From Dinghuibacter silviterrae (GTDB taxonomy: Bacteria > Bacteroidota > Bacteroidia > Chitinophagales > Chitinophagaceae), in NCBI RefSeq assembly GCF_004366355.1, contig NZ_SODV01000001.1:3906001-3970000 (forward strand): a stretch of DNA of 64,000 nucleotides, written 5' to 3'. The translations under genes and the position numbers were made by a program. The notes beneath the pieces are model-generated. The model was given only the letters and a program-made list of their open reading frames with translations, had not been told where the DNA came from and did not search any database. Each line of letters starts with the position of its first letter. Positions within the stretch are counted from its first letter, which is position 1. Positions 1 through 64,000 of the stretch are shown here, in pieces.

Positions 1-1794
1 GGGGTTGTATTTGAAGATTAAGGGGTCCACCGCGGACTGAACCGGTTTGAAGTTGAAATCGTGGATGACTCCGATCACCACCCCCTTATTGTCCCATACC
101 TGCAACGGTTTGCCCACCGCCGTCCGGGCGTCCCAGCCCAGCACCCTGAGCGCGCTTTCGTTGACGATATAGTTGAGCGAATCGGTAGGGTAAGCCGTCG
201 AAAAATTGCGCCCGCTGACCAGGTGCATGCCGAAGACATCAATGGTGGCGGTATCCACGCCCATGACCGAAAACATCGGAAGGCTGTTGGGATCTTTCCC
301 TTCCCAATGAACCCCGGCCGTGCCCATACTCAGGTTGACGGGTATCTCGGACACCACGGTGTATTTCCCGAGACGGGGGCTGGTGTTCATTTGCGCGGCG
401 AGCGCGTCTATATGTCGCCCCAGGTCTCCTTTAAGCCGCGCGTACAGCAGGTTTGTTTTGTTAAAACCCGGGTCGCGTTCCCGGATATACCGCAGTTGGC
501 TATACACCACGAGGGTCCCCACCATCAGGACGATAGAAACGACGAACTGGAAAACAACCAGGCCGTTCCGAAAAAGTGTGGACGATTGCCCGGGGGTGGC
601 TGTGCCCTTTAGCACCTTGACGGGCTTGAAACCCGACAGGAAAAGGGCAGGGTAGGAACCCGCCACCAGCGCCGTCAGCAGGAATACCCCCAGCAGTATC
701 CAGCCGTAGGCAAAGTCTACCGACAGCGTCGTGCCCAGGGCGTCGTTAAAAAAAGGAAGGGCTACAAAAAGCAAGACGAGACCCGCCAAAAGAGACAGGA
801 ACGTGACCACGGCTGATTCTCCAAGGAATTGCGCGATCAGTTGCCAGCGCGGGGCGCCGATCACCTTGCGGACCCCGACTTCCTTTGCCCGCCGGGCCGA
901 CCGGGCCGTGGCCAGGTTCATAAAATTGATACAGGCGACCAGGAGAATGATCAAGGCCACCAAGGAAAAAATGCGCACGTACCGGATATCCCCGTGACCC
1001 GTGATGTCATAAGGATAAGTGGAATACAGGTGGATCCGGTCCACCGGTTGCAGGGCGATGTCCGCTTTAAAACTCGCGTCTGCCTCAGCGTAGATTTGAT
1101 TGATCTGTCGTTGCAGCGCCGGGGCTTTTGCCGGGTCGAGCTGCACATAGGTATAGAAATTGAGGTTGTCCCAGTGATGGTTCAGGATGTCGCCGTCCGT
1201 TTTGGCGTCAAACGACATGGGTAATAAAATGTCCACCTGCAAATGGGTGTTGGAGGGCATGTCTTTGAGCACACCGGTGACCTTGAACACGTCCTTGTCC
1301 CCCATACGAATGGTCTCGCCGACAGGGTTCTTGTCTCCGAAGTATTTTTTAGCGATGTGTTCCGTGAGGAGTAAACCATCCGGCGCCACCAGGGCGGTGG
1401 CCGGATCGCCGGATACCAGCGGCAGGGAAAACATCCTCAACAGGCTGGGGTCCGCGAAAAACGCCCTTTTTTCCTCAAAATATTTGTTACCAACTGTAAA
1501 AACGGTGGATCCCCCGAAGGTGCCTTTTATGCGTGCGGTTTCGACCACCCCCGGGACCTGTGTTTTTAATGCCTCTGCCAGCGGGGCCCCTGTGAGCGGA
1601 TATTCCTGGTCGAGTACGCGGGCGGTGACCCGGTAGACGTCAGGATAGCGGTCAAAGCTCAGCTCGTGACGGACCCAAAGCCAGATCAGCAGGGAACACG
1701 CCAAGCCGGTGGACAAACCCACGACATTGAGCAGGGTAAACACGCGGTGCCGGGCCAGGTTCCGGACGGCGGTTTTGAAAAGGGTGCGCAGCAT
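1..1794 (-). CDS. FtsX/MacB-type ABC transporter permease, C-terminus cut by window edge
   Basis: This is an inner-membrane permease of the FtsX-like family, which moves or extrudes substrates with a separate ATPase partner. It starts at 1794 (MLRTLFKTAVRNLARHRV) and stays open for 598 codons to position 1, so the stop lies outside the window. The first membrane segment is at about residues 20-40 (LLNVVGLSTGLACSLLIWLW). A periplasmic core follows, then around residue 278 the helix and signature INFMNLATARSARRAKEVGV, which is typical of Bacteroidota members. The usual length is near 790 residues, so roughly the last quarter is missing. No ATPase gene is visible. The gene is divergent from the next one over a 183-bp gap. 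Confidence 0.9.
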   Translation of the reverse strand, partial: MLRTLFKTAVRNLARHRVFTLLNVVGLSTGLACSLLIWLWVRHELSFDRYPDVYRVTARVLDQEYPLTGAPLAEALKTQVPGVVETARIKGTFGGSTVFTVGNKYFEEKRAFFADPSLLRMFSLPLVSGDPATALVAPDGLLLTEHIAKKYFGDKNPVGETIRMGDKDVFKVTGVLKDMPSNTHLQVDILLPMSFDAKTDGDILNHHWDNLNFYTYVQLDPAKAPALQRQINQIYAEADASFKADIALQPVDRIHLYSTYPYDITGHGDIRYVRIFSLVALIILLVACINFMNLATARSARRAKEVGVRKVIGAPRWQLIAQFLGESAVVTFLSLLAGLVLLFVALPFFNDALGTTLSVDFAYGWILLGVFLLTALVAGSYPALFLSGFKPVKVLKGTATPGQSSTLFRNGLVVFQFVVSIVLMVGTLVVYSQLRYIRERDPGFNKTNLLYARLKGDLGRHIDALAAQMNTSPRLGKYTVVSEIPVNLSMGTAGVHWEGKDPNSLPMFSVMGVDTATIDVFGMHLVSGRNFSTAYPTDSLNYIVNESALRVLGWDARTAVGKPLQVWDNKGVVIGVIHDFNFKPVQSAVDPLIFKYNP

Positions 1795-1962
1795 ACGGGG
1801 TCGGGAGCGAAAGCCATGCCGGACCTATACGTGACTGACTATCATCTGATTGAGGGGCGGACCGGTGAAAAAGGTGCCCGCTTTCGATACAACGTTTGTT
1901 CGGTAGTGTGCAAACGTTGGAATTCCGGGACCAACGGTCACGATCGCGCCTTGCTTTTTCAA

Positions 1963-1969
1963 TATCTTG
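1963..1969 (+). promoter_or_regulatory. Candidate -7 box (TATCTTG) before the ThuA/dehydrogenase lipoprotein
   Basis: TATCTTG, close to the Bacteroidota -7 consensus TAnnTTTG, ends 8 nt before the ATG at 1978. It lies in the divergent gap 1795-1977, where nothing else was recognised. Confidence 0.45.
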
Positions 1970-1977
1970 CCCCCCTT

Positions 1978-4137
1978 ATGAAGCGATACTTGCCGTTGTT
2001 CCTGCTGCTGGCTGCCTGCCACACCACACCCTCCCGCGTGTTGATCTTATCTTTTTCCCAAACCGAAGGACATCCCGACAGCGTCCGGCTGATCAAGACC
2101 CTGGACTCGATGAAGGTCCGCCTGGACACCACCACCGATCCCACCCGCTTTACAGACAGTACCCTGACCCGTTATACCGCCGTCGTGCTGTTGGACGCGG
2201 ACGGGGACATGTTGCCCTTTGCCAGCCGTGTCGCCCTGAAGCGTTTCCTGGAAGCAGGAGGCGGGTTAATCCGCCTCGGCCATAATGGCGTCACGGACTA
2301 CGACTGGAACTGGTACAAACGCCTCATTAAAGGGGACCATCCTTACGGGGACCGGGTATACAATGCTGACACCCTCTTCAAAAGAGACAGCCTCGCCCGC
2401 GTGTTCCATGCGGTGGACGGGCTGAACTACGGCAGGACGACCACGGTGTATCCGCCGGTCGAAGCCCATTTCAAAAAGGTGCCCCTCGTCCAGGGGCAGA
2501 TCTTCGAACCCACGGAAATGACGGTCCTGCCCAATCTGGACGTTCTTTTCCTTCAAAGAAGGGGTGAAGTGATGTTGTACAAAAACGCCACCCACCAGCT
2601 CAAACAGGCGGGACTCCTGGGCGTCTATTTCCATACCGACAAACCCGGCGTGAACGTGGAAGAGGGGATGCTCGGGCTTTGCAAAGACCCCGACTATGCG
2701 GAGAACCACTGGGTATACATCTACTACAGCGTACTCGACAGCCCGTTCAACCGGTTGTCGCGTTTTACTTTTGCAAACGATACCCTGGACCCCGCGACGG
2801 AAAAACCCATCCTGGAGGTCCATACCACCCGGGATATATGTTGCCATACGGGTGGATCCATCGCGTTTAACCACGACGGCCTGCTCTTTCTGTCCACGGG
2901 GGACAATTCCACGCCCTTTGACAAAGGCGGCGCCCGTTTTGTCAGCCATGGTTTTGCCCCGCTGGACCAGGTTCCCGGCGACCAGCAATACGACGCGGAA
3001 CGTTCGGCCGGCAACACCAACGACCTCCGCGGGAAGATCCTCCGCATCCGTGTGCACAATGACGGCAGTTATACCATTCCCGAAGGAAACCTTTTTAAAC
3101 CGGGCACGCCCAATACCCGGCCCGAGATCTATGTCATGGGAGACCGCAATCCTTACCGGATCTCCGTGGACCAGGCCAACAGCTTCCTATACTGGGGCGA
3201 GGTCGGACCCGACGCCGGCAGCGACAGCCTCGGCACCCGCGGCCCCAGGGGATACGACGAATACAACCAGGCCCGCGCCGCCGGGAACTTTGGCTGGCCG
3301 TTTTTTGTCGGCAACAACCTGGCGTACCACGCCTACGATTATACCAACGGTGTTCCCGGCCCCGCCTTCGATCCGCAACACCCCCGGAATACGTCCCCCA
3401 ACAATACCGGTCTGACGGACCTGCCTCCCGCCCAAAACGCGTTTATTTGGTATCCTTACGGGAATTCCCCCGAATTCCCCGAAGTCGGAAACGGCGGCCG
3501 GACCGCCATGGCCGGACCGGTGTACCACTGCGACGACTACCCCGAAGAAACCCGCTATCCTTCGTATTACGACGGCAAATTGTTTATCTACGAATGGATG
3601 CGCGATTGGATGATGGCCGTCACCATGAACGATAAGGGTGACCTCATGGAAATGGAGCCCTTTTTGCCCAAACTGCCCATACACCATTGCATCGACCTCG
3701 AAGTGGGGCCCGACGGGCGGTTCTACATGCTGGAATATGGGACGGGGTGGTTTACAAAAAATCCCGATGCCGGGCTTTACCGGCTTGACTACGATACTTC
3801 TTTTAGCGCCACCGGCGACGTCGCGTCCCCGGACGGTACCCTGGCCAGCAACAACCCGGTCATCCAGACGGGCCGAGCGCTTGTCCAAAACCTCGACTGC
3901 AAAAGCTGTCACCAGGAAAACGGCAAGTCCATCGGCCCTTCGTTCCTACAGGTATCCGAAAAGTATGCGGATCACACCGACGTCGACACCTACCTCACCC
4001 AAAAGGTCATCCGGGGCGGCAGCGGTGTCTGGGGTGATGTAGCGATGGCGGCCCACCCTGATATAAACAAGGACGACCTCCACAAGGTTATTCAGTACAT
4101 TCTCGCGTTGTCGGGGGAAAAGAAGGGGGGCAAATGA
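1978..4137 (+). CDS. Lipoprotein with ThuA-like, PQQ-type sugar dehydrogenase and cytochrome c modules
   Basis: This is a predicted lipid-anchored envelope oxidoreductase of 719 residues. The ATG at 1978 is chosen because it gives a lipoprotein signal (MKRYLPLFLLLAACHT); the longer open frame from 1666 runs through the divergent promoter region. A shortened ThuA-like domain comes first (about residues 20-160, with ALKRFLEAGGG and VTDYDWNWY). It is followed by a glucose/sorbosone dehydrogenase-like beta-propeller (about 165-620, with GDRNPYRISVDQ and AAGNFGWPFFVG). A C-terminal class I cytochrome c domain has its haem motif CKSCH near residue 641. The module order is common in soil Bacteroidota, but the PKD and CBM modules often present are absent. 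The substrate is unknown. It overlaps the next gene by 4 bp (ATGA), so the two are probably translated together. Confidence 0.85.
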   Translation: MKRYLPLFLLLAACHTTPSRVLILSFSQTEGHPDSVRLIKTLDSMKVRLDTTTDPTRFTDSTLTRYTAVVLLDADGDMLPFASRVALKRFLEAGGGLIRLGHNGVTDYDWNWYKRLIKGDHPYGDRVYNADTLFKRDSLARVFHAVDGLNYGRTTTVYPPVEAHFKKVPLVQGQIFEPTEMTVLPNLDVLFLQRRGEVMLYKNATHQLKQAGLLGVYFHTDKPGVNVEEGMLGLCKDPDYAENHWVYIYYSVLDSPFNRLSRFTFANDTLDPATEKPILEVHTTRDICCHTGGSIAFNHDGLLFLSTGDNSTPFDKGGARFVSHGFAPLDQVPGDQQYDAERSAGNTNDLRGKILRIRVHNDGSYTIPEGNLFKPGTPNTRPEIYVMGDRNPYRISVDQANSFLYWGEVGPDAGSDSLGTRGPRGYDEYNQARAAGNFGWPFFVGNNLAYHAYDYTNGVPGPAFDPQHPRNTSPNNTGLTDLPPAQNAFIWYPYGNSPEFPEVGNGGRTAMAGPVYHCDDYPEETRYPSYYDGKLFIYEWMRDWMMAVTMNDKGDLMEMEPFLPKLPIHHCIDLEVGPDGRFYMLEYGTGWFTKNPDAGLYRLDYDTSFSATGDVASPDGTLASNNPVIQTGRALVQNLDCKSCHQENGKSIGPSFLQVSEKYADHTDVDTYLTQKVIRGGSGVWGDVAMAAHPDINKDDLHKVIQYILALSGEKKGGK

Positions 4138-6527
4138 GGTACGCGTTGCTGTTATGCTGTCTGCTGCGCGTGTGCTTCGCGCAGACCTTGCATGGCCGCG
4201 TCACCGGCGCGCATGGCGAGCCTGTGGCGGGGGCCACCGTACGGGTGTTGAATACGGTCGTGGAGGCCACTACGGGGGCGGACGGCAGGTTCACGCTGGC
4301 CGTGGGCGCCGCTGCGGGGGGCGTGGGGCGCACCGCCAAAGCGCCTCCGGATGGCGCCGCCCGACGCGATGCGGCTTCGACCGCGCGCCTCACCCTCTAT
4401 GTCACTGCTCCGGGCTACGCCTCCCGTATCGTTTCCGGCGACTCGCTCGATATATCGCTGGCCCCGGCCATCCGGCAACTCGATGATATCGTAGTTAGTG
4501 CAGGGAAAAAGGAAGAAAACTCCCGGGACCTTCCCCTGAGCCTCACCACCCTGAACGCCGCCGCAGCGGAGCGCCTTTGGGCGATGGAAGACCTGCGCGA
4601 CGAGGTATCGAACCTTTACGCTGCGGGGCCCGGCGATGGAAGAGATGTGATCTCTATCCGGGGCGTCACCAGCACGTCGTATGATCCCGCCGTCACCACC
4701 TATGTGGACGGCGTAAGCGCCATGAGCCTCAAAAGCTATATCCCCCAGCTTTTTGACGTGGACCGGATCGAGGTCCTGAAAGGGCCGCAGGGGACGCTTT
4801 ATGGGCGTAACGCACTCGGCGGTGTCATCAACGTCATCACACGCCCGCCCACCGGCGAACGAAAAGCTTTTGTGGAAGCCGACCTGGGCAACTATGACCA
4901 GCAACGGTATTCGGCGGGGCTGCAACTGCCGGTCGTGCGCGACCGGTTGTTCCTGTCCGCCGCTGTCTTATACGAAGGCCGCCACGGTTTTTACACCAAC
5001 GACTATACCCATACCGACTTCGACCGCCAGCACCGTTTCGGCGGGAACTATGCGCTGCGCTACCTGGCTGGGAACCATTGGTCTGTGGAAGGTACCTTCA
5101 AACACCTGGAGAACCGCAACAACGGCGCCTTTCCGCTGATGGCGACGCCAGGGATGGTCCTGGCCCATCCCTATCATGTCGACCAGAATGCCGTCACCAC
5201 GATGGTGGACAATACCGTGAATGCGTCGCTGGCGGCACGGTACGCGGGGCCGCGCTTTACCTTTAGCACGCAAACAGCCTATGCTTCCAATTATCGCATC
5301 TATCAACAGCCGATCGACGGGGATTTTTCGCCGGTGGATGCCATCACCCTCATCAACAACTATGGGAAGCCTTGGAACAAGGTCAGCAACGTGACTGAGG
5401 AGCTGCGCTTTGGGAGCGCGGCGGCCGCGCGAGGCCTCAAAGCCGGCGGCTGGGATTGGACAGCCGGTCTGTACGGCTTTTACCAAGACGTCCCCACTAA
5501 ACAAGGCACCCACTATGGAAAGGACGCCGCCCTGGTCGGTTCGCCAGACAGCAACTATGCGATCGTCGACAACTCCACGCAATACGGTGCAGGGCTGGCC
5601 GCTTACGGGCAGGTTACCCGTCACCTGGCCCACGGGTGGAGTATGACCGCAGGGTTGCGGTATGATTATGAGCACAACCATGAACGGGTATACGGCGCAT
5701 ACGTGCCGGACGGCGGCAGCGCGAGCACGATCCAACCCGATACCGCGGCGAACGCTTCTTATGGTGCCTTTTCCCCCATGGGCGCGATCGCCAAAACGCT
5801 TGACCCGCACACCAGCGCCTACGCCCGCTATGCGCGGGGCTACCGCACGGGAGGGCTTACCGCCATCAGCGGGGATCCTACCCAGCCGCCTTTGTATCCC
5901 TACAAACCCGAATACAGCAACAACTGGGAAGCAGGCGTAAAAGGAGCATACGGACGGGTCACCGCCGACATCGCCCTTTTCTATTGCGTCATCAACGACG
6001 TCCAGGTACCCACGCTCGAACTCCCGGCGGGCGTGACCGTGACAAAGAACGCGGGCCGGCTGGAAAGCCGGGGTCTCGACGCCGACGTTCAGGCGCTCCT
6101 CGCGACCGGGCTGCGGTTGACGTATGGCTTTGGCTTGACCCACGCGACGTATGACAAACTCGACCTGTCGCAAAACGGGAGCGCCGAGGATCTTAAAGGC
6201 AAGACGCAGGTCTTTACGCCGGATATGACGTCCAACCTGGGGTTGCAGTACACGGTAAAACTGGATTCCAAATGGAGCGCGCATATAAGGGGCGAGTGGA
6301 TCTATCGCGGCCGTCAGTACTTCGACCTGGCCAATAAGATCGAGCAGGGCGCTTACCAGGTCGTCAACGCCGGCGCGGGTGTTGCCTACGGCGACGTCAC
6401 CCTGGAAGGGTGGGCGAGAAACCTGTCCAAAACACGGTACATCGCCTACGCGTACGACTTCGGCGCGACGCACCTGGGGGACCCATGTACTTATGGCGTT
6501 ACGCTTCGGTGGGCAGGTAGATTATAG
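4134..6527 (+). CDS. TonB-dependent outer-membrane receptor
   Basis: This 797-residue outer-membrane receptor probably imports a ligand for the neighbouring secreted enzymes, powered by TonB. A short signal peptide (MRYALLLCCLLRVCFAQ) is followed by a carboxypeptidase-regulatory-like domain (about 20-105). A plug with DDIVVSAGKKEENSRDLPLS and RIEVLKGPQGTLYGRNALGG comes next, then the beta-barrel ending in an aromatic-rich strand. It is shorter than SusC proteins and no SusD partner is adjacent, so it resembles siderophore- or FecA-like receptors. At residues 57-86 an Ala/Gly/Arg-rich, very GC-rich stretch interrupts the N-terminal domain. The start overlaps the preceding stop, and the gene ends directly before the GH43 promoter box. 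Confidence 0.9.
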   Translation: MRYALLLCCLLRVCFAQTLHGRVTGAHGEPVAGATVRVLNTVVEATTGADGRFTLAVGAAAGGVGRTAKAPPDGAARRDAASTARLTLYVTAPGYASRIVSGDSLDISLAPAIRQLDDIVVSAGKKEENSRDLPLSLTTLNAAAAERLWAMEDLRDEVSNLYAAGPGDGRDVISIRGVTSTSYDPAVTTYVDGVSAMSLKSYIPQLFDVDRIEVLKGPQGTLYGRNALGGVINVITRPPTGERKAFVEADLGNYDQQRYSAGLQLPVVRDRLFLSAAVLYEGRHGFYTNDYTHTDFDRQHRFGGNYALRYLAGNHWSVEGTFKHLENRNNGAFPLMATPGMVLAHPYHVDQNAVTTMVDNTVNASLAARYAGPRFTFSTQTAYASNYRIYQQPIDGDFSPVDAITLINNYGKPWNKVSNVTEELRFGSAAAARGLKAGGWDWTAGLYGFYQDVPTKQGTHYGKDAALVGSPDSNYAIVDNSTQYGAGLAAYGQVTRHLAHGWSMTAGLRYDYEHNHERVYGAYVPDGGSASTIQPDTAANASYGAFSPMGAIAKTLDPHTSAYARYARGYRTGGLTAISGDPTQPPLYPYKPEYSNNWEAGVKGAYGRVTADIALFYCVINDVQVPTLELPAGVTVTKNAGRLESRGLDADVQALLATGLRLTYGFGLTHATYDKLDLSQNGSAEDLKGKTQVFTPDMTSNLGLQYTVKLDSKWSAHIRGEWIYRGRQYFDLANKIEQGAYQVVNAGAGVAYGDVTLEGWARNLSKTRYIAYAYDFGATHLGDPCTYGVTLRWAGRL

Positions 6528-6535
6528 TATCTTTG
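6528..6535 (+). promoter_or_regulatory. Perfect -7 box TATCTTTG, 4 nt from the GH43 start
   Basis: TATCTTTG matches TAnnTTTG exactly. It begins one base after the stop of the TonB receptor and ends 4 nt before the ATG at 6540. Transcription from it would begin at or next to the start codon. Confidence 0.6.
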
Positions 6536-6539
6536 GCCG

Positions 6540-7466
6540 ATGGGCGTCTATCTTTATCTGCTGCTGTTGTTGCCATCCTCTTCCGGCAATCCCATTTTTC
6601 CCGGTTGGTACGCCGACCCCGAGACCGCGGTCTACGGGCACACCTACTGGATCTATCCCACCTATTCCGCCCGGTATAACGACCAGGTGTTTTTTGATGC
6701 TTTTTCCTCCACCGATCTGGTACACTGGCAAAAACATCCGCATATCCTGGACACCACCTCCGTCCGCTGGGCCAAACGCGCGATGTGGGCCCCGGCCATC
6801 GCGAAGAAAGACGGGAAGTATTATTTCTTCTTTGGCGCCAACGACATCCAGAACGATACTTCTCTTGGCGGGATAGGTGTGGCCGTGGCCGATCGCCCCG
6901 GGGGACCCTACCGCGACTACCTCGGCAAGCCGCTGATCGGCGTTTTTCACAACGGCGCCCAACCTATCGATCAGGCGGTATTCCAGGACAAGGACGGAAG
7001 CTGGTATATGATCTATGGAGGTTGGGGGCATTGTAACATTGCAAAGCTCAAGGACGACTTTACGGGGTTTGCGTCGGCGTTTAAGGAAATCACCCCCGAA
7101 CACTACGTGGAAGGCCCCTATATGATCTACCGGAAGGGCAAGTACTACTTTATGTGGTCCGAGGGTGGTTGGACGGGTCCTGACTATTCGGTCGCTTATG
7201 CCATGGCAGACAGCCCCATGGGCCCCTTCAAACGCATCGGCAAAATCCTTCAGCAGGATATGGCCGTGGCCACGGGCGCGGGTCACCACAGCATCCTTCA
7301 CATCCCCGGAACCGATGACTATTACATCGTCTATCACCGCCGGCCGCTGGGTGAAACCGACGCGAACCATCGCGTCGTGTGTATCGACAAGATGGAGTTT
7401 GCGCCGGACGGGACCATAAAGCCGGTGAAGATTACCATGGAAGGGGTGGCGCCGCGGCCGCTATAG
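6540..7466 (+). CDS. Glycoside hydrolase family 43 protein
   Basis: This is a secreted five-bladed beta-propeller glycosidase of 308 residues, probably acting on arabinan- or xylan-type side chains. The three GH43 carboxylates are visible: the base Asp26 in WYADPE near the N-terminus, the pKa-modulating Asp144 in PIDQAVFQDKDG, and the acid Glu191 in VEGPYMIYRKGKYYF. A short hydrophobic leader (YLYLLLLLPSSSG) suggests export. It is a single-domain enzyme with no carbohydrate-binding module. It has its own -7 box, and it overlaps the convergent DeoR gene by 6 bp. Exact substrate specificity cannot be read from the sequence. Confidence 0.88.
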   Translation: MGVYLYLLLLLPSSSGNPIFPGWYADPETAVYGHTYWIYPTYSARYNDQVFFDAFSSTDLVHWQKHPHILDTTSVRWAKRAMWAPAIAKKDGKYYFFFGANDIQNDTSLGGIGVAVADRPGGPYRDYLGKPLIGVFHNGAQPIDQAVFQDKDGSWYMIYGGWGHCNIAKLKDDFTGFASAFKEITPEHYVEGPYMIYRKGKYYFMWSEGGWTGPDYSVAYAMADSPMGPFKRIGKILQQDMAVATGAGHHSILHIPGTDDYYIVYHRRPLGETDANHRVVCIDKMEFAPDGTIKPVKITMEGVAPRPL

Positions 7467-8246
7467 AATCGTCAGATCCTTCAACCGGTACGCCTGCAAA
7501 TTCGGGTGATCCGGGGGTAACTCCGTGACCAGATAGTCCACCTCGTCTATATCGGCGATCTTCATTTGCATCGTCGAGTCGAGCTTTTCGCTGATGGCCA
7601 GGATGGCCACTTTTTCCGCAGCCTTGATCATGGCTTTTTTCACCTGTATGGTTTCCCAGTCGGAATCGGTCAGCCCGGCGACCTGATCGATGGCGTTGGT
7701 GCCCATGATGCAGAGGTCCGCCTTGATGCCCGCGAGGTATTCGAATACTTCGCCACTGACGGTCATCTGGCTATAGGCCGAGACCTGTCCGCCGATCATG
7801 ATGGTGCGGATCATGGGTTTGTCGAGCAATTCGACCGCGGTCAGCACATTGACGGTAATAAAAGTAGCGCGCAATGTGGGTGGGATCCTTTTGATGAATT
7901 CGCGGATCGTCGTACCGCCGCCGGCGAGGATGATGATGTCGTCTTTCAGCAGAGAGAGGACCTTATCCGCGATGACGGCCTTGCTCTTTTGGGCGTAGGT
8001 TTCGGCCTCGTGCCCGTAGTGATAGGCGGCGGACATGACGCCTCCTTTGATGCGGATGACTTTGCCTTCCTCCGCAAGTTCGTTGATGTCCCGGCGGATG
8101 GTATCCTCGGAGACGTCGATCAATGCTACGAGGTCATTGAACATCAGACGCGTATGGATGTTGACTTGTCTTAGGATCAAGTCTTTCCGCTCTTTTTTGG
8201 GGAGCGCCGGCACGGCGGTGCCACCGTTGATCTTTGTCTTTGCCAT
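7461..8246 (-). CDS. DeoR-family transcriptional regulator
   Basis: This cytoplasmic DNA-binding regulator of 261 residues is of the kind that senses phosphorylated sugars. The N-terminal winged helix-turn-helix (about residues 18-75) contains the DeoR signature DVSEDTIRRDINELAEEGK. A DeoRC sugar-phosphate sensor domain follows, with the glycine-rich ILAGGGTTIREF and the IMGTNAID segment. It is transcribed away from the SusC operon, with which it shares the 151-bp gap 8247-8397. That gap holds two copies of a TTGCAA-type inverted repeat, so control of the SusCD-RidA-kinase-dipeptidase operon, of itself, or of both is the natural inference. The effector may be the product of the PfkB kinase in that operon. 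Confidence 0.92.
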   Translation of the reverse strand: MAKTKINGGTAVPALPKKERKDLILRQVNIHTRLMFNDLVALIDVSEDTIRRDINELAEEGKVIRIKGGVMSAAYHYGHEAETYAQKSKAVIADKVLSLLKDDIIILAGGGTTIREFIKRIPPTLRATFITVNVLTAVELLDKPMIRTIMIGGQVSAYSQMTVSGEVFEYLAGIKADLCIMGTNAIDQVAGLTDSDWETIQVKKAMIKAAEKVAILAISEKLDSTMQMKIADIDEVDYLVTELPPDHPNLQAYRLKDLTIL

Positions 8247-8300
8247 CGTGTTGGTAAATCTACACTATCCGGCGAAATTACAAATACCGCCAAATTTTTG

Positions 8301-8354
8301 CAGCAATATTTGCAATTAATCCCAAAATGATTACTTTAGTTGCAATATTTGCAA
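8301..8354. promoter_or_regulatory. Repeated palindromic motif, candidate DeoR operator pair
   Basis: GCAATATTTGCAA occurs at 8303-8315 and again at 8342-8354, a spacing of 39 bp. The second copy is part of TTGCAATATTTGCAA, two palindromic TTGCAA half-sites around TAT. Both lie between the divergent DeoR and SusC genes. The internal AATATTTG also resembles a -7 box, so a promoter role is possible. Confidence 0.55.
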
Positions 8355-8397
8355 ATTCTACTCAGGCTTGATTTTCTAACGTAAACCTTAACCTTCC

Positions 8398-11300
8398 ATG
8401 CTTACAACCAAACTAACTGCGCTGGGCAGCGCCCTTGCCTGCTGCCTGCTGGCCTGTACGATGGGTTTCGGCCAGGGCCACGCCGTCCAGGTCAAAGGAA
8501 CCGTCAAAGGGAGTGCCGACGGTACGAACCTGGCGGGCACCACGGTCACCCTCGACAAAGAGGTGGCTACGGTGACGGATGCCGCGGGTCATTTTTCCTT
8601 GACTATCCCCGCTGCAAAAAGTGCAAAAACCATTCGGCTTACGATCAGCTCCGTGGGTTTTGTGACGAGGGTTGTGACCCTGGAACCGGGTCAAACCGAC
8701 GTAAACGTCGTGCTCGACGTCAGCCGCTCCACCCTCAACGAAGTCGTGGTGACGGCGCTGGGGATCAACCGGCAAAAACGGTCCCTGGGCTATGCCATGA
8801 CGACCGTGGCGGGGAACGAATTCACCCAGGCCCGCGAAAACAACGTCGCCAACGCGCTGACGGGGAAAATCGCCGGGGTCAATGCCGTCGGTTTGTCCAC
8901 GGGGCCCGGCGGCTCCAGCCGCGTCACGATCAGGGGCAACGGCTCGCTGGTCGGTGACAACCAGCCTTTGTACGTCATTAACGGGATGCCCATCGACAAT
9001 TCCGTACCGGGGGGCGCCCCTACCGCAAACGGGATCACGTTCAACATCGACCGCGGGGATGGGATCGCGGACATCAACCCCGATGACATCGAATCGATCA
9101 GCGTCCTTAAAGGCGGGACTGCCGCGGCCTTGTACGGTTCCCGCGCCAGCAACGGGGTCATCCTCATTACGACCAAAAAGGGTCGTGCACAAAAGGGGAT
9201 AGGCGTCGACTACAACACGACCGCGACCTTTCAAAACGTAGCCGTGGTGCCCGACTTTCAGTATACCTACGGACAAGGCATCAACGGCGTCATGCCGACG
9301 ACCCTTGCTGCCGCACAGGCTTCCGGCAGAAGGTCCTGGGGTGCACCGATCGACGGTTCCACCAACTATGTCGGTGTCGACGGCAAAACCCATCCGTACA
9401 CCGCAAAAAAAGACAACTATAAAAATTATTACCAGACGGGCTCTGCTTACACCAACACGCTTGCTTTGGTGGGGGGCGGGGACGTGGCCACGTACCGCTT
9501 CTCGGCCTCCGACCTCAGCAGCAAAGGCATCCTTCCGAACACGACCTACAGCCGGAAGACATTCAACCTTTCGGTCGACGCCAAACTGGGCAGCCGTATT
9601 ACCCTGGAAGGCCTCGCCCAGTACAACCAGGAGATCGGACACGACCGGACCGGGGCGGGGGACGCATTGGGAAATCCCAACTGGACGCCGCTTGAAATCG
9701 CCAACACGGCCGACGTACGCTGGCTAAAACCGGGGTTCGACGCGAACGGCAACGAGACCATCTGGAACGACGCTGCCATCGCGTCCAACGGGTATTTCGT
9801 GATCAACAAGTGGAAGGAAGACGACACCAAAAACCGCTTTATCGGGCAGGCCTCTATCGCCTACCGGTTGTTGCAGGACCTCGTCGTGAAGGGCACGATC
9901 AGCCAGGACTTTTACAACTATAATTTTACCGACATCGTACCCACGGGGACGTTGTACGTGCCCCAGGGGCAATACCAGGGGATCAAATCCGATGTCAACG
10001 AAACCAACAGTCTGCTTACCGCTACCTATCATCATACATTCCTGCAAAAACTGGGGGTCAACGTGCTTGCGGGCGCCAACAGCCGGAAGTTCCAGAACAG
10101 CCAGCTGACCATGACCGGGGCCGGTTTTACGATCCCTTACTTTTATAGTTTCGCGAACCTGTCTTCGTCTTCCGTCGCACCGTATACCGCGCACACTGCC
10201 ACCAATTCGGTGTTCGGGTCCGTCGACCTGGACTGGAACAGCCTGTTTTACCTGACCCTGACGGGGCGCCAGGATTGGTTTTCCACGCTCAGTCCGCAAC
10301 ACAACCGTATTTTTTACCCCAGCATCGGGGGCAGCTTTATTTTATCAGACGCTGTCAAGCTCCCGGAGGTGTTCAACCAGGTCAGCCTGAGGGGCTCCTG
10401 GGCACAGGTCGGCGGGGGCGAACCCACGCCGTATTCGATCAACCTGAGCTACAGCAACGTCCCCAGTTCCGGCCAGCCGCTGCTCAACGTCACCCCCGAT
10501 CCTACCGCGGGGACCAATGTCATCTCCAATCCCAACCTGAAACCCTTTACCTCCACCACGACCGAGGCGGGGCTGGCGCTTTCCCTGCTCAAAAGCCGGC
10601 TGGGGCTCGACCTGACCTGGTATGACCGGAAGACCACCAACGACATCGTCAACACGGCCATCTCCACGACCTCCGGGTACAGCAACGCCATCCTCAACAT
10701 CGGGGAGCTGGACAACAAGGGCGTTGAAGTGTTGGTCACGGGCACGCCTATACGCTCCGCCAACTTCAGCTGGGACGTGAGCTACAACGTCGCCTACAAC
10801 AACAACAAGGTCATCCAGCTCGCCCCCGGTCTGAACTCCATCCAACTCGCGACGTCGGTGGGGGGCTGGGCCTTCCTGGACAATATCGTGGGCAAACCCT
10901 TCGGCACCCTCGTCGGCACGAGCATGCTCCGGGACGCCAAGGGCGACACCGTTTTCAACGCCAATACCAAAGAACCCGTCGTCGGCCCCCTGCACCCGCT
11001 GGGCAACAGCGTGGCGCCCCTGACCATGGGACTGACCAACGAGTTTCACTACAAACGTTTTGGGTTGAGCTTCCTGCTGGACGGCAAATTCGGGAACAAG
11101 GTCTTTTCCATCTTCGAGCTCTACGCGACGCGGATGGGCAAGCTCAAGACCACCCTGGCCGGACGGGCGGGCGGCCTCACGGTTCACGGCGTCGACCAGA
11201 ACGGGGATGCCTTTAGCAATACCGTGTTGCTCAATCCCACGAGCGGTCTTGCCTTAAGTTCCTATTACGACAACTATAAGACGTATTCCGACTTGTTTCT

Positions 11301-11550
11301 CCATGATGGGAGCTTTGTAAAGCTGCGGCAGGTGATTTTTTCCTATAATATTCCCGTCAGCCGCGTTCCGTTGGTGCGGATACAGTCCGCCAACGTCTCG
11401 TTTGTCGCCCGGAACCTCCTCATCCTTTATCGGAAGACGCGGAATTTCGACCCCGAGCAAAGCTTTACCAACAGCAGCAGCCAGGGTTTCGAATCCATCG
11501 GGTTGCCGAACACGCGTTCCTACGGTCTGAACCTGGCCGTCAAGTTCTAA
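8398..11550 (+). CDS. SusC/RagA-family TonB-linked outer-membrane protein
   Basis: This 1050-residue outer-membrane transporter forms the import channel of a SusCD complex. It has a signal peptide (ending near GFGQG), a carboxypeptidase-regulatory-like domain (about 30-110), and a plug with the SusC signatures LNEVVVTALGINRQKRSLGY and GTAAALYGSRASNGVILITT. The barrel ends with the typical YRKTRNFDPEQS and a terminal aromatic strand. It is the first gene of an operon with SusD (19 bp downstream), RidA, a sugar kinase and an M19 dipeptidase. The downstream enzymes suggest that the ligand is not a simple neutral polysaccharide. Control is probably by the divergent DeoR regulator. Confidence 0.95.
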   Translation: MLTTKLTALGSALACCLLACTMGFGQGHAVQVKGTVKGSADGTNLAGTTVTLDKEVATVTDAAGHFSLTIPAAKSAKTIRLTISSVGFVTRVVTLEPGQTDVNVVLDVSRSTLNEVVVTALGINRQKRSLGYAMTTVAGNEFTQARENNVANALTGKIAGVNAVGLSTGPGGSSRVTIRGNGSLVGDNQPLYVINGMPIDNSVPGGAPTANGITFNIDRGDGIADINPDDIESISVLKGGTAAALYGSRASNGVILITTKKGRAQKGIGVDYNTTATFQNVAVVPDFQYTYGQGINGVMPTTLAAAQASGRRSWGAPIDGSTNYVGVDGKTHPYTAKKDNYKNYYQTGSAYTNTLALVGGGDVATYRFSASDLSSKGILPNTTYSRKTFNLSVDAKLGSRITLEGLAQYNQEIGHDRTGAGDALGNPNWTPLEIANTADVRWLKPGFDANGNETIWNDAAIASNGYFVINKWKEDDTKNRFIGQASIAYRLLQDLVVKGTISQDFYNYNFTDIVPTGTLYVPQGQYQGIKSDVNETNSLLTATYHHTFLQKLGVNVLAGANSRKFQNSQLTMTGAGFTIPYFYSFANLSSSSVAPYTAHTATNSVFGSVDLDWNSLFYLTLTGRQDWFSTLSPQHNRIFYPSIGGSFILSDAVKLPEVFNQVSLRGSWAQVGGGEPTPYSINLSYSNVPSSGQPLLNVTPDPTAGTNVISNPNLKPFTSTTTEAGLALSLLKSRLGLDLTWYDRKTTNDIVNTAISTTSGYSNAILNIGELDNKGVEVLVTGTPIRSANFSWDVSYNVAYNNNKVIQLAPGLNSIQLATSVGGWAFLDNIVGKPFGTLVGTSMLRDAKGDTVFNANTKEPVVGPLHPLGNSVAPLTMGLTNEFHYKRFGLSFLLDGKFGNKVFSIFELYATRMGKLKTTLAGRAGGLTVHGVDQNGDAFSNTVLLNPTSGLALSSYYDNYKTYSDLFLHDGSFVKLRQVIFSYNIPVSRVPLVRIQSANVSFVARNLLILYRKTRNFDPEQSFTNSSSQGFESIGLPNTRSYGLNLAVKF

Positions 11551-11569
11551 CTCCAAAACTTATTTTATT

Positions 11570-13105
11570 ATGCGCTTGTCTATATTTTCTGTGTTGCTGG
11601 TTCTTGGCGCGTCCTCGTGTACCAAGAATTTCACGACCCTCAATACAAACCCCGACGCCACGTCCACGCCTGTCCCTTCCCTCCTTTTTACAAAGGCGCT
11701 CTATGACGGTATGGGGAATGGCCAGGGCATTTACGGAAGCAGCACCGCCGACTTCCTGTTGGGTACGATGCAGTACACCACGAGCTATAACGACGTAGCG
11801 GGGTGGGGGTCCAAATACGTTTCCAGCCAGATTTCCCAGTCGTATACAATGTTTAACGCGGCCTATCCCGACGAGATCAACGAGCTCGGGATCGTCCTGA
11901 AAACGCTCCGTAACGACACCGCACACGTCAATCTTTACGCGGAGGCGCGCATCTGGCGGGTGTATTGTTTCAGCCGCCTGACCGACCTCTATGGCGATAT
12001 ACCCTATTCCCAGGCCGGTTTGGGGTATGATTCCTCAGTATACAAACCTGCGTACGATTCCCAACAGTCCATCTATATGGACATGTTCAATGAATTGTCC
12101 GGCGCTATTGCGAGCATGGATGTGTCGAAAACGACGTATGGCGCCGCCGACCTGATCTATGGCGGCAATACCGTGGAATGGACAAAATTTGCCTACTCCC
12201 TGATGCTCCGGCTCGGGATGCGGCTGACCAATGTCGATCCCGCCACCGCACAGACCTGGGTCACTAAAGCAATCGCCGGGGGTGTCATCACCGCCGATGC
12301 CGACATTGCAAAGATGCCCTACATCGCCACCGGTCAGAAGATCAACCAGAACTCGCTGGTGCTCGACCTTTGGTCAAACGACTATATCGCCCAGAACGGG
12401 AATACCAACACCGAGGGCGGTAAATACCAGGCGGTCTGGATCGATTCCCTCTTAGCCTACAACGACCCCCGGCTACCCGTGCTCTCCGTCGTCTGGGTCA
12501 ATGGACAGCCCGATACCGCCGTATCCGTTCAGCAAGGCATGTCCCCCGACATCAACAACGTCAAACCCGCCAACTTCGTCACCTACTCCGAACCCAACCC
12601 CGCCACGGTTTTGTTGCTGGGGTCGCCAAAGCTCGTTTTTACCGCCGCGGAATCCGATTTCCTGCTCGCCGAAGCCGCCCTCCGGGGTTGGTATACCGGC
12701 GCCACCGCCGCCGCGTTGTATCAAAACGGGATCGCCGCCGCCATGCGCCAGTGGGGCATCATCGCGCCAGGCGCAGGTACCATCCCCACGGCCCAGATCA
12801 ACGCCTATATCGCCGCCCACCCGCTCAATACCGCGGGTACGATGGCCCAGCAAATGCAACAGATCTATACCCAATTCTGGTTTGGCATTTTCCCGGACGC
12901 CCAGGAAGTGTTTGCCACGTATCGCCGCACCGGTTACCCGGCACTGGTACCCAATAATTATCCGGGCAACGTCACGGGCGGCCAGATCTTCAGAAGGATG
13001 GAGTATCCGCTCTCCGAGCAAAACCTGAACGCCGCCTCTTATGCCGCGGCGATCGCGCGCCAGGGGCCGGATGATTTTTTGACCCATATATGGTGGGATA
13101 AATAA
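11570..13105 (+). CDS. SusD/RagB-like lipoprotein (SusD-like_2 type)
   Basis: This 511-residue outer-membrane lipoprotein is the substrate-binding lid on the SusC channel. The lipobox is in LLVLGASSCTKNF. It follows the helical SusD-like_2 layout: an early NTNPDATSTPVP segment, the TPR-like ARIWRVYCFSRLTDLYGDIPY stretch in the first third, and a C-terminal region with FRRMEYPLSEQ. It begins 19 bp after SusC and has no visible promoter of its own. The ligand cannot be deduced from its sequence. Confidence 0.93.
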   Translation: MRLSIFSVLLVLGASSCTKNFTTLNTNPDATSTPVPSLLFTKALYDGMGNGQGIYGSSTADFLLGTMQYTTSYNDVAGWGSKYVSSQISQSYTMFNAAYPDEINELGIVLKTLRNDTAHVNLYAEARIWRVYCFSRLTDLYGDIPYSQAGLGYDSSVYKPAYDSQQSIYMDMFNELSGAIASMDVSKTTYGAADLIYGGNTVEWTKFAYSLMLRLGMRLTNVDPATAQTWVTKAIAGGVITADADIAKMPYIATGQKINQNSLVLDLWSNDYIAQNGNTNTEGGKYQAVWIDSLLAYNDPRLPVLSVVWVNGQPDTAVSVQQGMSPDINNVKPANFVTYSEPNPATVLLLGSPKLVFTAAESDFLLAEAALRGWYTGATAAALYQNGIAAAMRQWGIIAPGAGTIPTAQINAYIAAHPLNTAGTMAQQMQQIYTQFWFGIFPDAQEVFATYRRTGYPALVPNNYPGNVTGGQIFRRMEYPLSEQNLNAASYAAAIARQGPDDFLTHIWWDK

Positions 13106-13118
13106 AAGCTAGCAATAT

Positions 13119-13580
13119 ATGAACGCAGACGAGCGATTTCTTACCCTGGGGCTAAGCCTTCCACCGGCCCCGGCCCCTTTGGGTGTCTACAAACCTTTTT
13201 TGATCGATGGCAAGTACCTCTACCTATCCGGTCACGGCCCCGTGCAAGACGACAAAACGCTGATCATCGGCCGGATCGGCCGCGACCTCGACCCCGACCA
13301 GGGCAAGCTGGCCGCCCGCCAGGTCGGGCTCACTATGTTGTCCACCATCCGCACCCACGTCGGCCCCCTTCACCAGGTCAAACGCGTGCTCAAGGTCCTC
13401 GGGATGGTCAACTGCACCCCCGAATTCGAACGGCATCCTTTTGTCATCAACGGCTGCAGCGAACTTTTCGCTTCCGTCTGGGGCGAGGAGCACGGGATCG
13501 GGGTCCGCAGCGCCGTCGGTTTTGGGTCCTTACCCGACAACATTCCTGTCGAAATTGAAGCTATATTTGAATTGCAATGA
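13119..13580 (+). CDS. RidA/YjgF-family protein
   Basis: This is a small cytoplasmic protein of 153 residues of the RidA superfamily, some members of which hydrolyse reactive enamine/imine intermediates produced by PLP enzymes or D-amino-acid oxidation. The fold is recognisable from YLYLSGHGPVQDD, the central helix AARQVGLTMLSTI, VKRVLKVLGMVNCTPEF and the terminal strand VEIEAIFEL. The canonical RidA arginine motif near the C-terminus is not obvious, so it may belong to a YjgF subgroup with another activity. It starts 13 bp after SusD and overlaps the kinase by 4 bp (ATGA). Its place in a SusCD operon hints at an amino- or keto-acid substrate. Confidence 0.85.
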   Translation: MNADERFLTLGLSLPPAPAPLGVYKPFLIDGKYLYLSGHGPVQDDKTLIIGRIGRDLDPDQGKLAARQVGLTMLSTIRTHVGPLHQVKRVLKVLGMVNCTPEFERHPFVINGCSELFASVWGEEHGIGVRSAVGFGSLPDNIPVEIEAIFELQ

Positions 13581-14572
13581 CAGCAGCCTTCGGTGAATTA
13601 CTGCTTCGCCTGCACAGCAGCGACGCCAGGCGTTTCCTCCAAAGTGACGCTTATAACGCCTATTACGCCGGGGCGGAAGCCAACGTGGGGGTACTCCTGT
13701 CGCGGCTGGGCGTCCCCGTCCGGTACATCACCCGCCTCCCCGAAAACGACCTGGCCAGGGCGGGTGTCGAACAGCTCCGGGCACACGGCATCGACACCGG
13801 TCACATCCTTTACGGCGGTGACCGGCTGGGCGTATATTTCACCGAACAGGGCAACGGCATCCGGCCGACCCGTGTCATTTATGACAGGGCCGGTTCCTCC
13901 TACGCCGGTCTGCAACCCGGCATGATCGACTGGGCTTCCTGTTTCGAAGGCGTCTCCCACTTCCATTGGTCCGGCATCGCCGCCGCGGTGTCCCAGGGCG
14001 CCGCCGACGCCTGCCGTGAAGCGTTGGTCCGGGCCGACGAAAAAGGAATCGTCATCAGCTGCGACTTCAACTACCGGTCCATGTTGTGGAAGTACGGCAA
14101 ACACCCCCGGGAGGTCATGGGCGACCTGTTGCCCTTTAGCCGCATCGCCGTGGCCGACCTCGATTCCGTCAATGTATACTGCGGCATAGACACCGACCGC
14201 GAGGCCGGTTTTGAAGACCGTTTCGTCCAATGCGTCCAGGCGCTGCATAGCGTGTTCCCATCCCTTCAAACCCTCGCTATGAGCTTCCGGCGGCATCAGA
14301 CGTATTCGGGGGCGCTTTGGCACAAGGACGGCTACTTCTTTGCGCCCGGTTACGACCTGCCGTATGTCACCGATCCCATCGGCGCCGGGGACGCCTTTAC
14401 CGGGGGATTGTTGTATGGGATCATGAACGGGCTGCCTGGTCTTAACATCATCCAATTCGCCACTGCCTGCGGCGCCCTTAAACAAAGCATCGTCGGGGAC
14501 TGGGCCATCCTCAACCTGGCGGAGATAGAACACTTTATCCAAAGCGGCCTGTCCGGCCGCGTCATCCGTTAA
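13577..14572 (+). CDS. PfkB-family kinase, 2-keto-3-deoxygluconate-kinase-like
   Basis: This cytoplasmic ribokinase-fold kinase has 331 residues. Features are the N-terminal GAEANVGVLLSRLG substrate loop, SCDFNYRSMLW and the C-terminal PfkB signature DPIGAGDAFTGGLLYG, with the catalytic Asp in GAGDAF. The spacing and the DFNYR motif match KDG kinases, which phosphorylate 2-keto-3-deoxy sugar acids, but other sugars are possible. It is translationally coupled to RidA and lies 2 bp before the dipeptidase gene. An IlvD-type sugar-acid dehydratase and an SDR lie 4 kb away on the other strand and could supply its substrate. Confidence 0.85.
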   Translation: MTAAFGELLLRLHSSDARRFLQSDAYNAYYAGAEANVGVLLSRLGVPVRYITRLPENDLARAGVEQLRAHGIDTGHILYGGDRLGVYFTEQGNGIRPTRVIYDRAGSSYAGLQPGMIDWASCFEGVSHFHWSGIAAAVSQGAADACREALVRADEKGIVISCDFNYRSMLWKYGKHPREVMGDLLPFSRIAVADLDSVNVYCGIDTDREAGFEDRFVQCVQALHSVFPSLQTLAMSFRRHQTYSGALWHKDGYFFAPGYDLPYVTDPIGAGDAFTGGLLYGIMNGLPGLNIIQFATACGALKQSIVGDWAILNLAEIEHFIQSGLSGRVIR

Positions 14573-14574
14573 TT

Positions 14575-15639
14575 ATGTTTACAATAGACGCCCACCTTGA
14601 CCTTAGCATGAATGCCCTGGAGTGGAACCGTGACCTCCGAACCTCCGTGGCCGCCCTGCGCCTCCGCGAAAAGGGGTTGTTTGATAAACCTGACCGGGGG
14701 CTTGGTACGGTTTCCCTGCCTGCCCTCCGGGAGGGGCAGGTCGGGCTCGTGGTGGCTACGCAGATTGGGCGATTTGTGGCGCCGGATAATCCCTTACCGG
14801 GGTGGCATTCGCCCGCCCAGGCTTGGGCGCAGACGCAGGGGCAGCTGGCGTGGTATAAAGCGATGGAGGACGAGGGGGAAATGGTGATGATCCGCGATGC
14901 GGCTTCTCTGGAGGCGCACGTGGCGCGGTGGCTGTCCGGTTCTCCCGGCCTCCCCATCGGCTACATCCTCAGCCTCGAAGGCGCCGACTCCATAGTCACG
15001 CTCGACCACCTGCACCGCGCCCACGCGTACGGCCTCCGGGCGCTGGGGCCCGCCCACTACGGCCCCGGACGTTATGCCAACGGCACCGACGCCACCGGGC
15101 ACCTGAATGCCGAAGGCAAGGCGCTGCTGCGCGAGATGGCGCAGTTGGGTATCATCCTCGACGCGACGCACCTCTGCGACGACGCCTTCTGGGACGCCAT
15201 GGACCTCTACCACGGCCCCGTCTGGGCCAGCCACAACAACTGCCGCGCGCTGGTCGATCACAACCGCCAGTTCAGCGACGATATGATCCGCACGCTTGTT
15301 CAAAAGGGCGCGGTCATCGGCGGCGCCCTCGACGCCTGGATGATGGTCCCCGGGTGGGTGCGCGGGCGCTCCACACCGGAGGGCATGGGTTGCACCCTCG
15401 ACAAGCTCATCGACCACATGGACCATATCTGCCAGATCGCGGGCAACGCGGAGCACATCGGTCTTGGCACCGACCTCGACGGGGCCTTTGGCAAGGAGCA
15501 ATGCCCTGCGGACCTGGAGACCATCACGGACTTGAATAAAGTACCCGCGCTCCTGTCGAAACGGGGATATTCCGCCGCTGATATTGAAAATGTGATGCAC
15601 GGGAACTGGTTGAGGTTCCTGCGGAAGGCGTGGGGCTAA
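14575..15639 (+). CDS. Peptidase M19 family (membrane dipeptidase-like)
   Basis: This zinc-dependent amidohydrolase-fold dipeptidase has 354 residues. Family metal ligands are visible in order: HxD in IDAHLDLSMNA, Glu in LSLEGAD, His in ILDATHL, His in WASHNNCRA and Asp in GLGTDLDGAFG. No signal peptide is seen, so it is probably cytoplasmic, unlike the mammalian enzyme. M19 enzymes accept dipeptides with D-residues, and related proteins cleave D-amino-acyl compounds. With RidA and a kinase in the same operon, it may process an amino-acylated or peptidoglycan-like ligand imported by SusCD. Its stop overlaps the convergent VOC gene by 4 bp. Confidence 0.9.
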   Translation: MFTIDAHLDLSMNALEWNRDLRTSVAALRLREKGLFDKPDRGLGTVSLPALREGQVGLVVATQIGRFVAPDNPLPGWHSPAQAWAQTQGQLAWYKAMEDEGEMVMIRDAASLEAHVARWLSGSPGLPIGYILSLEGADSIVTLDHLHRAHAYGLRALGPAHYGPGRYANGTDATGHLNAEGKALLREMAQLGIILDATHLCDDAFWDAMDLYHGPVWASHNNCRALVDHNRQFSDDMIRTLVQKGAVIGGALDAWMMVPGWVRGRSTPEGMGCTLDKLIDHMDHICQIAGNAEHIGLGTDLDGAFGKEQCPADLETITDLNKVPALLSKRGYSAADIENVMHGNWLRFLRKAWG

Positions 15640-15992
15640 GTCGTCAGCCCCACCATATTCCCTTCCGGATCGCTAAACCACGCAAACTTCCGTCCGTCCG
15701 GCAGCGGGAACGGCCCCACGACCTTCCGGCCACCGGCCGCTTCGATCTTTTGCAGGCTATCCTCTATATCCGCGGTTCGAATATAAAACAGCACGTACTG
15801 GTGGGGTTCGTGACCTAAGGCCGTGATATGGCCTTGTATCCCTTCCGGGCTTTGGGTATTCAGGAGTGAGGCCTGGGGAATGGGGGTCGGTGCCCACCCA
15901 AAGATCCCCGTATAAAAGGCGGTGGTCTTTTCCAGGTCGCGGCACCCGATTTCAAAGTGCACGACGGGATGTGTTGTGGTTGTGTTGCTCAT
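15636..15992 (-). CDS. VOC-family (glyoxalase-like) protein
   Basis: This is a small cytoplasmic protein of 118 residues with the two beta-alpha-beta-beta-beta units of the vicinal oxygen chelate superfamily. Signatures are VVHFEIGCRDLEKTTAFYTG and the terminal GRKFAWFSDPEGNMVGL. The ATG at 15992 is preferred over the longer open frame because it begins the conserved fold and follows a -7 box by 4 nt. It follows the GH20 gene on the same strand by 19 bp but seems to have its own promoter. The catalytic role is unknown; such proteins include dioxygenases, isomerases and resistance factors. Confidence 0.85.
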   Translation of the reverse strand: MSNTTTTHPVVHFEIGCRDLEKTTAFYTGIFGWAPTPIPQASLLNTQSPEGIQGHITALGHEPHQYVLFYIRTADIEDSLQKIEAAGGRKVVGPFPLPDGRKFAWFSDPEGNMVGLTT

Positions 15993-15996
15993 GCCC

Positions 15997-16004
15997 CTAA
16001 AATA
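15997..16004 (-). promoter_or_regulatory. -7 box TATTTTAG, 4 nt from the VOC start
   Basis: On the minus strand TATTTTAG (TAnnTTTG with one mismatch) is followed by GGGC and the ATG at 15992. It lies in the 19-bp gap after the GH20 stop. Confidence 0.5.
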
Positions 16005-16011
16005 ATACGGT

Positions 16012-18237
16012 TTACGGTTGTTTAAACCACTCCCCCGGCACATCCCGCGGCGCCGACCCGTTAAAGCTATAGCGCAACCGCAGTTTATATCCGCCACCGG
16101 CCTCGATAAACCGGAGGTCAAACGGATGCGCCCCCGCCTTCAGGGCCACCTGCCCGCTTCTTTCGCGGGCGCTGTGGTTGCCGTCATTATCCACGGTGGT
16201 ATAAGGGCCGATATGCAACACGCCCCCGTCGTCGCAATTCAGGAAAAAGGTATAGATGCCGCCCTGCGGCACTTCGATGAAGCCGGTATAGTCGATCCCA
16301 AAAGCAGGCGCGTGCACCCAATCCGGGACCGCGATGGTATCGGTCGTAAAGGCGGTGTCGATTCGCGCCTCCATCATGCGCGCGGTGTTCTTAAACGAAC
16401 CTGTATAGAAGTTGCAGGCCAGACCTGTTTGACCGCCAGTGGCGACCGGGTCCAGCAGCGCCTGCTGTGTAAAGTTCAGCGTATAGACATCCCCCCGCTC
16501 GCCGTTCCGCGAAAAGGCCGCCACCCGGAGTTGTTGGTTTGTCGTTACGGTATACGTGGCAGGCAGGGCAGGGGAGGAAACCACCGGCGCCGTCCCATCC
16601 GTCGTGTAACGAATCGTACAGCCCGGCAAAGGCGAAGGAATGGTCAGCGCATACGCATCTGTAAACACATAGTCGTTGAGCAACCCCTGAAGATCAGGAA
16701 GACGATAGTGAATATGCATCGCATCCATGCGCGCGTATTCCTTGCCGAGGCGTTGAAGGTAGTCCGTATATCGGGTCGTATCGTGTGTCCACAGGTTTTC
16801 CGCCAGGGCCGTCAACCGAGGCATCGTCATAAAGTCCGCCCGGGCTTCGGTCGGCACCATTTCCGTCCAGAGACAAGCCTGGGCGCCGACGGCCGGCGCC
16901 GTCCGGGAAGGGTTGAAGTGATACACATTGAACAGGTCGTATTGATCGGCGGGGCGATCAAAGTACAAAGGTTCCCCCGGCGCCATGATCACGGGATGAC
17001 CCGCTGCTGCCGCTTTGGCCGGTGCGGCCGGTACCCAGGTGCGCCAGTACATCACCACCGCGCTGGGGCTGACGTCCCCTTCGATGATCTCGTCCCAGCC
17101 GATGAGCTTGCGGCCATTGGCGTTAAAAAACTTTTCCATCCGGTTGATAAAATAGCTCTGCAACCCCGGCAGGTCTTTAATCCCTTCTTTCGCCATCAAC
17201 GCCTTGCACGCCGCCGATTTCGCCCAGTCCGAGCGGTCTACCTCGTCACCCCCGATGTGGATATAAGTGGAAGGGAAAATGGACATGATCTCCTTAAACA
17301 CATTCTCGGCAAAGGTAAACGTGCTTTCGTTACACGGGCAGATGGGTTTCGTAAACAACGTCCCCCAGCTGTTTTCCCCGTTACACGTCAGGAAAGGATA
17401 GTTGTTGATCGCCGCCATCATGTGGCCCGGCATGTCGATTTCCGGGATGATGTCCACGTGCCGCGCCGCCGCATACGCAACGAGGGCCTTCATCTGCTCC
17501 TGCGTATAAAACCCGCCGTACAACGTCTTGCCGTCCTTGTGGATGATATGGCCCGGATCGATCGCCATGTCCGGGTTGTCCTTGCTGGCGCGCATACAAG
17601 CCGAATCCTGGTTGTTAAAGGTCCGCCACGCGCCCCGCTCCGTGAGCAAAGGATATTTTTTGATTTCTATCCGCCAGCCCTGGTCGTCCGAGAGGTGAAG
17701 GTGGAGCTTGTTCATCTTATACAACGCCAGGCGGTCGATCAATTTTTGCAGGTATTGTATGGAAAAAAAATGTCTCGACACATCCAGATGCATCCCCCTC
17801 CAGGCGTAGGTGGGGTAGTCGTCGATGTGCAGGCCGGGTAGGGGCGCCACCGACCCATCCGCGGGCAGCAGTTGCCGGATCGTCTCCACCGCATCAAAGG
17901 CCCCCTCGGCATCTTTGGCGCGGATCAAGACCGTTTTGCCGGTGATGTCCAGGACGTATTCCTCCGGGTTGCTGAGCGTGCTGTCGTGCGACAACCGGAT
18001 GGCGCTTTGGTGCGACGCCGCACCGGCACCCTTTCCGGCAACGGTCACGTGTAGCAACTGAGCCAGGGCGGCGGCTTCGTGGGCGAACCACTTGTCTGCG
18101 ACGATCGTGGTGTTCGTCCCGGGGGCAAAGTGCCCCTCATGCAGCGTCATGGTCTGCGGCGCAGGAATCAACACGGGTTGTGCGAACGCCCGTACGGCGA
18201 GCCCACCCAAAAGGATCATGGTCAAGGAAAACTTCAT
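16012..18237 (-). CDS. Beta-N-acetylhexosaminidase, GH20, with PA14 domain
   Basis: This secreted or envelope exo-hexosaminidase of 741 residues removes terminal GlcNAc or GalNAc. A signal peptide (MKFSLTMILLGGLAVRAFAQ) is followed by the GH20b domain, then the catalytic TIM barrel (about 135-490). The catalytic pair Asp331-Glu332 is in HIGGDEVDRSDW, and MHLDVSRHFF marks the barrel start. A chitobiase C-terminal-like domain (TIRYTTDGTAP) and a C-terminal PA14 domain (about 595-741, with NCDDGGVLHIG) follow. The start at 18237 restores the signal peptide, and the upstream extension is rejected. It lies 20 bp after an SDR gene on the same strand, with a -7 box in that gap. Chitin fragments, glycoproteins or cell-wall sugars are plausible substrates. 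Confidence 0.94.
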   Translation of the reverse strand: MKFSLTMILLGGLAVRAFAQPVLIPAPQTMTLHEGHFAPGTNTTIVADKWFAHEAAALAQLLHVTVAGKGAGAASHQSAIRLSHDSTLSNPEEYVLDITGKTVLIRAKDAEGAFDAVETIRQLLPADGSVAPLPGLHIDDYPTYAWRGMHLDVSRHFFSIQYLQKLIDRLALYKMNKLHLHLSDDQGWRIEIKKYPLLTERGAWRTFNNQDSACMRASKDNPDMAIDPGHIIHKDGKTLYGGFYTQEQMKALVAYAAARHVDIIPEIDMPGHMMAAINNYPFLTCNGENSWGTLFTKPICPCNESTFTFAENVFKEIMSIFPSTYIHIGGDEVDRSDWAKSAACKALMAKEGIKDLPGLQSYFINRMEKFFNANGRKLIGWDEIIEGDVSPSAVVMYWRTWVPAAPAKAAAAGHPVIMAPGEPLYFDRPADQYDLFNVYHFNPSRTAPAVGAQACLWTEMVPTEARADFMTMPRLTALAENLWTHDTTRYTDYLQRLGKEYARMDAMHIHYRLPDLQGLLNDYVFTDAYALTIPSPLPGCTIRYTTDGTAPVVSSPALPATYTVTTNQQLRVAAFSRNGERGDVYTLNFTQQALLDPVATGGQTGLACNFYTGSFKNTARMMEARIDTAFTTDTIAVPDWVHAPAFGIDYTGFIEVPQGGIYTFFLNCDDGGVLHIGPYTTVDNDGNHSARERSGQVALKAGAHPFDLRFIEAGGGYKLRLRYSFNGSAPRDVPGEWFKQP

Positions 18238-18241
18238 GCCG

Positions 18242-18249
18242 CGAAAATA
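18242..18249 (-). promoter_or_regulatory. -7 box TATTTTCG, 4 nt from the GH20 start
   Basis: TATTTTCG (one mismatch to TAnnTTTG) is followed by CGGC and the ATG at 18237 on the minus strand. It sits between the SDR stop and GH20. Confidence 0.5.
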
Positions 18250-18257
18250 GGTAAAAG

Positions 18258-19019
18258 CTACGGCTCGGGGCTGACTGCTGTCCAGCCGCCGTCCACGACA
18301 AGACATTGCCCGGTGATATGCCGGGCCGCATCGGACACCAGGAACAATACGGCTTCCGCAATATCGACGGTGGTGGCCGCCCGCCCCATGGGCGTGATCT
18401 CCGACCAGCGCCGTGCATACCCGGGGGTATCGAGGGTCCTGCTCGTGAGCGTGGCCCCCGGTGCGACGGCATTGACGTTGATCCCGTGCGGCGAGAGCTC
18501 GATCACCAGGCTCCGCGCCAGCATTTCGATGGCCGCCTTGCTCATGCCGTAGGCCGCCAGGTCCCGGTGCGCCTGGTGCCCCGTCACCGACGACATAAAG
18601 AGCAAAGAGCCGCCCCGTCCGCCGGTAATCATTTGCCGCGCCGCTGCCTGTGCAAGGAAAAAGGTCCCCGCCAGGTTTACCTTAAGCAATGCGTTAAAAG
18701 AGCTCAGTGGATAGTCCAGGAAGGGCCCGAACAAAGTGATCCCTGCATTAGGGATGGCAATGTCCAGGCGGCCATACGTCTCCACCGCGGTGTGGACGAG
18801 GTGTTCGATGACCGCTTCCTCCGAGGCGTCGCCCGGAACCGGGGTACACCGGCCGCCTTTGGCCGTGATGCGTTCCGCGGCTTCGTGCGCCAGGTTTTTG
18901 TCGACGTCGTTGAGGACGACGGAGGCGCCCTCGGCGGCCAGCCGGGAGGCGATTTCGAGGCCGATGCCTTGTCCGGCACCGGTGATCACGGCAGTTTTAT
19001 CGCGAAATGGATGGGTCAA
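18258..19019 (-). CDS. Short-chain dehydrogenase/reductase with a TTG start
   Basis: This classical SDR of 253 residues is an NAD(P)-dependent oxidoreductase. The nucleotide motif is ITGAGQGIG, the structural NAG is in IPNAGITLFG, and the catalytic triad is seen in SSVTGHQAHRDLAAYGMSKAA (Ser, Tyr, Lys). The C-terminal VVDGGWTAV is typical of sugar or 3-oxoacyl dehydrogenases. No ATG fits the fold, and TTG at 19019 appears to be the start. It lies 48 bp after the IlvD/Edd dehydratase and 20 bp before GH20. Next to a sugar-acid dehydratase, an aldose 1-dehydrogenase or keto-sugar-acid reductase role is likely but not proven. Confidence 0.88.
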   Translation of the reverse strand: MTHPFRDKTAVITGAGQGIGLEIASRLAAEGASVVLNDVDKNLAHEAAERITAKGGRCTPVPGDASEEAVIEHLVHTAVETYGRLDIAIPNAGITLFGPFLDYPLSSFNALLKVNLAGTFFLAQAAARQMITGGRGGSLLFMSSVTGHQAHRDLAAYGMSKAAIEMLARSLVIELSPHGINVNAVAPGATLTSRTLDTPGYARRWSEITPMGRAATTVDIAEAVLFLVSDAARHITGQCLVVDGGWTAVSPEP

Positions 19020-19067
19020 AGCAAATCTTGAAAATGAGGTGTCAATGTGTGTCTTGAAAACGGCGTA

Positions 19068-20777
19068 TCAGTGTGAATCCTTTAGCACGGCGGCGCCGGA
19101 GCCTCCTACGAGGAAATCGAAGTCCGCGCCCGTATGCGCTTGCCCCACATGGTCAAGATACATCTTTACATACCCCCGGGTATACTCCGCCGGGGCCGGT
19201 GTCCAGGCCGCCCGGCGCGCCGCCAGCTCTTCCGGGGACACCAGGAGGTTAAGCGTTCGTGCCGGTATGTCGAGCGCGATGGTGTCTCCTTCCCGCACCA
19301 GCGCCAGCGTGCCGCCCACCGCCGATTCGGGGGAGACGTGAAGGACGACGGTGCCAAAGGCCGTCCCGCTCATTCGTCCGTCAGAAATCCGTACCATGTC
19401 GGTGATGCCTTCGGCCAACAGTTTTTTGGGCAACCCCATGTTGCCGACCTCCGGCATCCCCGGGTAACCTTTGGGTCCCACGCTTTTCAACACCAGGATA
19501 CTATTCGCGTCTACCACCAGCGCAGGGTCGTCGATGCGCGCCTTATAGTCGTCGATGTTTTCAAAAACGACCGCCTTGCCGGTGTGTTGCAACAGGTGCG
19601 GGCTCGCCGCCGAAGGCTTGACCACCGCCCCATCCTCGCAGAGGTTCCCTTTCAGGACGATGATCCCCGACAAGGGGTTGAACGGCCTGTCCAGCGGGGC
19701 GATGACGTCCGGGTCCAGGGACGAAAAACGGGCGACGTTTTCCGCCACCGTCCGCCCGTTGACGGTCAATGCCTGTGTATGTAAGTGCGGCAGGAGCTCT
19801 TTCATGACCGCCGGAAGCCCCCCGGCGTAGTAGAGGTCTTCCATATAGTATTGACCTGACGGCTGTAGGTTCGCCAGTAGCGGGATCTTCTGGGACAACC
19901 GGTCGAAATCCGCCAGTTCCAGCGGCACCCCGATCCGCCCCGCAATGGCCAACAAATGCACCACGACATTGGAAGACCCCCCGATCGCCGCGTTGACACG
20001 GATCGCATTTTCAAAGGCTTCTCGTGTCAGGACCTGCGACAACCGCAGGTCTTCCCGCACCATCTCCACGATCCGCCGCCCGCTCAGTTGCGCCAGGACC
20101 TTCCGGCGCGCATCCGCCGCCGGGATCGCTGCGTTTTCGGGCAGCGAAAGCCCCAACGCTTCCACCATCGAAGCCATCGACGAAGCCGTCCCCATGACCG
20201 CACAATGTCCGCGGCTGCGGCACATCCCCGCCTCCGCTTCGTTCATTTCCTCTTCCGTCACCTGGGCCGACCGCAGCCCGTCCGTCAGCCGCCAGACATC
20301 GCTCGTGGCAATGTCCCTGCCCCGGAACTTCCCCGTCAGCATCGCCCCCCCGCTCACCACCAGCGCCGGCAGGTCCACGCTACACGCACCCATCACCAAC
20401 GAGGGCGTTGTTTTGTCACAACCACACAACAACACCACCCCGTCCAGCGGGTTCGCGCGTATAGACTCCTCCACGTCCATGCTCGCCAGGTTGCGGTACA
20501 ACATGGCCGTCGGTTTGATCAGGGTTTCCCCCAACGACATCACCGGAAATTCCAACGGGAAACCACCCGCCTGGAGCACCCCCCGTTTCACCGACTCTGC
20601 CAGTTCCCGGAAGTGCGCGTTGCAAGGCGTCAGCTCCGACCACGTATTACAAATACCGATGACCGGTTTGTCTTTAAACTCATCCGGGGGGAAGCCCTGG
20701 TTTTTCATCCAGGCGCGGTAGATGAAACCGTCTTTTCCTTTTTTGCCAAACCATTGGCTGCTGCGCAAGGGGTTCAT
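19068..20777 (-). CDS. IlvD/Edd-family dehydratase, sugar-acid type
   Basis: This cytoplasmic Fe-S dehydratase of 569 residues converts a sugar acid to its 2-keto-3-deoxy form. The cluster cysteines are visible: Cys43 in GICNTWSELTPCN, a second in LLCGCDKTTPS and a third in the GMCRSRGHCAVMGTASSM region. The start sequence with FIYRAWMKNQGF and the length resemble L-arabinonate and D-xylonate dehydratases more than dihydroxy-acid dehydratase (IlvD proper). With the downstream SDR, and possibly the KDG-type kinase in the opposite operon, it could form a non-phosphorylative sugar-oxidation route. A -7 box lies 4 nt before the ATG. Confidence 0.9.
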   Translation of the reverse strand: MNPLRSSQWFGKKGKDGFIYRAWMKNQGFPPDEFKDKPVIGICNTWSELTPCNAHFRELAESVKRGVLQAGGFPLEFPVMSLGETLIKPTAMLYRNLASMDVEESIRANPLDGVVLLCGCDKTTPSLVMGACSVDLPALVVSGGAMLTGKFRGRDIATSDVWRLTDGLRSAQVTEEEMNEAEAGMCRSRGHCAVMGTASSMASMVEALGLSLPENAAIPAADARRKVLAQLSGRRIVEMVREDLRLSQVLTREAFENAIRVNAAIGGSSNVVVHLLAIAGRIGVPLELADFDRLSQKIPLLANLQPSGQYYMEDLYYAGGLPAVMKELLPHLHTQALTVNGRTVAENVARFSSLDPDVIAPLDRPFNPLSGIIVLKGNLCEDGAVVKPSAASPHLLQHTGKAVVFENIDDYKARIDDPALVVDANSILVLKSVGPKGYPGMPEVGNMGLPKKLLAEGITDMVRISDGRMSGTAFGTVVLHVSPESAVGGTLALVREGDTIALDIPARTLNLLVSPEELAARRAAWTPAPAEYTRGYVKMYLDHVGQAHTGADFDFLVGGSGAAVLKDSH

Positions 20778-20781
20778 GGAG

Positions 20782-20789
20782 CCAATTTA
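20782..20789 (-). promoter_or_regulatory. -7 box TAAATTGG, 4 nt from the dehydratase start
   Basis: TAAATTGG (one mismatch to TAnnTTTG) is followed by CTCC and the ATG at 20777. This is a candidate promoter for the dehydratase-SDR operon. Confidence 0.45.
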
Positions 20790-20832
20790 AGGTTTTTCTG
20801 CGTCGGGGCCGCCACCGCACCGCCGAGGCGCT

Positions 20833-20850
20833 CCGCGCCCGGCGCGGGGC
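20833..20850. repeat. GC-rich palindromic repeat, copy 1
   Basis: The 18-mer CCGCGCCCGGCGCGGGGC is found here and again at 21808-21825. Its core is a 7-bp inverted repeat around one C. The surrounding gap 20790-20922 is almost entirely G and C, with several further inverted repeats and no gene. Confidence 0.6.
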
Positions 20851-20922
20851 CGCTCCGTCTCCGCGCGGGGCTGTGGGGCGCCGCGCCGTCTCCACGTGGG
20901 GGCCTTCCGCCTCGGCGAAGGC

Positions 20923-21741
20923 TCACTCCGTCCCCGTTTCCAGCAAGCGATAGAGCTCATCCAGGTTCGGTGAGAGGATCACCTCCGTCCTCCGGTTCAA
21001 CTGCCGCCCCTCCGGGGTACTGTTCGTCTCCACCGGATCATACTGGCTGTGCCCCGAAGCAATGACCCGCGTCGGGTCTACTCCGTAGGTCTTCGTCAGA
21101 ATGCGTACAATGGCGTTGGACCGCGATGTGCTCAGGTCCCAGTTGTCGATATAGCGGATGTGTATGGGTACGGAATCGGTATGTCCTTCGATGTCCACCG
21201 TAATGGAGGTGTCCTTGTTCAACGCTTCGGCCAGTTTTCCCAGCGCCAGCTTTCCCTTGGGGTTGACCACGGCGCTGCCGGAGGGGAACAAAAGACTTTC
21301 CTGCATGCTCACATAGACCTTGCCGTTTTTGACCGACACCGTAAGCTCGTTGGGGCTAAAACCCGTGAGCGCGTCGCCCATCCGTTTACGGATCTCCTGG
21401 GTGGCCCGCTTTTGCTGGTCCATCAGGGCCTGGAGGTGTTCGAGCTTCGCTTGTTGTTCCGCCAGTTGTTGCTGACTTTGGCCGAGCTGGTTTTGTTTGT
21501 TGGCTACGTCCGAGGAAAGCTGTCCCGCCTGTTTGTTCAAGTCGGAGACCTTATTATTGAGGTCGCTGATCTGTTGTTGCTGTTGCTGCGACTGCGATTC
21601 CAACTGGGCGATCTTTTGAGCCTGGGCGAGACTGTCCGCGCGAAGTGTGGCGTTGGCCTCCTGTGAAGCCCTGAACTTGCGCGTGGCGACACAGCCGCTT
21701 AGGAGCGCACCGGCGAAGAGAATGCATAACGTGCTTTTCAT
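20923..21741 (-). CDS. OmpA-family lipoprotein with coiled coil
   Basis: This 272-residue outer-membrane lipoprotein probably anchors the envelope to peptidoglycan. The lipobox is in FAGALLSGCVATRKF. A long Gln/Leu-rich coiled coil (about residues 35-120) leads to the C-terminal OmpA domain (about 150-265), with VDIEGHTDSVPIH, LSTSRSNAIVRIL and ASGHSQYDPVETN; its NRRTEVIL segment holds the peptidoglycan-binding Arg. The start at 21741 restores the lipoprotein signal. It is a single gene divergent from the DUF937-like gene, flanked on both sides by copies of a GC-rich palindrome. Confidence 0.92.
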   Translation of the reverse strand: MKSTLCILFAGALLSGCVATRKFRASQEANATLRADSLAQAQKIAQLESQSQQQQQQISDLNNKVSDLNKQAGQLSSDVANKQNQLGQSQQQLAEQQAKLEHLQALMDQQKRATQEIRKRMGDALTGFSPNELTVSVKNGKVYVSMQESLLFPSGSAVVNPKGKLALGKLAEALNKDTSITVDIEGHTDSVPIHIRYIDNWDLSTSRSNAIVRILTKTYGVDPTRVIASGHSQYDPVETNSTPEGRQLNRRTEVILSPNLDELYRLLETGTE

Positions 21742-21807
21742 ACGATTTTTGTTTGCGTTACCCCCTCTATGCAATATTTGGGCCAACGCCGTTGCCGTCG
21801 GTGCAGG

Positions 21808-21825
21808 CCGCGCCCGGCGCGGGGC
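21808..21825. repeat. GC-rich palindromic repeat, copy 2
   Basis: This is an exact copy of the 18-mer at 20833-20850, and it continues with GCT after one mismatch. It lies in the 150-bp divergent gap between the OmpA lipoprotein and the DUF937-like gene. Confidence 0.6.
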
Positions 21826-21891
21826 GGCTTTCGGCCGCCGCCGGTGGCACCATTATTGCACCTTCGGGGATGGAACCAACCCCTTGACGAC

Positions 21892-22578
21892 ATGACGAGC
21901 ATTCTTATCGAATCCGTAAAGGCCTTTTTTAACGAAGACCTGCGTCACCATATTTCCGTCCGCCTGGGAGAACACGACGAAGACGTTTATCTGGCCATGG
22001 GGGCCGCGCCCCCGGCCTTTTTAGCGGCACTATTGTACAGGACCGAACTGTCCGAAGGTCCCTTGTCATTTTATCACCTGGCCCACCAGGCCGTGGGACA
22101 GGACCTGTATGGGTGGCTCCGGGAATGGGACAACGGGACCGGTGGGCTTCTTGCCGGCAACGCCCTTTCCGCCACCGGGAGGGAGTATGTCCAAGCGGTG
22201 TTGGGAGAATATGCCGAACCCATGACGGAAGAGCTCGCCCGTTACGCGGGGGTAAAAAACGATACCGGCGCCTTCTTACTTGGTCTTTCGGCCTTTGCCG
22301 TGCTGGACGCGGCCGGGCGATACCTCCGCGAAGCCCATCTCGACGTAGCCGCCGCGACCCGCTGGCTTTGGGATCAGCGCGACGGCATCGTCCAGGCCCT
22401 CCCCAGCGGCTTGCGGGTGGCCCCCTCCTTAGGTCTTAAACGCCTGCCCGGCGCAGGCGATGTATCCTCCGCCCGGCGCAGCTCCCTGGTCTACGGCGTC
22501 ATCGCCATCATCATCCTCGCCGGGCTCCTTTTTTACGTCTTCAAATCCTGCACCGGGGCACCGGCTTTTGGCCAGTGA
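21892..22578 (+). CDS. DUF937-like protein with a C-terminal membrane anchor
   Basis: This 228-residue protein of unknown function begins with a helical domain (about 1-150) that resembles DUF937/YidB proteins (ILIESVKAFFNEDL, then alternating helices with glycine turns). A single membrane segment near the C-terminus (VYGVIAIIILAGLLFYVF) would leave the bulk in the cytoplasm. In many Bacteroidota DUF937 is linked to OmpA domains; here an OmpA lipoprotein is the divergent neighbour. The longer open frame upstream crosses the GC-rich palindrome and is rejected. The next gene begins 18 bp downstream with its own -7 box. Confidence 0.6.
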   Translation: MTSILIESVKAFFNEDLRHHISVRLGEHDEDVYLAMGAAPPAFLAALLYRTELSEGPLSFYHLAHQAVGQDLYGWLREWDNGTGGLLAGNALSATGREYVQAVLGEYAEPMTEELARYAGVKNDTGAFLLGLSAFAVLDAAGRYLREAHLDVAAATRWLWDQRDGIVQALPSGLRVAPSLGLKRLPGAGDVSSARRSSLVYGVIAIIILAGLLFYVFKSCTGAPAFGQ

Positions 22579-22585
22579 CATTTCC

Positions 22586-22592
22586 TATCTTG
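22586..22592 (+). promoter_or_regulatory. -7 box TATCTTG, 4 nt from the membrane-propeller gene
   Basis: TATCTTG is followed by CGGC and the ATG at 22597, within the 18-bp gap after the preceding gene. Confidence 0.5.
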
Positions 22593-22596
22593 CGGC

Positions 22597-25332
22597 ATGG
22601 CCTTTCTGCTGCTCAAGTTCGCGTACATCCTCTTGTTGTCCTTCGTGTATGGGGTGGGAGTGACGGCGTTGTTTTCCCGGCGCGCCGGCGATTCTTTTGC
22701 CCTGACGACCCTCACCGGGTTGATCACGCTCAACGTCTTCGTCAACTACCTGTCCCTTGTCCTGCCTATGGGAGGGCTGGCGAACGGGTTGGTTGCCGGG
22801 GGCGCCGTAGTGCTCGCGTACATTTTCCGCGTCAACATCTGGCAGACGTTGGCCATCGCCCGCGACCGTCTATCTTCCGTTCCCCGCGGACAAAAGGTCT
22901 TTTTCGGGGTGTGTGCGCTTTTTATCCTTTTTTTCTCCAGCCTACAGACCCTGACGTACGACGAAGGGCTTTACTATAGCCAGTTTATCCGTTGGATACG
23001 CGCTTACCCGGTCGTGCCGGGGCTGGCGAACCTCCATGACCGTTTTGGGTTTGATTCGGGGTGGCATGTGCTGGCGGCTTTGTTTAATTGGGGGATGCAA
23101 TCGAACGCGATGAATGGGGCCTTGTATGTTCTCGTCGTGTTGTATTTGCTGGGGGGCGACCCGGCCGCGCCTGGCCGCTCCGCGGCGGCGACCGGCCATG
23201 GCGAGGGCGTCGCCGCGGCTCGCCCGGCGGCGCTCAGCCGCTTCCTCAAAGGCGGCCTGTTAGTGCTGATCCACATGCCCTGGGTGGGCGTCTACCACTG
23301 GATCGCGCCCGCCGCCGACCTCGTCGTGTTTTACCTGCTCGCTTTGCTCATCGTGCTTTGGGTTGAACACCTGGAGCGGGGGGACAGCCTGCCCGGCGCT
23401 TCCACCCTGGCCTGGATCATACCGGCCTATCTGCTGACCGTAAAACTGTCTGCGGCCCCCGCGCTCGTGCTCACGGTCTTTTTGGGGGTGCGTTTTTTAA
23501 AAGAACGCCGCTACCGGGCACTGGTGGGGCTGGCCGCCGTAAACCTGTTCGTTGTCCTGCCGTGGCTTGCCCGGAACGTTATCCTTAGCGGGTACCTGTT
23601 GTTCCCTTTCGAGCGCCTGGACCTGTTTGGGTTTGACTGGAAAGTACCGGTGGAAAAAGTAAAACAAACCCGCGACGCCATCGAAGCCTTCGGGTATCTC
23701 CGCAACAAAGTGTCTGCCACCGAAGTCTACACCCGGTGGGACCGGTTGCGGTTCTTGTTCCGGCACAATGTGCGCGTGTACGACTTTGTCATTCTCCTCG
23801 CGGTTCCGCTGTCACCCCTCGTCGTTTTTTGGAGGCGGAAAATCCTTCCGGCAGGTTGGGATGCCCTCTTTTTTTTCATCTGGGCCGGTGTCGCGTTCTG
23901 GTTCCTGCAGGCGCCGGATCCGCGGTTTGGGTATGGCTACCTCGCGCCGCTTTTTGTCCTCGTGGCCGCCCTGCTCGTGCGTTCCCGCGACCTCCGGTCG
24001 TGTTTTATGATCGCCGCCCTGGTGTGCATGGGGGCCAGCCTTTTGTTGTACCGGCACCTGAAGAACCAGCTCCTTGCGGAAGGTACGATCACTGAAAGTC
24101 CCCGGTCCGGTCACTGGATCTTGCCGCAACCTTACCCGGTTCCCGCGGTGGACACACATCAAACACCGTTTTTGTATTATACGCCTGAACGCCTGGATCT
24201 TTGCTGGGGCACCGACCTGCCATGCGCGGACCAGGTGCGGTGGGATATCCGCAGGCGCGGGGCCACGCTGAAAGAGGGGTTTGCGCCCGCGGGCCTCCAG
24301 GCCCTGGTGCTTCGCGCCGGAAAAGGCGCAAGCAGCGTGGAAGTCGCAGACCTCAACAAGGACAATATCCCCGACATAGCCGTCGCCAACGAAGAAGATT
24401 CCTCCGTCAGCATATTCTTAGGCGACGCCCAAGGCGGCTTTGCGCCCGCACCGGGTTCACCCTTCCCATGCGGGCCACACCCGAACGACCTGGCCATCGC
24501 CGACCTCAATGGCGACGGTCAGAAGGACCTGGGGATCGCCAATACCGAAGTGGGACAGCTTACCGTGTTGTTCGGAAACGGTAAGGGCCAATTCGGGAAA
24601 GCCCGGTCCTTCCCGGTGTATTCCAAACCCCACACACATGGCATTGCCATTGGGGACTTTAACGGGGACGGACACCCGGACCTGGCTACGGACAGTTGGG
24701 GGCTCAACCGGCTTAAATTGCTTTTTGGGGATGGACAGGGTAACTTCGGACACGAAGACTCCGTGCAGGTAGGGCTGCATCCGTACCAACGCCTGAGGAG
24801 CGCGGACGTCAATGGAGACGGAAAGGCCGACCTTGTGACGACCAACCTGGACGGGGACAATGTGAGTGTATTGCTGGGGAACGGCGACGGGACGTTCCGG
24901 AGCGCGCTTTATCCGGCGGGCAATATGCCTTTTGCGGTGGCCATCGGGGATGTCAATGGAGACGGGCATCCGGACCTCGCGGTGTGCGACGCCCCCTCGG
25001 TAACCACCGACAAAAGAGGACAGGATGGTCTGATGATCCTTCTCAGCGACGGACGGGGAAATTTCGTCACCACGGGTCCTTTTCCCACCGGCGCGGGACC
25101 CACCAGGGTCGCCATCGGCGATGTGGACGGGGATGGGATAGGGGATATTGCGGTGGCCAACTACAATGATGCGACGATCACGATTTACTTTATGGACAGG
25201 AACAGCGTGAAGGCGATCCGAACGGTGAAGGTGGGGAACCAGCCGGATGGGATCGCGATATTTGGAGGCAACATTGTGGTGGGGAACCAGGGGGACGGGA
25301 CTGTCACGGTGCTGCGGGCGGCTCACCAATAA
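22597..25332 (+). CDS. Polytopic membrane protein fused to an FG-GAP/VCBS beta-propeller
   Basis: This is a 911-residue protein with two very different halves. Residues 1 to about 495 form many membrane helices with a conserved loop (TLTYDEGLYYSQFIRW), resembling the large membrane proteins of the LIC_10190 type and, distantly, GT39/PMT-like enzymes. Residues of about 570-911 form FG-GAP/VCBS repeats, each with a DxNxDGxxDL calcium loop (DLNGDGQKDL, DFNGDGHPDL, DVNGDGKADL, DVNGDGHPDL, DVDGDGIGDI), as in integrin-like propellers. The propeller would sit on the outer face of the inner membrane. A GC-rich insert lies at residues 185-218 within the membrane half. The function is unknown. The 3' end overlaps the convergent AraC gene by 10 bp. 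Confidence 0.8.
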   Translation: MAFLLLKFAYILLLSFVYGVGVTALFSRRAGDSFALTTLTGLITLNVFVNYLSLVLPMGGLANGLVAGGAVVLAYIFRVNIWQTLAIARDRLSSVPRGQKVFFGVCALFILFFSSLQTLTYDEGLYYSQFIRWIRAYPVVPGLANLHDRFGFDSGWHVLAALFNWGMQSNAMNGALYVLVVLYLLGGDPAAPGRSAAATGHGEGVAAARPAALSRFLKGGLLVLIHMPWVGVYHWIAPAADLVVFYLLALLIVLWVEHLERGDSLPGASTLAWIIPAYLLTVKLSAAPALVLTVFLGVRFLKERRYRALVGLAAVNLFVVLPWLARNVILSGYLLFPFERLDLFGFDWKVPVEKVKQTRDAIEAFGYLRNKVSATEVYTRWDRLRFLFRHNVRVYDFVILLAVPLSPLVVFWRRKILPAGWDALFFFIWAGVAFWFLQAPDPRFGYGYLAPLFVLVAALLVRSRDLRSCFMIAALVCMGASLLLYRHLKNQLLAEGTITESPRSGHWILPQPYPVPAVDTHQTPFLYYTPERLDLCWGTDLPCADQVRWDIRRRGATLKEGFAPAGLQALVLRAGKGASSVEVADLNKDNIPDIAVANEEDSSVSIFLGDAQGGFAPAPGSPFPCGPHPNDLAIADLNGDGQKDLGIANTEVGQLTVLFGNGKGQFGKARSFPVYSKPHTHGIAIGDFNGDGHPDLATDSWGLNRLKLLFGDGQGNFGHEDSVQVGLHPYQRLRSADVNGDGKADLVTTNLDGDNVSVLLGNGDGTFRSALYPAGNMPFAVAIGDVNGDGHPDLAVCDAPSVTTDKRGQDGLMILLSDGRGNFVTTGPFPTGAGPTRVAIGDVDGDGIGDIAVANYNDATITIYFMDRNSVKAIRTVKVGNQPDGIAIFGGNIVVGNQGDGTVTVLRAAHQ

Positions 25333-26081
25333 TCCGCCCCCGCAAAAAACTCGCGGGGCGCCTTCCCGGTAAAAGCCCGGAAATCCTTTATAAAGTGCGC
25401 CTGGTCGAAAAAACCGGACGCGTAGGCCATCCGGGTGAGGCTGCCCGCTTTTGGATAGGTCGTGATCAGGTTTCGGAAACGGACGATGGAGGAAAATTGT
25501 TTGGGGGTGGCGCCGACGGCCTGGCGGAAACGTTTTTCGAAGGGGTCGCGGCTGAGCGGGATGTCGCGGAGCAGGGCACCGATCGGTAATTCGCCTTTGT
25601 CGGCCCTGATCTTGTGGACCACGGATGTGATCAGGCGGTCTTCCCGGGTGTCGTTGAGCCGGTCCGTCAAAAAGGATGCTACGACGGCTACGCGGGAAAC
25701 GGCGTCCGTGGCTTCGTTCAGGCGTTCTTCAACCGCTTGTAGCAGGGAAGCCGGGACGAACGTGTCGAGGTTGATGCTTTGGCCAAAGAGTTCGTGAAAA
25801 GCGATGGGGAAAAAACTACGTGCGGCACCTTCGCGGAGGATCGCAAGAATGTTCCCGGTGCCTTGTTCATAGTGCAGGACGCGGGCGGTTTTCCGGAGAC
25901 CGCTGATGACCAGGCGGGGGAGCGTGCCTTCTTCCGCGGTGTTGACCTCACCCGCGTAGCGAAAGGCCACGACGATCGAAGTGTCCGGCACCACCCGGTT
26001 GTCCATGGCCGACGCCGTATCCAGGACCAGGAAGGACCGGATATAGGGGCGCAGGACGGGGGTGGGCGCGAACAATTGCAT
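25323..26081 (-). CDS. AraC-family transcriptional regulator
   Basis: This 252-residue regulator has an N-terminal sensing domain of the type that begins LFAPTPVLRPYIRSF, with ILREGAARSFFPIAFHELFG in its second part. The C-terminal AraC HTH region (about 170-245) has PLSRDPFEKRFRQAVGATPKQF and RMAYASGFFDQAHFIKDFR. The effector is unknown. It is divergent from the GH9 endoglucanase across a 40-bp gap, so autoregulation together with that gene is plausible. A -7 box lies 3 nt before its start. Confidence 0.9.
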   Translation of the reverse strand: MQLFAPTPVLRPYIRSFLVLDTASAMDNRVVPDTSIVVAFRYAGEVNTAEEGTLPRLVISGLRKTARVLHYEQGTGNILAILREGAARSFFPIAFHELFGQSINLDTFVPASLLQAVEERLNEATDAVSRVAVVASFLTDRLNDTREDRLITSVVHKIRADKGELPIGALLRDIPLSRDPFEKRFRQAVGATPKQFSSIVRFRNLITTYPKAGSLTRMAYASGFFDQAHFIKDFRAFTGKAPREFFAGADYW

Positions 26082-26084
26082 ACA

Positions 26085-26092
26085 CTAAGTTA
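26085..26092 (-). promoter_or_regulatory. -7 box TAACTTAG, 3 nt from the AraC start
   Basis: TAACTTAG (one mismatch to TAnnTTTG) is followed by TGT and the ATG at 26081 in the 40-bp divergent gap. Confidence 0.4.
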
Positions 26093-26121
26093 CACTTTTC
26101 CATACTCAGACACTTGTAATC

Positions 26122-27936
26122 ATGACGATACTAATCTTATGGCTGCTCGCCACCGGATCAACACCAAAGGTTACTGTATTGACCAACCAGGTCGGCTACG
26201 AAACGATCGGCCCCAAACGGGCAGTCATTCAAGCGGATACCATACGATCCCTGGATAACTTCCAGATCGAGGACGACGCCAGCGGGGAAATCGTCTACAC
26301 CGGCAAATTAACCTACGCCGGCCCGGTGGATCACTGGACGCACCGTTTTTTCTGGACCGCGGACTTTAGCGAATTCAGGACACCGGGGACGTACCGTCTT
26401 TGCGTGGGGACCACGAGGTCGCACCCGTTTCGCATCGGGACCAGCGTCCTGGAGTCGGCTACTATTTCCGACGTCATTTACTACTTTAAGGGGCAGCGTT
26501 GTTCAGGTCTTCTGGACGAGGCGGACCGCCACCTGCCGGATCCCCTGGGCACCGCCAAACGGATCGACCTGCACGGAGGTTGGTACGACGCCACGGGGGA
26601 CTATGGCAAACACTTGTCGCATTTGTCTTTTTCCAACTTCTTCAACCCCCAACAGATCCCTTTTACTGCCTGGACGCTCATGCGGACCTATCAATTGTTG
26701 TCGGATAGAAAAGGTACGGACTACAGACAGTACTGCCGGCGTTTGTTGGACGAAGCGCTTTATGGGGCAGACTACCTGGTGCGGGCACACGTACCCGGGG
26801 GTTCCTTTTACCGTTCCGTAGGCGCCCCGGGACCGGGGAAGTTACCGGCCGACCGCCAGATCGGGCCGGAGGAAAAAAGCTACCGCATAAAGTCCACCGC
26901 GAACCAGTCCTGGGGTGGTACGCCGCTTCCGTCGAGCCCTTACGCGTATCAATCCAGCTTCCGCTCCGGTGGAGGATTGGCCATAGCCGCGCTTGCGCTG
27001 GCCTCTACCGGGCCGGCGGATGGCGAATATACCCGCGCCGACTATAAAAAGGCCGCCGAAGAGGCCTGGGCCTTTTTGCAAAAACACAACACCGACCTCA
27101 CCAGCGACCACCGCGAAAACATCCTCGACGACTACTGCGCGCTCCTGGCCGCCGCCGAATTGTTTAAGGCCAGCGGCGACGCCACCTATAAAATGGCCGC
27201 GGAACAAAGAGCAGCGCGCCTGATGGACCGCCTGCACCGCTGGAAAACGTATACGGACTATTGGAGGGCGGACGACGAAGACCGGCCCTTTTTCCATCCC
27301 TCGGACGCGGGTCTCCCTGTTGTCAGCCTGCTGAACTTTTATCCCGTAGCGTCGTCCGCCACGCAGGAACGCATCAAGGAAACCGTTCACCGCTCCCTGG
27401 AACACGAACTGGCGATCACCCACGAAGTAAGCAACCCTTTCGGATACGGGCGGCAGCTTGTCCAGGACACGCTGGGGACCCGAAGTAGCTCCTTTTTTTT
27501 CCCTCATTCATCAGAAACTTCGCCCTGGTGGCAGGGAGAGGATGCCCGGCTGGGTTCCCTGGCCACCGCGGCGCGCATGGCAATACCGCTGTTTGCAGGC
27601 CAGCCTGCTTTCCGGGATTCCCTGGAGATGTATGCGCTTGACCAGTTGAACTGGATCCTCGGCGAAAACCCCTTTGACGCCAGCCTGCTCCAGGGTACGG
27701 GGTACAACAACCCCGCGTATGGTTTTTTTGGCACCTTTGAATACACCAATGCACCGGGAGGAATCGTCAACGGCGTGACGTCGGGTTTGGAGGACGAACA
27801 CGACATCGCCCTCAACATTCCCTACGCGGTCACCCACAAGGACTATGACTGGCGCTGGGCCGAACAGTGGCTGCCGCATGCGTCCTGGTACCTGCTGGCG
27901 GTGGCCAGCCGGGCGGCGGCGCACACTGCGCCTTAG
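26122..27936 (+). CDS. Glycoside hydrolase family 9 endoglucanase-like enzyme
   Basis: This is a predicted exported beta-1,4-glucanase of 604 residues. An N-terminal Ig-like CelD_N domain (about 15-100, with LTNQVGYETIGPKRAVI) precedes the (alpha/alpha)6 barrel. The GH9 aspartates are in GGWYDATGDYGKH near residue 160, and the C-terminal acid is likely in WRWAEQWLPHASWYL. FGTFEYTNAPGGIVNGVTSG belongs to the substrate cleft. The N-terminal leader is short (MTILILWLLATGST) and only weakly signal-like. The gene is divergent from an AraC regulator and overlaps the convergent DUF5009 gene by 4 bp. Cellulose, xyloglucan or other beta-glucans may be substrates. Confidence 0.9.
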   Translation: MTILILWLLATGSTPKVTVLTNQVGYETIGPKRAVIQADTIRSLDNFQIEDDASGEIVYTGKLTYAGPVDHWTHRFFWTADFSEFRTPGTYRLCVGTTRSHPFRIGTSVLESATISDVIYYFKGQRCSGLLDEADRHLPDPLGTAKRIDLHGGWYDATGDYGKHLSHLSFSNFFNPQQIPFTAWTLMRTYQLLSDRKGTDYRQYCRRLLDEALYGADYLVRAHVPGGSFYRSVGAPGPGKLPADRQIGPEEKSYRIKSTANQSWGGTPLPSSPYAYQSSFRSGGGLAIAALALASTGPADGEYTRADYKKAAEEAWAFLQKHNTDLTSDHRENILDDYCALLAAAELFKASGDATYKMAAEQRAARLMDRLHRWKTYTDYWRADDEDRPFFHPSDAGLPVVSLLNFYPVASSATQERIKETVHRSLEHELAITHEVSNPFGYGRQLVQDTLGTRSSSFFFPHSSETSPWWQGEDARLGSLATAARMAIPLFAGQPAFRDSLEMYALDQLNWILGENPFDASLLQGTGYNNPAYGFFGTFEYTNAPGGIVNGVTSGLEDEHDIALNIPYAVTHKDYDWRWAEQWLPHASWYLLAVASRAAAHTAP

Positions 27937-29066
27937 ACCTTCAGCCGTAGCTTTGCCCGCTCCAGCAGCCCCGTGATCCACACGACCACCGCCGCGGTCA
28001 CCAGGGATTTGATCAGCCCGCCCGTACCGGCGTCAAAGGGCGGCGGAAATTTGAAGTGCAAAAGCAGGTACACCGAATACAACAGGTAGGGCACCAGGTA
28101 ACAGGTAAGGGTACTCGTCCCCGCGGGCTTTAGCCACGCAAACCAGGAGGCTTTATTCTTTTGATCGATCAGCCAGGTAAAAAACGCGAAGACCCAGATG
28201 CTTATAGCGGTGCAGATCAAGACCCAGGAAGGCGTATCGCGGATTTTGGAAATACCGCCCAGGCTCCGCAGCCCGAAACCAAGGGCGATACACCCCGCGC
28301 CCGCGAGGGCAGCCCAAGGCAAAAAATTTTTCGACGTCCGGTACCAGCAGATCGTCACCACACCCGCCATCGTCAGGGCCGGCATGGAGCCGTTCCCCAC
28401 GATCCACACATACGGCCGGATACCTTCGAGACCCGTTAAAAGATGCGCATGTACCGCGATATTGAACGCGAGAAAGAACGCGGCAAACGCAAGCAATACC
28501 CAAAAACGGCCGCGTGCCAGGAGGTAGGCGCCCGCGCACAACAGGTAGGACCAGCCGATGAGCCCCAGGATACCCCACCAGTGCGGCGCCAGGGGGCCCT
28601 CTTTGCCCTTGTATAGCAACGCCAGGACGACCAGCAGCAGCACGCCCGCCCCCTGAACGGCCCGTTTATACCGAAACCCGGAAGGATAGTCCAGCCAGAT
28701 CGCAAAAAAGGCCACCGTGATCCCGATCTCCCACACGGGTTTGGACAGCACCGTACCGGCATAGCTCTCCAGGTTCACATGGAAAAACCCCATGACCAGC
28801 AGGGCAAGCCCCCGGAGCAGCACGTGGACCACCACCGGTTTCCCCTTTTGGATGCGGTTGTCCAATGCCAGCGGGATGGACAACCCCACGATAAACAGGA
28901 AGGCCGGGAAGATCGTGTCCGCAAAACCTAGACCGTCTGTATTCCTACCGACATGTTTGATCCACTCTGGCACCCCCGGGATGGGATCCAGGTCGTTGAC
29001 AAAAACCATGAGGTACATGGTGAGGGCCCGGAAAACGTCGATCGAGCCGAGACGGGTTTTATACAT
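27933..29066 (-). CDS. DUF5009/NagX-like multipass acyltransferase-type membrane protein
   Basis: This 377-residue inner-membrane protein has about ten membrane helices, related to heparan-alpha-glucosaminide N-acetyltransferase-like proteins (DUF5009). The start MYKTRLGSIDVFRALTMYLM and the segment GLGFADTIFPAFLFIVGLSI are family signatures; this family is thought to acetylate sugars across the membrane. Its ATG overlaps the stop of the upstream kinase by 8 bp, so it is the last gene of a three-gene minus-strand operon (DinB, kinase, DUF5009). Proximity to GH20 and GH9 enzymes fits a sugar-processing role, which remains inference. Confidence 0.85.
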   Translation of the reverse strand: MYKTRLGSIDVFRALTMYLMVFVNDLDPIPGVPEWIKHVGRNTDGLGFADTIFPAFLFIVGLSIPLALDNRIQKGKPVVVHVLLRGLALLVMGFFHVNLESYAGTVLSKPVWEIGITVAFFAIWLDYPSGFRYKRAVQGAGVLLLVVLALLYKGKEGPLAPHWWGILGLIGWSYLLCAGAYLLARGRFWVLLAFAAFFLAFNIAVHAHLLTGLEGIRPYVWIVGNGSMPALTMAGVVTICWYRTSKNFLPWAALAGAGCIALGFGLRSLGGISKIRDTPSWVLICTAISIWVFAFFTWLIDQKNKASWFAWLKPAGTSTLTCYLVPYLLYSVYLLLHFKFPPPFDAGTGGLIKSLVTAAVVVWITGLLERAKLRLKV

Positions 29067-30048
29067 AAGCGGTCATGATTTGTTGAAGGGCCTTGACCCT
29101 CGGCCTGAGCGACGCCAGTTGCAGGTAGGGGAGGAAGTGGTCGTGGGTGGTATGAAAACCCATGTAAAACACCCAAAAACCGGGGGTCAGGTACGGCACT
29201 GCCTGCAGCTCGTCTTCCGTCAGCGCCCGGTGTGCCTGGTACGCTTTCAGAAACCGTTGATAGGCCTCGTCCGCCCTCACCTGTGTGGTCCGCCCCGTAT
29301 ACGCCTCTACCTGGAGGTGTTGCCAAAAGGCCGTCAGGTCATTCACCAGCCAGCCGTTGCCCATAAAATCAAAGTCGAACAACGTCACCGTATCGTCCTT
29401 GAAATGAAAGTTTTTGGGCAACAGGTCGAAATGGCAAAAGCCCCTGGAGAAGTGCTCCGTATCGAGTTTTTGTAACCGGTCTCCGACGACAACCGCGACA
29501 TCCTTTAGCCACGCATACCCGTCGGGGTATTCCCCGAAAAAGGGTTCCACCATCGCCAGGGGCCGGTGGAGGGTCGTGTCCAGGTCATACGTCCACCGGC
29601 GGCCGTCGGGCTTCAGCCCCGCCGACACGTTGTGGAAGCGCGCCGTCGCTTCCCCCAGGAGTTCCAGTTGACGGTCGCTGGGGACCGCGGCCACTTCACC
29701 GGGTGCATACGTGAATAAAACGGCATAACGGGGCCCCTCCACGGCGGGCAGCGTCTGGATCAGTTCACCCTCTTTATCTTTGAGTGGGTGGGAGACGCGC
29801 ACCGCCGCCTTATGCAGCGTCAGGAGCAATTCCAGCTCCGCCGCGATCTGTTCGGGGCTGCGGTGGCTGGACCGGTAAACACGCAGGATATAGCGGGACG
29901 TATCGGTGACGACCAGGTACGTGTCTCCGACGCCTTTGACCAAGAGGGTGCAATGCACCCGACGGAGTGCGTACCGCTCATGGAGCATGAGCGCGAGCGC
30001 GGCAGGGGATAAGGTCGAATAAGTGGAAGGAAAAATAGGGGCTGTCAT
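29059..30048 (-). CDS. Aminoglycoside phosphotransferase-family (APH) kinase
   Basis: This cytoplasmic small-molecule kinase has 329 residues and the protein-kinase-like APH fold. The catalytic loop is FCHFDLLPKNFHF (HxDxxxxN) and the metal-binding motif is LFDFDFMGNGWLVND. The closest characterised relatives include homoserine kinase type II and choline/fructosamine-type kinases; the substrate is not clear. The ATG at 30048 is preferred to the longer frame because it overlaps the DinB stop as ATGA and starts the conserved domain. The gene is coupled on both sides to its neighbours. Confidence 0.85.
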   Translation of the reverse strand: MTAPIFPSTYSTLSPAALALMLHERYALRRVHCTLLVKGVGDTYLVVTDTSRYILRVYRSSHRSPEQIAAELELLLTLHKAAVRVSHPLKDKEGELIQTLPAVEGPRYAVLFTYAPGEVAAVPSDRQLELLGEATARFHNVSAGLKPDGRRWTYDLDTTLHRPLAMVEPFFGEYPDGYAWLKDVAVVVGDRLQKLDTEHFSRGFCHFDLLPKNFHFKDDTVTLFDFDFMGNGWLVNDLTAFWQHLQVEAYTGRTTQVRADEAYQRFLKAYQAHRALTEDELQAVPYLTPGFWVFYMGFHTTHDHFLPYLQLASLRPRVKALQQIMTAYV

Positions 30049-30533
30049 TTTGCCCAGGCCCCCAGCGCCCGTCGGACCGTAACGATCTCGGCTACGTGAT
30101 AGCTGTTGTGGTCGATGATTTGCAAGGCCTCCTGCAAAAGCGTTTGTCCTTCCCCGTGGGCCAGGGGGGTAAAGAGGTCGGTCCCGGGCCGTTCCAGAAA
30201 ATGGATAAAGGCTTCCCGGTCGGCGTCGATTTTGCGGAGGCTTTCTTTCCATACCTCCCCGGACACCGGGATGCTTTCCGAAGGCCAATACCCTTCGGGC
30301 CAGTCGGGGGATTCGTGCGAAGGATCTATGGCGAACATCACCATGTCCCATTGGGCGATCCGGATGTGTTCGACCAGTTGCCAAACGCTGTAGGGAAAAC
30401 CAGGGGGTACTTTTCCCCGTAAGTCTTCCGGAAGACCCCGCAAGGCCCGGTCGAGGGTAATATGGGCGTGGCTGGTCCGGAGGTTGCGCGCCAGGGTCTT
30501 TATCAATTCCTCGTTATGTTTTTCCATCGCCAT
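30045..30533 (-). CDS. DinB-family protein
   Basis: This 162-residue four-helix-bundle protein belongs to the DinB/YfiT-like superfamily, whose members are often metal-dependent thiol transferases or of unknown function. Putative metal ligands are His in WQLVEHIRIAQWD and His in DHNSYHVAEIV. It is the first gene of a minus-strand operon with the APH kinase and DUF5009 protein, and is divergent from the FAD oxidoreductase. A second ATG two codons downstream (30527) is an equally good start. Confidence 0.85.
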   Translation of the reverse strand: MAMEKHNEELIKTLARNLRTSHAHITLDRALRGLPEDLRGKVPPGFPYSVWQLVEHIRIAQWDMVMFAIDPSHESPDWPEGYWPSESIPVSGEVWKESLRKIDADREAFIHFLERPGTDLFTPLAHGEGQTLLQEALQIIDHNSYHVAEIVTVRRALGAWAK

Positions 30534-30572
30534 ACCGGCCTTTATTTTGTGGAGTTAACTTGAAATAAAGAT

Positions 30573-31964
30573 ATGACACCTCCAACTAAAAAGTGGGACG
30601 CAATTGTGGTCGGCTCGGGCCAGGGGGGCACGCCGCTCGCGCGAAAGCTGGCACGGGCGGGGATGCAAACGGCCCTGATAGAGGGCGAGCACGTGGGCGG
30701 CACCTGTATCAATGAAGGATGCACCCCTACCAAAACCATGATCGCCGATGCCAAACTGGCGCAATGGGTCCGGGAGGCGCCGGACAGGGGGATCGGCGTG
30801 GCAGGTTTCTCCGTCGATCTGGCACAGATCATCGCCCGCAAAAACAGCGTCGTCACCGCCTTCCGTACCGCCGGGGAAAAGGGCCTGGCGGCCACGCCGA
30901 ACCTGACCCTTATCCGGGGTTTTGGGTCGTTTAGCGGCCCCAAGACCCTGGTGGTGGGTGAACAGGAACACCGGGCAGACCTCATATTTATCAACGCCGG
31001 CTGTTACCCGGCCATCCCCCCGGTACCGGGTATCGACACGGTGCCTTACCTGACGTCCAAAACCATCCTCGATATACCGGTCATCCCGGCGCACCTGGTC
31101 GTCCTTGGCGGCGGCTATATCGCCCTTGAAATGGGACAATTGTTTAAGCGGCTGGGCAGCGAAGTGACCCTGATCGAACGGGGAAAGGCCCTTTTGTCAA
31201 GGGAAGACGAGGATATACAACAGGCGATGCAACAATTCCTGGAAGAGGAAGGCATCCGCGTCTACCTGGACACACAGGTCCGCAAGGTGAGCAGCTGGCA
31301 CCGGGACGCGCCGGCCACGGACGCCCTGATGCTTGACCTGGATCCCGGGAGCGGCTCCCTTTCCGCGAGCCATTTACTGGTCGCCACGGGCCGTGCACCC
31401 CGGACGGCTGAGCTTCACCTGGAGCGAACGGGGGTAGAGATGGACGCCCACGGGTTCATAAAGGTCGACGACCAGTTGCAGACGAACGTCCCCGGCATTT
31501 ATGCTCTGGGGGACATCAAGGGCGGTCCGGCCTTTACGCACATTTCTTACAACGACTACATCATCATATCGAGGAATTTATTGGACAAAGCCAATATGTC
31601 CATAAAAGACCGGCAGGTCCCCTATACGGTATTTACCGACCCCCAGTTGGGCCGTATTGGTCTGACGGAAAAGGAAGCCCTCGCGCAAGGATTGCCCATC
31701 CGCACGGCCATCCTTCCGATGACCCATGTCGCCCGCGCCATCGAAACCGGTCACACCAAGGGGCTGATGAAGGCCATCGTCCATACAGACACCCGGCAAA
31801 TCCTGGGGGCGGCCATCCTTGGTGAAGAAGGCGGGGAAGTCATGACCGTTCTTCAGATGGCCATGGCCGGTGGGATTACGTATGACACGATCCGGGACAT
31901 GGTTTTTGCGCACCCTCTTTATGCCGAATCCCTGAATAATTTATTTCTGACCCTGGAACGTTAG
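30573..31964 (+). CDS. Class I FAD-dependent disulfide oxidoreductase (MerA/Lpd-like)
   Basis: This cytoplasmic flavoprotein of 463 residues uses NAD(P)H to reduce a disulfide or similar substrate. The FAD motif VVGSGQGGTPLARKLA is followed by the redox-active pair in GGTCINEGCTPTK. The NAD(P) motif is VVLGGGYIALEMG, the second FAD motif is IYALGDIKGGPAF, and the C-terminal dimer motif with the catalytic His is AHPLYAESLNN. It resembles mercuric reductase without the N-terminal metal-binding domain or the C-terminal vicinal cysteines, so mercury reduction is unlikely. It lies 31 bp before the ABC-egtBD operon on the same strand, so a role in thiol or ergothioneine redox balance is possible. 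Confidence 0.88.
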   Translation: MTPPTKKWDAIVVGSGQGGTPLARKLARAGMQTALIEGEHVGGTCINEGCTPTKTMIADAKLAQWVREAPDRGIGVAGFSVDLAQIIARKNSVVTAFRTAGEKGLAATPNLTLIRGFGSFSGPKTLVVGEQEHRADLIFINAGCYPAIPPVPGIDTVPYLTSKTILDIPVIPAHLVVLGGGYIALEMGQLFKRLGSEVTLIERGKALLSREDEDIQQAMQQFLEEEGIRVYLDTQVRKVSSWHRDAPATDALMLDLDPGSGSLSASHLLVATGRAPRTAELHLERTGVEMDAHGFIKVDDQLQTNVPGIYALGDIKGGPAFTHISYNDYIIISRNLLDKANMSIKDRQVPYTVFTDPQLGRIGLTEKEALAQGLPIRTAILPMTHVARAIETGHTKGLMKAIVHTDTRQILGAAILGEEGGEVMTVLQMAMAGGITYDTIRDMVFAHPLYAESLNNLFLTLER

Positions 31965-31980
31965 TTGCTAAAAAAATTAG

Positions 31981-31988
31981 TATTATTG
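31981..31988 (+). promoter_or_regulatory. Candidate -7 box TATTATTG before the ABC-egt operon
   Basis: TATTATTG (TAnnTTTG with one mismatch) ends 7 nt before the ATG at 31996. If active, the ABC-egtBD genes have their own promoter besides any read-through from the oxidoreductase gene. Confidence 0.4.
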
Positions 31989-31995
31989 TTTTTCT

Positions 31996-32958
31996 ATGAT
32001 CAAACTGGACAGGGTAGTCAAGGAATATACACCGGGTAAACCCGTGGTAAACCAAGTGTCCTTCGACGTAGGGGAGGGTGAAACGCTTGTCCTGCTGGGC
32101 ACCAGCGGCAGCGGAAAAACAACCACCCTTCGCATGATCAACCGGCTCGTCGAGCCCAGCAGCGGACAGATTTTTGTAGGGGGCAAAGACATCCGGGACG
32201 TCGCCCCGGAAACCCTGAGACGGGGGATGGGCTATGTGCTGCAGCAAAGCAGTCTTTTCCCACACTATACGGTTGCCGAAAATGTCGCTGTAGTACCCCG
32301 GCTGCTGCGCTGGGATGCCCGGCGCATGGCGGAGCGGACGACGGCCCTGCTGGAAAAATTACACCTTCCCCCCGGCCAGTACCTGAACGCCTATCCTGCC
32401 GAGCTTAGCGGCGGACAAGCCCAGCGCGTCGGCCTGGCGAGGGCCCTGGCGGCCGATCAGCCCATCCTGTTGATGGACGAACCCTTCGGCGCCCTGGACC
32501 CGATCACCCGGGCCCACGTCCGCAGGGACTTCCGGGGTCTTGACGAGGTGCAGAAAAAGACCGTCCTCCTGGTGACCCACGACGTGACCGAGGCGCTCGA
32601 ACTCGGGGACCGCATCTGCCTGATGGATGAGGGCCGGATCGCCCAATGGGGCACCCCCGCCGAGCTCCTGCTAAAACCCGCCAGCGAATTTGTTCGTACC
32701 TTTTTTGACGGGGAGCGGGTATTCCTGGAGCTCGGTGTCGTCACCGTTCGTGACGTCTGGATACAATTGTCGAGCGTGAGCCCCGGGAAGTTCGGCGCGA
32801 TCCTCCCCGCCGCCGCCTCCCTTCGGCAAGCCCTGGAAGCTGCGCTGAGCGCCGGCGACGGGCGTGTGTGCATAGACAACGACGGGCGGATAAAATGGAT
32901 AGACAGCGGCCGCATCATGGACGCTTATCACGCCTATAAAAACGGTAAGCATGCCTAA
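31996..32958 (+). CDS. ABC transporter ATP-binding protein, OpuCA/EgtV type
   Basis: This 320-residue ATPase belongs to an osmoprotectant/ergothioneine-type importer. Walker A is LGTSGSGKTTT, the signature is LSGGQAQRVGLARAL, Walker B is ILLMDEPFGALD and the H-loop is VTHDVTEAL. A C-terminal extension (about 240-320) replaces the usual pair of CBS domains with a single short region. The downstream permease-SBP fusion overlaps its end by 8 bp. Coupling to egtB and egtD suggests EgtV, the ATPase of the ergothioneine importer, rather than a betaine transporter; this is inference from context. Confidence 0.9.
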   Translation: MIKLDRVVKEYTPGKPVVNQVSFDVGEGETLVLLGTSGSGKTTTLRMINRLVEPSSGQIFVGGKDIRDVAPETLRRGMGYVLQQSSLFPHYTVAENVAVVPRLLRWDARRMAERTTALLEKLHLPPGQYLNAYPAELSGGQAQRVGLARALAADQPILLMDEPFGALDPITRAHVRRDFRGLDEVQKKTVLLVTHDVTEALELGDRICLMDEGRIAQWGTPAELLLKPASEFVRTFFDGERVFLELGVVTVRDVWIQLSSVSPGKFGAILPAAASLRQALEAALSAGDGRVCIDNDGRIKWIDSGRIMDAYHAYKNGKHA

Positions 32959-34558
32959 CCAGCAAAGCCTTCTTCAATTTATCCACCAGCAGTATCCAAA
33001 GCTCCTGGAACAAACGCTTGTGCACATAGGCCTTACGTTTATCAGCCTCTTTATCGCCATGGCCGTGGGGATCAGCCTGGGTCTCCTCATCAGCCGTTTC
33101 CGGCGGTTGGCGGGCGGCGTGCTGGGCGTTGCCGGTATCCTCCAAACCATCCCTTCCATCGCCCTCCTGGGGTTTATGATCCCTTTGCTGGGCATCGGCG
33201 CCAAACCCGCCATCGCCGCCCTTTTCCTATATGCGTTGCTCCCGATCATCCGCAATACCTATACCGGGATCACCGGCGTCGATCCCTCCATCCTGGACGC
33301 CGCCAGGGGGATGGGGATGCGGCCTGGCCAGGTCCTGGCGAGGGTACAAATGCCCCTGGCCATGCCCGTTATCCTGGCGGGGATCCGGACCGCCACCGTC
33401 ATCAATGTGGGGGTGGCCACGTTAGCCGCCTATATCGCCGCCGGGGGGCTTGGGGAATTTATCTTTGGCGGGATCGCGCTCAACAACACCAATATGATCC
33501 TCGCCGGTGCCATCCCGGCCGCCCTGCTGGCGCTGCTTCTGGACTGGCTGTTGTCCCTCCTCCAACGCGTGCGGGCCGGCCGCCTTTTTTACTGCCTCGC
33601 CCCCCTCGCCGTGCTTTTCCTGTCTTCATTTTATTTGCTGCCCTCCGCCTACGACGGCAAGATCAAGGCCGGTTTTACCCCGGAGTTTATGGGTCGTCAG
33701 GATGGCTACCTTGGTCTCCGGCAGGTCTACGGCCTCCACGTCCGAACCCTCGTGATCAACGACAACGTGATGTACAACGCCGTCGCGGAGAAAAAGCTGG
33801 ACGTCATCAGCGGGAGCAGTACCGACGGGCGCGTCCGGGCGTTCGACCTTGCCATACTGGACGACGATAAACATATTTTTCCGCCGTATTATGCGGCGCC
33901 CATCGTGCGTCAGGCGGTTTTGACCAAATATCCTTTTTTGGAGGGGGTGCTGGATACGCTTTCGGGGTTGATCAATGACAGTATTATGACGGAGCTCAAC
34001 TACCGGGTCGATTGTCTTAAAGAGACGCCGGAGGACGTGGCGAAGGAGTTTCTCGTGTCGAGGGGGCTTTATCGCGAGCCTGGCGCTTTGGGCGCTCCGG
34101 CGGCCAAGCCCGGCGCGTCCGGCAATGCTGCCGCGCTTGGCTTGGGCGGCACCCTTGTCATCGGCTCTAAAATCTTTGGAGATGGGTACATCCTGGCCAA
34201 CATGTATAAGATGCTCGTAGAGGGCTTCACCAACCTGCGGGCGGTGACCAAAACCGGGCTGGGAGGGACGACCATCTGTTTCAACGCCCTGGTGGCCGGC
34301 CAGATCGACCTTTACCCGGAATACACGGGGACCGGTCTTTTGGTCATTCTTCACGCGGACCCGGGTGTATTGGACTCCCTGGGCCACGATCCCGGTCGCG
34401 TATATGCGTATGTTGGAACGGCTTTTGTGCAACGCTTTGGGATCAAATGGCTAAAACCCATTGGTTTCAACAATACCTACGCCCTGATGATGCGCCGCGG
34501 GGAAGCGCAAGCCCTGCACATCCGTTCCATATCAGACCTTAGCCAATACACCAAATGA
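32951..34558 (+). CDS. Permease fused to a circularly permuted OpuC/EgtU substrate-binding domain
   Basis: This is the membrane half of the importer, 535 residues. Residues 1 to about 225 are the BPD-type permease with ILQTIPSIALLGFMIPLLG and its EAA-like loop (DAARGMGMRPGQVLARVQMP). The fused binding domain is in an unusual order. Residues of about 235-372 correspond to the second half of OpuAC domains (KAGFTPEFMGRQDGYLGL, SSTDGRVRAFDL, DDDKHIFPPYYAAPIVR). An Ala/Gly-rich linker encoded by GC-rich DNA follows (about 375-400). Residues 400-535 correspond to the first half (LVIGSKIFGDGYILANMY, DLYPEYTGTGLLV, LKPIGFNNTYALMMR). It overlaps the ATPase by 8 bp and egtB by 4 bp. Confidence 0.85.
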   Translation: MPNQQSLLQFIHQQYPKLLEQTLVHIGLTFISLFIAMAVGISLGLLISRFRRLAGGVLGVAGILQTIPSIALLGFMIPLLGIGAKPAIAALFLYALLPIIRNTYTGITGVDPSILDAARGMGMRPGQVLARVQMPLAMPVILAGIRTATVINVGVATLAAYIAAGGLGEFIFGGIALNNTNMILAGAIPAALLALLLDWLLSLLQRVRAGRLFYCLAPLAVLFLSSFYLLPSAYDGKIKAGFTPEFMGRQDGYLGLRQVYGLHVRTLVINDNVMYNAVAEKKLDVISGSSTDGRVRAFDLAILDDDKHIFPPYYAAPIVRQAVLTKYPFLEGVLDTLSGLINDSIMTELNYRVDCLKETPEDVAKEFLVSRGLYREPGALGAPAAKPGASGNAAALGLGGTLVIGSKIFGDGYILANMYKMLVEGFTNLRAVTKTGLGGTTICFNALVAGQIDLYPEYTGTGLLVILHADPGVLDSLGHDPGRVYAYVGTAFVQRFGIKWLKPIGFNNTYALMMRRGEAQALHIRSISDLSQYTK

Positions 34559-35718
34559 ACGATATGCACCTGTTGGAACGATACCGGATTGTCCGGGACA
34601 GATCGATGGCCATCTGCAACCCCCTCAAGATCGAGGACTTTGTCGTACAGCCCATCGTCGACGTAAGTCCGCCCAAATGGCACCTCGGCCACACCACCTG
34701 GTTCTTCGAAACCTTTGTGCTCAAACCCCACGTCGAAGGATACAAGGAGTTCGACCCCGACTATAATTTTGTCTTTAACAGCTATTACGAATCGGTGGGC
34801 GCCAGGGTGATCCGCACCGACCGCGGCAACCTCAGCCGCCCAACGGTGGAGGACATCTTCCGCTACAGGATTCACGTGGATCAGGCCATGGGAGAGTTTC
34901 TCCGGGATGAGGACATGAGTACCGCGTTACGGGAGCTGATTGTGCTGGGGTTTAACCATGAGGAGCAGCACCAGGAGTTGCTGTATACGGACATTAAGTA
35001 CATACTGGGGCATAATCCGTTGTTTCCCGCCTATGGCGAATCCATCTATGGCGCCGCCGCCCCCGCGCCCAGCCACACCGCCTGGCTCTCCCGCCCGGAA
35101 GGCATCGCCGAAATCGGCTTCGCCGGCAGCGGTTTTTGCTTCGACAACGAACTCCGCCGCCACAAGGTCTACCTTCACGCCTACGACATCGCCCGCGAAC
35201 CAGTTACCAACCGCGAATACCTGGAGTTTATGGAAGCCGGCGGATACCACGACTTCCGGTACTGGCACGCCGAAGGCTGGGACTGGGTACGACAACACAA
35301 GGTCGAGGCGCCGCTCTACTGGTACCACATCGACGACCGCTGGTTGCACTACTCCTGGCAGGGGCTGGAGCTGTTGCCCGCGGGGGCGCCTGTTTGTCAC
35401 GTCAGCTATTATGAGGCTGCCGCCTACGCCGCGTGGCGGGACGCCCGGCTACCGACCGAAGCCGAATGGGAGACCGCAGCGCAAGAACTGGACTGGGGGC
35501 GGCGTTGGGAATGGACCGAAAGCGCCTACCTCCCGTACCCCGGTTTTCAAAAAGCCCCCGGGGCGATCGGGGAATACAACGGGAAGTTTATGATCAGCCA
35601 GATGGTCCTCAGGGGCGCCAGCGAGGTGACGCCACCGGGGCACAGCCGGTCAACCTACCGTAATTTTTTCCACCCGTCCGCCAGGTGGCAATTCACTGGC
35701 ATAAGATTAGCGAGATAA
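34555..35718 (+). CDS. egtB: Ergothioneine biosynthesis protein EgtB (hercynine C-S bond-forming oxygenase)
   Basis: This 387-residue non-haem iron enzyme oxidatively couples hercynine with a thiol (cysteine or gamma-glutamylcysteine), the central step of ergothioneine synthesis. The N-terminal DinB-like domain supplies the iron ligands: His46 in WHLGHTTWFFE, and His135 and His139 in NHEEQHQELL. The C-terminal formylglycine-generating-enzyme/sulfatase-modifying domain (about 185-387) has EPVTNREYLEF, LPTEAEWETAA and the end RNFFHPSARWQFTGIRLA. Its ATG overlaps the transporter stop (ATGA), and egtD follows by 27 bp. EgtA, EgtC and EgtE genes are not in the window, so a cysteine-using EgtB with a lyase encoded elsewhere is the simplest view. 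Confidence 0.95.
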   Translation: MNDMHLLERYRIVRDRSMAICNPLKIEDFVVQPIVDVSPPKWHLGHTTWFFETFVLKPHVEGYKEFDPDYNFVFNSYYESVGARVIRTDRGNLSRPTVEDIFRYRIHVDQAMGEFLRDEDMSTALRELIVLGFNHEEQHQELLYTDIKYILGHNPLFPAYGESIYGAAAPAPSHTAWLSRPEGIAEIGFAGSGFCFDNELRRHKVYLHAYDIAREPVTNREYLEFMEAGGYHDFRYWHAEGWDWVRQHKVEAPLYWYHIDDRWLHYSWQGLELLPAGAPVCHVSYYEAAAYAAWRDARLPTEAEWETAAQELDWGRRWEWTESAYLPYPGFQKAPGAIGEYNGKFMISQMVLRGASEVTPPGHSRSTYRNFFHPSARWQFTGIRLAR

Positions 35719-35745
35719 CGAATTCTGTCATAAACGGTAAACGAT

Positions 35746-36744
35746 ATGCACACTTTTACGATCCTTCCTGTCAGGGGCCTGTCCAAGGCGCCTGCGACCG
35801 ACCGCACCACCTTCCGGGAAGACGTGATACGCGGCCTGACCGGGACACCCAAAAGACTGGATTCCAAATACTTTTATGATGCCGTCGGGGACAAGCTGTT
35901 CCAGGACATCATGCAGTTGCCGGAGTACTACCTGACGGGTTGTGAGTTGGAGATCCTGTCCGGCCAGACCCGGGAGATCATTCATGCCATTCAGGCACAT
36001 ACCGGCGACTTCGACCTGGTGGAGCTGGGTGCGGGCGACGCAACCAAAACCCGCTTCCTCCTCCGGGATCTGCTGGACGAGGGGGTGGATTTTACGTATT
36101 TTCCCATCGACATTTCCACCAACGTCATCCGTTCGCTGGAGGAGTATCTTCCGGCCGAGCTCCCCGCGCTTCGCTACAAGGGTTTGAACGGGGAGTACTT
36201 CGAGATGCTCCGGGCGGCCGGCGCGTTGTCGCGGAAACACAAGGTCGTGTTGCTGATGGGTGCCAATATCGGGAACTTTCATCCCGCGGAAGCCCTGCAA
36301 TTCTGCCAGGCGATCCGTGAACAGCTCCAGCCCGGCGACCTTTTGCTGATCGGTTTCGACCTCAAAAAAGACCCACGCGTCATCCTGGAGGCCTACAACG
36401 ACCGCCAGGGTGTCACCAAAGCCTTTAACCTGAACCTCCTCACCAGGATCAACCGGGAGCTGGGCGCCGACTTCCACCTCGACGACTTCGAACACTTCCC
36501 CACGTATGACCCGCTGAGCGGGAGCTGTAAAAGCTACCTGTTCAGCAAGCGGGCGCACCAGGTCCATATCGGGAAAACGGTCATCGACTTCGAAGACAAC
36601 GAGCCGGTCTACATGGAGATCTCGCAGAAATACAGCCTCCAGGACGCGGAACAGATGGCTTTAGCCGCGGGGTTTAAGCCGCTCGTGGCTTTTCAGGATA
36701 GCCGGGGGTGGTTTGCGGATTGCCTGTGGGGGGTGGTAGGTTAA
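35746..36744 (+). CDS. egtD: L-histidine N-alpha-methyltransferase EgtD
   Basis: This 332-residue SAM-dependent enzyme trimethylates histidine to hercynine, the substrate of EgtB. Typical EgtD features are KYFYDAVGDKLFQDIMQLPEYY near the N-terminus, the SAM motif VELGAGDATKTRFLL, LLMGANIGNFHP, and the substrate region FNLNLLTRINRELGADF. The length matches the family. It is the last gene of the transporter-egtB-egtD operon; the CHAD gene follows after 52 bp with its own -7-like box. The order B then D, without A, C or E, is known in bacteria that use the shortened pathway. Confidence 0.96.
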   Translation: MHTFTILPVRGLSKAPATDRTTFREDVIRGLTGTPKRLDSKYFYDAVGDKLFQDIMQLPEYYLTGCELEILSGQTREIIHAIQAHTGDFDLVELGAGDATKTRFLLRDLLDEGVDFTYFPIDISTNVIRSLEEYLPAELPALRYKGLNGEYFEMLRAAGALSRKHKVVLLMGANIGNFHPAEALQFCQAIREQLQPGDLLLIGFDLKKDPRVILEAYNDRQGVTKAFNLNLLTRINRELGADFHLDDFEHFPTYDPLSGSCKSYLFSKRAHQVHIGKTVIDFEDNEPVYMEISQKYSLQDAEQMALAAGFKPLVAFQDSRGWFADCLWGVVG

Positions 36745-36796
36745 GTTTTCTTTTTCCCTGAAAAATTCTGTTCCAAAATAGTATTTTGTCAGCCCC

Positions 36797-37534
36797 ATGC
36801 CCCATCGGTCCCTACGATATGGTTTGCACAAATACGGCCGCCGGCTGGCCAGGGAATGCGCGGCGTTGTCACCCGGGTTTGAGCAGGGAAAAATTCATGA
36901 CGTCCGGACCACCGTCAAAAAATATCGTGCGTTGCTTCGTTGTCTTGGTGAAGAGAAAAAAATGTCCGGGCATATCAAAACGATGTACCGGTTTTTAGGC
37001 GACATCCGGAATGCGCAGGTATTCCTGGAAAGTCTGAAGGGACAACCGGAGGGGTTGACGGCATGGCTCAGGACCCGTATCGACACGATGGCGGCGCAAT
37101 GGAGCACCTTCTACAATCCATCGTTTGTCCATCAGCAAAGACAATTGGTCAAGAAAGACGTCCATAAACATACCCATAAAAAAACGGTGCGCCATTTCCT
37201 GGAAAAAGGGGGCGCAAAAATTCGCCGCGAGAAAAACCACCCCGAGGAAGACAGTATTCACGAGGTGCGAAAGATCTTGAAGGACATGCAATACGTGGTC
37301 GAATGGTATACCGGCAATCCGCCGCAAAAGATCGGCCGGGTAGGGGAACTGGCCGGGCGGTTTGTAGACCTGCAGGTGGCGCTTTCCCTGATCGATGACT
37401 ACATCCGCGAGGCGGGGCCGGATCCCGACGTTTTATTATTGAAGCTGGACTCGGAGCGGTCGATGCGCCTCCAGCAAAAGCGCACGATCCGTGCGTTCCG
37501 GAATCTCAAAGGGCCGTGGTCTTTAGCGCCATGA
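36797..37534 (+). CDS. CHAD domain protein
   Basis: This 245-residue basic helical protein has the histidine motifs of CHAD domains, which bind polyphosphate: IHDVRTTVKKYRALL near residue 35 and SIHEVRKILKDMQYVV near residue 150. The second half is rich in Lys, His and Arg, as expected for a polyanion binder. It is found alone, without the CYTH triphosphatase domain often joined to it. A -7-like TATTTTG (36782-36788) precedes the ATG by 8 nt. The 3' end overlaps the convergent DUF2383 gene by 29 bp. Confidence 0.85.
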   Translation: MPHRSLRYGLHKYGRRLARECAALSPGFEQGKIHDVRTTVKKYRALLRCLGEEKKMSGHIKTMYRFLGDIRNAQVFLESLKGQPEGLTAWLRTRIDTMAAQWSTFYNPSFVHQQRQLVKKDVHKHTHKKTVRHFLEKGGAKIRREKNHPEEDSIHEVRKILKDMQYVVEWYTGNPPQKIGRVGELAGRFVDLQVALSLIDDYIREAGPDPDVLLLKLDSERSMRLQQKRTIRAFRNLKGPWSLAP

Positions 37535-37955
37535 TGCGCCGGCGCATTTTTTCCAGCTCTTCCCGCTGCTCTCCGAGGAGCTCTTTGATATACCCCGGCA
37601 ATTGGGGGTTGTTCAGGGCTTTCTGATAGGCGAGTTGGGTAGCGGTCTCGCTCACTTCGCAATTCATCAGCACGGCGTGCCGGTTTTGGCCGGTGAATTT
37701 CGGGCTGCCTTCGGGTCGTTCTTCGCGCAGCGCCTGCTGTACCAGGCTTTCGTCATCCAGGTCTTTGATCTCCTCGTTTAAAAATTCGTTGTGTTCCTGG
37801 CTTCTTCTGAGGTTGCTTTCAAAAACCCCGACCAGGTCGCGGTCTTCCGGTTTTAGTTGGGTAATGGCTTTTTCGTACCAACGGATCCTCTGGTCGTTTG
37901 TCCTGATCAGGCTTTCCAGAATGGCAGTGATCTGCGTGTTGGCGGTCGAACTCAT
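37506..37955 (-). CDS. DUF2383/PA2169-like ferritin-fold protein
   Basis: This 149-residue four-helix protein resembles the DUF2383 (PA2169) ferritin-like family, linked to stress responses. The first helix pair (ILESLIRTNDQRIRWYEKAI, then LVGVFESNLRRSQEHNEFL) carries Glu and His residues in ferritin-like positions, although not all metal ligands can be assigned. It stands alone on the minus strand, overlapping the CHAD gene by 29 bp. The 146-bp gap upstream (37956-38101) shows no other gene. Confidence 0.7.
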   Translation of the reverse strand: MSSTANTQITAILESLIRTNDQRIRWYEKAITQLKPEDRDLVGVFESNLRRSQEHNEFLNEEIKDLDDESLVQQALREERPEGSPKFTGQNRHAVLMNCEVSETATQLAYQKALNNPQLPGYIKELLGEQREELEKMRRRIMALKTTAL

Positions 37956-38101
37956 TGGTGTTTTTTGTGTGGTTATATAAGAAATGGCGCCAGAATAGTG
38001 CCAGGTTTTCTGGTATTCTTATTGCGCTTTATATTTAAACCCGCATCATGGCAACTTCAACCAACCATGGGCCTCAACAGCTATAAATAAAAACGTAACT
38101 T

Positions 38102-38335
38102 TTGGAGATGAAAGGCGTCCTCAAAAGCTGGGCGATCCCCAAAGGTCCATCCATGAATCCCTCCGACAAGCGCCTGGCCATGCAGGTGGAGGACCACCCG
38201 TATGATTATAAGGACTTCGAAGGGGTCATTCCTGAAGGGAATTATGGCGCGGGGACCGTCATCGTCTGGGATAAAGGTACATACGAACCGCTATATGAAA
38301 AACCGCTTTCCCACGCTGCCCGGGACGGGGTTTGA
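38102..38335 (+). pseudogene. Remnant of the LigD 3'-phosphoesterase domain
   Basis: The frame encodes the middle of a LigD phosphoesterase domain ([15 protein letters not shown], then [20 protein letters not shown] and [15 protein letters not shown]). It is cut on both sides. The conserved HxxxH/YDFRLE start is missing because a stop codon lies two codons upstream, and the frame ends soon after TYEP. The ligase domain that normally follows is absent. The polymerase domain comes next in another frame, so this is best read as the eroded front of a former ligD gene. Confidence 0.75.
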
Positions 38336-38381
38336 CGAGGCGGCGCGTGATGTGCATTTGGAAAAAGCAAAAAAAAGCGCC

Positions 38382-39290
38382 ATGACAGAGACCAAAACCA
38401 TCGAGGGCCACGAGCTGTCCTTCACCCATCTTGACAAGGTCTACTGGCCAAAGGAAGGCTACACCAAACGGGACGTCCTGAATTATTATGACCGTATAGC
38501 CCCCTATATACTCCCGTACCTGAAGGACCGCCCGCAGTCGCTCAACCGGCACCCGGACGGGATCAACGGGGAATCCTTTTATCAAAAAGATGTCACGGGG
38601 AAAGCGCCTGACTGGGCCCGGCTTTTTCCTTATCATGCCGAAGGGGACGAACGGCAGCGGCACTTCCTGGTGTGCAACGGGAAAGCCAGCCTGTTGTACA
38701 TGGTGTCACTGGGTTGTATCGAGATGAACCCCTGGAGCAGCCGGGTGGAGACACCCGACAACACCGACTGGTGCGTGCTCGACCTGGATCCTACTAAAAA
38801 GAACGATTTCAATAATGTCATCGAAACCGCCCGGGTGATTCACCAGGTGCTGGACGCCATCAAGGTCCCATCATACCCGAAGACCACCGGGTCGACCGGT
38901 ATCCATGTCTTTATACCGCTGGGCGCCCGGTATACATACGACCAATCCAAGGAGTTTGGCCGGGCGATAGCGGAAGTGGTCCAGCAGCAGTTACCGGGCA
39001 TCACGACCCTCGAACGGACCGTGTCCGCACGGGCGGGCAGGATCTATATCGACTTCCTCCAGAACCGTCCCCAGGCCACGCTGGCGACAGCGTATTCGCT
39101 CCGGCCCAAACCGGGGGCGCCGGTATCCATGCCGCTCCACTGGGAAGAGGTCAAAAAAGGGCTAAAAATAACCGACTTCACGATCGCCAATGCCGTGGAC
39201 CGGGTCAGGGAAACGGGCGACCTGTTTAAACCCGTGCTGGGCAAGGGGGTTGACATGGAGCAGGCGATAAACCGTATCTTCACGACATGA
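38382..39290 (+). CDS. LigD-type DNA polymerase/primase domain protein
   Basis: This 302-residue protein corresponds to the polymerase (archaeo-eukaryotic primase-like) domain of the NHEJ protein LigD. Signatures in order are LTKRD-like GYTKRDVLNYYDRIAP, RPQSLNRHPDGI, FYQKDVTGKAP, the catalytic DLDP in WCVLDLDPTKK, KTTGSTGIHVFIPLG and IDFLQNRPQATLATAYSLRP. The domain looks complete. The ATG at 38382 follows the likely interdomain region; upstream codons in this frame are out of frame with the phosphoesterase fragment. No Ku gene or ligase domain is nearby, so it may act alone or be a remnant. It overlaps the next gene by 4 bp. Confidence 0.85.
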   Translation: MTETKTIEGHELSFTHLDKVYWPKEGYTKRDVLNYYDRIAPYILPYLKDRPQSLNRHPDGINGESFYQKDVTGKAPDWARLFPYHAEGDERQRHFLVCNGKASLLYMVSLGCIEMNPWSSRVETPDNTDWCVLDLDPTKKNDFNNVIETARVIHQVLDAIKVPSYPKTTGSTGIHVFIPLGARYTYDQSKEFGRAIAEVVQQQLPGITTLERTVSARAGRIYIDFLQNRPQATLATAYSLRPKPGAPVSMPLHWEEVKKGLKITDFTIANAVDRVRETGDLFKPVLGKGVDMEQAINRIFTT

Positions 39291-39760
39291 GACTCGTTCT
39301 TTTGTTGCTCCTCGCCGCCGGCCAGGTGTATGGTCAGGACCTGACCATCACCCGCGACAATGCCCCCGCCACGATCCTTCACCACGACGACTGGAACGCC
39401 TTCCGGCGGATCGACGTTCAGGCAAAGGACAAGGACGGGTTAACGCACACCTTTTCGGGGGTCGCCGTGTCGGACCTGTTGCAAAAGGCAGGGGTCGCGA
39501 TGGGCGCTCAACTGAGGGGGGCGAATATGGCGCAATACCTTGTCGTAAAAGCAAAGGACAACTACGAGGTCGTTTTTGCGCTTCCCGAACTGGACTCGGT
39601 TTTTACAGACCGGACCGTGATGCTGGCGGACCTTATGGATGGAAAGCCACTGCCGGAAAACAGGGGCCCTTACCGCATCATCGTGCCCGGTGAGAAAAAA
39701 CCCGCGCGCTGGATCTACGAGGTCCGGAGCCTGGCGGTACACGTTGCAAAAGACGAATAG
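39287..39760 (+). CDS. Secreted molybdopterin-binding-fold protein without cysteine
   Basis: This 157-residue protein has a signal peptide (MRLVLLLLLAAGQVYGQD). It resembles the oxidoreductase molybdopterin-binding domain of sulfite-oxidase-like proteins (SGVAVSDLLQKAGV, YLVVKAKDNYEVVFAL, PYRIIVPGEKKPARWIYEV). The mature protein contains no cysteine, so the molybdenum-coordinating residue of sulfite oxidase is lacking; it probably binds something other than a functional Mo centre. It is coupled to the polymerase-domain gene (ATGA) and lies 2 bp before the next lipoprotein gene. Confidence 0.75.
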   Translation: MRLVLLLLLAAGQVYGQDLTITRDNAPATILHHDDWNAFRRIDVQAKDKDGLTHTFSGVAVSDLLQKAGVAMGAQLRGANMAQYLVVKAKDNYEVVFALPELDSVFTDRTVMLADLMDGKPLPENRGPYRIIVPGEKKPARWIYEVRSLAVHVAKDE

Positions 39761-39762
39761 CT

Positions 39763-40926
39763 ATGCGTATCTCCTTATTGCTGTTGCTCATGCTCGAACT
39801 ATCCTCTTGTCACAACGGCGGTGCCAGGGAAGAAACCGCTTACCCGAAAGGTACCTTTGGCTATGACGTTGCCTTCCTGAGACGCTACGACAGCGTCGTC
39901 CTCCTGGAGAACGGCGAAGCACAGGTCGTCGTGTCCCCGAAGTACCAGGCCAAAGTATTTACCTCCACCGCCCTGGGCCCGGACGGCCCCAGCTATGGGT
40001 GGATCCATTATCCCGTTTTTGACGCGCCGCCCAATACGCACATGAATGCCTACGGTGGGGAAAACCGCCTCTGGCTGGGACCGGAAGGGGGGCCGTATTC
40101 CCTTTTCTTTGCGCCGGGGGACTCGATGGTCTTTGCGCACTGGAAAACACCGGCGCCTTTTGACAACGAACCCTGGACGGTGATGGGCCAAACCGCCACC
40201 ACGGTGGATTTGCACAAAACGATGCACCTGGTGAACTATCAGGGCAAGTCCCTGTCTTTAAAAGTCGACCGCAACATCCGTCTCCTGAACAGGGGTGGCA
40301 TAGACAGCCTGCTGGGTATCGAGCTTGGACCCGGTGTAAAGGCCGTTGGATACGAAACGACCAATACGCTTTTGAACGATTCGGACCAACCCGTTTGTCT
40401 CTGGATGCTGGACATGTTCCCCACCTCGGAGCACACGGTCATCATTATTCCTTACAAAACCGGACAGGGATCGCCCGCCACGACCAACTATTTCGGGGAG
40501 ATCCCGGCGGACAGGATCCAATACCTGGACAGCGTCCTGTTGCTCAAGGCCGACGGCCGCAGCAGGGGCAAGCTGGGGATCCATCCCACCCGGGCTTGTA
40601 ACCGAGCCGGGAGCTATGACCCGGCACTTCGCCTGTTGACGGTCATTCAATACGACGTTGTACCCGGTGAGCCCTACCTCAACCAGGAGTGGACCACGCA
40701 AAAGCCGCCGTTTAGCGGGGACGCGGTCAATGCTTATAACGACGGCCCCCTGGCCGACGGCAGCCAGATGGGACCCTTTTATGAGCTGGAAAGCGTATCC
40801 CCGGTGGTCAAAGGGCAGGGGACACACCGGCACCTCGTCTGTCACTTTACAGGAGACGACGCGGCGCTCGACAGCCTTAGTGTCCACCTCCTGGGGATTT
40901 CGTTGAAAAAGGTTCATTTTCCATAA
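39763..40926 (+). CDS. Lipoprotein of unknown function (DUF6786-like)
   Basis: This 387-residue protein has a lipobox in LLLMLELSSCHNGG, so it is an envelope lipoprotein. The rest is beta-rich (VVVSPKYQAKVFTS, HMNAYGGENRLWLGPEGG, SLSLKVDRNIRLL), resembling the carbohydrate-binding fold of aldose-epimerase-like proteins and the DUF6786 family seen in Bacteroidota. No catalytic residues could be assigned. It follows the small secreted protein by 2 bp and is presumably co-transcribed with it. Confidence 0.65.
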   Translation: MRISLLLLLMLELSSCHNGGAREETAYPKGTFGYDVAFLRRYDSVVLLENGEAQVVVSPKYQAKVFTSTALGPDGPSYGWIHYPVFDAPPNTHMNAYGGENRLWLGPEGGPYSLFFAPGDSMVFAHWKTPAPFDNEPWTVMGQTATTVDLHKTMHLVNYQGKSLSLKVDRNIRLLNRGGIDSLLGIELGPGVKAVGYETTNTLLNDSDQPVCLWMLDMFPTSEHTVIIIPYKTGQGSPATTNYFGEIPADRIQYLDSVLLLKADGRSRGKLGIHPTRACNRAGSYDPALRLLTVIQYDVVPGEPYLNQEWTTQKPPFSGDAVNAYNDGPLADGSQMGPFYELESVSPVVKGQGTHRHLVCHFTGDDAALDSLSVHLLGISLKKVHFP

Positions 40927-40977
40927 ACGCCCCTATGATTGTCGTTTTCGCACCCCGGTGTTTTGGGCGGTTTGCGC

Positions 40978-40985
40978 CAACTTTG
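40978..40985 (+). promoter_or_regulatory. -7-like box CAACTTTG, 4 nt from the second DinB start
   Basis: CAACTTTG (TAnnTTTG with a first-base mismatch) is followed by GGGT and the ATG at 40990. Confidence 0.4.
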
Positions 40986-40989
40986 GGGT

Positions 40990-41505
40990 ATGAACAACCT
41001 GATCAACGACATTCGCGACACGGCGGCGGCGCTACAGGAAGCCCTCTCGGCCTTCGACCCGGAATCTTTTAATGTCGTGCCCTACGCAGGGAGCTGGACC
41101 GCGGGTCAGGTCACCGACCACCTTGTCAAAGCCGGCGGGGTGACCCGGATATTGCACGGCCGCACGGTTCCCACCCAGCGCCGACCGGACGAAAAGGTAG
41201 AAATGCTGCGCCATATTTTCCTCGATTTTAACGCCAAGATGAAGGCGCCGGACTTTATCGTACCGGGGGATGGGCCGTTTGTGTTCAGCGAGCAGATCGC
41301 TACGCTGACGGACATCTGGGGCGGTATAGCGGAATCCTCGCGGACGCTTGATCCCACGCTCACCTGTGCGGACATGGAACTGCCCGTATTCGGGCTCCTG
41401 ACGCGTCTGGAATGGATCAGCTTTTACATGGTGCATACGCAGCGGCATATTCACCAGTTGCACCGGATCCAGACGGCATTGCGCCGGCGGGCGGTGCACT
41501 CGTAG
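40990..41505 (+). CDS. DinB_2-family protein
   Basis: This 171-residue DinB-like four-helix protein has putative metal ligands His in WTAGQVTDHLVKAG and the His residues in VHTQRHIHQLHRI. The ATG at 40990 begins the domain and follows a -7-like box by 4 nt, whereas the longer frame adds an unrelated tail. It is a second DinB family member besides that at 30 kb and EgtB's own N-terminal domain. The function is unknown; bacillithiol- or other thiol-related transferase activity is known in the family. Confidence 0.8.
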   Translation: MNNLINDIRDTAAALQEALSAFDPESFNVVPYAGSWTAGQVTDHLVKAGGVTRILHGRTVPTQRRPDEKVEMLRHIFLDFNAKMKAPDFIVPGDGPFVFSEQIATLTDIWGGIAESSRTLDPTLTCADMELPVFGLLTRLEWISFYMVHTQRHIHQLHRIQTALRRRAVHS

Positions 41506-41548
41506 GGCGCGGGCGCCGTGCGGCGACGCGGTTTTCCGCGAAAATGCG

Positions 41549-41556
41549 TAGCTTCC
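41549..41556 (+). promoter_or_regulatory. -7-like box TAGCTTCC, 4 nt from the thioesterase start
   Basis: TAGCTTCC (two mismatches to TAnnTTTG) is followed by GCCC and the ATG at 41561. It is weak, but the spacing agrees with the other boxes. Confidence 0.3.
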
Positions 41557-41560
41557 GCCC

Positions 41561-41983
41561 ATGAGCGAACACCTCAAAACCCCCGCCGAGGTCCTGGCGG
41601 CGATGCTGGAAAAAGACCGGTTCACCGAATGGCTGGGTCTGACCATCGAGGCCCACGGAGAAGGGTATTGCCGGCTGAGCTACGTGGTCCGCGAGGACAT
41701 GCTGAACGGCTTCCGCAACATCCACGGCGGCATCATTTTCTCTGCCGCCGATTCAGCCTTTGCTTTTGCCTGCAATTCCCACGGACGCGTCACCGTAGCG
41801 CTCGATGCGAGCATCACGTTCACCCGGCCGGTCAGCTTGGGGGAACGGCTAACCGTCGAGGCAAAAGAAATTCATCTCGGGCATAAGACGGGTCTGTACG
41901 ATATTCGCACCACCAACGAGGCCGGGGCACTCGTGGCCCTGTTCAAGGGCACGGCCTACCGGACCTCCAAAATCGTCGAATGA
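41561..41983 (+). CDS. PaaI-type hotdog thioesterase
   Basis: This cytoplasmic acyl-CoA thioesterase of 140 residues has the PaaI hotdog fold. The active-site helix is NIHGGIIFSAADSAFAFACN, and the fold continues with ASITFTRPVSLGERLTVEA. Related enzymes hydrolyse phenylacetyl-CoA intermediates, but no other paa genes are in the window, so the acyl group is unknown. The stop overlaps the start of the HipA-like kinase gene (ATGA). Confidence 0.88.
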   Translation: MSEHLKTPAEVLAAMLEKDRFTEWLGLTIEAHGEGYCRLSYVVREDMLNGFRNIHGGIIFSAADSAFAFACNSHGRVTVALDASITFTRPVSLGERLTVEAKEIHLGHKTGLYDIRTTNEAGALVALFKGTAYRTSKIVE

Positions 41984-42741
41984 TCCGAACTGTCCATGTC
42001 ACCCGTTACGTGACCCCCTTGCGCGAAGGAGGCTCGCTTCCGGCCGTCACCGAGGCCGATGACGACTTCCTGTATGTCCTCAAATTCCGGGGCTCCGGCC
42101 AGGGGCCCAAGGCCCTTATCGCCGAACTGCTTGGCGGGGAAATCGCGCGGGCCCTCGGGTTGCGCGTCCCTGAAATTGTTTTTGCCGAACTCGACGCCGC
42201 CTACGGACGCACCGAACCCGACCAGGAAATCCAGGACCTCCTCAAGGCCAGCGTGGGGCTCAACCTGGCCTTACACTACCTGTCCGGGTCCATCACCTTC
42301 GACCCCGCGGCGTTGTCTATCGACCCCGTCCTGGCTTCCAGGATCGTTTGGTTGGACTGTCTCATCACCAATGTGGACAGGACGGCGCGGAACACGAATA
42401 TGCTGTGGTGGAACAAACAGCTTTGGCTCATCGACCACGGGGCGGCCTTTTATTTTCACCATAACTGGAAGGATTGGGAGAACAGGGCGCAGCAGCCTTT
42501 TTCCTTGGTCAAAGACCATGTACTCCTCCCTTGGGCGAGCGCATTGAAGGAGGTAGATGCTGAAAACCGCGCCTTGCTCACACCGGAGCGGATCGACGCC
42601 ATTGTCCGCCTGATCCCCGATGAATGGCTGGGCGAAGAGCTCGCCTACAAAGAAGCCTACGCCCGGTTCCTCAACGAACGCGTCGCGCATTCGAGTATTT
42701 TTGTAAACGGAGCACTCCATGCAAGACAAGCACTTATTTGA
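41980..42741 (+). CDS. HipA-like kinase
   Basis: This 253-residue protein resembles the kinase core of HipA-family proteins in a shortened form (usual HipA is about 430 residues). Recognisable parts are FLYVLKFRGSGQGPKALIAE as the nucleotide-binding start, LGGEIARALGLRVPEI, WLDCLITNVDRTARNTNMLW with the catalytic-loop Asp and Asn, and LWLIDHGAAFYF with the metal-binding Asp. The HipB-binding and N-terminal subdomains are absent. It is followed by a DUF3037 gene that overlaps it by 23 bp, a pair seen together in many bacteria. Confidence 0.85.
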   Translation: MIRTVHVTRYVTPLREGGSLPAVTEADDDFLYVLKFRGSGQGPKALIAELLGGEIARALGLRVPEIVFAELDAAYGRTEPDQEIQDLLKASVGLNLALHYLSGSITFDPAALSIDPVLASRIVWLDCLITNVDRTARNTNMLWWNKQLWLIDHGAAFYFHHNWKDWENRAQQPFSLVKDHVLLPWASALKEVDAENRALLTPERIDAIVRLIPDEWLGEELAYKEAYARFLNERVAHSSIFVNGALHARQALI

Positions 42742-43102
42742 ATACGCCGTCCTCCGGGTGGTCCCGAAGGTGGAACGCGAGGAATTCCTCAACGTGGGGG
42801 TGATCTTGTATTGCAAGGGTCTGAAGTACCTGGGGGTGTGCTATCACCTCGATATAAACCGGCTATGCGCGTTTAGCGGAGCGCTCGACATCACCGAGAT
42901 CGGTGAGTTCCTCCGGGCCTTCGAAGTCATCTGCAGGGGAGGGGAGGAGGGTGGCCCCATCGCACGGCTACCCCTCGCCGAACGCTTCCGCTGGCTAACG
43001 GCAACGCGTAGTACCATCGTACAAACATCCAGGGTCCATTCCGGTTTTTGTATCGACCCCGCGGAGACCCTGGAACACCTGGAACGGCAACTGGTGCTTT
43101 AA
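42719..43102 (+). CDS. DUF3037 protein
   Basis: This 127-residue protein of the DUF3037 family starts with the typical FEYAVLRVVPKVEREEFLNVGVILY. The biochemical function is unknown. It overlaps the HipA-like kinase by 23 bp, which argues for a linked role such as substrate or regulator of the kinase. Its 3' end overlaps the convergent SDR gene by 4 bp. Confidence 0.85.
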   Translation: MQDKHLFEYAVLRVVPKVEREEFLNVGVILYCKGLKYLGVCYHLDINRLCAFSGALDITEIGEFLRAFEVICRGGEEGGPIARLPLAERFRWLTATRSTIVQTSRVHSGFCIDPAETLEHLERQLVL

Positions 43103-43800
43103 ACAAGCACGGTGCCTCCGTCGATGGTCAGGACCTGTCCCGTTGTAAACGGCTGTTGCATCAGGAACATGAATCCGGCCGCCACGTCTTCCGCTTCACC
43201 CACGCGCCCCACCGGCAAACGGGCCGCGGTTTCCGTAAAAAACGAATCCGGTGTCCCCGACCAAAGCGGCGTGCGGATCACGCCCGGGGCCACCAGGTTC
43301 ACCCGGACCGGTGCCAGCTCTACGGCCAGGGCCCGTGTCAACCCTTCCATGGCACCGCATACCGCAGCCGCCATAGCCCATCCTTTACCAGGGCGTGCAC
43401 TGGCAATCCCACCCATGAGCCCGATAGACCCACCGGGGTGTATAGACGCGTATTTCACTGCCGTGAGCGCGCCCCAAAAACGGAGCGTCAGGAAGTCCCG
43501 GGATGCCTGAAGGTCGGTGTTGGCCAGCACGTCGAGTTTCAGGCTGTCCGCGGCGGTATACACCAGGTGATCAAACGTGCCCGCTGTGCGGAAGAATTCC
43601 GCGATATTGCTTTCCCGGCTGAGGTCGAGGGCAAATCCTTCGCTGCCGGCAGGGAGTTTTTGCAACGCATTTGCTACTTTGTCCGCCTTGCTGGAAACGA
43701 CGGTGACATGGGCGCCGCCGGCCGCGGCTTCTACAGCGGTGGCCAAACCGATTCCCGAGGTGCCGCCCAATACGATGATTCTTTTTCCTTGTAATGACAT
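43099..43800 (-). CDS. Atypical short-chain dehydrogenase without the Tyr/Lys active site
   Basis: This 233-residue SDR-fold protein has an intact nucleotide-binding start (LGGTSGIGLATAVEAA) and the C-terminal DGGTVLV, but the YxxxK catalytic pair is missing. The region after the usual Ser reads SARPGKGWAMAAAVCGAMEG. A subgroup of bacterial SDR proteins shares this change, so it is probably inherited rather than damaged; such members may bind a cofactor without classical reduction. The ATG at 43800 is chosen because it begins MSLQGKRIIVLGG. A strong stem-loop lies 20 bp upstream. Confidence 0.82.
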   Translation of the reverse strand: MSLQGKRIIVLGGTSGIGLATAVEAAAGGAHVTVVSSKADKVANALQKLPAGSEGFALDLSRESNIAEFFRTAGTFDHLVYTAADSLKLDVLANTDLQASRDFLTLRFWGALTAVKYASIHPGGSIGLMGGIASARPGKGWAMAAAVCGAMEGLTRALAVELAPVRVNLVAPGVIRTPLWSGTPDSFFTETAARLPVGRVGEAEDVAAGFMFLMQQPFTTGQVLTIDGGTVLV

Positions 43801-43819
43801 AATCGCTTTTTTATAACGC

Positions 43820-43850
43820 AAAGATCCCCCGGGGTATCCGGGGGATCTTT
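43820..43850 (-). terminator. Perfect 13-bp stem-loop, likely terminator of the M1 peptidase gene
   Basis: AAAGATCCCCCGG and its exact complement CCGGGGGATCTTT enclose a 5-nt loop. It follows the M1 peptidase stop (43869) by 18 bp and precedes the SDR start. The U-run is short on either side, so it could also act as a bidirectional or processing hairpin. Confidence 0.6.
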
Positions 43851-43868
43851 ACCTTATGGTAAAAAGCG

Positions 43869-45821
43869 TTATTGCGCCTTCCACACGTTGTTCTGGCGGT
43901 TGGCATCCGGGAGTATATGATCCGGATCCAGCTCGACCGAAGTGATGGCACCGGTGGACGGATACTTAAATGTCCAGGTGCCGCCCCTTTGCCAGATGTC
44001 GACGGGCAGCTTGATGATGCGCGGATCCTGACCGGCCTCCGTCACCTTGAGGATCACCGGGAGGGCCATTCCACCCAGGTTATCGAGGGTGATGAGGGCG
44101 CCCTTGGTGGAATCACCCGATACATATTTCACGGAAGTGACCGCCTGGTCCAGCTTGTCGTTGGTAAAGAACCATTCCTTCCAGAACCAGTTCAGGTTTT
44201 CGCCCGTGGCGCTGTTCATCGTACGGAAAAAGTCATCCGGTTGCGGGTGTTTGAACGCCCAGCGCTTGACGTACAGGTTGAAGGCATAATCGAAACGGTT
44301 CGTGTCCAGCACGTAGCTGCGCAGGATATTCAGCCCCGCCGCGGTTTTGAAGTAATAGGCGCCGTACCCGTTCAGGCTCATGCCTTCCGGAGCGGTCATC
44401 AGCGGGTCTTTGTCCCGGATAAACATCCGGTAGAACATTTCCGGCTTCCGCTGCGGGTTTTCGTATTCGCCGTGGTTAAACTCGTGGGTGGAATATTCGT
44501 TGATAAACGTATTAAAGCCCTCGTCCATCCACATAAAGCGGCGTTCGTTGGAGCCGACGATCATGGGGAACCAGTTGTGCCCGATCTCGTGGGTAACGTC
44601 CCCCCAAAGATCCCCGTTCGTCAGATTCGACTGGCAGAAAATGATCCCGGGGTATTCCATCCCGAGCGCCACCCCGGCCACGCTGACCGCGGAGTTCCAG
44701 GGGTACTCGAAGTATTTGGCGGAATAGAGTTCGATGCTCCGTTTCAGGTATTCGGTGGAACGTCCATAGCGGTCTTTACCCGCGGCCTCGACAGGGTAGG
44801 CCGACATGGCGATCGTGGGACGGCCGGAAGGCAGGTTTACTTTCGCCGCGTCCCAGATAAAGGCGCGCGACGCCGCCCAGGAAACGTCCCGGGTATTGTC
44901 CATCTTGAAGTGCCAGGTTTTTTTGGCGGTCGATTGGCCCGACGGCTGCCCTACTTCATCAGGGGTGACGATCATCACGGTGGCGTCACTGCGGCGTGCT
45001 TCCGCCAGACGGCTGATTTCTTTTGGCGTCAATACCTCCGCCGGGTTCTGCAGGTCACCGGAAGCAACGACCGTCATGCCCGCCGGCGCGGTCAGGTAAT
45101 AGTCGAAGTTCCCGTATTCACAGTAGAACTCGCCCAGACCCATATAGGGAAGCGTGTTCCAGGATTCGATGTCGTCATAGACACACATCCGCGGGTACCA
45201 CTGCGCCAGTTCATATACGATCCCGTTCTTGGTATCCAGGCGGCCCATACGATCCGCCCCGTACACGGGAATCGCAAAACTATATTTGACCCGGACGGTG
45301 ATCTTGTCCCCATCCGCCTTGACCGGTGTCTGCAAACGGACCTGCATCCGCGCGTCCGTGATAACCGGATCGACATGGTAGGTCTTCCCCTCATAAGTGA
45401 CCTCCACGGACTCGATATGGTACCCCCCCTTTGCAAAACCCTTTACGTCGAAACGGTCGCCCGACACCGGTGTCGTGGCCGCGCCCCGGCTGTCCGGGCG
45501 GAAAAGGTTCTGGTCCAGTTGCATCCAGAGAAAATCCAGCTTGTCGGGGCTGTTGTTGGTATAAAAGACGCTCACTTCCCCGCTCACCGTGGTGTCCTGC
45601 TCATTCAGCGTGGCCCGGATCAGGTAGTCGGCCCGGTTTTGCCAATACTTTGGCCCGGGGGCGCCGCTGGCGCTCCGGTATTCGTTGCCGTTGGTCTGAA
45701 AAAAATAAGGGGAGAAGACCTGGTGCTGGTCATACCCCGAAGTCGTTTGGGCCCAGGAAGCCGAACCCGGGACAGCCGCAAGCAACAGCCCTCCCATGAC
45801 AAAGCGTTGTAATTTCTTCAT
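43869..45821 (-). CDS. M1-family metallopeptidase
   Basis: This secreted zinc aminopeptidase-like protein has 650 residues. A signal peptide (MKKLQRFVMGGLLLAAVPGSASWAQ, cleaved after WAQ) precedes a beta-sandwich and the gluzincin domain. The zinc motif HEIGH begins at about residue 411, with the third ligand Glu in MWMDEGFNTFINEY. The substrate loop is GMEYPGIIF in place of the GAMEN of classical aminopeptidase N, a variant common in Bacteroidota. The start at 45821 restores the signal peptide and follows a -7 box by 4 nt. It is a single gene, terminated by a strong stem-loop. Confidence 0.92.
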   Translation of the reverse strand: MKKLQRFVMGGLLLAAVPGSASWAQTTSGYDQHQVFSPYFFQTNGNEYRSASGAPGPKYWQNRADYLIRATLNEQDTTVSGEVSVFYTNNSPDKLDFLWMQLDQNLFRPDSRGAATTPVSGDRFDVKGFAKGGYHIESVEVTYEGKTYHVDPVITDARMQVRLQTPVKADGDKITVRVKYSFAIPVYGADRMGRLDTKNGIVYELAQWYPRMCVYDDIESWNTLPYMGLGEFYCEYGNFDYYLTAPAGMTVVASGDLQNPAEVLTPKEISRLAEARRSDATVMIVTPDEVGQPSGQSTAKKTWHFKMDNTRDVSWAASRAFIWDAAKVNLPSGRPTIAMSAYPVEAAGKDRYGRSTEYLKRSIELYSAKYFEYPWNSAVSVAGVALGMEYPGIIFCQSNLTNGDLWGDVTHEIGHNWFPMIVGSNERRFMWMDEGFNTFINEYSTHEFNHGEYENPQRKPEMFYRMFIRDKDPLMTAPEGMSLNGYGAYYFKTAAGLNILRSYVLDTNRFDYAFNLYVKRWAFKHPQPDDFFRTMNSATGENLNWFWKEWFFTNDKLDQAVTSVKYVSGDSTKGALITLDNLGGMALPVILKVTEAGQDPRIIKLPVDIWQRGGTWTFKYPSTGAITSVELDPDHILPDANRQNNVWKAQ

Positions 45822-45825
45822 CCCG

Positions 45826-45833
45826 CTAAGATA
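45826..45833 (-). promoter_or_regulatory. -7 box TATCTTAG, 4 nt from the M1 peptidase start
   Basis: TATCTTAG (one mismatch to TAnnTTTG) is followed by CGGG and the ATG at 45821 on the minus strand. Confidence 0.5.
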
Positions 45834-45879
45834 GGCGTTTGAAAAATATCGTACTTTCCGCTTGTCAAACACAATCCCT

Positions 45880-46500
45880 ATGCGCATCCTTTTATTGGTC
45901 CTTCTTTCCGTAGCCACCCTGTCCGTCACCGCCCAGGCCATCCAGGATTTTCCCGATTTCCGGTCCAAACGGGACAACCTTTCCCGTTGCCCCGACCCGG
46001 TCATCAAACACGATCTTATCTTCTTTACCCTCGCCGGTCTCGACCAGCGGGTCGGGCAACCCCAGGCCACCAGCCTTCCCGTCACGGCCTCCGGGTCCGA
46101 CTTCATCCAGTTCAGCGGGAGCGACGTACAGGTCGTCATCCGGGGCGCCGAATTCGAACAAGGCAAGCGCAAGCTCGGCTATATCGACAAACACCTCGTC
46201 CGTATCGACAATAAACCCTACTTCGGCAACTATGGCGTGCTGCCGACCGAGGCTATTCAATCCGTTACGATGATCACCGGCCGAGACACCGTCCACGTGC
46301 CCGCCGCCGCCTTTGCAGACCTCTACCAGCCGCTGTTTATGGGGGAGAGTAACACGACGCATGACGGCGTGTACCTGTCCCCCGATAAACATACGGTCTA
46401 CATCTATATGCTGAACAAGGAAGTCAACGGGTACTATGAAGTGACATGGGTGATCCGGGATAAACAATTCATCCGGAGGATCGTGGACACGGACATTTGA
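45880..46500 (+). CDS. Secreted protein of unknown function
   Basis: This 206-residue protein has a clear signal peptide (MRILLLVLLSVATLSVTAQA). No domain was recognised. The mature part is beta-rich with a duplicated look (DFIQFSGSDVQVVIRGAEF, then GVYLSPDKHTVYIYMLNKEV). It is divergent from the M1 peptidase, and its stop abuts the convergent HdeD gene without a gap. A cell-surface role is likely from the leader alone. Confidence 0.7.
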   Translation: MRILLLVLLSVATLSVTAQAIQDFPDFRSKRDNLSRCPDPVIKHDLIFFTLAGLDQRVGQPQATSLPVTASGSDFIQFSGSDVQVVIRGAEFEQGKRKLGYIDKHLVRIDNKPYFGNYGVLPTEAIQSVTMITGRDTVHVPAAAFADLYQPLFMGESNTTHDGVYLSPDKHTVYIYMLNKEVNGYYEVTWVIRDKQFIRRIVDTDI

Positions 46501-47055
46501 TCACTTCTTTAAAGCCTTCAGCCGGAAGGCAAGAAAAATGTTCAGAAAACCCCCGATCAAGAAGGCCACCCCGGAGCTAACGATGATGCTCACGGCGCCG
46601 GCCGCTGGGTAATAAAGGACGAAAAAAGAGGCGGCCAGCAGGACGATCCCGCCGAAGAGTAGCCAACCCCACTGCGCTACCCCCAGGGCTTTTAGTTCAT
46701 ACGCCGACCCCATCAGGTAAAAGGACCGAAGGATCAGCCAGAACCCCAGGATAAAGGGCAGGGTGGCCATCGTGATCAGGGGGAACGCATACAGGTAGAT
46801 CCCGATGATCACGTCCAGCACACCGGAGACCAGGGTCCAGCCCCAGCCTTTGTTGTGTTTTGTGTTGGCCGTTGCAAAAAAGATCTGCGAAAAACCGGAT
46901 ACCAGGATAACCACACTAAACATAATACTCAACCCGATATAACCTTCCAGAGGGCGGGAAAAGATAAAGATACCGGCTGCCAGGAGCGCAAGGCCCTTGA
47001 TGATGAACAGCCACCAGTTCTTAATGCTTGTTTGGAGTGTGTCGGTGAGGGTCAT
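46501..47055 (-). CDS. HdeD-family (DUF308) membrane protein
   Basis: This 184-residue inner-membrane protein has six helices in three pairs, typical of HdeD/DUF308 (WWLFIIKGLALLAAGIFIF, then WTLVSGVLDVIIGIYLY and WGWLLFGGIVLLAASFFVL). E. coli HdeD is linked to acid resistance at high cell density, but the function here is unknown. A -7-like TAGTTTAG lies 15 nt before the start, in the 45-bp gap divergent from the TfoX-N gene. Confidence 0.88.
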   Translation of the reverse strand: MTLTDTLQTSIKNWWLFIIKGLALLAAGIFIFSRPLEGYIGLSIMFSVVILVSGFSQIFFATANTKHNKGWGWTLVSGVLDVIIGIYLYAFPLITMATLPFILGFWLILRSFYLMGSAYELKALGVAQWGWLLFGGIVLLAASFFVLYYPAAGAVSIIVSSGVAFLIGGFLNIFLAFRLKALKK

Positions 47056-47088
47056 AAAATTGTTTTGCTCCTAAACTATAAATTTTTG

Positions 47089-47096
47089 TACTTTAA
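47089..47096 (+). promoter_or_regulatory. -7 box TACTTTAA, 4 nt from the TfoX-N start
   Basis: TACTTTAA (one mismatch to TAnnTTTG) is followed by TGCA and the ATG at 47101. Confidence 0.45.
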
Positions 47097-47100
47097 TGCA

Positions 47101-47487
47101 ATGGCCTATGATCCACTTCTTGCCGATCGCATCCGCGAACTGATTGTCCTACGCGCCAGTGACGTCGTAGAAAAAACCATGTTTGGTGGTCTCTCTTTTA
47201 TGGTCAACGATAAGATGTGCGTTTCCACAAAGAACGACCGCATCATGCTCCGGCTGTCGCCGGAGACCTACGAGATCGAGCTTCAGGGGGATGGGGTCTC
47301 GCCGATGATCCATAGCGGACGCGAAATGAAGGGGTTTCTTTTCGTCACGGGGCCGACTATTCAGACGAAGGCCGGGTTAAGCCGTTGGGTCAACCTCGCC
47401 CTGGACTACAATGAGGTCGCCCTCCCGTCTCCCGGCAAAAGGACGACCAGCTCGCCAAAGCCGCCTACCGGCAAAAAGAAGAAATAG
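47101..47487 (+). CDS. TfoX N-terminal domain protein
   Basis: This 128-residue protein consists of a TfoX N-terminal domain (about 5-105, with VVEKTMFGGLSFMVNDKMCV) and a Lys/Pro-rich tail. TfoX in other bacteria controls competence genes, but stand-alone N-domains have no known role. The ATG at 47101 is chosen because the longer frame runs through the divergent HdeD gene. It abuts the convergent SemiSWEET gene. Confidence 0.85.
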   Translation: MAYDPLLADRIRELIVLRASDVVEKTMFGGLSFMVNDKMCVSTKNDRIMLRLSPETYEIELQGDGVSPMIHSGREMKGFLFVTGPTIQTKAGLSRWVNLALDYNEVALPSPGKRTTSSPKPPTGKKKK

Positions 47488-47742
47488 TTACTTGTACTTA
47501 ATCTTATAAGCGAGGATAATCATCGCCAGCACCAGCGTGATCCCATTGGCGATGTATACCGGCATGTTTGACGTCCAGACCCCGTATATTAACCACAACA
47601 GGGTGCCCAGTGTAAACAAGGCATACATCGGCAGGGATATGCTTGCCGTGTTCCGCGTACGGATCGTCTGGAGGGCCTGTGGTAAAAAGGAAACGGTGGT
47701 GCAAAAGGCTGCGGCGAGCCCGGTGAGGGTGCTGGTGTTCAC
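47488..47742 (-). CDS. SemiSWEET-type PQ-loop transporter with a GTG start
   Basis: This 84-residue three-helix membrane protein of the SemiSWEET family moves sugars as a homodimer. The PQ motif is in TTVSFLPQALQTIRTRN, and LFTLGTLLWLIYGVW contains helix 2. The start is GTG at 47742, and no ATG fits the first helix. A perfect -7 box TATCTTTG (47759-47766 on the minus strand) ends 16 nt upstream. Confidence 0.9.
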   Translation of the reverse strand: MNTSTLTGLAAAFCTTVSFLPQALQTIRTRNTASISLPMYALFTLGTLLWLIYGVWTSNMPVYIANGITLVLAMIILAYKIKYK

Positions 47743-47758
47743 GGTGCGTGGTTTGCGC

Positions 47759-47766
47759 CAAAGATA
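47759..47766 (-). promoter_or_regulatory. Perfect -7 box TATCTTTG before the SemiSWEET gene
   Basis: TATCTTTG on the minus strand matches TAnnTTTG and ends 16 nt before the GTG at 47742. Confidence 0.5.
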
Positions 47767-47799
47767 GGGGAAAAAAGGGGGCCCTTGTGGGGGCGCCGC

Positions 47800-48288
47800 T
47801 CAGTGCAGCTCTTCGAATTGCCCCGTCTGTTTGTTCTTCCGGACGTTGTCCGAGTTAAACGCGCGCCCGTTCATGGCCACGTACACACCCGGCGGCAGCG
47901 ACTGGGCAAACGCCAGCGCGTTCCCCAGGTTAAAAAACCCGTCCGAGCTCCCGAATTTATAAGGGATCATCGCACCCGTCAGGACGATCGTTTTGCCCGG
48001 TACTTTCTCCGCGAGCATCCGCGCTGTAACGGACATCGTATCCGTCCCATGGGTGATGACGATCTTGTCCTCGTGCGCGTTGCGGCACTGGTGGGCGATC
48101 AGCTCCCGGTCTTCGTTGGTCATGTTCAGGCTGTCGATCATCATCAACGTCCGGACGGTGACGTCGAGCGTACTGCGGCTGCGCAAAAGCATTTCCGGCA
48201 AGTGTGTTTCCTTGAAAAACAACTCCCCGCTGAGTTCGTTGTACTCCTTGTCAAAGGTTCCTCCCGTAACAAAAATGCGAATGGTCAT
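47800..48288 (-). CDS. Single-domain asparaginase-like protein
   Basis: This 162-residue protein corresponds to the N-terminal domain of asparaginase/glutaminase enzymes. The first catalytic Thr is in VTGGTFDKEYNE and the second motif is ITHGTDTMSVTA. The C-terminal domain that completes the active site in L-asparaginases is absent, yet the gene ends cleanly, and one-domain members are known. It may act as an oligomer or have another substrate. The ATG at 48288 is preferred to a longer frame that overlaps the divergent promoter. A -7-like TACCTTTG lies 24 nt upstream. Confidence 0.82.
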   Translation of the reverse strand: MTIRIFVTGGTFDKEYNELSGELFFKETHLPEMLLRSRSTLDVTVRTLMMIDSLNMTNEDRELIAHQCRNAHEDKIVITHGTDTMSVTARMLAEKVPGKTIVLTGAMIPYKFGSSDGFFNLGNALAFAQSLPPGVYVAMNGRAFNSDNVRKNKQTGQFEELH

Positions 48289-48333
48289 AAAGGCTGGCGA
48301 TGGTGAAGGCGCCAAAGGTAAGGCAAGATTACC

Positions 48334-48340
48334 TATCTTG
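48334..48340 (+). promoter_or_regulatory. -7 box TATCTTG before the DUF1349-like gene
   Basis: TATCTTG ends 8 nt before the ATG at 48349, in the 60-bp divergent gap. Confidence 0.4.
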
Positions 48341-48348
48341 GCTCAGTT

Positions 48349-49698
48349 ATGCAACCAGGAGACGACGCCGCCTTTAAACAATTGTTCCGCGACGCCTGCC
48401 GGCGCTGTTTCCGGCGGGAGCTATCGGTGCCCCTGTCCGCGACCGAAAGCAAGTTCTTGTGCGCCGAGGTGCTGTCAGAAACCGGCGCGCCGATCGCCTG
48501 GCGCACGGTGCAGCAGCATTCGCTGTGGGTGCACCTGGAGGTGGCGGAGGAGAGCAGGCAGACGGGGCCTACGGGGGTGATGCTGGAGGCGCTGGCGCGA
48601 TATGTTGCGGCGGCGGGTGACGCCGGCGTGCGCGGCGGAGCTGCTGCTGCGAGCGGCGCGGCGGCTACGCCGGGCCCCACCGAAGGGGACGGTGGCCCGG
48701 CTGAAGGGCCCTACCCATTCTGGTTCCGCTACAAGGAGGCCTTCCACCGCGACCGCCTCCCGGCCGTCGTCCACGAACTGGGGTTGCCCGACGCACACCT
48801 TGTTCCCCGCGGGCTTGCCAAAAGATTTTTCTTCCATACGTTCCGGGGCGCGGAGCAATTCATCTTATGGGGGAAGCTCCTCGTACCCGAACGGATCCGG
48901 CATTCGTGGCTGGCATGGCTGGCCTTTCTTTTGCTGACCTCCCTGGCCGTCGTTTGGGGCGTCCGCGAATATTATGCCCGGAAGACCAATACGTTTACCG
49001 ATACGTTCACACAAGTCGCCGGCGACTCCCTGTATACCCGTGGCTGGATGCGGGTTGATCCGGACAGCACGTGGTGGAACAGACGCACCGATAATCCGGG
49101 CGCCCTTACGCTGTTTACGCTCCAGGGGGACAACTGGCCCGATTCCTCCGCCAACCCCTGGATCGGCAACCTTCTGCTGCGGCCCCTGGGCGGGGATTGT
49201 TTTACCGCCGAAGTCCAGTTCTCCGGGTTTACGCCCACCGCCAACTGGCAACAGGCCGGTCTTCTCCTCATGGAAGATACCAGCCTGCGCGCCCGGAGCG
49301 TCCGTATTTCGATCGCCTACAACGACTACTTCGAGGACTACGTCCAGCCGCGGCAAATCATCGTCGAAGGAGTCAGCTCCGCCAGCGACCCCAACCGGAA
49401 ACCGGAGGAGTTCCTCCACAAAACCCTTTACCTGCTGGGGTGGGGGAAAGACAGCCTGATCTACGAAAGTATGCACCACACGGCCCTGCGCATCGAGAAA
49501 CGCGGGACCAGCTATCGCTTTCTATACGCGGGCGGGCAAACCGATAACTTTATCTTCCAGGAGGTCGGGAGCCGGAGCATCTACTTCACACCGCGTTATA
49601 TCGCGCTGTTTGCCCTTAAAGGCTTCGGGCGCCCGGCGCAGGAGCTGCCTGTGCAGGTGCGGTTTTTCAGCGTGCAGACAGGGGCGTGCGAGCCCTAA
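48349..49698 (+). CDS. Membrane-anchored protein with a C-terminal concanavalin-like domain
   Basis: This 449-residue protein of unknown function is in two parts. Residues 1 to about 180 are cytoplasmic and include an Ala/Gly-rich, very GC-rich stretch at about 84-120. A single membrane helix (about 187-205, LAWLAFLLLTSLAVVWGV) leads to an outer domain (about 225-449) that looks like a concanavalin/DUF1349-type beta-sandwich (WQQAGLLLMEDTSLRARSV, ALRIEKRGTSYRFLY). The outer domain may bind sugars. The N-terminal part has no recognised fold. It overlaps the convergent msrA by 4 bp. Confidence 0.6.
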   Translation: MQPGDDAAFKQLFRDACRRCFRRELSVPLSATESKFLCAEVLSETGAPIAWRTVQQHSLWVHLEVAEESRQTGPTGVMLEALARYVAAAGDAGVRGGAAAASGAAATPGPTEGDGGPAEGPYPFWFRYKEAFHRDRLPAVVHELGLPDAHLVPRGLAKRFFFHTFRGAEQFILWGKLLVPERIRHSWLAWLAFLLLTSLAVVWGVREYYARKTNTFTDTFTQVAGDSLYTRGWMRVDPDSTWWNRRTDNPGALTLFTLQGDNWPDSSANPWIGNLLLRPLGGDCFTAEVQFSGFTPTANWQQAGLLLMEDTSLRARSVRISIAYNDYFEDYVQPRQIIVEGVSSASDPNRKPEEFLHKTLYLLGWGKDSLIYESMHHTALRIEKRGTSYRFLYAGGQTDNFIFQEVGSRSIYFTPRYIALFALKGFGRPAQELPVQVRFFSVQTGACEP

Positions 49699-50339
49699 AG
49701 TGCTTTGTACGGCCCCGGAAAAGTCTGCCGGAACCTCAGGTAATCCGGGATGGACACTCCCTCCACATACGGATTCTCCGGATGATGATAAATGTACTCC
49801 TGGTGATATGCCTCCGCCGGATAGAAATGCTCGAACGGCACCACCTGTGTGGCGATGGGCGCCTTGTATTGAGGCGTGATCCGTTTGATCTCCGCGAGAA
49901 TGGTGGCCTTCTCCTGGTCGTTCCGGTAAAAGGCGACCGACCGGTATTGGGTGCCCACGTCGTTACCCTGGCGGTTGACTTCGGTGGGGTCCTGGCTTGC
50001 AAAAAAGGCCTTGACGAGGGTTTCGTAGCTGATCCTGGCCGGGTCGTAGTAAACGTTTACCGTTTCGGCGTGACCCGTCTCACCCGTTTCCACCTTTTCA
50101 TACGTCGGGTCGGTGTCCGTTCCGCCCGAATAACCGGAAACCGCGTCCCTGACGCCCTCCAGGCTCTGGAAAACAATTTCCGCGTGCCAGAAACAGCCCT
50201 CGGAAAAGGTGGCGACCTTTTCGCCGGGAGCGGGTTTTGTGGACGTCGCCCGCGGGATCTTTACGGAAGGGGTTTGCGCGCAACTAGTGCCGAGCAAAAG
50301 CGCGAATACAGCCGTGCTAAGGATAGTTTTCATCTGCAT
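49695..50339 (-). CDS. msrA: Peptide methionine-S-sulfoxide reductase MsrA, lipoprotein
   Basis: This 214-residue repair enzyme reduces the S form of methionine sulfoxide. The active site is EGCFWHAEIVF with the catalytic Cys, and GYSGGTDTDPTYEKV and GHAETVNVYYDP are family motifs. A lipobox (LLGTSCAQ) places it in the envelope, outside the cytoplasm. It lies 25 bp after msrB on the same strand, so the two form an operon covering both sulfoxide forms. The ATG at 50333, two codons inside, is an equally likely start. Confidence 0.95.
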   Translation of the reverse strand: MQMKTILSTAVFALLLGTSCAQTPSVKIPRATSTKPAPGEKVATFSEGCFWHAEIVFQSLEGVRDAVSGYSGGTDTDPTYEKVETGETGHAETVNVYYDPARISYETLVKAFFASQDPTEVNRQGNDVGTQYRSVAFYRNDQEKATILAEIKRITPQYKAPIATQVVPFEHFYPAEAYHQEYIYHHPENPYVEGVSIPDYLRFRQTFPGPYKAL

Positions 50340-50364
50340 ATAGTTGAAAAGCCGCTACCGGCTA

Positions 50365-50895
50365 TTAATGTGCCGCAACCGGCGGTTTTCCCCCTTCAGG
50401 CACAAAGATCAGGGCCGCCGAATTCATACAATAGCGTTTACCGGTGGGCGCGGGGCCGTCGTCAAATACGTGTCCGAGGTGCGATCCCGTTTTGCTGTCC
50501 ACGACTTCGAGCCGGCTCATGCCGTCACTGTAGTCCGGCACCAGCCGTACCGCGTCGGGGTTGATGGGCGCATAGAAGCTCGGCCAGCCCGTCCCCGAAT
50601 CGAACTTTGCGTCCGAACTAAAGACCGGTTGAAGACTCGCGGCAGAGTAGTAGGTGCCCTTTTGGTAAAAGTGATCATACTTACCCGTAAACGGTCTTTC
50701 GGTACCGGCCTGCCGGAGGATATAATATTGATCCGGTGTCAACATGGTCTTCCACTCTGCATCGGTATGCTTCATGGGATAAACGGTCCCCGATTTTGCA
50801 CGGGGTGGATCAGGGAATTTCGAAGATTGAGCGCGCACGCAACCGGTGCTCCAACCCAGGACACAGGCGAGCGCGATAAAAGCGACCTTTTTCAT
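50365..50895 (-). CDS. msrB: Peptide methionine-R-sulfoxide reductase MsrB, envelope form without zinc site
   Basis: This 176-residue enzyme reduces the R form of methionine sulfoxide. The catalytic Cys is in KRYCMNSAALIFVP, and DSGTGWPSFYAPI and GSHLGHVFDDGP are conserved. The structural zinc cysteines of many MsrB proteins are replaced (YYSAASLQPVF where YxCxxC is usual). A leader with a Cys (CVLGWSTGCVRAQ) suggests export, possibly as a lipoprotein. The start at 50895 restores this leader. It is first in the msrB-msrA operon and is divergent from the MBL gene. Confidence 0.95.
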   Translation of the reverse strand: MKKVAFIALACVLGWSTGCVRAQSSKFPDPPRAKSGTVYPMKHTDAEWKTMLTPDQYYILRQAGTERPFTGKYDHFYQKGTYYSAASLQPVFSSDAKFDSGTGWPSFYAPINPDAVRLVPDYSDGMSRLEVVDSKTGSHLGHVFDDGPAPTGKRYCMNSAALIFVPEGGKPPVAAH

Positions 50896-50981
50896 GAATG
50901 TGATTTGTTCCTTAAAGATACGTAAGGCGCGCCCCAAGGGTTTCGTTAAAATTCCCTAACTTTTCCCAAAATTTCTAAGCG

Positions 50982-51851
50982 ATGCGCTATCCTAAACGCC
51001 TATTGACCCTTCTTCTTTTGCTGATCATAGGTTCCGCCCAGGCTCAAAGCAAACTCAAGGTCACCGTTTTCACGTCCGGCCCCACGACGCTTCAAACCAA
51101 TTCCACGATGATCGAAGGCGCGCACTTCGTGATGCTCGTCGACGCCCCCCTTACCCAATCCGACGCCGCCAAGCTCGTCGACAAAATAAAGGCCACCGGG
51201 AAGACCCTGATGGCAGTCTTTGTGACCACGGCCAGCCCCGAACATTATTTTGGTCTTAATACCATAAAGGCTGCTTTTCCCCATGCCAAAGTATGGTCGA
51301 TTCCCCAAGTGATCACGGGGATCAACGCCAATTACACCAACGATGTCGCTGCCTGGAAACCCATTCTGGGGGCCAGCGAGGTACCCGATCACGTCATCCA
51401 GGTGTTCCCGGCCCCGGCGGCCTCTATCATCCTGGACGGTGAGCAGGTCGAGATTGGGGGCCCTCTGCAAGGCGCCGTTCCCGGTATTGCTTACCTGTTT
51501 ATCCCCTCCAGCAAGACGCTCATTACCGGCGACATCGCCTATGGGAACGTTCACCCCTGGACCGCGGGGACAACGCCCAACCAGCGGAAGGACTGGCTGG
51601 AGAGCCTCGACAAACTCAAAAAACTCGCCCCCCTCATGGTCGTCGCCGGGCACAAAGACCCCGCCGCCGCGGACGACCTGGCGTCCATCGAAGGCACCTC
51701 CAATTACCTGAAGATTTACGAAAAGGCCGTCAAGATGTCCCATAGCGGCGACGAGCTCATCGGGATCATCGAAGACCAGTTCCCCGAACTCAAGGGATTG
51801 GACACCGCTTTGAAAGTTGCCGCCGCTAAGCAGTTTCCCGAAACGAATTAA
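50982..51851 (+). CDS. MBL-fold protein with altered metal-binding motif
   Basis: This secreted 289-residue protein has the metallo-beta-lactamase fold. A signal peptide ([16 protein letters not shown]) is followed by the beta-strand start and a segment [12 protein letters not shown] at the place of the metal motif HxHxDH. There only the last His remains, with Thr, Ser and Glu at the other ligand places. [13 protein letters not shown] and VVAGHKDP match the later motifs with Asp and His. A related group of soil-bacterial proteins may share this form; catalysis by the usual dizinc centre seems doubtful. It overlaps the convergent clpP paralogue by 26 bp. Confidence 0.8.
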
Positions 51852-52410
51852 GCAACTCGTCCACCAACCCATAGTCTTTGGCCTCCGCCGCCGTCATAAA
51901 ACGATCCCGGCGGAAAGCTTCTTCTATTTCCGGCGCGGTATGACCTGAGCTTTTGGCCACCATTTGGAAAACCTCCTTCTGGAGCCGCTCCTGTTCCCGG
52001 TAAGCAATCCCAACGTCCTCCGTGTAGCCCATGGCTTTGCCCCCCGCCGGGTGCATGTGAATGGTGGCGTGCGGCAACGCATAGCGTTTACCGGTAGCCG
52101 CCGCTGACAATAGCACGGTACCCATGCTCATTGTCGAGCCCACCGCCACCGTGGACACCGGCGACTTCAGGATACGGATCGTATCATAAATCGCGAGCCC
52201 CGCATAGATACTCCCGCCCGGGCTGTTGATATACAGGTTGATGTCCTGATGACCCTCCGAGTCCAGGTATAAGAGTTGCGCGACCACCAGGTTCGCCACG
52301 ACGTCCTCGATCGCCGTTCCCAGGAAAACAATGCGCTCTTTGAGCAAAAGACTGTAGATGTCGAAAGCGCCGCGGGTGGCGCTGTCGATCACGGTTGGAA
52401 TGACCGGCAT
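51826..52410 (-). CDS. clpP: ClpP-family serine protease (paralogue)
   Basis: This 194-residue proteolytic subunit has the full triad: Ser in [13 protein letters not shown], His in [10 protein letters not shown] and Asp in [38 protein letters not shown] is the conserved core. The substitutions around the Ser (GSTMSMG instead of GQAASMG) and the absence of an adjacent clpX suggest a paralogue rather than the housekeeping enzyme. It is third in an operon, 10 bp after a 68-residue protein and behind an ECF sigma factor, so it may act on a regulator of that sigma factor. Confidence 0.92.
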
Positions 52411-52420
52411 AAAAAAGGTT

Positions 52421-52627
52421 TTAAAATGTGATGGCGCCTTCTCTCATCAGGCGCTCGAATATAGCGTCGAGCTGGATCACCAGGTGCGCGCGACGCTGCA
52501 ACCGCACGTCCTCGTGTAGCTTGCCCTCTACGAGCATACGCACCCGGAAGGCTTCTTCTTCTTCCGGGCACATTTGTCCCAGGAGAAAGCGGTCAATCGT
52601 CTCCGTATCACGTAAGGACTTCCTCAT
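52421..52627 (-). CDS. Small protein between sigma factor and ClpP
   Basis: This 68-residue, highly charged helical protein ([18 protein letters not shown], then [16 protein letters not shown]) has no recognised domain. The opening resembles the short N-terminal helices of some Bacteroidota anti-sigma proteins, but there is no membrane segment. It overlaps the sigma factor gene by 20 bp and ends 10 bp before the ClpP paralogue. It may be a soluble anti-sigma factor or a ClpP adaptor; this is inference from position. Confidence 0.65.
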
Positions 52628-53084
52628 ACACTTCGGATGCTTTCAATTGTTCCCGTAAGCGTTCCAAACACTTGTATTTCTGGACCGTAGCGGAGTGCGC
52701 GCTGGAATAGTGGAATTCACCGGCGATGTCCTCCATGGAAAGGTTGTTGTAGTAAAAGGCTTGCAAGAGTTGTAGGCACCTGGCACCGGCGCCCCGGAGG
52801 TAGCCCCAGATGGGCGTCGAAGTCCTGGCCCCGGGCGCCACCAAATCCGCTGGAAGTCCGATCGTTGCGGGTCTCCGCGCTTCGCGCCGGCAAAGGTTTT
52901 TTGCGATGCCTATCAGGTAGGCCTCCGGATGATCGGGTGCTTCGTCCCGTTCCAAGAGGACCAGAACCGCGTCCTGGAACACGTCCCGGGCCATTTCCAG
53001 GTCGCCGCCGTATCGCCTGACCATGGCTGCCACCTTGGGAAAGGCGGAGCGGTACATGTTTTCTAGTGCTTTCTCGTCCATCAT
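52608..53084 (-). CDS. ECF-type sigma-70 factor
   Basis: This 158-residue sigma factor has region 2 (ALENMYRSAFPKVAAMVRRY, with ARDVFQDAVLVLLER) and a C-terminal region 4 helix-turn-helix (LSMEDIAGEFHYSSAHSATV). The start is one of two adjacent ATG codons at 53084 and 53081; the longer frame runs into the shared promoter region. It is divergent from a large sensor histidine kinase over 110 bp and heads an operon with a 68-residue protein and a ClpP paralogue. No membrane anti-sigma factor of the FecR type is seen. Confidence 0.88.
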   Translation of the reverse strand: MMDEKALENMYRSAFPKVAAMVRRYGGDLEMARDVFQDAVLVLLERDEAPDHPEAYLIGIAKNLCRREARRPATIGLPADLVAPGARTSTPIWGYLRGAGARCLQLLQAFYYNNLSMEDIAGEFHYSSAHSATVQKYKCLERLREQLKASEVYEEVLT

Positions 53085-53194
53085 ATTTATAAGTGTCTGG
53101 AAAACGGTAAATATCACCTCAGAAGTTACAATTTTCTGGTGGAAACGATTAATTTTATCCCCGATATCATCCATTATCCTATCCGAAGAAACTT

Positions 53195-56100
53195 ATGGCT
53201 CACCGCGTCCGGTCGCTTTTGCTGCTCTGGGTTTACCTCCTGGCATCCTTTGTTTCAAGGGGGCAAACGACATCATCCGGCTATAGCATCACCAATTACA
53301 ACAGCGACAACGCCCTCCCACAAAACAGCATCAATGGGATGGCCTTTGACCGCAACGGCTTTCTTTGGATGGCCACCGAAATGGGCCTGGTCCGTTTTGA
53401 TGGCCTCCATTTCCGGGAATACAATTCGGGGAACACGCCTTTGTTGACGTCCAACAGGATTGCCGGGATCAGCGTCGAACCGTCCACGGGGCGGATCATC
53501 ACAGAACCATTGTTCAACACCCGGCGCATCTTTACGATCACGGACGACTATCAATTAAAAGTGGACAGCGCCCTTTCCGCAGACCCACACCAAGCCAATT
53601 TTAGAAACGACACCCGGTTCTCCTTTGACAACCTGTACAACAGATGGGCGGCCCGCGATACCGGTGTCTTCGGCGGGCTTTTCGACGGGCTGGAATATAA
53701 CGCGGACCTGCTCACCGTGGGTGACCACCAGGCCTATGTGCGAAAAATCAACCGCTACTATTTCCTCGACGATCGGACGGCTGACGTCCGCCTTCTTTCC
53801 GGGATCACCGGACATGCGCTCAAGGTCCAATTTATCGTGGGGGATCTGTATGTCTTTGTAGACATGCAGAATCGCCTGTATGCATTCCGGAATGGAGAAC
53901 CGAAACCGATGACCGGCAGCCCCCGTTTGCTGGAGCTGTTGAAACGGGTTGGCGTCACCGGTCCCTACCCGGTACAGGCCAGCCTAAGGTGGGCAAGAGA
54001 CACCTGTCATTCGTTCTTCGTCTACAAAGGCAATATCCTGTTGCTAAATGCGCGGCATGGTGTGGTGGATTTCGATACCCTTGCGGCCAACACCTCCATC
54101 GGCAGCGTCAATTGCATGATCTACGACGAACGCAACAAGATCATCTACGCAGGCACGGCCATCAGCGGCCTGTACATATTGAAAAAACAGGAGTTTCAAC
54201 GATTGGGTTTTACCAGCGACAATTATGCGATCAATAGCCTGTACGCACAAGTGGAATTACCGGACGGCCGTTTGTTGACGGGCTCGGGCGTCCTGGATAC
54301 CCATAAACCGGTAAATATTCCGGCGCCGGGTCTTTACGACCGGATGGCCCTTTTCAAGTCTTCGGACGACTCTATATGGTATTCCTCTTATGGCTATGTG
54401 CGAAAGATGGACGCGGGTCTGAAACATTCCACCGCCATTCAGTACATTGGTCTCGGTGGCTGGATGACCTCAATCGTCGAGGCTCCTAATAAGGACATCC
54501 TTTTCTGCGCGGCCAAGTTATTCCGGTGGAGGGCCGGGAAAGTCACCGTTTTGCTGGACCATTTGTCTCCGCCTTCCGAAACATTTGTGATCCGGCTGAT
54601 GAACCCTCATGAGCTATGGCTTGGGACGGTATCGGGCTTGTTCTCCTACGACCTGGACAGGGGAACGGTTAAACGTTTGCCGGGGTTAAGAAAAGCGACC
54701 GTACGGACGATCTATACTGCCCGGGACGGAAGTACCTGGATCGGTACCTACGGGCAAGGCTTTTACAAGTATGTCCAGTCACACTTTGTCAGGATGCCCG
54801 TTGATCCGGGGAACAACCTGGCGACCATCAATAGTATTATGGAAGACAAGCAGGGCTTTTTCTGGCTATCCACCAACAAAGGGCTCTACCGTGTGTCGGA
54901 AAATGAGTTGAACCAATACGCCGCCGGCGCCATGGACAATGTTTTCTATTACTATTTCGACAAGTCCTCGGGGTTTGGCAGCAATGAATTCAATGGCGCC
55001 TGCGTGCCGATTATGACGGGCAGCGGGTATTTTTCCCTGCCCTCCCTGGATGGTTTGATCCAGTTCAAGCCGGAGAGCATCACCGTCAATACGCCCGACC
55101 GGTCCATCTTTATCGACCGGGTGTCCCCGACAAACAAAACCGTATTGCCCGCGGGATATTTCAACCAGGCCCAGGACGCCGGTCCGTTGATTTTTTCGAT
55201 ATCCTCCCCCTATTTCGGCAACCCTGCCAACCTCCGGCTCGACTATTCCATACCGGAGCTCGATACCAACTGGCACCCCTTGCCCTCCGACGGGAAACTA
55301 ATTCTGACAGGTCTGCACAACGGACGGTACAGGCTGACCGTCCGGAAACAAGAGCCTTTTGCAAAATATGTATATGCAACGGTCGAGTGGACCATACTTC
55401 CCTATTGGTACGAGACCATCTGGGCCTACCTCCTCGCCGCCGCGCTGCTCGCCTCCGTTTTCTTTTTTATATTCCGGCTGCGCTATATCCGCCAGGTCAA
55501 AAGAGCGGAACAACTCGAACAAAAAGTTGCCGAAAGGACCGTCGCCCTCTCCCTCAGTAATGAGGTCAAGGAAAAAATGATCGCCATCATCCTCCACGAC
55601 TTCCGTTCGCCCCTCCGTTTCCTGCACATGCTCGCCGTTCGCATTTCAGAGAATTACAAAAAAGCGTCCGAAGCCGAACTCCGTGAAATGCTCCTGATGT
55701 TCCGGAACGCCACCCGTGAGCTTTTTGAATTTGCCCAGGACTTCCTCGTCTGGTCCAATGCGCAAAGAGAGGGCTTTATCGTCAAACAGGAACCCATCGT
55801 TCTGCGGAAGATCGTCGAAGAAATCGTTCAATTGTATGAAACCGGGGCCGACATTAGAAACAACGCCGTCCACAACCTGGTGCCCGACTCGGTTACCCTT
55901 GTGTCCGACGCCCACATCCTAAAGTTGATCATCCGCAACCTGACCGACAACGCGAATAAATACACCTTGAATGGGGAAATAAAGATAGAGGCTTTCGAGT
56001 CTGCCGGCCGCCTGCACATCACCATCACCGACAGCGGCAGAAGCATGAGCCGGGACCAGATCGACCAGATCCTCAACACCCCCTACCAGGCCGGCAGCAA

Positions 56101-56212
56101 CACCCAAGGCTTCGGCTACAAGATCGTCCTGGAGCTGCTCGACCGGATACAGGGTGAGCTCGCCATCGACGCACCCGGCGTCACCGGTAACCGCGTCACG
56201 CTGCTGTTTTAA
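53195..56212 (+). CDS. Sensor histidine kinase with periplasmic Reg_prop propeller
   Basis: This 1005-residue membrane sensor has a signal peptide (LLLLWVYLLASFVSRGQ) followed by a periplasmic two-propeller region with Reg_prop repeats (NGMAFDRNGFLWMATEMGL, INSIMEDKQGFFWLSTNKGL). A Y_Y_Y domain comes next (about 660-725, with RLDYSIPELDTNWHPL), then a membrane helix near residue 755, a coiled coil and the kinase. The phospho-acceptor His is near residue 801 (IILHDFRSPLRFL). The N box is RNLTDNANKYT, and the G1 box is the unusual DSGRSMS. Unlike hybrid HTCS proteins it has no receiver or AraC domain, so a separate response regulator is needed. The divergent ECF sigma operon shares its promoter region. 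Confidence 0.9.
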   Translation: MAHRVRSLLLLWVYLLASFVSRGQTTSSGYSITNYNSDNALPQNSINGMAFDRNGFLWMATEMGLVRFDGLHFREYNSGNTPLLTSNRIAGISVEPSTGRIITEPLFNTRRIFTITDDYQLKVDSALSADPHQANFRNDTRFSFDNLYNRWAARDTGVFGGLFDGLEYNADLLTVGDHQAYVRKINRYYFLDDRTADVRLLSGITGHALKVQFIVGDLYVFVDMQNRLYAFRNGEPKPMTGSPRLLELLKRVGVTGPYPVQASLRWARDTCHSFFVYKGNILLLNARHGVVDFDTLAANTSIGSVNCMIYDERNKIIYAGTAISGLYILKKQEFQRLGFTSDNYAINSLYAQVELPDGRLLTGSGVLDTHKPVNIPAPGLYDRMALFKSSDDSIWYSSYGYVRKMDAGLKHSTAIQYIGLGGWMTSIVEAPNKDILFCAAKLFRWRAGKVTVLLDHLSPPSETFVIRLMNPHELWLGTVSGLFSYDLDRGTVKRLPGLRKATVRTIYTARDGSTWIGTYGQGFYKYVQSHFVRMPVDPGNNLATINSIMEDKQGFFWLSTNKGLYRVSENELNQYAAGAMDNVFYYYFDKSSGFGSNEFNGACVPIMTGSGYFSLPSLDGLIQFKPESITVNTPDRSIFIDRVSPTNKTVLPAGYFNQAQDAGPLIFSISSPYFGNPANLRLDYSIPELDTNWHPLPSDGKLILTGLHNGRYRLTVRKQEPFAKYVYATVEWTILPYWYETIWAYLLAAALLASVFFFIFRLRYIRQVKRAEQLEQKVAERTVALSLSNEVKEKMIAIILHDFRSPLRFLHMLAVRISENYKKASEAELREMLLMFRNATRELFEFAQDFLVWSNAQREGFIVKQEPIVLRKIVEEIVQLYETGADIRNNAVHNLVPDSVTLVSDAHILKLIIRNLTDNANKYTLNGEIKIEAFESAGRLHITITDSGRSMSRDQIDQILNTPYQAGSNTQGFGYKIVLELLDRIQGELAIDAPGVTGNRVTLLF

Positions 56213-57594
56213 TACCCGATGGCCAGCCCCACCGCCATCGCGCCTAGCCCTAGTGCCAGCAGGATGAGCGCCGGCCGCCATACAAACTTCCACCATTCCC
56301 CAAAGGAAACCCCTGCCACCGCCAGTACACCCATCAGCGCCCCATTGGTCGGCCCCAGCATCTCGCAAATCCCCGCCCCATATTGAAAGGCCATCACCAT
56401 CACCTGCCGCGACATGCCCGTCAGGTCCGCCAGCGGCGTCAATAACGGTATCGTCAGCTGTGCCTGCCCGCTGACGCTTGCCACCGGCACGTGGATCAAC
56501 AATTGCGCGATCATCATCCCTCCCGCCGACAACAACAGCGGCAGGTGCTGCAAAGGCGTAAAAAGCCCGTGCACGATGGTGTCGATGACGTGGCCCTCGT
56601 TCAGGACGAGGTAGACCGACCGCGCCAGCCCCACGACCAGGGCTGCCATTGTCATTTCTTTGGCGCCTTCCGTGAAGGCTTCCGCCGTTTTTCTGAGGCC
56701 CAGGCGGCCTACGATGCCTGCGACGAGGCCCAGGACGAAGAAGAGGGCGGTCATCTCGTCAAAGCCCCAGCCGCGGCGGATGATGCCGAAGACCATGGTC
56801 GCGAAAGACGCGGCGACGGCAAGGAGGATGAGGGCGTGGCGCCAGCGGGAGCCGGCGATGGCGCCCGCCATGCCCTCGCGGGCGCGCGCAGCGCCGCCAT
56901 TCGCGATCGCCGTGTCGCGGCCTGCGGCCGCGGGGTCCTCTTGCACACGCGTGCGCCGGATCACCCAGGTGATCCAAAAGGCTACCGCCGGCACAAGGAA
57001 GAGGAGGCGCAACCCCGCGCCCGACAGGAGCGGCAACTGCGCGATCTTTTGGGCGATGCCCACCTGGAAGGGGTTCATCGGGCTGAAGGACGCGCCGATG
57101 ACGGCGCAGCCCGTGCTGATGGCGATGGCGCCGATCTTTGAATAGCCGAGGCGGGTGGTCATAAAGACGATAACGGGGATCAGGGCGATGATCTCTTCGG
57201 ACATATTGTCCATCGCACCGCCGGCGGCAAAGGCCACCCCGACGAGGACCATGACGAGGTAGCGGTAGCGGCCCGTTCGCCGGATCAGCGACAACAGGGC
57301 CGCCCGGAAGGCGCCCGTTTTGTCGATCACGCAAAAGGTGCCGCCAAAAATGAGGATGCTGATGATCACATCGGCGCCCGACTCGATGCCCCGGGGGACC
57401 GACATCATCAGGCCCCAGGCGCTTACGGGTCGGGAGGACTCCCGGGTATAGCTTCCGCGCACCACCACGTCCTGACCGGTGGCCGCGTCGTGCGACCGCT
57501 GGTATTGACCGGCGGGGACCACATAAGTGCAAAGGGCAGCCAATAAGATACAACTGACCAGGATGACGAGCGGGTGGGGGAAGGACAGCTTCAT
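56209..57594 (-). CDS. YfcC-family inner-membrane transporter
   Basis: This 461-residue polytopic carrier has about 12 helices of the YfcC type, related to amino-acid or C4-dicarboxylate uptake. Family-like segments are the start with CTYVVPAGQYQR, AAGGAMDNMSEEIIALIPV and IGASFSPMNPFQVGIAQKIA, and the C-terminal GAGICEMLGPTNGALMGVL. A central loop at about 217-243 is Ala/Gly/Arg-rich and encoded by very GC-rich DNA. It overlaps the convergent kinase gene by 4 bp and is divergent from the penicillin acylase gene. The transported substrate is unknown. Confidence 0.85.
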   Translation of the reverse strand: MKLSFPHPLVILVSCILLAALCTYVVPAGQYQRSHDAATGQDVVVRGSYTRESSRPVSAWGLMMSVPRGIESGADVIISILIFGGTFCVIDKTGAFRAALLSLIRRTGRYRYLVMVLVGVAFAAGGAMDNMSEEIIALIPVIVFMTTRLGYSKIGAIAISTGCAVIGASFSPMNPFQVGIAQKIAQLPLLSGAGLRLLFLVPAVAFWITWVIRRTRVQEDPAAAGRDTAIANGGAARAREGMAGAIAGSRWRHALILLAVAASFATMVFGIIRRGWGFDEMTALFFVLGLVAGIVGRLGLRKTAEAFTEGAKEMTMAALVVGLARSVYLVLNEGHVIDTIVHGLFTPLQHLPLLLSAGGMMIAQLLIHVPVASVSGQAQLTIPLLTPLADLTGMSRQVMVMAFQYGAGICEMLGPTNGALMGVLAVAGVSFGEWWKFVWRPALILLALGLGAMAVGLAIGY

Positions 57595-57601
57595 AAGCGG
57601 G

Positions 57602-57615
57602 CGCGCCGGGCGCGG
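57602..57615 (-). repeat. GC-rich palindromic repeat, partial copy 3
   Basis: The minus strand reads CCGCGCCCGGCGCG, identical to the first 14 bases of the repeat at 20833-20850 and 21808-21825. It lies in the 54-bp divergent gap between the transporter and the penicillin acylase gene. Confidence 0.5.
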
Positions 57616-57635
57616 GTGAAGGATAAATTTAAACT

Positions 57636-57643
57636 TATCTTAG
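57636..57643 (+). promoter_or_regulatory. -7 box TATCTTAG, 5 nt from the penicillin acylase start
   Basis: TATCTTAG (one mismatch to TAnnTTTG) is followed by TAGAA and the ATG at 57649. Confidence 0.45.
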
Positions 57644-57648
57644 TAGAA

Positions 57649-59796
57649 ATGAAGAAACATTTCACTTTCCTGGCGGGCTGCCTCATAGCGATGGCGCCGA
57701 AGGTGTCCGGTGGGCCGTCGGACACAGCGCGCTATGCGGCGGAAGCTGCGCGTGTCACGATCGTGCGGGATAAGTGGGGCATCCCGCACATTTATGGCAA
57801 GACCGACGCGGACGTCGTCTTTGGGTTGATGTACGAGGAATGCAGCTATGACTTCGCCCGTGTCGAGAAAAACTACCTGGAAGTGATGGGGCGGCAGGCG
57901 GAGGCTTACGGTCCGGCCTACCTGACGAACGACCTGGAATTGCAACTAATCGAAGATACGGCGGATGCCATCCGGGACTACCATAACGCGCCGCCCTGGC
58001 TGGTCAGATTGCTCGACGCTTTTGCGGACGGGGTCAACTATTATCTGTACAAACACCCGGCGTGCAAACCGGCGGTGTTGAAACACTTCGAGCCCTGGTT
58101 TCCGCTGATGTTCACCGACGGGAGCGTGTCGGCCACGAGCACCGGCGGGATTCACCCGGAGGAAGTGCGGAATTTTTATGCCAGGGCGCCCTCCGTGGCG
58201 GCGGCTGCGCCGGCCGGGGAGCCGGCAGAAACGGGCTCGAACGGCTTTGCGATCGCGCCCGGGCGCACAGCTGACGGACACGCCCTGTTATACATCAACC
58301 CTCACGTGCCATTTTACTTCCGTCTTGAGGTCCACCTTGTGAGTGAGGAAGGGTTGAACGCATACGGCGCGGTCACGTGGGGGCAGTTTTTCGTGTACCA
58401 GGGATTCAATGAACATTGCGGATGGATGCATACGTCGAGCTATGCGGACGTGGCGGACCTTTATAAAGAGACGGTGCGCCGGGATGCGGCGGGATGGCAA
58501 TATTTGTACGACGGCGCGTGGAAGCGGATGCGGACAAAGACCCTGCGGATCGGGTGCAAAGACTCGGCAACCCAGGTGGTCACGGCCTTTTATACGGGTC
58601 ACGGCCCGGTGATGGGCGAACGCGACGGGAAGTGGCTGAGCCTGAAAGAGAACAACCGGTCGATGAAGGCGTTGATGGAGGCGTGGCTGACGACGAAGGC
58701 GGCCACTTTTGCTCAATATAAAAAAACGATGGAGCTGCGGTCGAATACAACGAACAATACGGTGTATGCAGACGACTTTGGAAACATCGCGTATTGGCAT
58801 GGCAACTTTATGCCGAAACGGGATCCGAAACTGGACTGGTCATTGCCGGTGGATGGCACGACCACGGCTACCGAGTGGCAGGGGCTGGAGGAGGGTATCC
58901 ATGTCTTCAACCCGGCTTCGGGATGGATACAGAACTGTAATTCCACGCCATTTGCAGTGTCGGGGGCGTCGAGCCCGCGGAGAGAAGACTACCCGGCGTA
59001 TATGGCGCCGGACGGGCAGAACTTTCGGTCGGTGAACGCGATCCGGTTGTTGCAAAACGCCTATAACCTGACGCTGGACAGCCTGATCGCGAAAGGGTAT
59101 AACCATTACCTGGCGGCCTTCGAGGTGCTTTTGCCTTCCTTATTCAAGGCGTATGAGGAGGCCCCGGATACAGCATTGCAAGCGCCGATAGCGCTGTTGC
59201 GAAACTGGGATCGCTTTGCGTCCGACACCTCCGTGGCCACCACGCTGGCGGTGGAGTGGGGGACGCTGATGCAGCGCAAAGCGCCGCGTGTGGCCACTAC
59301 CGAACAATACACCCATGCCCTGGCCATGATCCAGGGAGAAGTGGACAACACGAGTGCGGCGGATAGGGCGGGTTTTTTGCTGGATGTCGTACATCGCCTG
59401 GACTCCAGTTTCGGCACATGGCGGGTGCCCTGGGGCAACCTCAACCGGTACCAGCGGTTGACGGGGAAGATCCGGGAGACGTATGATGACAACAAGCCGA
59501 GCTTTCCGGTAGGGTGGGCGTCGTCTGCGTTCGGTTCGTTACCGTCGTTTGCAAGTACCTATCAGCACACGCAAAAACGCTACGGTTTTTCGGGGAACAG
59601 CTTTATCGCAGCGGTGGAATTCGGGCCGCGCATAAAAGCGCGCACGATCGTGACGGGGGGCGAAAGCAGCAACCCGGCGAGCCCGCACTTTACCGATCAG
59701 GCGCAGGGGTATATCCAGGGGAAATTCAAAGACGTATACTTCTATAAAGAGGATGTGCTCGCCCATGCGGAGCGGACGTACCACCCGGGGGATTAG
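57649..59796 (+). CDS. Penicillin acylase family (Ntn-hydrolase) protein
   Basis: This 715-residue periplasmic amidase is made as a precursor that cleaves itself. A signal peptide (MKKHFTFLAGCLIAMAPKVSG) is followed by the alpha chain starting RVTIVRDKWGIPHIYG. A linker rich in Ala and Pro ends at the nucleophile Ser197 in ETGSNGFAIAPG, which starts the beta chain. LLYINPHVPF and WHGNFMPKRDP fit the family. Substrates include penicillins, acyl-homoserine lactones and other acyl amides; here the choice is open. The start at 57649 gives the leader and follows a -7 box by 5 nt. It overlaps the AraC gene by 4 bp. Confidence 0.92.
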   Translation: MKKHFTFLAGCLIAMAPKVSGGPSDTARYAAEAARVTIVRDKWGIPHIYGKTDADVVFGLMYEECSYDFARVEKNYLEVMGRQAEAYGPAYLTNDLELQLIEDTADAIRDYHNAPPWLVRLLDAFADGVNYYLYKHPACKPAVLKHFEPWFPLMFTDGSVSATSTGGIHPEEVRNFYARAPSVAAAAPAGEPAETGSNGFAIAPGRTADGHALLYINPHVPFYFRLEVHLVSEEGLNAYGAVTWGQFFVYQGFNEHCGWMHTSSYADVADLYKETVRRDAAGWQYLYDGAWKRMRTKTLRIGCKDSATQVVTAFYTGHGPVMGERDGKWLSLKENNRSMKALMEAWLTTKAATFAQYKKTMELRSNTTNNTVYADDFGNIAYWHGNFMPKRDPKLDWSLPVDGTTTATEWQGLEEGIHVFNPASGWIQNCNSTPFAVSGASSPRREDYPAYMAPDGQNFRSVNAIRLLQNAYNLTLDSLIAKGYNHYLAAFEVLLPSLFKAYEEAPDTALQAPIALLRNWDRFASDTSVATTLAVEWGTLMQRKAPRVATTEQYTHALAMIQGEVDNTSAADRAGFLLDVVHRLDSSFGTWRVPWGNLNRYQRLTGKIRETYDDNKPSFPVGWASSAFGSLPSFASTYQHTQKRYGFSGNSFIAAVEFGPRIKARTIVTGGESSNPASPHFTDQAQGYIQGKFKDVYFYKEDVLAHAERTYHPGD

Positions 59797-60677
59797 ATAA
59801 AAATGCGCGTCCCCGTATTGCTATAATTCTGCCGGAACTCCTTCGGCCGGCTTCCCTTCTTTTTCTTAAAAATCCGGTTGAAATTGGAAATGCTGTTGAA
59901 CCCGCAGTCGTAGGCGATCTCTGCGATGGAATTGGTGGTGTCGATGAGCATGCGGGAGGCGTGGCCGAGGCGGATGTCGTTGAGACAATCGACAAAAGTG
60001 ATGCCGGTCTTGGCCTTGAAAAAACGGCTGAAGGCGGTTTCGGTCATGCCGGCGATCTTGGCGGCTTCGCCGAGGCGGATGGCCTTGCCAAAGTTTTCGT
60101 TCATAAACTGGACGACCTTTTCGATCCGGCGGCTGTCGGTGAACTGGGCGTCGGGCGCCCAGGCGTTTCCGGCGGCGAGTACGCGGATGTTGCGAGAGGT
60201 GGAGAGGTCGTGGAGGATGGACATGAGCTCCAGGACGGAATCGAAGCCGCTTCTTTTCTCCAGGTTTTTGATGCGGGGGGCGATCCGTTCGATGGTGTCT
60301 CGCGAAAAAAGGATCCCGCTTTGGGCCTTGTCAAAAAGGGTCCGGATATAACCGAGCTGGTTGCGTTTTAAAAATATATCGCTGAACAGGTCCTTGTGGA
60401 ACTGGATGGTGATCTCGTGGATTTTTTTGCCGCCGCTTTTATGGGTGAACCAGGCGTGTCGCACGTTGGAGCCGACCAGGACGAGCTCCAGGTCTTCGAT
60501 TTCCTCGACGTCGTCCCCGACGACGCGTTGGGCGCCGGCGGCATTCTCGATAAAATTCAATTCGTATTCTTCGTGGTAGTGGAGCGGAAAGTCGAACTCG
60601 GTCTTGAACCGTGAGAACAAGGTAAAACAGTCCGCCTTGGTCAACGGGGTGATCTCCTTGATAATAGGCTTGGACAT
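59793..60677 (-). CDS. AraC-family regulator with cupin sensor domain
   Basis: This 294-residue regulator has an N-terminal cupin (FDFPLHYHEEYELNFI) and two C-terminal AraC helix-turn-helix units (AIRLGEAAKIAGMTETAFSR, and SIAEIAYDCGFNSISNFNRI with FKKKKGSRPKEFR). The ATG at 60677 is preferred to a TTG three codons earlier. It is divergent from the SusC gene at 60886 across a 208-bp gap, so it probably controls that uptake locus in response to a sugar. That gap holds the palindrome AACGATCGTT. Confidence 0.92.
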   Translation of the reverse strand: MSKPIIKEITPLTKADCFTLFSRFKTEFDFPLHYHEEYELNFIENAAGAQRVVGDDVEEIEDLELVLVGSNVRHAWFTHKSGGKKIHEITIQFHKDLFSDIFLKRNQLGYIRTLFDKAQSGILFSRDTIERIAPRIKNLEKRSGFDSVLELMSILHDLSTSRNIRVLAAGNAWAPDAQFTDSRRIEKVVQFMNENFGKAIRLGEAAKIAGMTETAFSRFFKAKTGITFVDCLNDIRLGHASRMLIDTTNSIAEIAYDCGFNSISNFNRIFKKKKGSRPKEFRQNYSNTGTRIFI

Positions 60678-60781
60678 AGTGGACAAAAATTGCTTAGTTA
60701 TTGATAAAAAAGTACAATATATCTAACCGAAGCATTCACTAAAACCGGGCTGAAATCCAATACAGTAAAGGGTTTTCAAAT

Positions 60782-60791
60782 AACGATCGTT
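60782..60791. promoter_or_regulatory. Palindrome AACGATCGTT in the AraC-SusC gap
   Basis: This perfect 10-bp palindrome lies midway in the AT-rich divergent gap 60678-60885. GATCG recurs at two more places nearby. It may be a regulator site, but it is short and could arise by chance. Confidence 0.3.
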
Positions 60792-60885
60792 AGACCGGGT
60801 GAAAAAACGCAAATGATTGCTAAAATAGTATTATTTCGGCACTTCCTATTGATCGTAATTTTAACAAAATTAATGATCGCTTGTT

Positions 60886-63800
60886 ATGAGAAGAAAACTA
60901 CTGCTTCCTCTGTGCATGCTCCTGTTGTGTTTTTTGTGCCTTTATACGGCGCATGCACAGACAAAAACGGTCACGGGAACCGTTTCAGATGACAAGGGCA
61001 CCACGCTTCCCGGTGCCACCGTAACGGTCCAGTCTACGAAGATTTCTACCAAAACAGACGTGAACGGCCGCTTCACCCTCTCGGTGCCGGCGGGTGCCAA
61101 AAGCTTGATTGTCACCTTTGTCGGCATGAAAGCGGCGGAGGTGTCCATCGGTTCAAAGGCCAACGTCGATGTCACCCTGACCTCCCTGACGGCGACGTTG
61201 AGCGATGTCGTCGTGATTGGTTACGGGGTGCAAAAGAAGTCGGACGTGAACGGGGCCATTTCCTCCATCAAGGCCACGGACATCGCCGACATCCCGCAGC
61301 CAAGCATCGACCAGATGATGCAGGGCAAAGCGGCGGGTGTCACGGTGACCCAGAACTCGGGGATGCCGGGGGCGGCCGTGTCGGTGCACGTACGCGGGAT
61401 CACCTCCTTTACCGGGAGTGAACCTTTGTATGTGATCGACGGGGTGGCCATCGACGGGAATTCCGCCAACAACGGTCACCAGCTCACCAGCCCTGCCAGC
61501 CCCAGCCAGCAGGAATCGAGCCCGAGCCCGCTGGCGATGTTGAACCCGAGCGACATCGAGTCGATCGACGTCCTGAAAGACGCGTCGGCGACGGCCATCT
61601 ATGGCAGCCGTGGTTCGAACGGGGTCGTGATCATCACGACCAAAAAAGGAAAGGCCGGGACCGGCAAGATCACCTACGACGGTTACTATGGCAAACAGGA
61701 ACAGGGAAAGTTCCTGAACATGATGAGCCTTCCGCAATATGCCTCCCTGGAAAACAATATGGCGGACCTGTTTGGCCTGCCCCGCCGGGCGGAATTTGCC
61801 AACCCCGGCAAGCTGGGTCCGGGCACCGACTGGCAAAAGGCGATTTTCCGCCGGGCGCCCCAGACGAGCCATAACCTGGCGTTCTCCGGGAGCAACGGCA
61901 AAACCGATTTTTATATCTCCGGCGGTTATTTTGACCAGGACGGGACGGTGATCGCTTCCGATTTCAAACGCTATTCGGTACATACAACCGTCAACTCCCA
62001 GATCAACAACTGGTTCAAAGCGGGCACCAGCTTTTCCGCCAGCCAAAGCAGCTCCGACATCGGTTTGGGCAACTCGTATGGGATCATCTATACCGCCCTG
62101 CTACAGGCACCCGACGCCGCCGTGTACAACGCGGACGGCTCTTATGCGGGGCCCGCGGTGGTCAACGGCCAGGTACTGGGTTACCGGAACCCGGTCCAGG
62201 AGGCGTACAACATCACCAATACCCTGGGCAGGAGCAATGCGCAAGGCAACGTCTACGGCGACATCAAATTCCCGTTGGACATTACCCTGCACTCCGAGAT
62301 CGACGGGAACTTCGACTGGAGCAATGCCAAGACCTTCCTGCCAACCTACTCTTATGGCGCGACAGGGTCCCAACCGGCCTTTGTCAACACCCAGGCAAGC
62401 CTGAACGAATACAATGCCTGGGACAACTACTGGAACTGGATCGAACACCTGAACTACAACCATACTTTTGGCAAACACGCGATCACGGCACTCGTTGGTC
62501 ATGAAGTATGGGAATCCACGTATGGCGGTATCCAGGCCGGCACAAAAGGGTTCACCGCGGGGAATACCATCCAAACCCTTGGCCTGGGTACACAGGCCAA
62601 CAATACCCTGGGCGAGCCGAAAGGCAGCTCGGTGATGGAATCCTTTATCGGGCGTCTGATCTATACCTACGACAACAAATACAGCATCACCGCCACGGAA
62701 CGCCGCGACCGTTCTTCCAACTTCGCCCAGGGCCACCAGGTGGGCTATTTCCCCGGGGTGGCCGTTTCCTGGCGGTTGTCCGAAGAGTCCTTTATGAACA
62801 CCATCAACCCGATCGTGAGCAACCTGAAGATCCGCACGGGGTATGGCACCACGGGTAACTCCAATACCGGTGGCGGTTACAAATACGGTTCGGCCATCCA
62901 GCCGGTGGTCACCGGTCTTGGTACGGGTTTTAGCGTGTACAACTTCAACAACCCGAACCTGACCTGGGAAACCGCCATCCAAAAGAACCTCGGGGTGGAC
63001 TTCTCGCTGCTGCACGGCAGGGTCGACGCCACCTTTGATGTGTACGACAAGACGTCGAAAAACTTCCTGTTCCAGCAACCCCTGCCCGCCTTCCTGTCTG
63101 GGGGCACCGCCGAGTACTCCAACGCCGCGATCGTTCAACCCCCTTGGGTAAACGCCGGTAAAATCGAGAACAAGGGTTTTGAATTCTCCATCACCAGCCA
63201 CAACCTCCAGACAAGGAACTTCCGGTGGAACACGACCCTTATCTTCTCTCATTACAAAAACAAGGTCATTTCCCTAAACGGTTTCCCCTCCCTGATCGGG
63301 AACATCTCCACGGGCTTTGGTCCCCAGATCCCGGCGACCGTTACCCAAGTGGGCGGCCCGGTGGGTGAATTCTTCGGGTACAAGACCGCGGGCATCATCA
63401 AAACCCAGGCGCAACTGACCGACCTGGCGCAGAACCCGCAGAACGTGGCCGGTGTAGCCGAGACCGTTACCAGCGACCGGACGAACAACACGGGTGTCTA
63501 TCTCGGCGACATCCTGTACGCAGGGCGGAACGTCAAGGGGGCGGCCAATACCCAATATGCGTTGGGCAATCCAAACCCGAACTTTACGTATAGCCTGTCC
63601 AACGACTTTACCTATAAAGGCTTTGAACTGTCCGTTTTCCTGACCGGGTCCCAAGGGGGTAAAATCCTGAACGCCCTGGCCTTCCAGACGGAAGGGCTCT
63701 ACGGGCTCTATATGAATCAGACCGCCGCCATGGCGAACTACTGGACCCCGTCCAATCCCAATTCCAACATCCCCACACCGCGGTCCGGTTGGGGGAACAA

Positions 63801-64000
63801 CAACCTGGTCATGTCCGACCGCTTCCTGGAGAACGCCTCCTTCCTTCGGCTGCAAAACGTCCGCTTTGGATATAACCTACCATCGGAATGGGCCAAGTAT
63901 GTAAAAATGAGTCACCTCAAGGCGTATGTAAGCGGACAGAACCTGCACGTATGGACCAAATACAGCGGCCTGGATCCCGAAGTCGGCTCCCTGAACCAGA
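60886..64000 (+). CDS. SusC/RagA-family TonB-linked outer-membrane protein, C-terminus cut by window edge
   Basis: This frame is open for over 1038 codons to the right edge and lacks only its last residues. The signal peptide (LLCFLCLYTAHAQ) is followed by a carboxypeptidase-regulatory-like domain (TVTGTVSDDKGTTLPGATVT) and the plug with LSDVVVIGYGVQKKSDVNG and ASATAIYGSRGSNGVVIIT. The barrel carries the late SusC signature YSGLDPEVGSLNQ, at the edge. The gene is divergent from an AraC-type regulator. A SusD partner would be expected downstream, outside the window. Confidence 0.95.
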   Translation, partial: MRRKLLLPLCMLLLCFLCLYTAHAQTKTVTGTVSDDKGTTLPGATVTVQSTKISTKTDVNGRFTLSVPAGAKSLIVTFVGMKAAEVSIGSKANVDVTLTSLTATLSDVVVIGYGVQKKSDVNGAISSIKATDIADIPQPSIDQMMQGKAAGVTVTQNSGMPGAAVSVHVRGITSFTGSEPLYVIDGVAIDGNSANNGHQLTSPASPSQQESSPSPLAMLNPSDIESIDVLKDASATAIYGSRGSNGVVIITTKKGKAGTGKITYDGYYGKQEQGKFLNMMSLPQYASLENNMADLFGLPRRAEFANPGKLGPGTDWQKAIFRRAPQTSHNLAFSGSNGKTDFYISGGYFDQDGTVIASDFKRYSVHTTVNSQINNWFKAGTSFSASQSSSDIGLGNSYGIIYTALLQAPDAAVYNADGSYAGPAVVNGQVLGYRNPVQEAYNITNTLGRSNAQGNVYGDIKFPLDITLHSEIDGNFDWSNAKTFLPTYSYGATGSQPAFVNTQASLNEYNAWDNYWNWIEHLNYNHTFGKHAITALVGHEVWESTYGGIQAGTKGFTAGNTIQTLGLGTQANNTLGEPKGSSVMESFIGRLIYTYDNKYSITATERRDRSSNFAQGHQVGYFPGVAVSWRLSEESFMNTINPIVSNLKIRTGYGTTGNSNTGGGYKYGSAIQPVVTGLGTGFSVYNFNNPNLTWETAIQKNLGVDFSLLHGRVDATFDVYDKTSKNFLFQQPLPAFLSGGTAEYSNAAIVQPPWVNAGKIENKGFEFSITSHNLQTRNFRWNTTLIFSHYKNKVISLNGFPSLIGNISTGFGPQIPATVTQVGGPVGEFFGYKTAGIIKTQAQLTDLAQNPQNVAGVAETVTSDRTNNTGVYLGDILYAGRNVKGAANTQYALGNPNPNFTYSLSNDFTYKGFELSVFLTGSQGGKILNALAFQTEGLYGLYMNQTAAMANYWTPSNPNSNIPTPRSGWGNNNLVMSDRFLENASFLRLQNVRFGYNLPSEWAKYVKMSHLKAYVSGQNLHVWTKYSGLDPEVGSLNQ

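Follow-up and report, generated by a model that had tools for sequence, protein, structure and literature searches.

A conserved Bacteroidota operon of an ECF-type sigma factor, a small anti-sigma-like protein and an extra ClpP, with the protease gene apparently exchanged in place

The window analysed here, a stretch of 64,000 nucleotides from Dinghuibacter silviterrae, carries a trio of genes for a sigma factor, a 68-aa protein and a ClpP, all real at the coordinates below and preceded by a promoter-like element.

53086..53118, minus strand: promoter-like element (GGTGAT at 53113-53118, N17, CACT at 53092-53095, TAAA at 53086-53089)
52608..53084, minus strand: ECF-type sigma factor, 158 aa (PF04542 at 34.4 bits, cut-off 24)
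52421..52627, minus strand: soluble anti-sigma-like protein, 68 aa (by position, homology and predicted fold)
51826..52410, minus strand: ClpP paralogue, 194 aa (PF00574 at 201 bits; triad S95, H120, D169 intact)

The arrangement given in the original prediction, with the genes overlapping or 10 bp apart, was confirmed in strand and coordinates: the last 20 nt of the sigma gene are also the first 20 nt of the small gene, and clpP begins 10 nt after the small gene. The sigma reading frame is open farther upstream, to 53174, and the start at 53084 (or 53081) is likelier because the conserved promoter-like motif at 53086-53118 sits inside the longer frame. The statement that no FecR-type anti-sigma factor is encoded here likewise held for the proteins scanned on both sides of the trio. 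A sensor kinase of 1005 residues, with Reg_prop and HATPase_c domains, is indeed divergent from the sigma gene, but the suggested shared control found no support: kinase homologues flank 5 of the 60 other trio loci in mixed places and strands, and the arrangement seen in the window, upstream on the opposite strand, recurs in 1 of the 60. The 3′ end of clpP overlaps a convergent metallo-hydrolase gene by 26 nt (51826-51851), which may explain why the window ClpP has no C-terminal tail. Adjacent methionine sulfoxide reductase genes, msrA (PMSR) and msrB (SelR), lie on the minus strand at 49695-50937. A role in phage defence was considered and set aside, as the three trio proteins gave no PADLOC match at E 0.01.

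The window sigma factor scored 194 bits with a profile of the trio sigmas. PF04542 (Sigma-70 region 2) matched in 22 of 28 members of the trio-sigma family, none of the 28 matched region 4 of Pfam, and a conserved helix-turn-helix-like block was seen by eye near the C-terminus of the trio sigmas. The NCBIfam model SigE-fam_strep aligns with residues 3-148 of the window protein at 27.6 bits, far below its cut-off. These matches suggest a sigma factor in which region 2 is recognised and region 4 has diverged. The last residues show no invariance; neither conservation nor a degron can be read freely at this C-terminus, because the same bases contain the first codons of the small gene.

Comparison with the housekeeping clpP-clpX locus identified the window clpP as an extra, third copy, refuting the possibility that it was the sole copy and adjacent by chance. 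The genome encodes three full-length ClpPs, the window copy and a tandem pair located with one clpX at 1.344-1.347 Mb of contig C1, beside a trigger-factor-like gene recognised by eye; identity of the window ClpP to the two members of the pair is 43% and 37%. All 13 trio genomes checked had another full-length clpP outside the trio. The Ser-His-Asp triad is kept in 71 of 71 trio ClpPs, and the window protein probably has little or no propeptide, since its alignment with mature ClpP starts at residue 1. ClpX and a ClpC-like protein (assigned by eye) are encoded elsewhere in the genome and carry IGF/VGF stretches; the IGF loop is the docking site of ClpX and ClpC on ClpP. Fourteen of 60 trio ClpPs (L021, L022, L024, L025, L027, L028, L032, L034, L037, L039, L042, L043, L046 and L052) carry a variable C-terminal tail in which [VIL]GF[KRQ], resembling the IGF loop, is retained. 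The tail, absent from the window copy, might serve for self-docking.

Among the genomes compared, the trio is a conserved unit across several orders of Bacteroidota, with the same gene order and strand, and its occurrence in many genomes refutes the idea that it is found only in this one. A search with the 68-aa protein gave matches in 16 of 394 genomes of the family, and the order sigma, small protein, ClpP was present in 13 of the 16, the own genome included. An alignment of 13 trio ClpPs yielded 278 relatives in named genomes, and among the best 80 of these 278 a sigma gene lay upstream of ClpP in 60. Two more (L077 and L087) belong to the same ClpP clade, with the contig end reached before the sigma position, and 18 fall outside the clade with no sigma seen, 17 of them labelled Chloroflexota; for one of the 18 (L094), with just 86 upstream bases, the presence of a sigma gene cannot be judged. 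The ClpP clade in named genomes therefore holds 59 full trios in 62 loci, along with one locus with a shortened small gene (L085) and two contig edges. In every one of the 59 loci measured, the small gene begins before the sigma gene has ended, and in 45 the shared stretch is 20 nt long (L085, its small gene read by eye as shortened, and L087 were excluded from this count).

Within the family sample, this ClpP was found at E <= 1e-85 in 21 of 394 genomes, and every one of the 21 had the trio, although in one (L115) the ClpP frame begins late; this sample and the named-genome set have 13 loci in common. The trio is thus widespread yet patchy, and the one other genome of the same genus in the sample (91% complete) matched neither the small protein nor this ClpP. 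When genome contigs were scanned, relatives came to light with the ClpP alignment but not with the 68-aa protein by itself. Beyond the trio, no gene family is common to more than 7 of 61 flanking regions. At one locus (L028:6606-8043) the trio and its promoter motif are duplicated in tandem, and the second copy has a fragmented clpP and no small gene detected at E 1e-5.

A sigma-led search, independent of ClpP, gave a concordant picture. The trio-sigma profile returned 30 loci from 380 genomes of the phylum; the trio was present in all seven that scored at least 173 bits, and ClpP in none of the 23 that scored 134 bits or less, 15 of which had instead a long protein matching the small-protein profile (14-31 bits). 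This score gap is not absolute, as a known trio sigma (G664) scored as two pieces (117 and 109 bits) and was missing from the returned loci. In a tree of 28 trio sigmas and 24 controls, the trio sigmas form one clade (support 99/98), with family f9 at its base and families f3 and f5 nested deep inside.

What the small protein does is suggested by its relatives. A profile built from 58 members matched in 80 of 395 phylum genomes, and the 30 loci listed from this search comprised 9 trios and 21 others (L144-L164); homology to the small protein at L018 and L019 reached 47.9 and 42.3 bits. In all 21 of the other listed loci, the match covers the N-terminal 45-75 residues or so of a protein of at least 211 residues, the gene of which lies directly after or overlaps an ECF-type sigma gene. 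A Kyte-Doolittle segment of at least 1.6 is present in 19 of the 21 long proteins, the remaining two reaching 1.41 (L146) and 1.11 (L158). Of the 21, ten were scanned with Pfam: seven showed TPR repeats (above cut-off in five), one had a trypsin-like domain and two had no match, and the shared N-terminal part of these ten had no Pfam match above cut-off. By position and layout the long proteins look like membrane anti-sigma factors, a presumed identity, and the small protein in turn resembles the cytoplasmic domain of such a protein, with the membrane portion missing. One of them (L154:613-1764) joins the anti-sigma-like N-terminal domain to a hydrophobic segment and Trypsin_2 (91.5 bits) beside an ECF sigma gene. 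The window genome also has an ECF sigma gene outside the trio, and the long frame behind it carries a homologous N-terminal domain (C1:588909-589612; 44 bits), so the soluble and the long form coexist there.

Structure predictions point in the same direction. The AlphaFold model of the window small protein has three helices (pLDDT 88.2) and that of its counterpart at L022 has four (pLDDT 93.5). When the window model was compared by Foldseek with 350,542 PDB chains, the top four matches were the anti-sigma factors RsiW (twice), RskA and RslA, at E values of 2.4-5.7, none significant singly; on realignment the Z scores were 6.0 for RslA, 5.6 for RsiW and 5.0 for RskA, compared with 2.2 for the next entry. 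The L022 model gave two matches, with RslA first at E 7.9. Sequence profiles were less informative: 58 small proteins scanned against Pfam gave weak, scattered matches with no anti-sigma family seen among the 25 of 55 families listed, the window protein had nothing above cut-off, and the small-protein profile found nothing convincing among PDB sequences (best E 0.086, a ribosomal-type protein). Two known classes were rejected. The HxxxCxxC signature of zinc-finger anti-sigma (ZAS) proteins is present in none of 60 related loci, where the L085 entry is not its real small gene, nor in the window protein; and the 19-residue hydropathy peak is at most 1.16 in the window protein and eight other trio small proteins, which is inconsistent with a membrane anti-sigma factor of the RseA/FecR type.

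Taken together, position, homology and fold likeness to anti-sigma domains bear out the earlier suggestion that the small protein occupies the place of an anti-sigma factor, and it probably holds the sigma factor in check. The window copy is shorter than its relatives (68 aa versus 82-94 aa), with about 17 of their residues and the last helix missing, and may therefore work less well. Across the family, the C-terminal part appears by eye about as conserved as the N-terminal part. At L085:3687-3812 and L079:3641-3919 the N-terminal half is shortened or decayed and the C-terminal RRK part is kept. A survey, in its accessible text, places class I anti-sigma domains beside 6% of Bacteroidota ECF factors compared with an average of 32% (PMC7406223). 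Because the domain found here stands beside ECF sigma genes and is silent in Pfam in the ten proteins scanned, the small-protein profile may uncover more hidden anti-sigma factors.

Upstream of the sigma gene lies a motif, GGTGAT-N17-CACW followed by TAAA, which in the window ends one base before the ATG. When the spacer was allowed to range over 15-18 and one base to deviate, 55 of 60 trio loci had the motif, a count that includes the window and omits L037 for want of upstream sequence; shuffled sequences gave 0.5 of 60. It also occurs in 8 of 10 further trios (6 of 8 after removal of two repeats of named loci) and in none of 47 control sigma loci (44 distinct). Five of the 60 loci lack the motif as written, and the two f9 genomes keep its first half only. 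The layout fits an ECF promoter, making autoregulation of the operon likely.

The ClpP genes have a history different from that of the sigma factor. The main trio ClpP clade groups with ClpPs of Chloroflexota, far from non-trio ClpPs of Bacteroidota. Its nearest relatives outside the trio clade (L061, L063, L066, L067, L072 and others) are all but one labelled Chloroflexota, with Caldilineaceae predominating, and this points to a transfer from one phylum to another. In contrast, three other families (f3, f5 and f9) contribute six trio ClpPs that fall among ordinary non-trio ClpPs. Five of these six could be compared with the other ClpP of their own genome and are 70-87% identical to it, compared with 41-49% to the window ClpP. 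The hypothesis that all trio ClpPs form a single clade was rejected by an AU test (p = 2e-44, log-likelihood difference 370) on a 45-row tree thinned from 107 rows, from which five second-type ClpP rows of tandem pairs and the long-branched L165 had been dropped. Trio ClpPs would thus derive from at least two lineages under one sigma clade, so the switch appears to have been inherited as a line and its protease gene replaced, at least twice by the simplest count. This apparent exchange is, in our view, the strongest evidence for a functional need of ClpP at this place; it argues that an ordinary ClpP suffices in the slot, and cells apparently require a protease that is coupled to this switch. 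The refilled slot also makes the question of what extra ClpPs are for a testable one, with a special enzyme on one side and a regulated supply of an ordinary enzyme on the other.

We propose, at a probability of roughly 0.57, that the trio forms a self-contained, autoregulated sigma/anti-sigma switch whose main product is extra ClpP. The soluble anti-sigma, translated from the overlapping gene, would hold the ECF sigma factor; once it is removed or outcompeted, the sigma factor would transcribe its own operon from GGTGAT-N17-CACT, giving more sigma, more anti-sigma and additional ClpP, which would work with a general unfoldase, ClpX or ClpC. The most economical loop would be one that stays switched on because Clp keeps removing the anti-sigma, given that ClpXP destroys anti-sigma domains in systems already known, and the small protein would be a natural Clp substrate because ClpP-containing proteases degrade other anti-sigma proteins. 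We infer from sequence comparison and predicted structure three links in this scheme, namely that the sigma factor uses the motif, that the small protein binds and inhibits it, and that Clp degrades the small protein. A more speculative form, which we hold to be possible but doubtful, is that the loop senses and tops up Clp capacity, with its own operon as the one conserved target of the sigma factor, the anti-sigma as a Clp substrate that reports capacity and any ClpP as output. That any ClpP will do would explain why the slot has been refilled repeatedly from unrelated ClpP lineages.

Parts of this scheme have precedents. Degradation by ClpP-containing proteases is described, in the available text of the respective reports, for the anti-sigma factors FpvR20 of P. 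aeruginosa (PMC5733041), RsgI of C. thermocellum (PMC12203970) and RseA of E. coli (PMC8103513), and there, as proposed for the trio, the sigma factor is freed when such proteases remove the anti-sigma domain. RseA and RsgI are described in the same texts as membrane proteins cut first by membrane proteases, whereas the anti-sigma-like domain of the trio is soluble, and those texts describe no dedicated operon-encoded ClpP for RseA, FpvR20 or RsgI. Clp control of anti-sigma factors is therefore known, but a protease inside the sigma operon is unlike the cases compared here, as far as the available text of the reports goes. A dedicated regulator of extra ClpP, with housekeeping ClpP encoded elsewhere, is described in the consulted part of a report on PopR and clpP3-clpP4 of Streptomyces (PMC9765437); PopR is, however, a ClgR-like activator paired with two clpP genes, in contrast to the sigma/anti-sigma-like pair and one clpP of the trio. 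For ECF115, the portion of a review that was available names Clp proteases in the gene neighbourhoods as predicted regulators and gives a C-terminal extension of about 70 residues, with an example from Bacillus, unlike the 158-aa trio sigma, which has no extension (PMC8999054). Membership in ECF115 was accordingly rejected, the window sigma factor ending soon after the conserved C-terminal block, as was membership in the PopR-clpP3clpP4 type, the regulator here being a sigma factor and the clpP single. To our knowledge, clpP does not lie beside the gene for AntA of Streptomyces albus. The same portion of the review presents AntA (ECF282) as an ECF factor controlled by ClpXP, through a degron of terminal di-alanine and with no anti-sigma factor, unlike the trio (PMC8999054). 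The long Bacteroidota proteins described above resemble the trio small protein in their homologous N-terminal domain and position after a sigma gene, and differ in the hydrophobic segment (19 of 21), a further TPR or trypsin-like domain (8 of 10 scanned) and no adjacent ClpP. We found no description of this operon in the literature as far as its accessible text allows, and the sigma group may be listed in the main ECF classification (Casas-Pastor 2021).

Four other explanations were weighed. Chance neighbourhood, with three unrelated genes lying together in a few related genomes, would fit the patchy spread over 21 of 394 family genomes and the relative of the same genus without matches, but it is extremely unlikely: order and strand are constant across several orders, no other family reaches more than 7 of 61 flanks, the ClpP gene appears to have been repeatedly replaced in place, and the family trio counts, the sigma-led search and the ClpP tree test already refute it. 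A possible explanation, though one we think on balance improbable, is that housekeeping ClpXP degrades the sigma factor itself, so that overload or poisoning of the protease would let the sigma factor accumulate and make replacement ClpP in the manner of PopR. The slot accepts unrelated ClpPs, including near-copies of the other ClpP of the genome (87% identity in one genome), which fits peptidase supply better than a special substrate pocket, and a further full-length clpP was found in 13 of 13 trio genomes checked. The logic of PopR, ClpP1P2 and ClpP3P4 in Streptomyces, in the consulted part of its report (PMC9765437), and ClpXP control of the ECF factor AntA, in that of the review (PMC8999054), also agree with it. 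Such a circuit would, however, leave the anti-sigma-like protein without a clear role, and no residue is invariant at the very end of the sigma factor, a region constrained by its overlap with the small gene.

The sigma factor could also be the substrate in the opposite sense, with the extra ClpP and ClpX or ClpC degrading it and ending a pulse of operon expression. This negative feedback would agree with a ClpP probably made from the same transcript and with ClpXP degradation of AntA, as the available portion of the review has it (PMC8999054); we judge it rather unlikely, as an extra ClpP would be needed only if housekeeping ClpP could not degrade the sigma factor, and no sequence pointer marks the sigma factor as a substrate. 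Quite improbable, finally, is a small protein that serves as a Clp adaptor, delivering the sigma factor or another substrate, instead of as an anti-sigma factor. In its favour, the C-terminal part is kept about as well as the N-terminal part (by eye) and persists at L079 and L085 despite decay of the N-terminal part, but homology and fold indicate anti-sigma-like domains. A ClpP-specific adaptor would also fit poorly with a slot that takes unrelated ClpPs, although Clp adaptors usually bind the ATPase.

The sigma factor may act beyond its own operon. A scan of 15 trio genomes with a strict form of the motif gave 25 rows, one of them a duplicate, with 10 sites at the trio promoter itself and 14 elsewhere, compared with 5 in a backwards control. 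All 14 sites elsewhere overlap some mechanical reading frame; this is a weak filter because 3 of the 10 trio promoters overlap frames too. Further targets are possible because the strict pattern missed the trio promoter in 5 of the 15 genomes. By geometry only one of the 14 sites (L195), and perhaps another (L196), looks like a promoter: L195, in the window genome (C1:2793863-2793898), matches the motif well and lies 9 nt upstream of the start codon of a SnoaL-like gene, a possible second target of the sigma factor.
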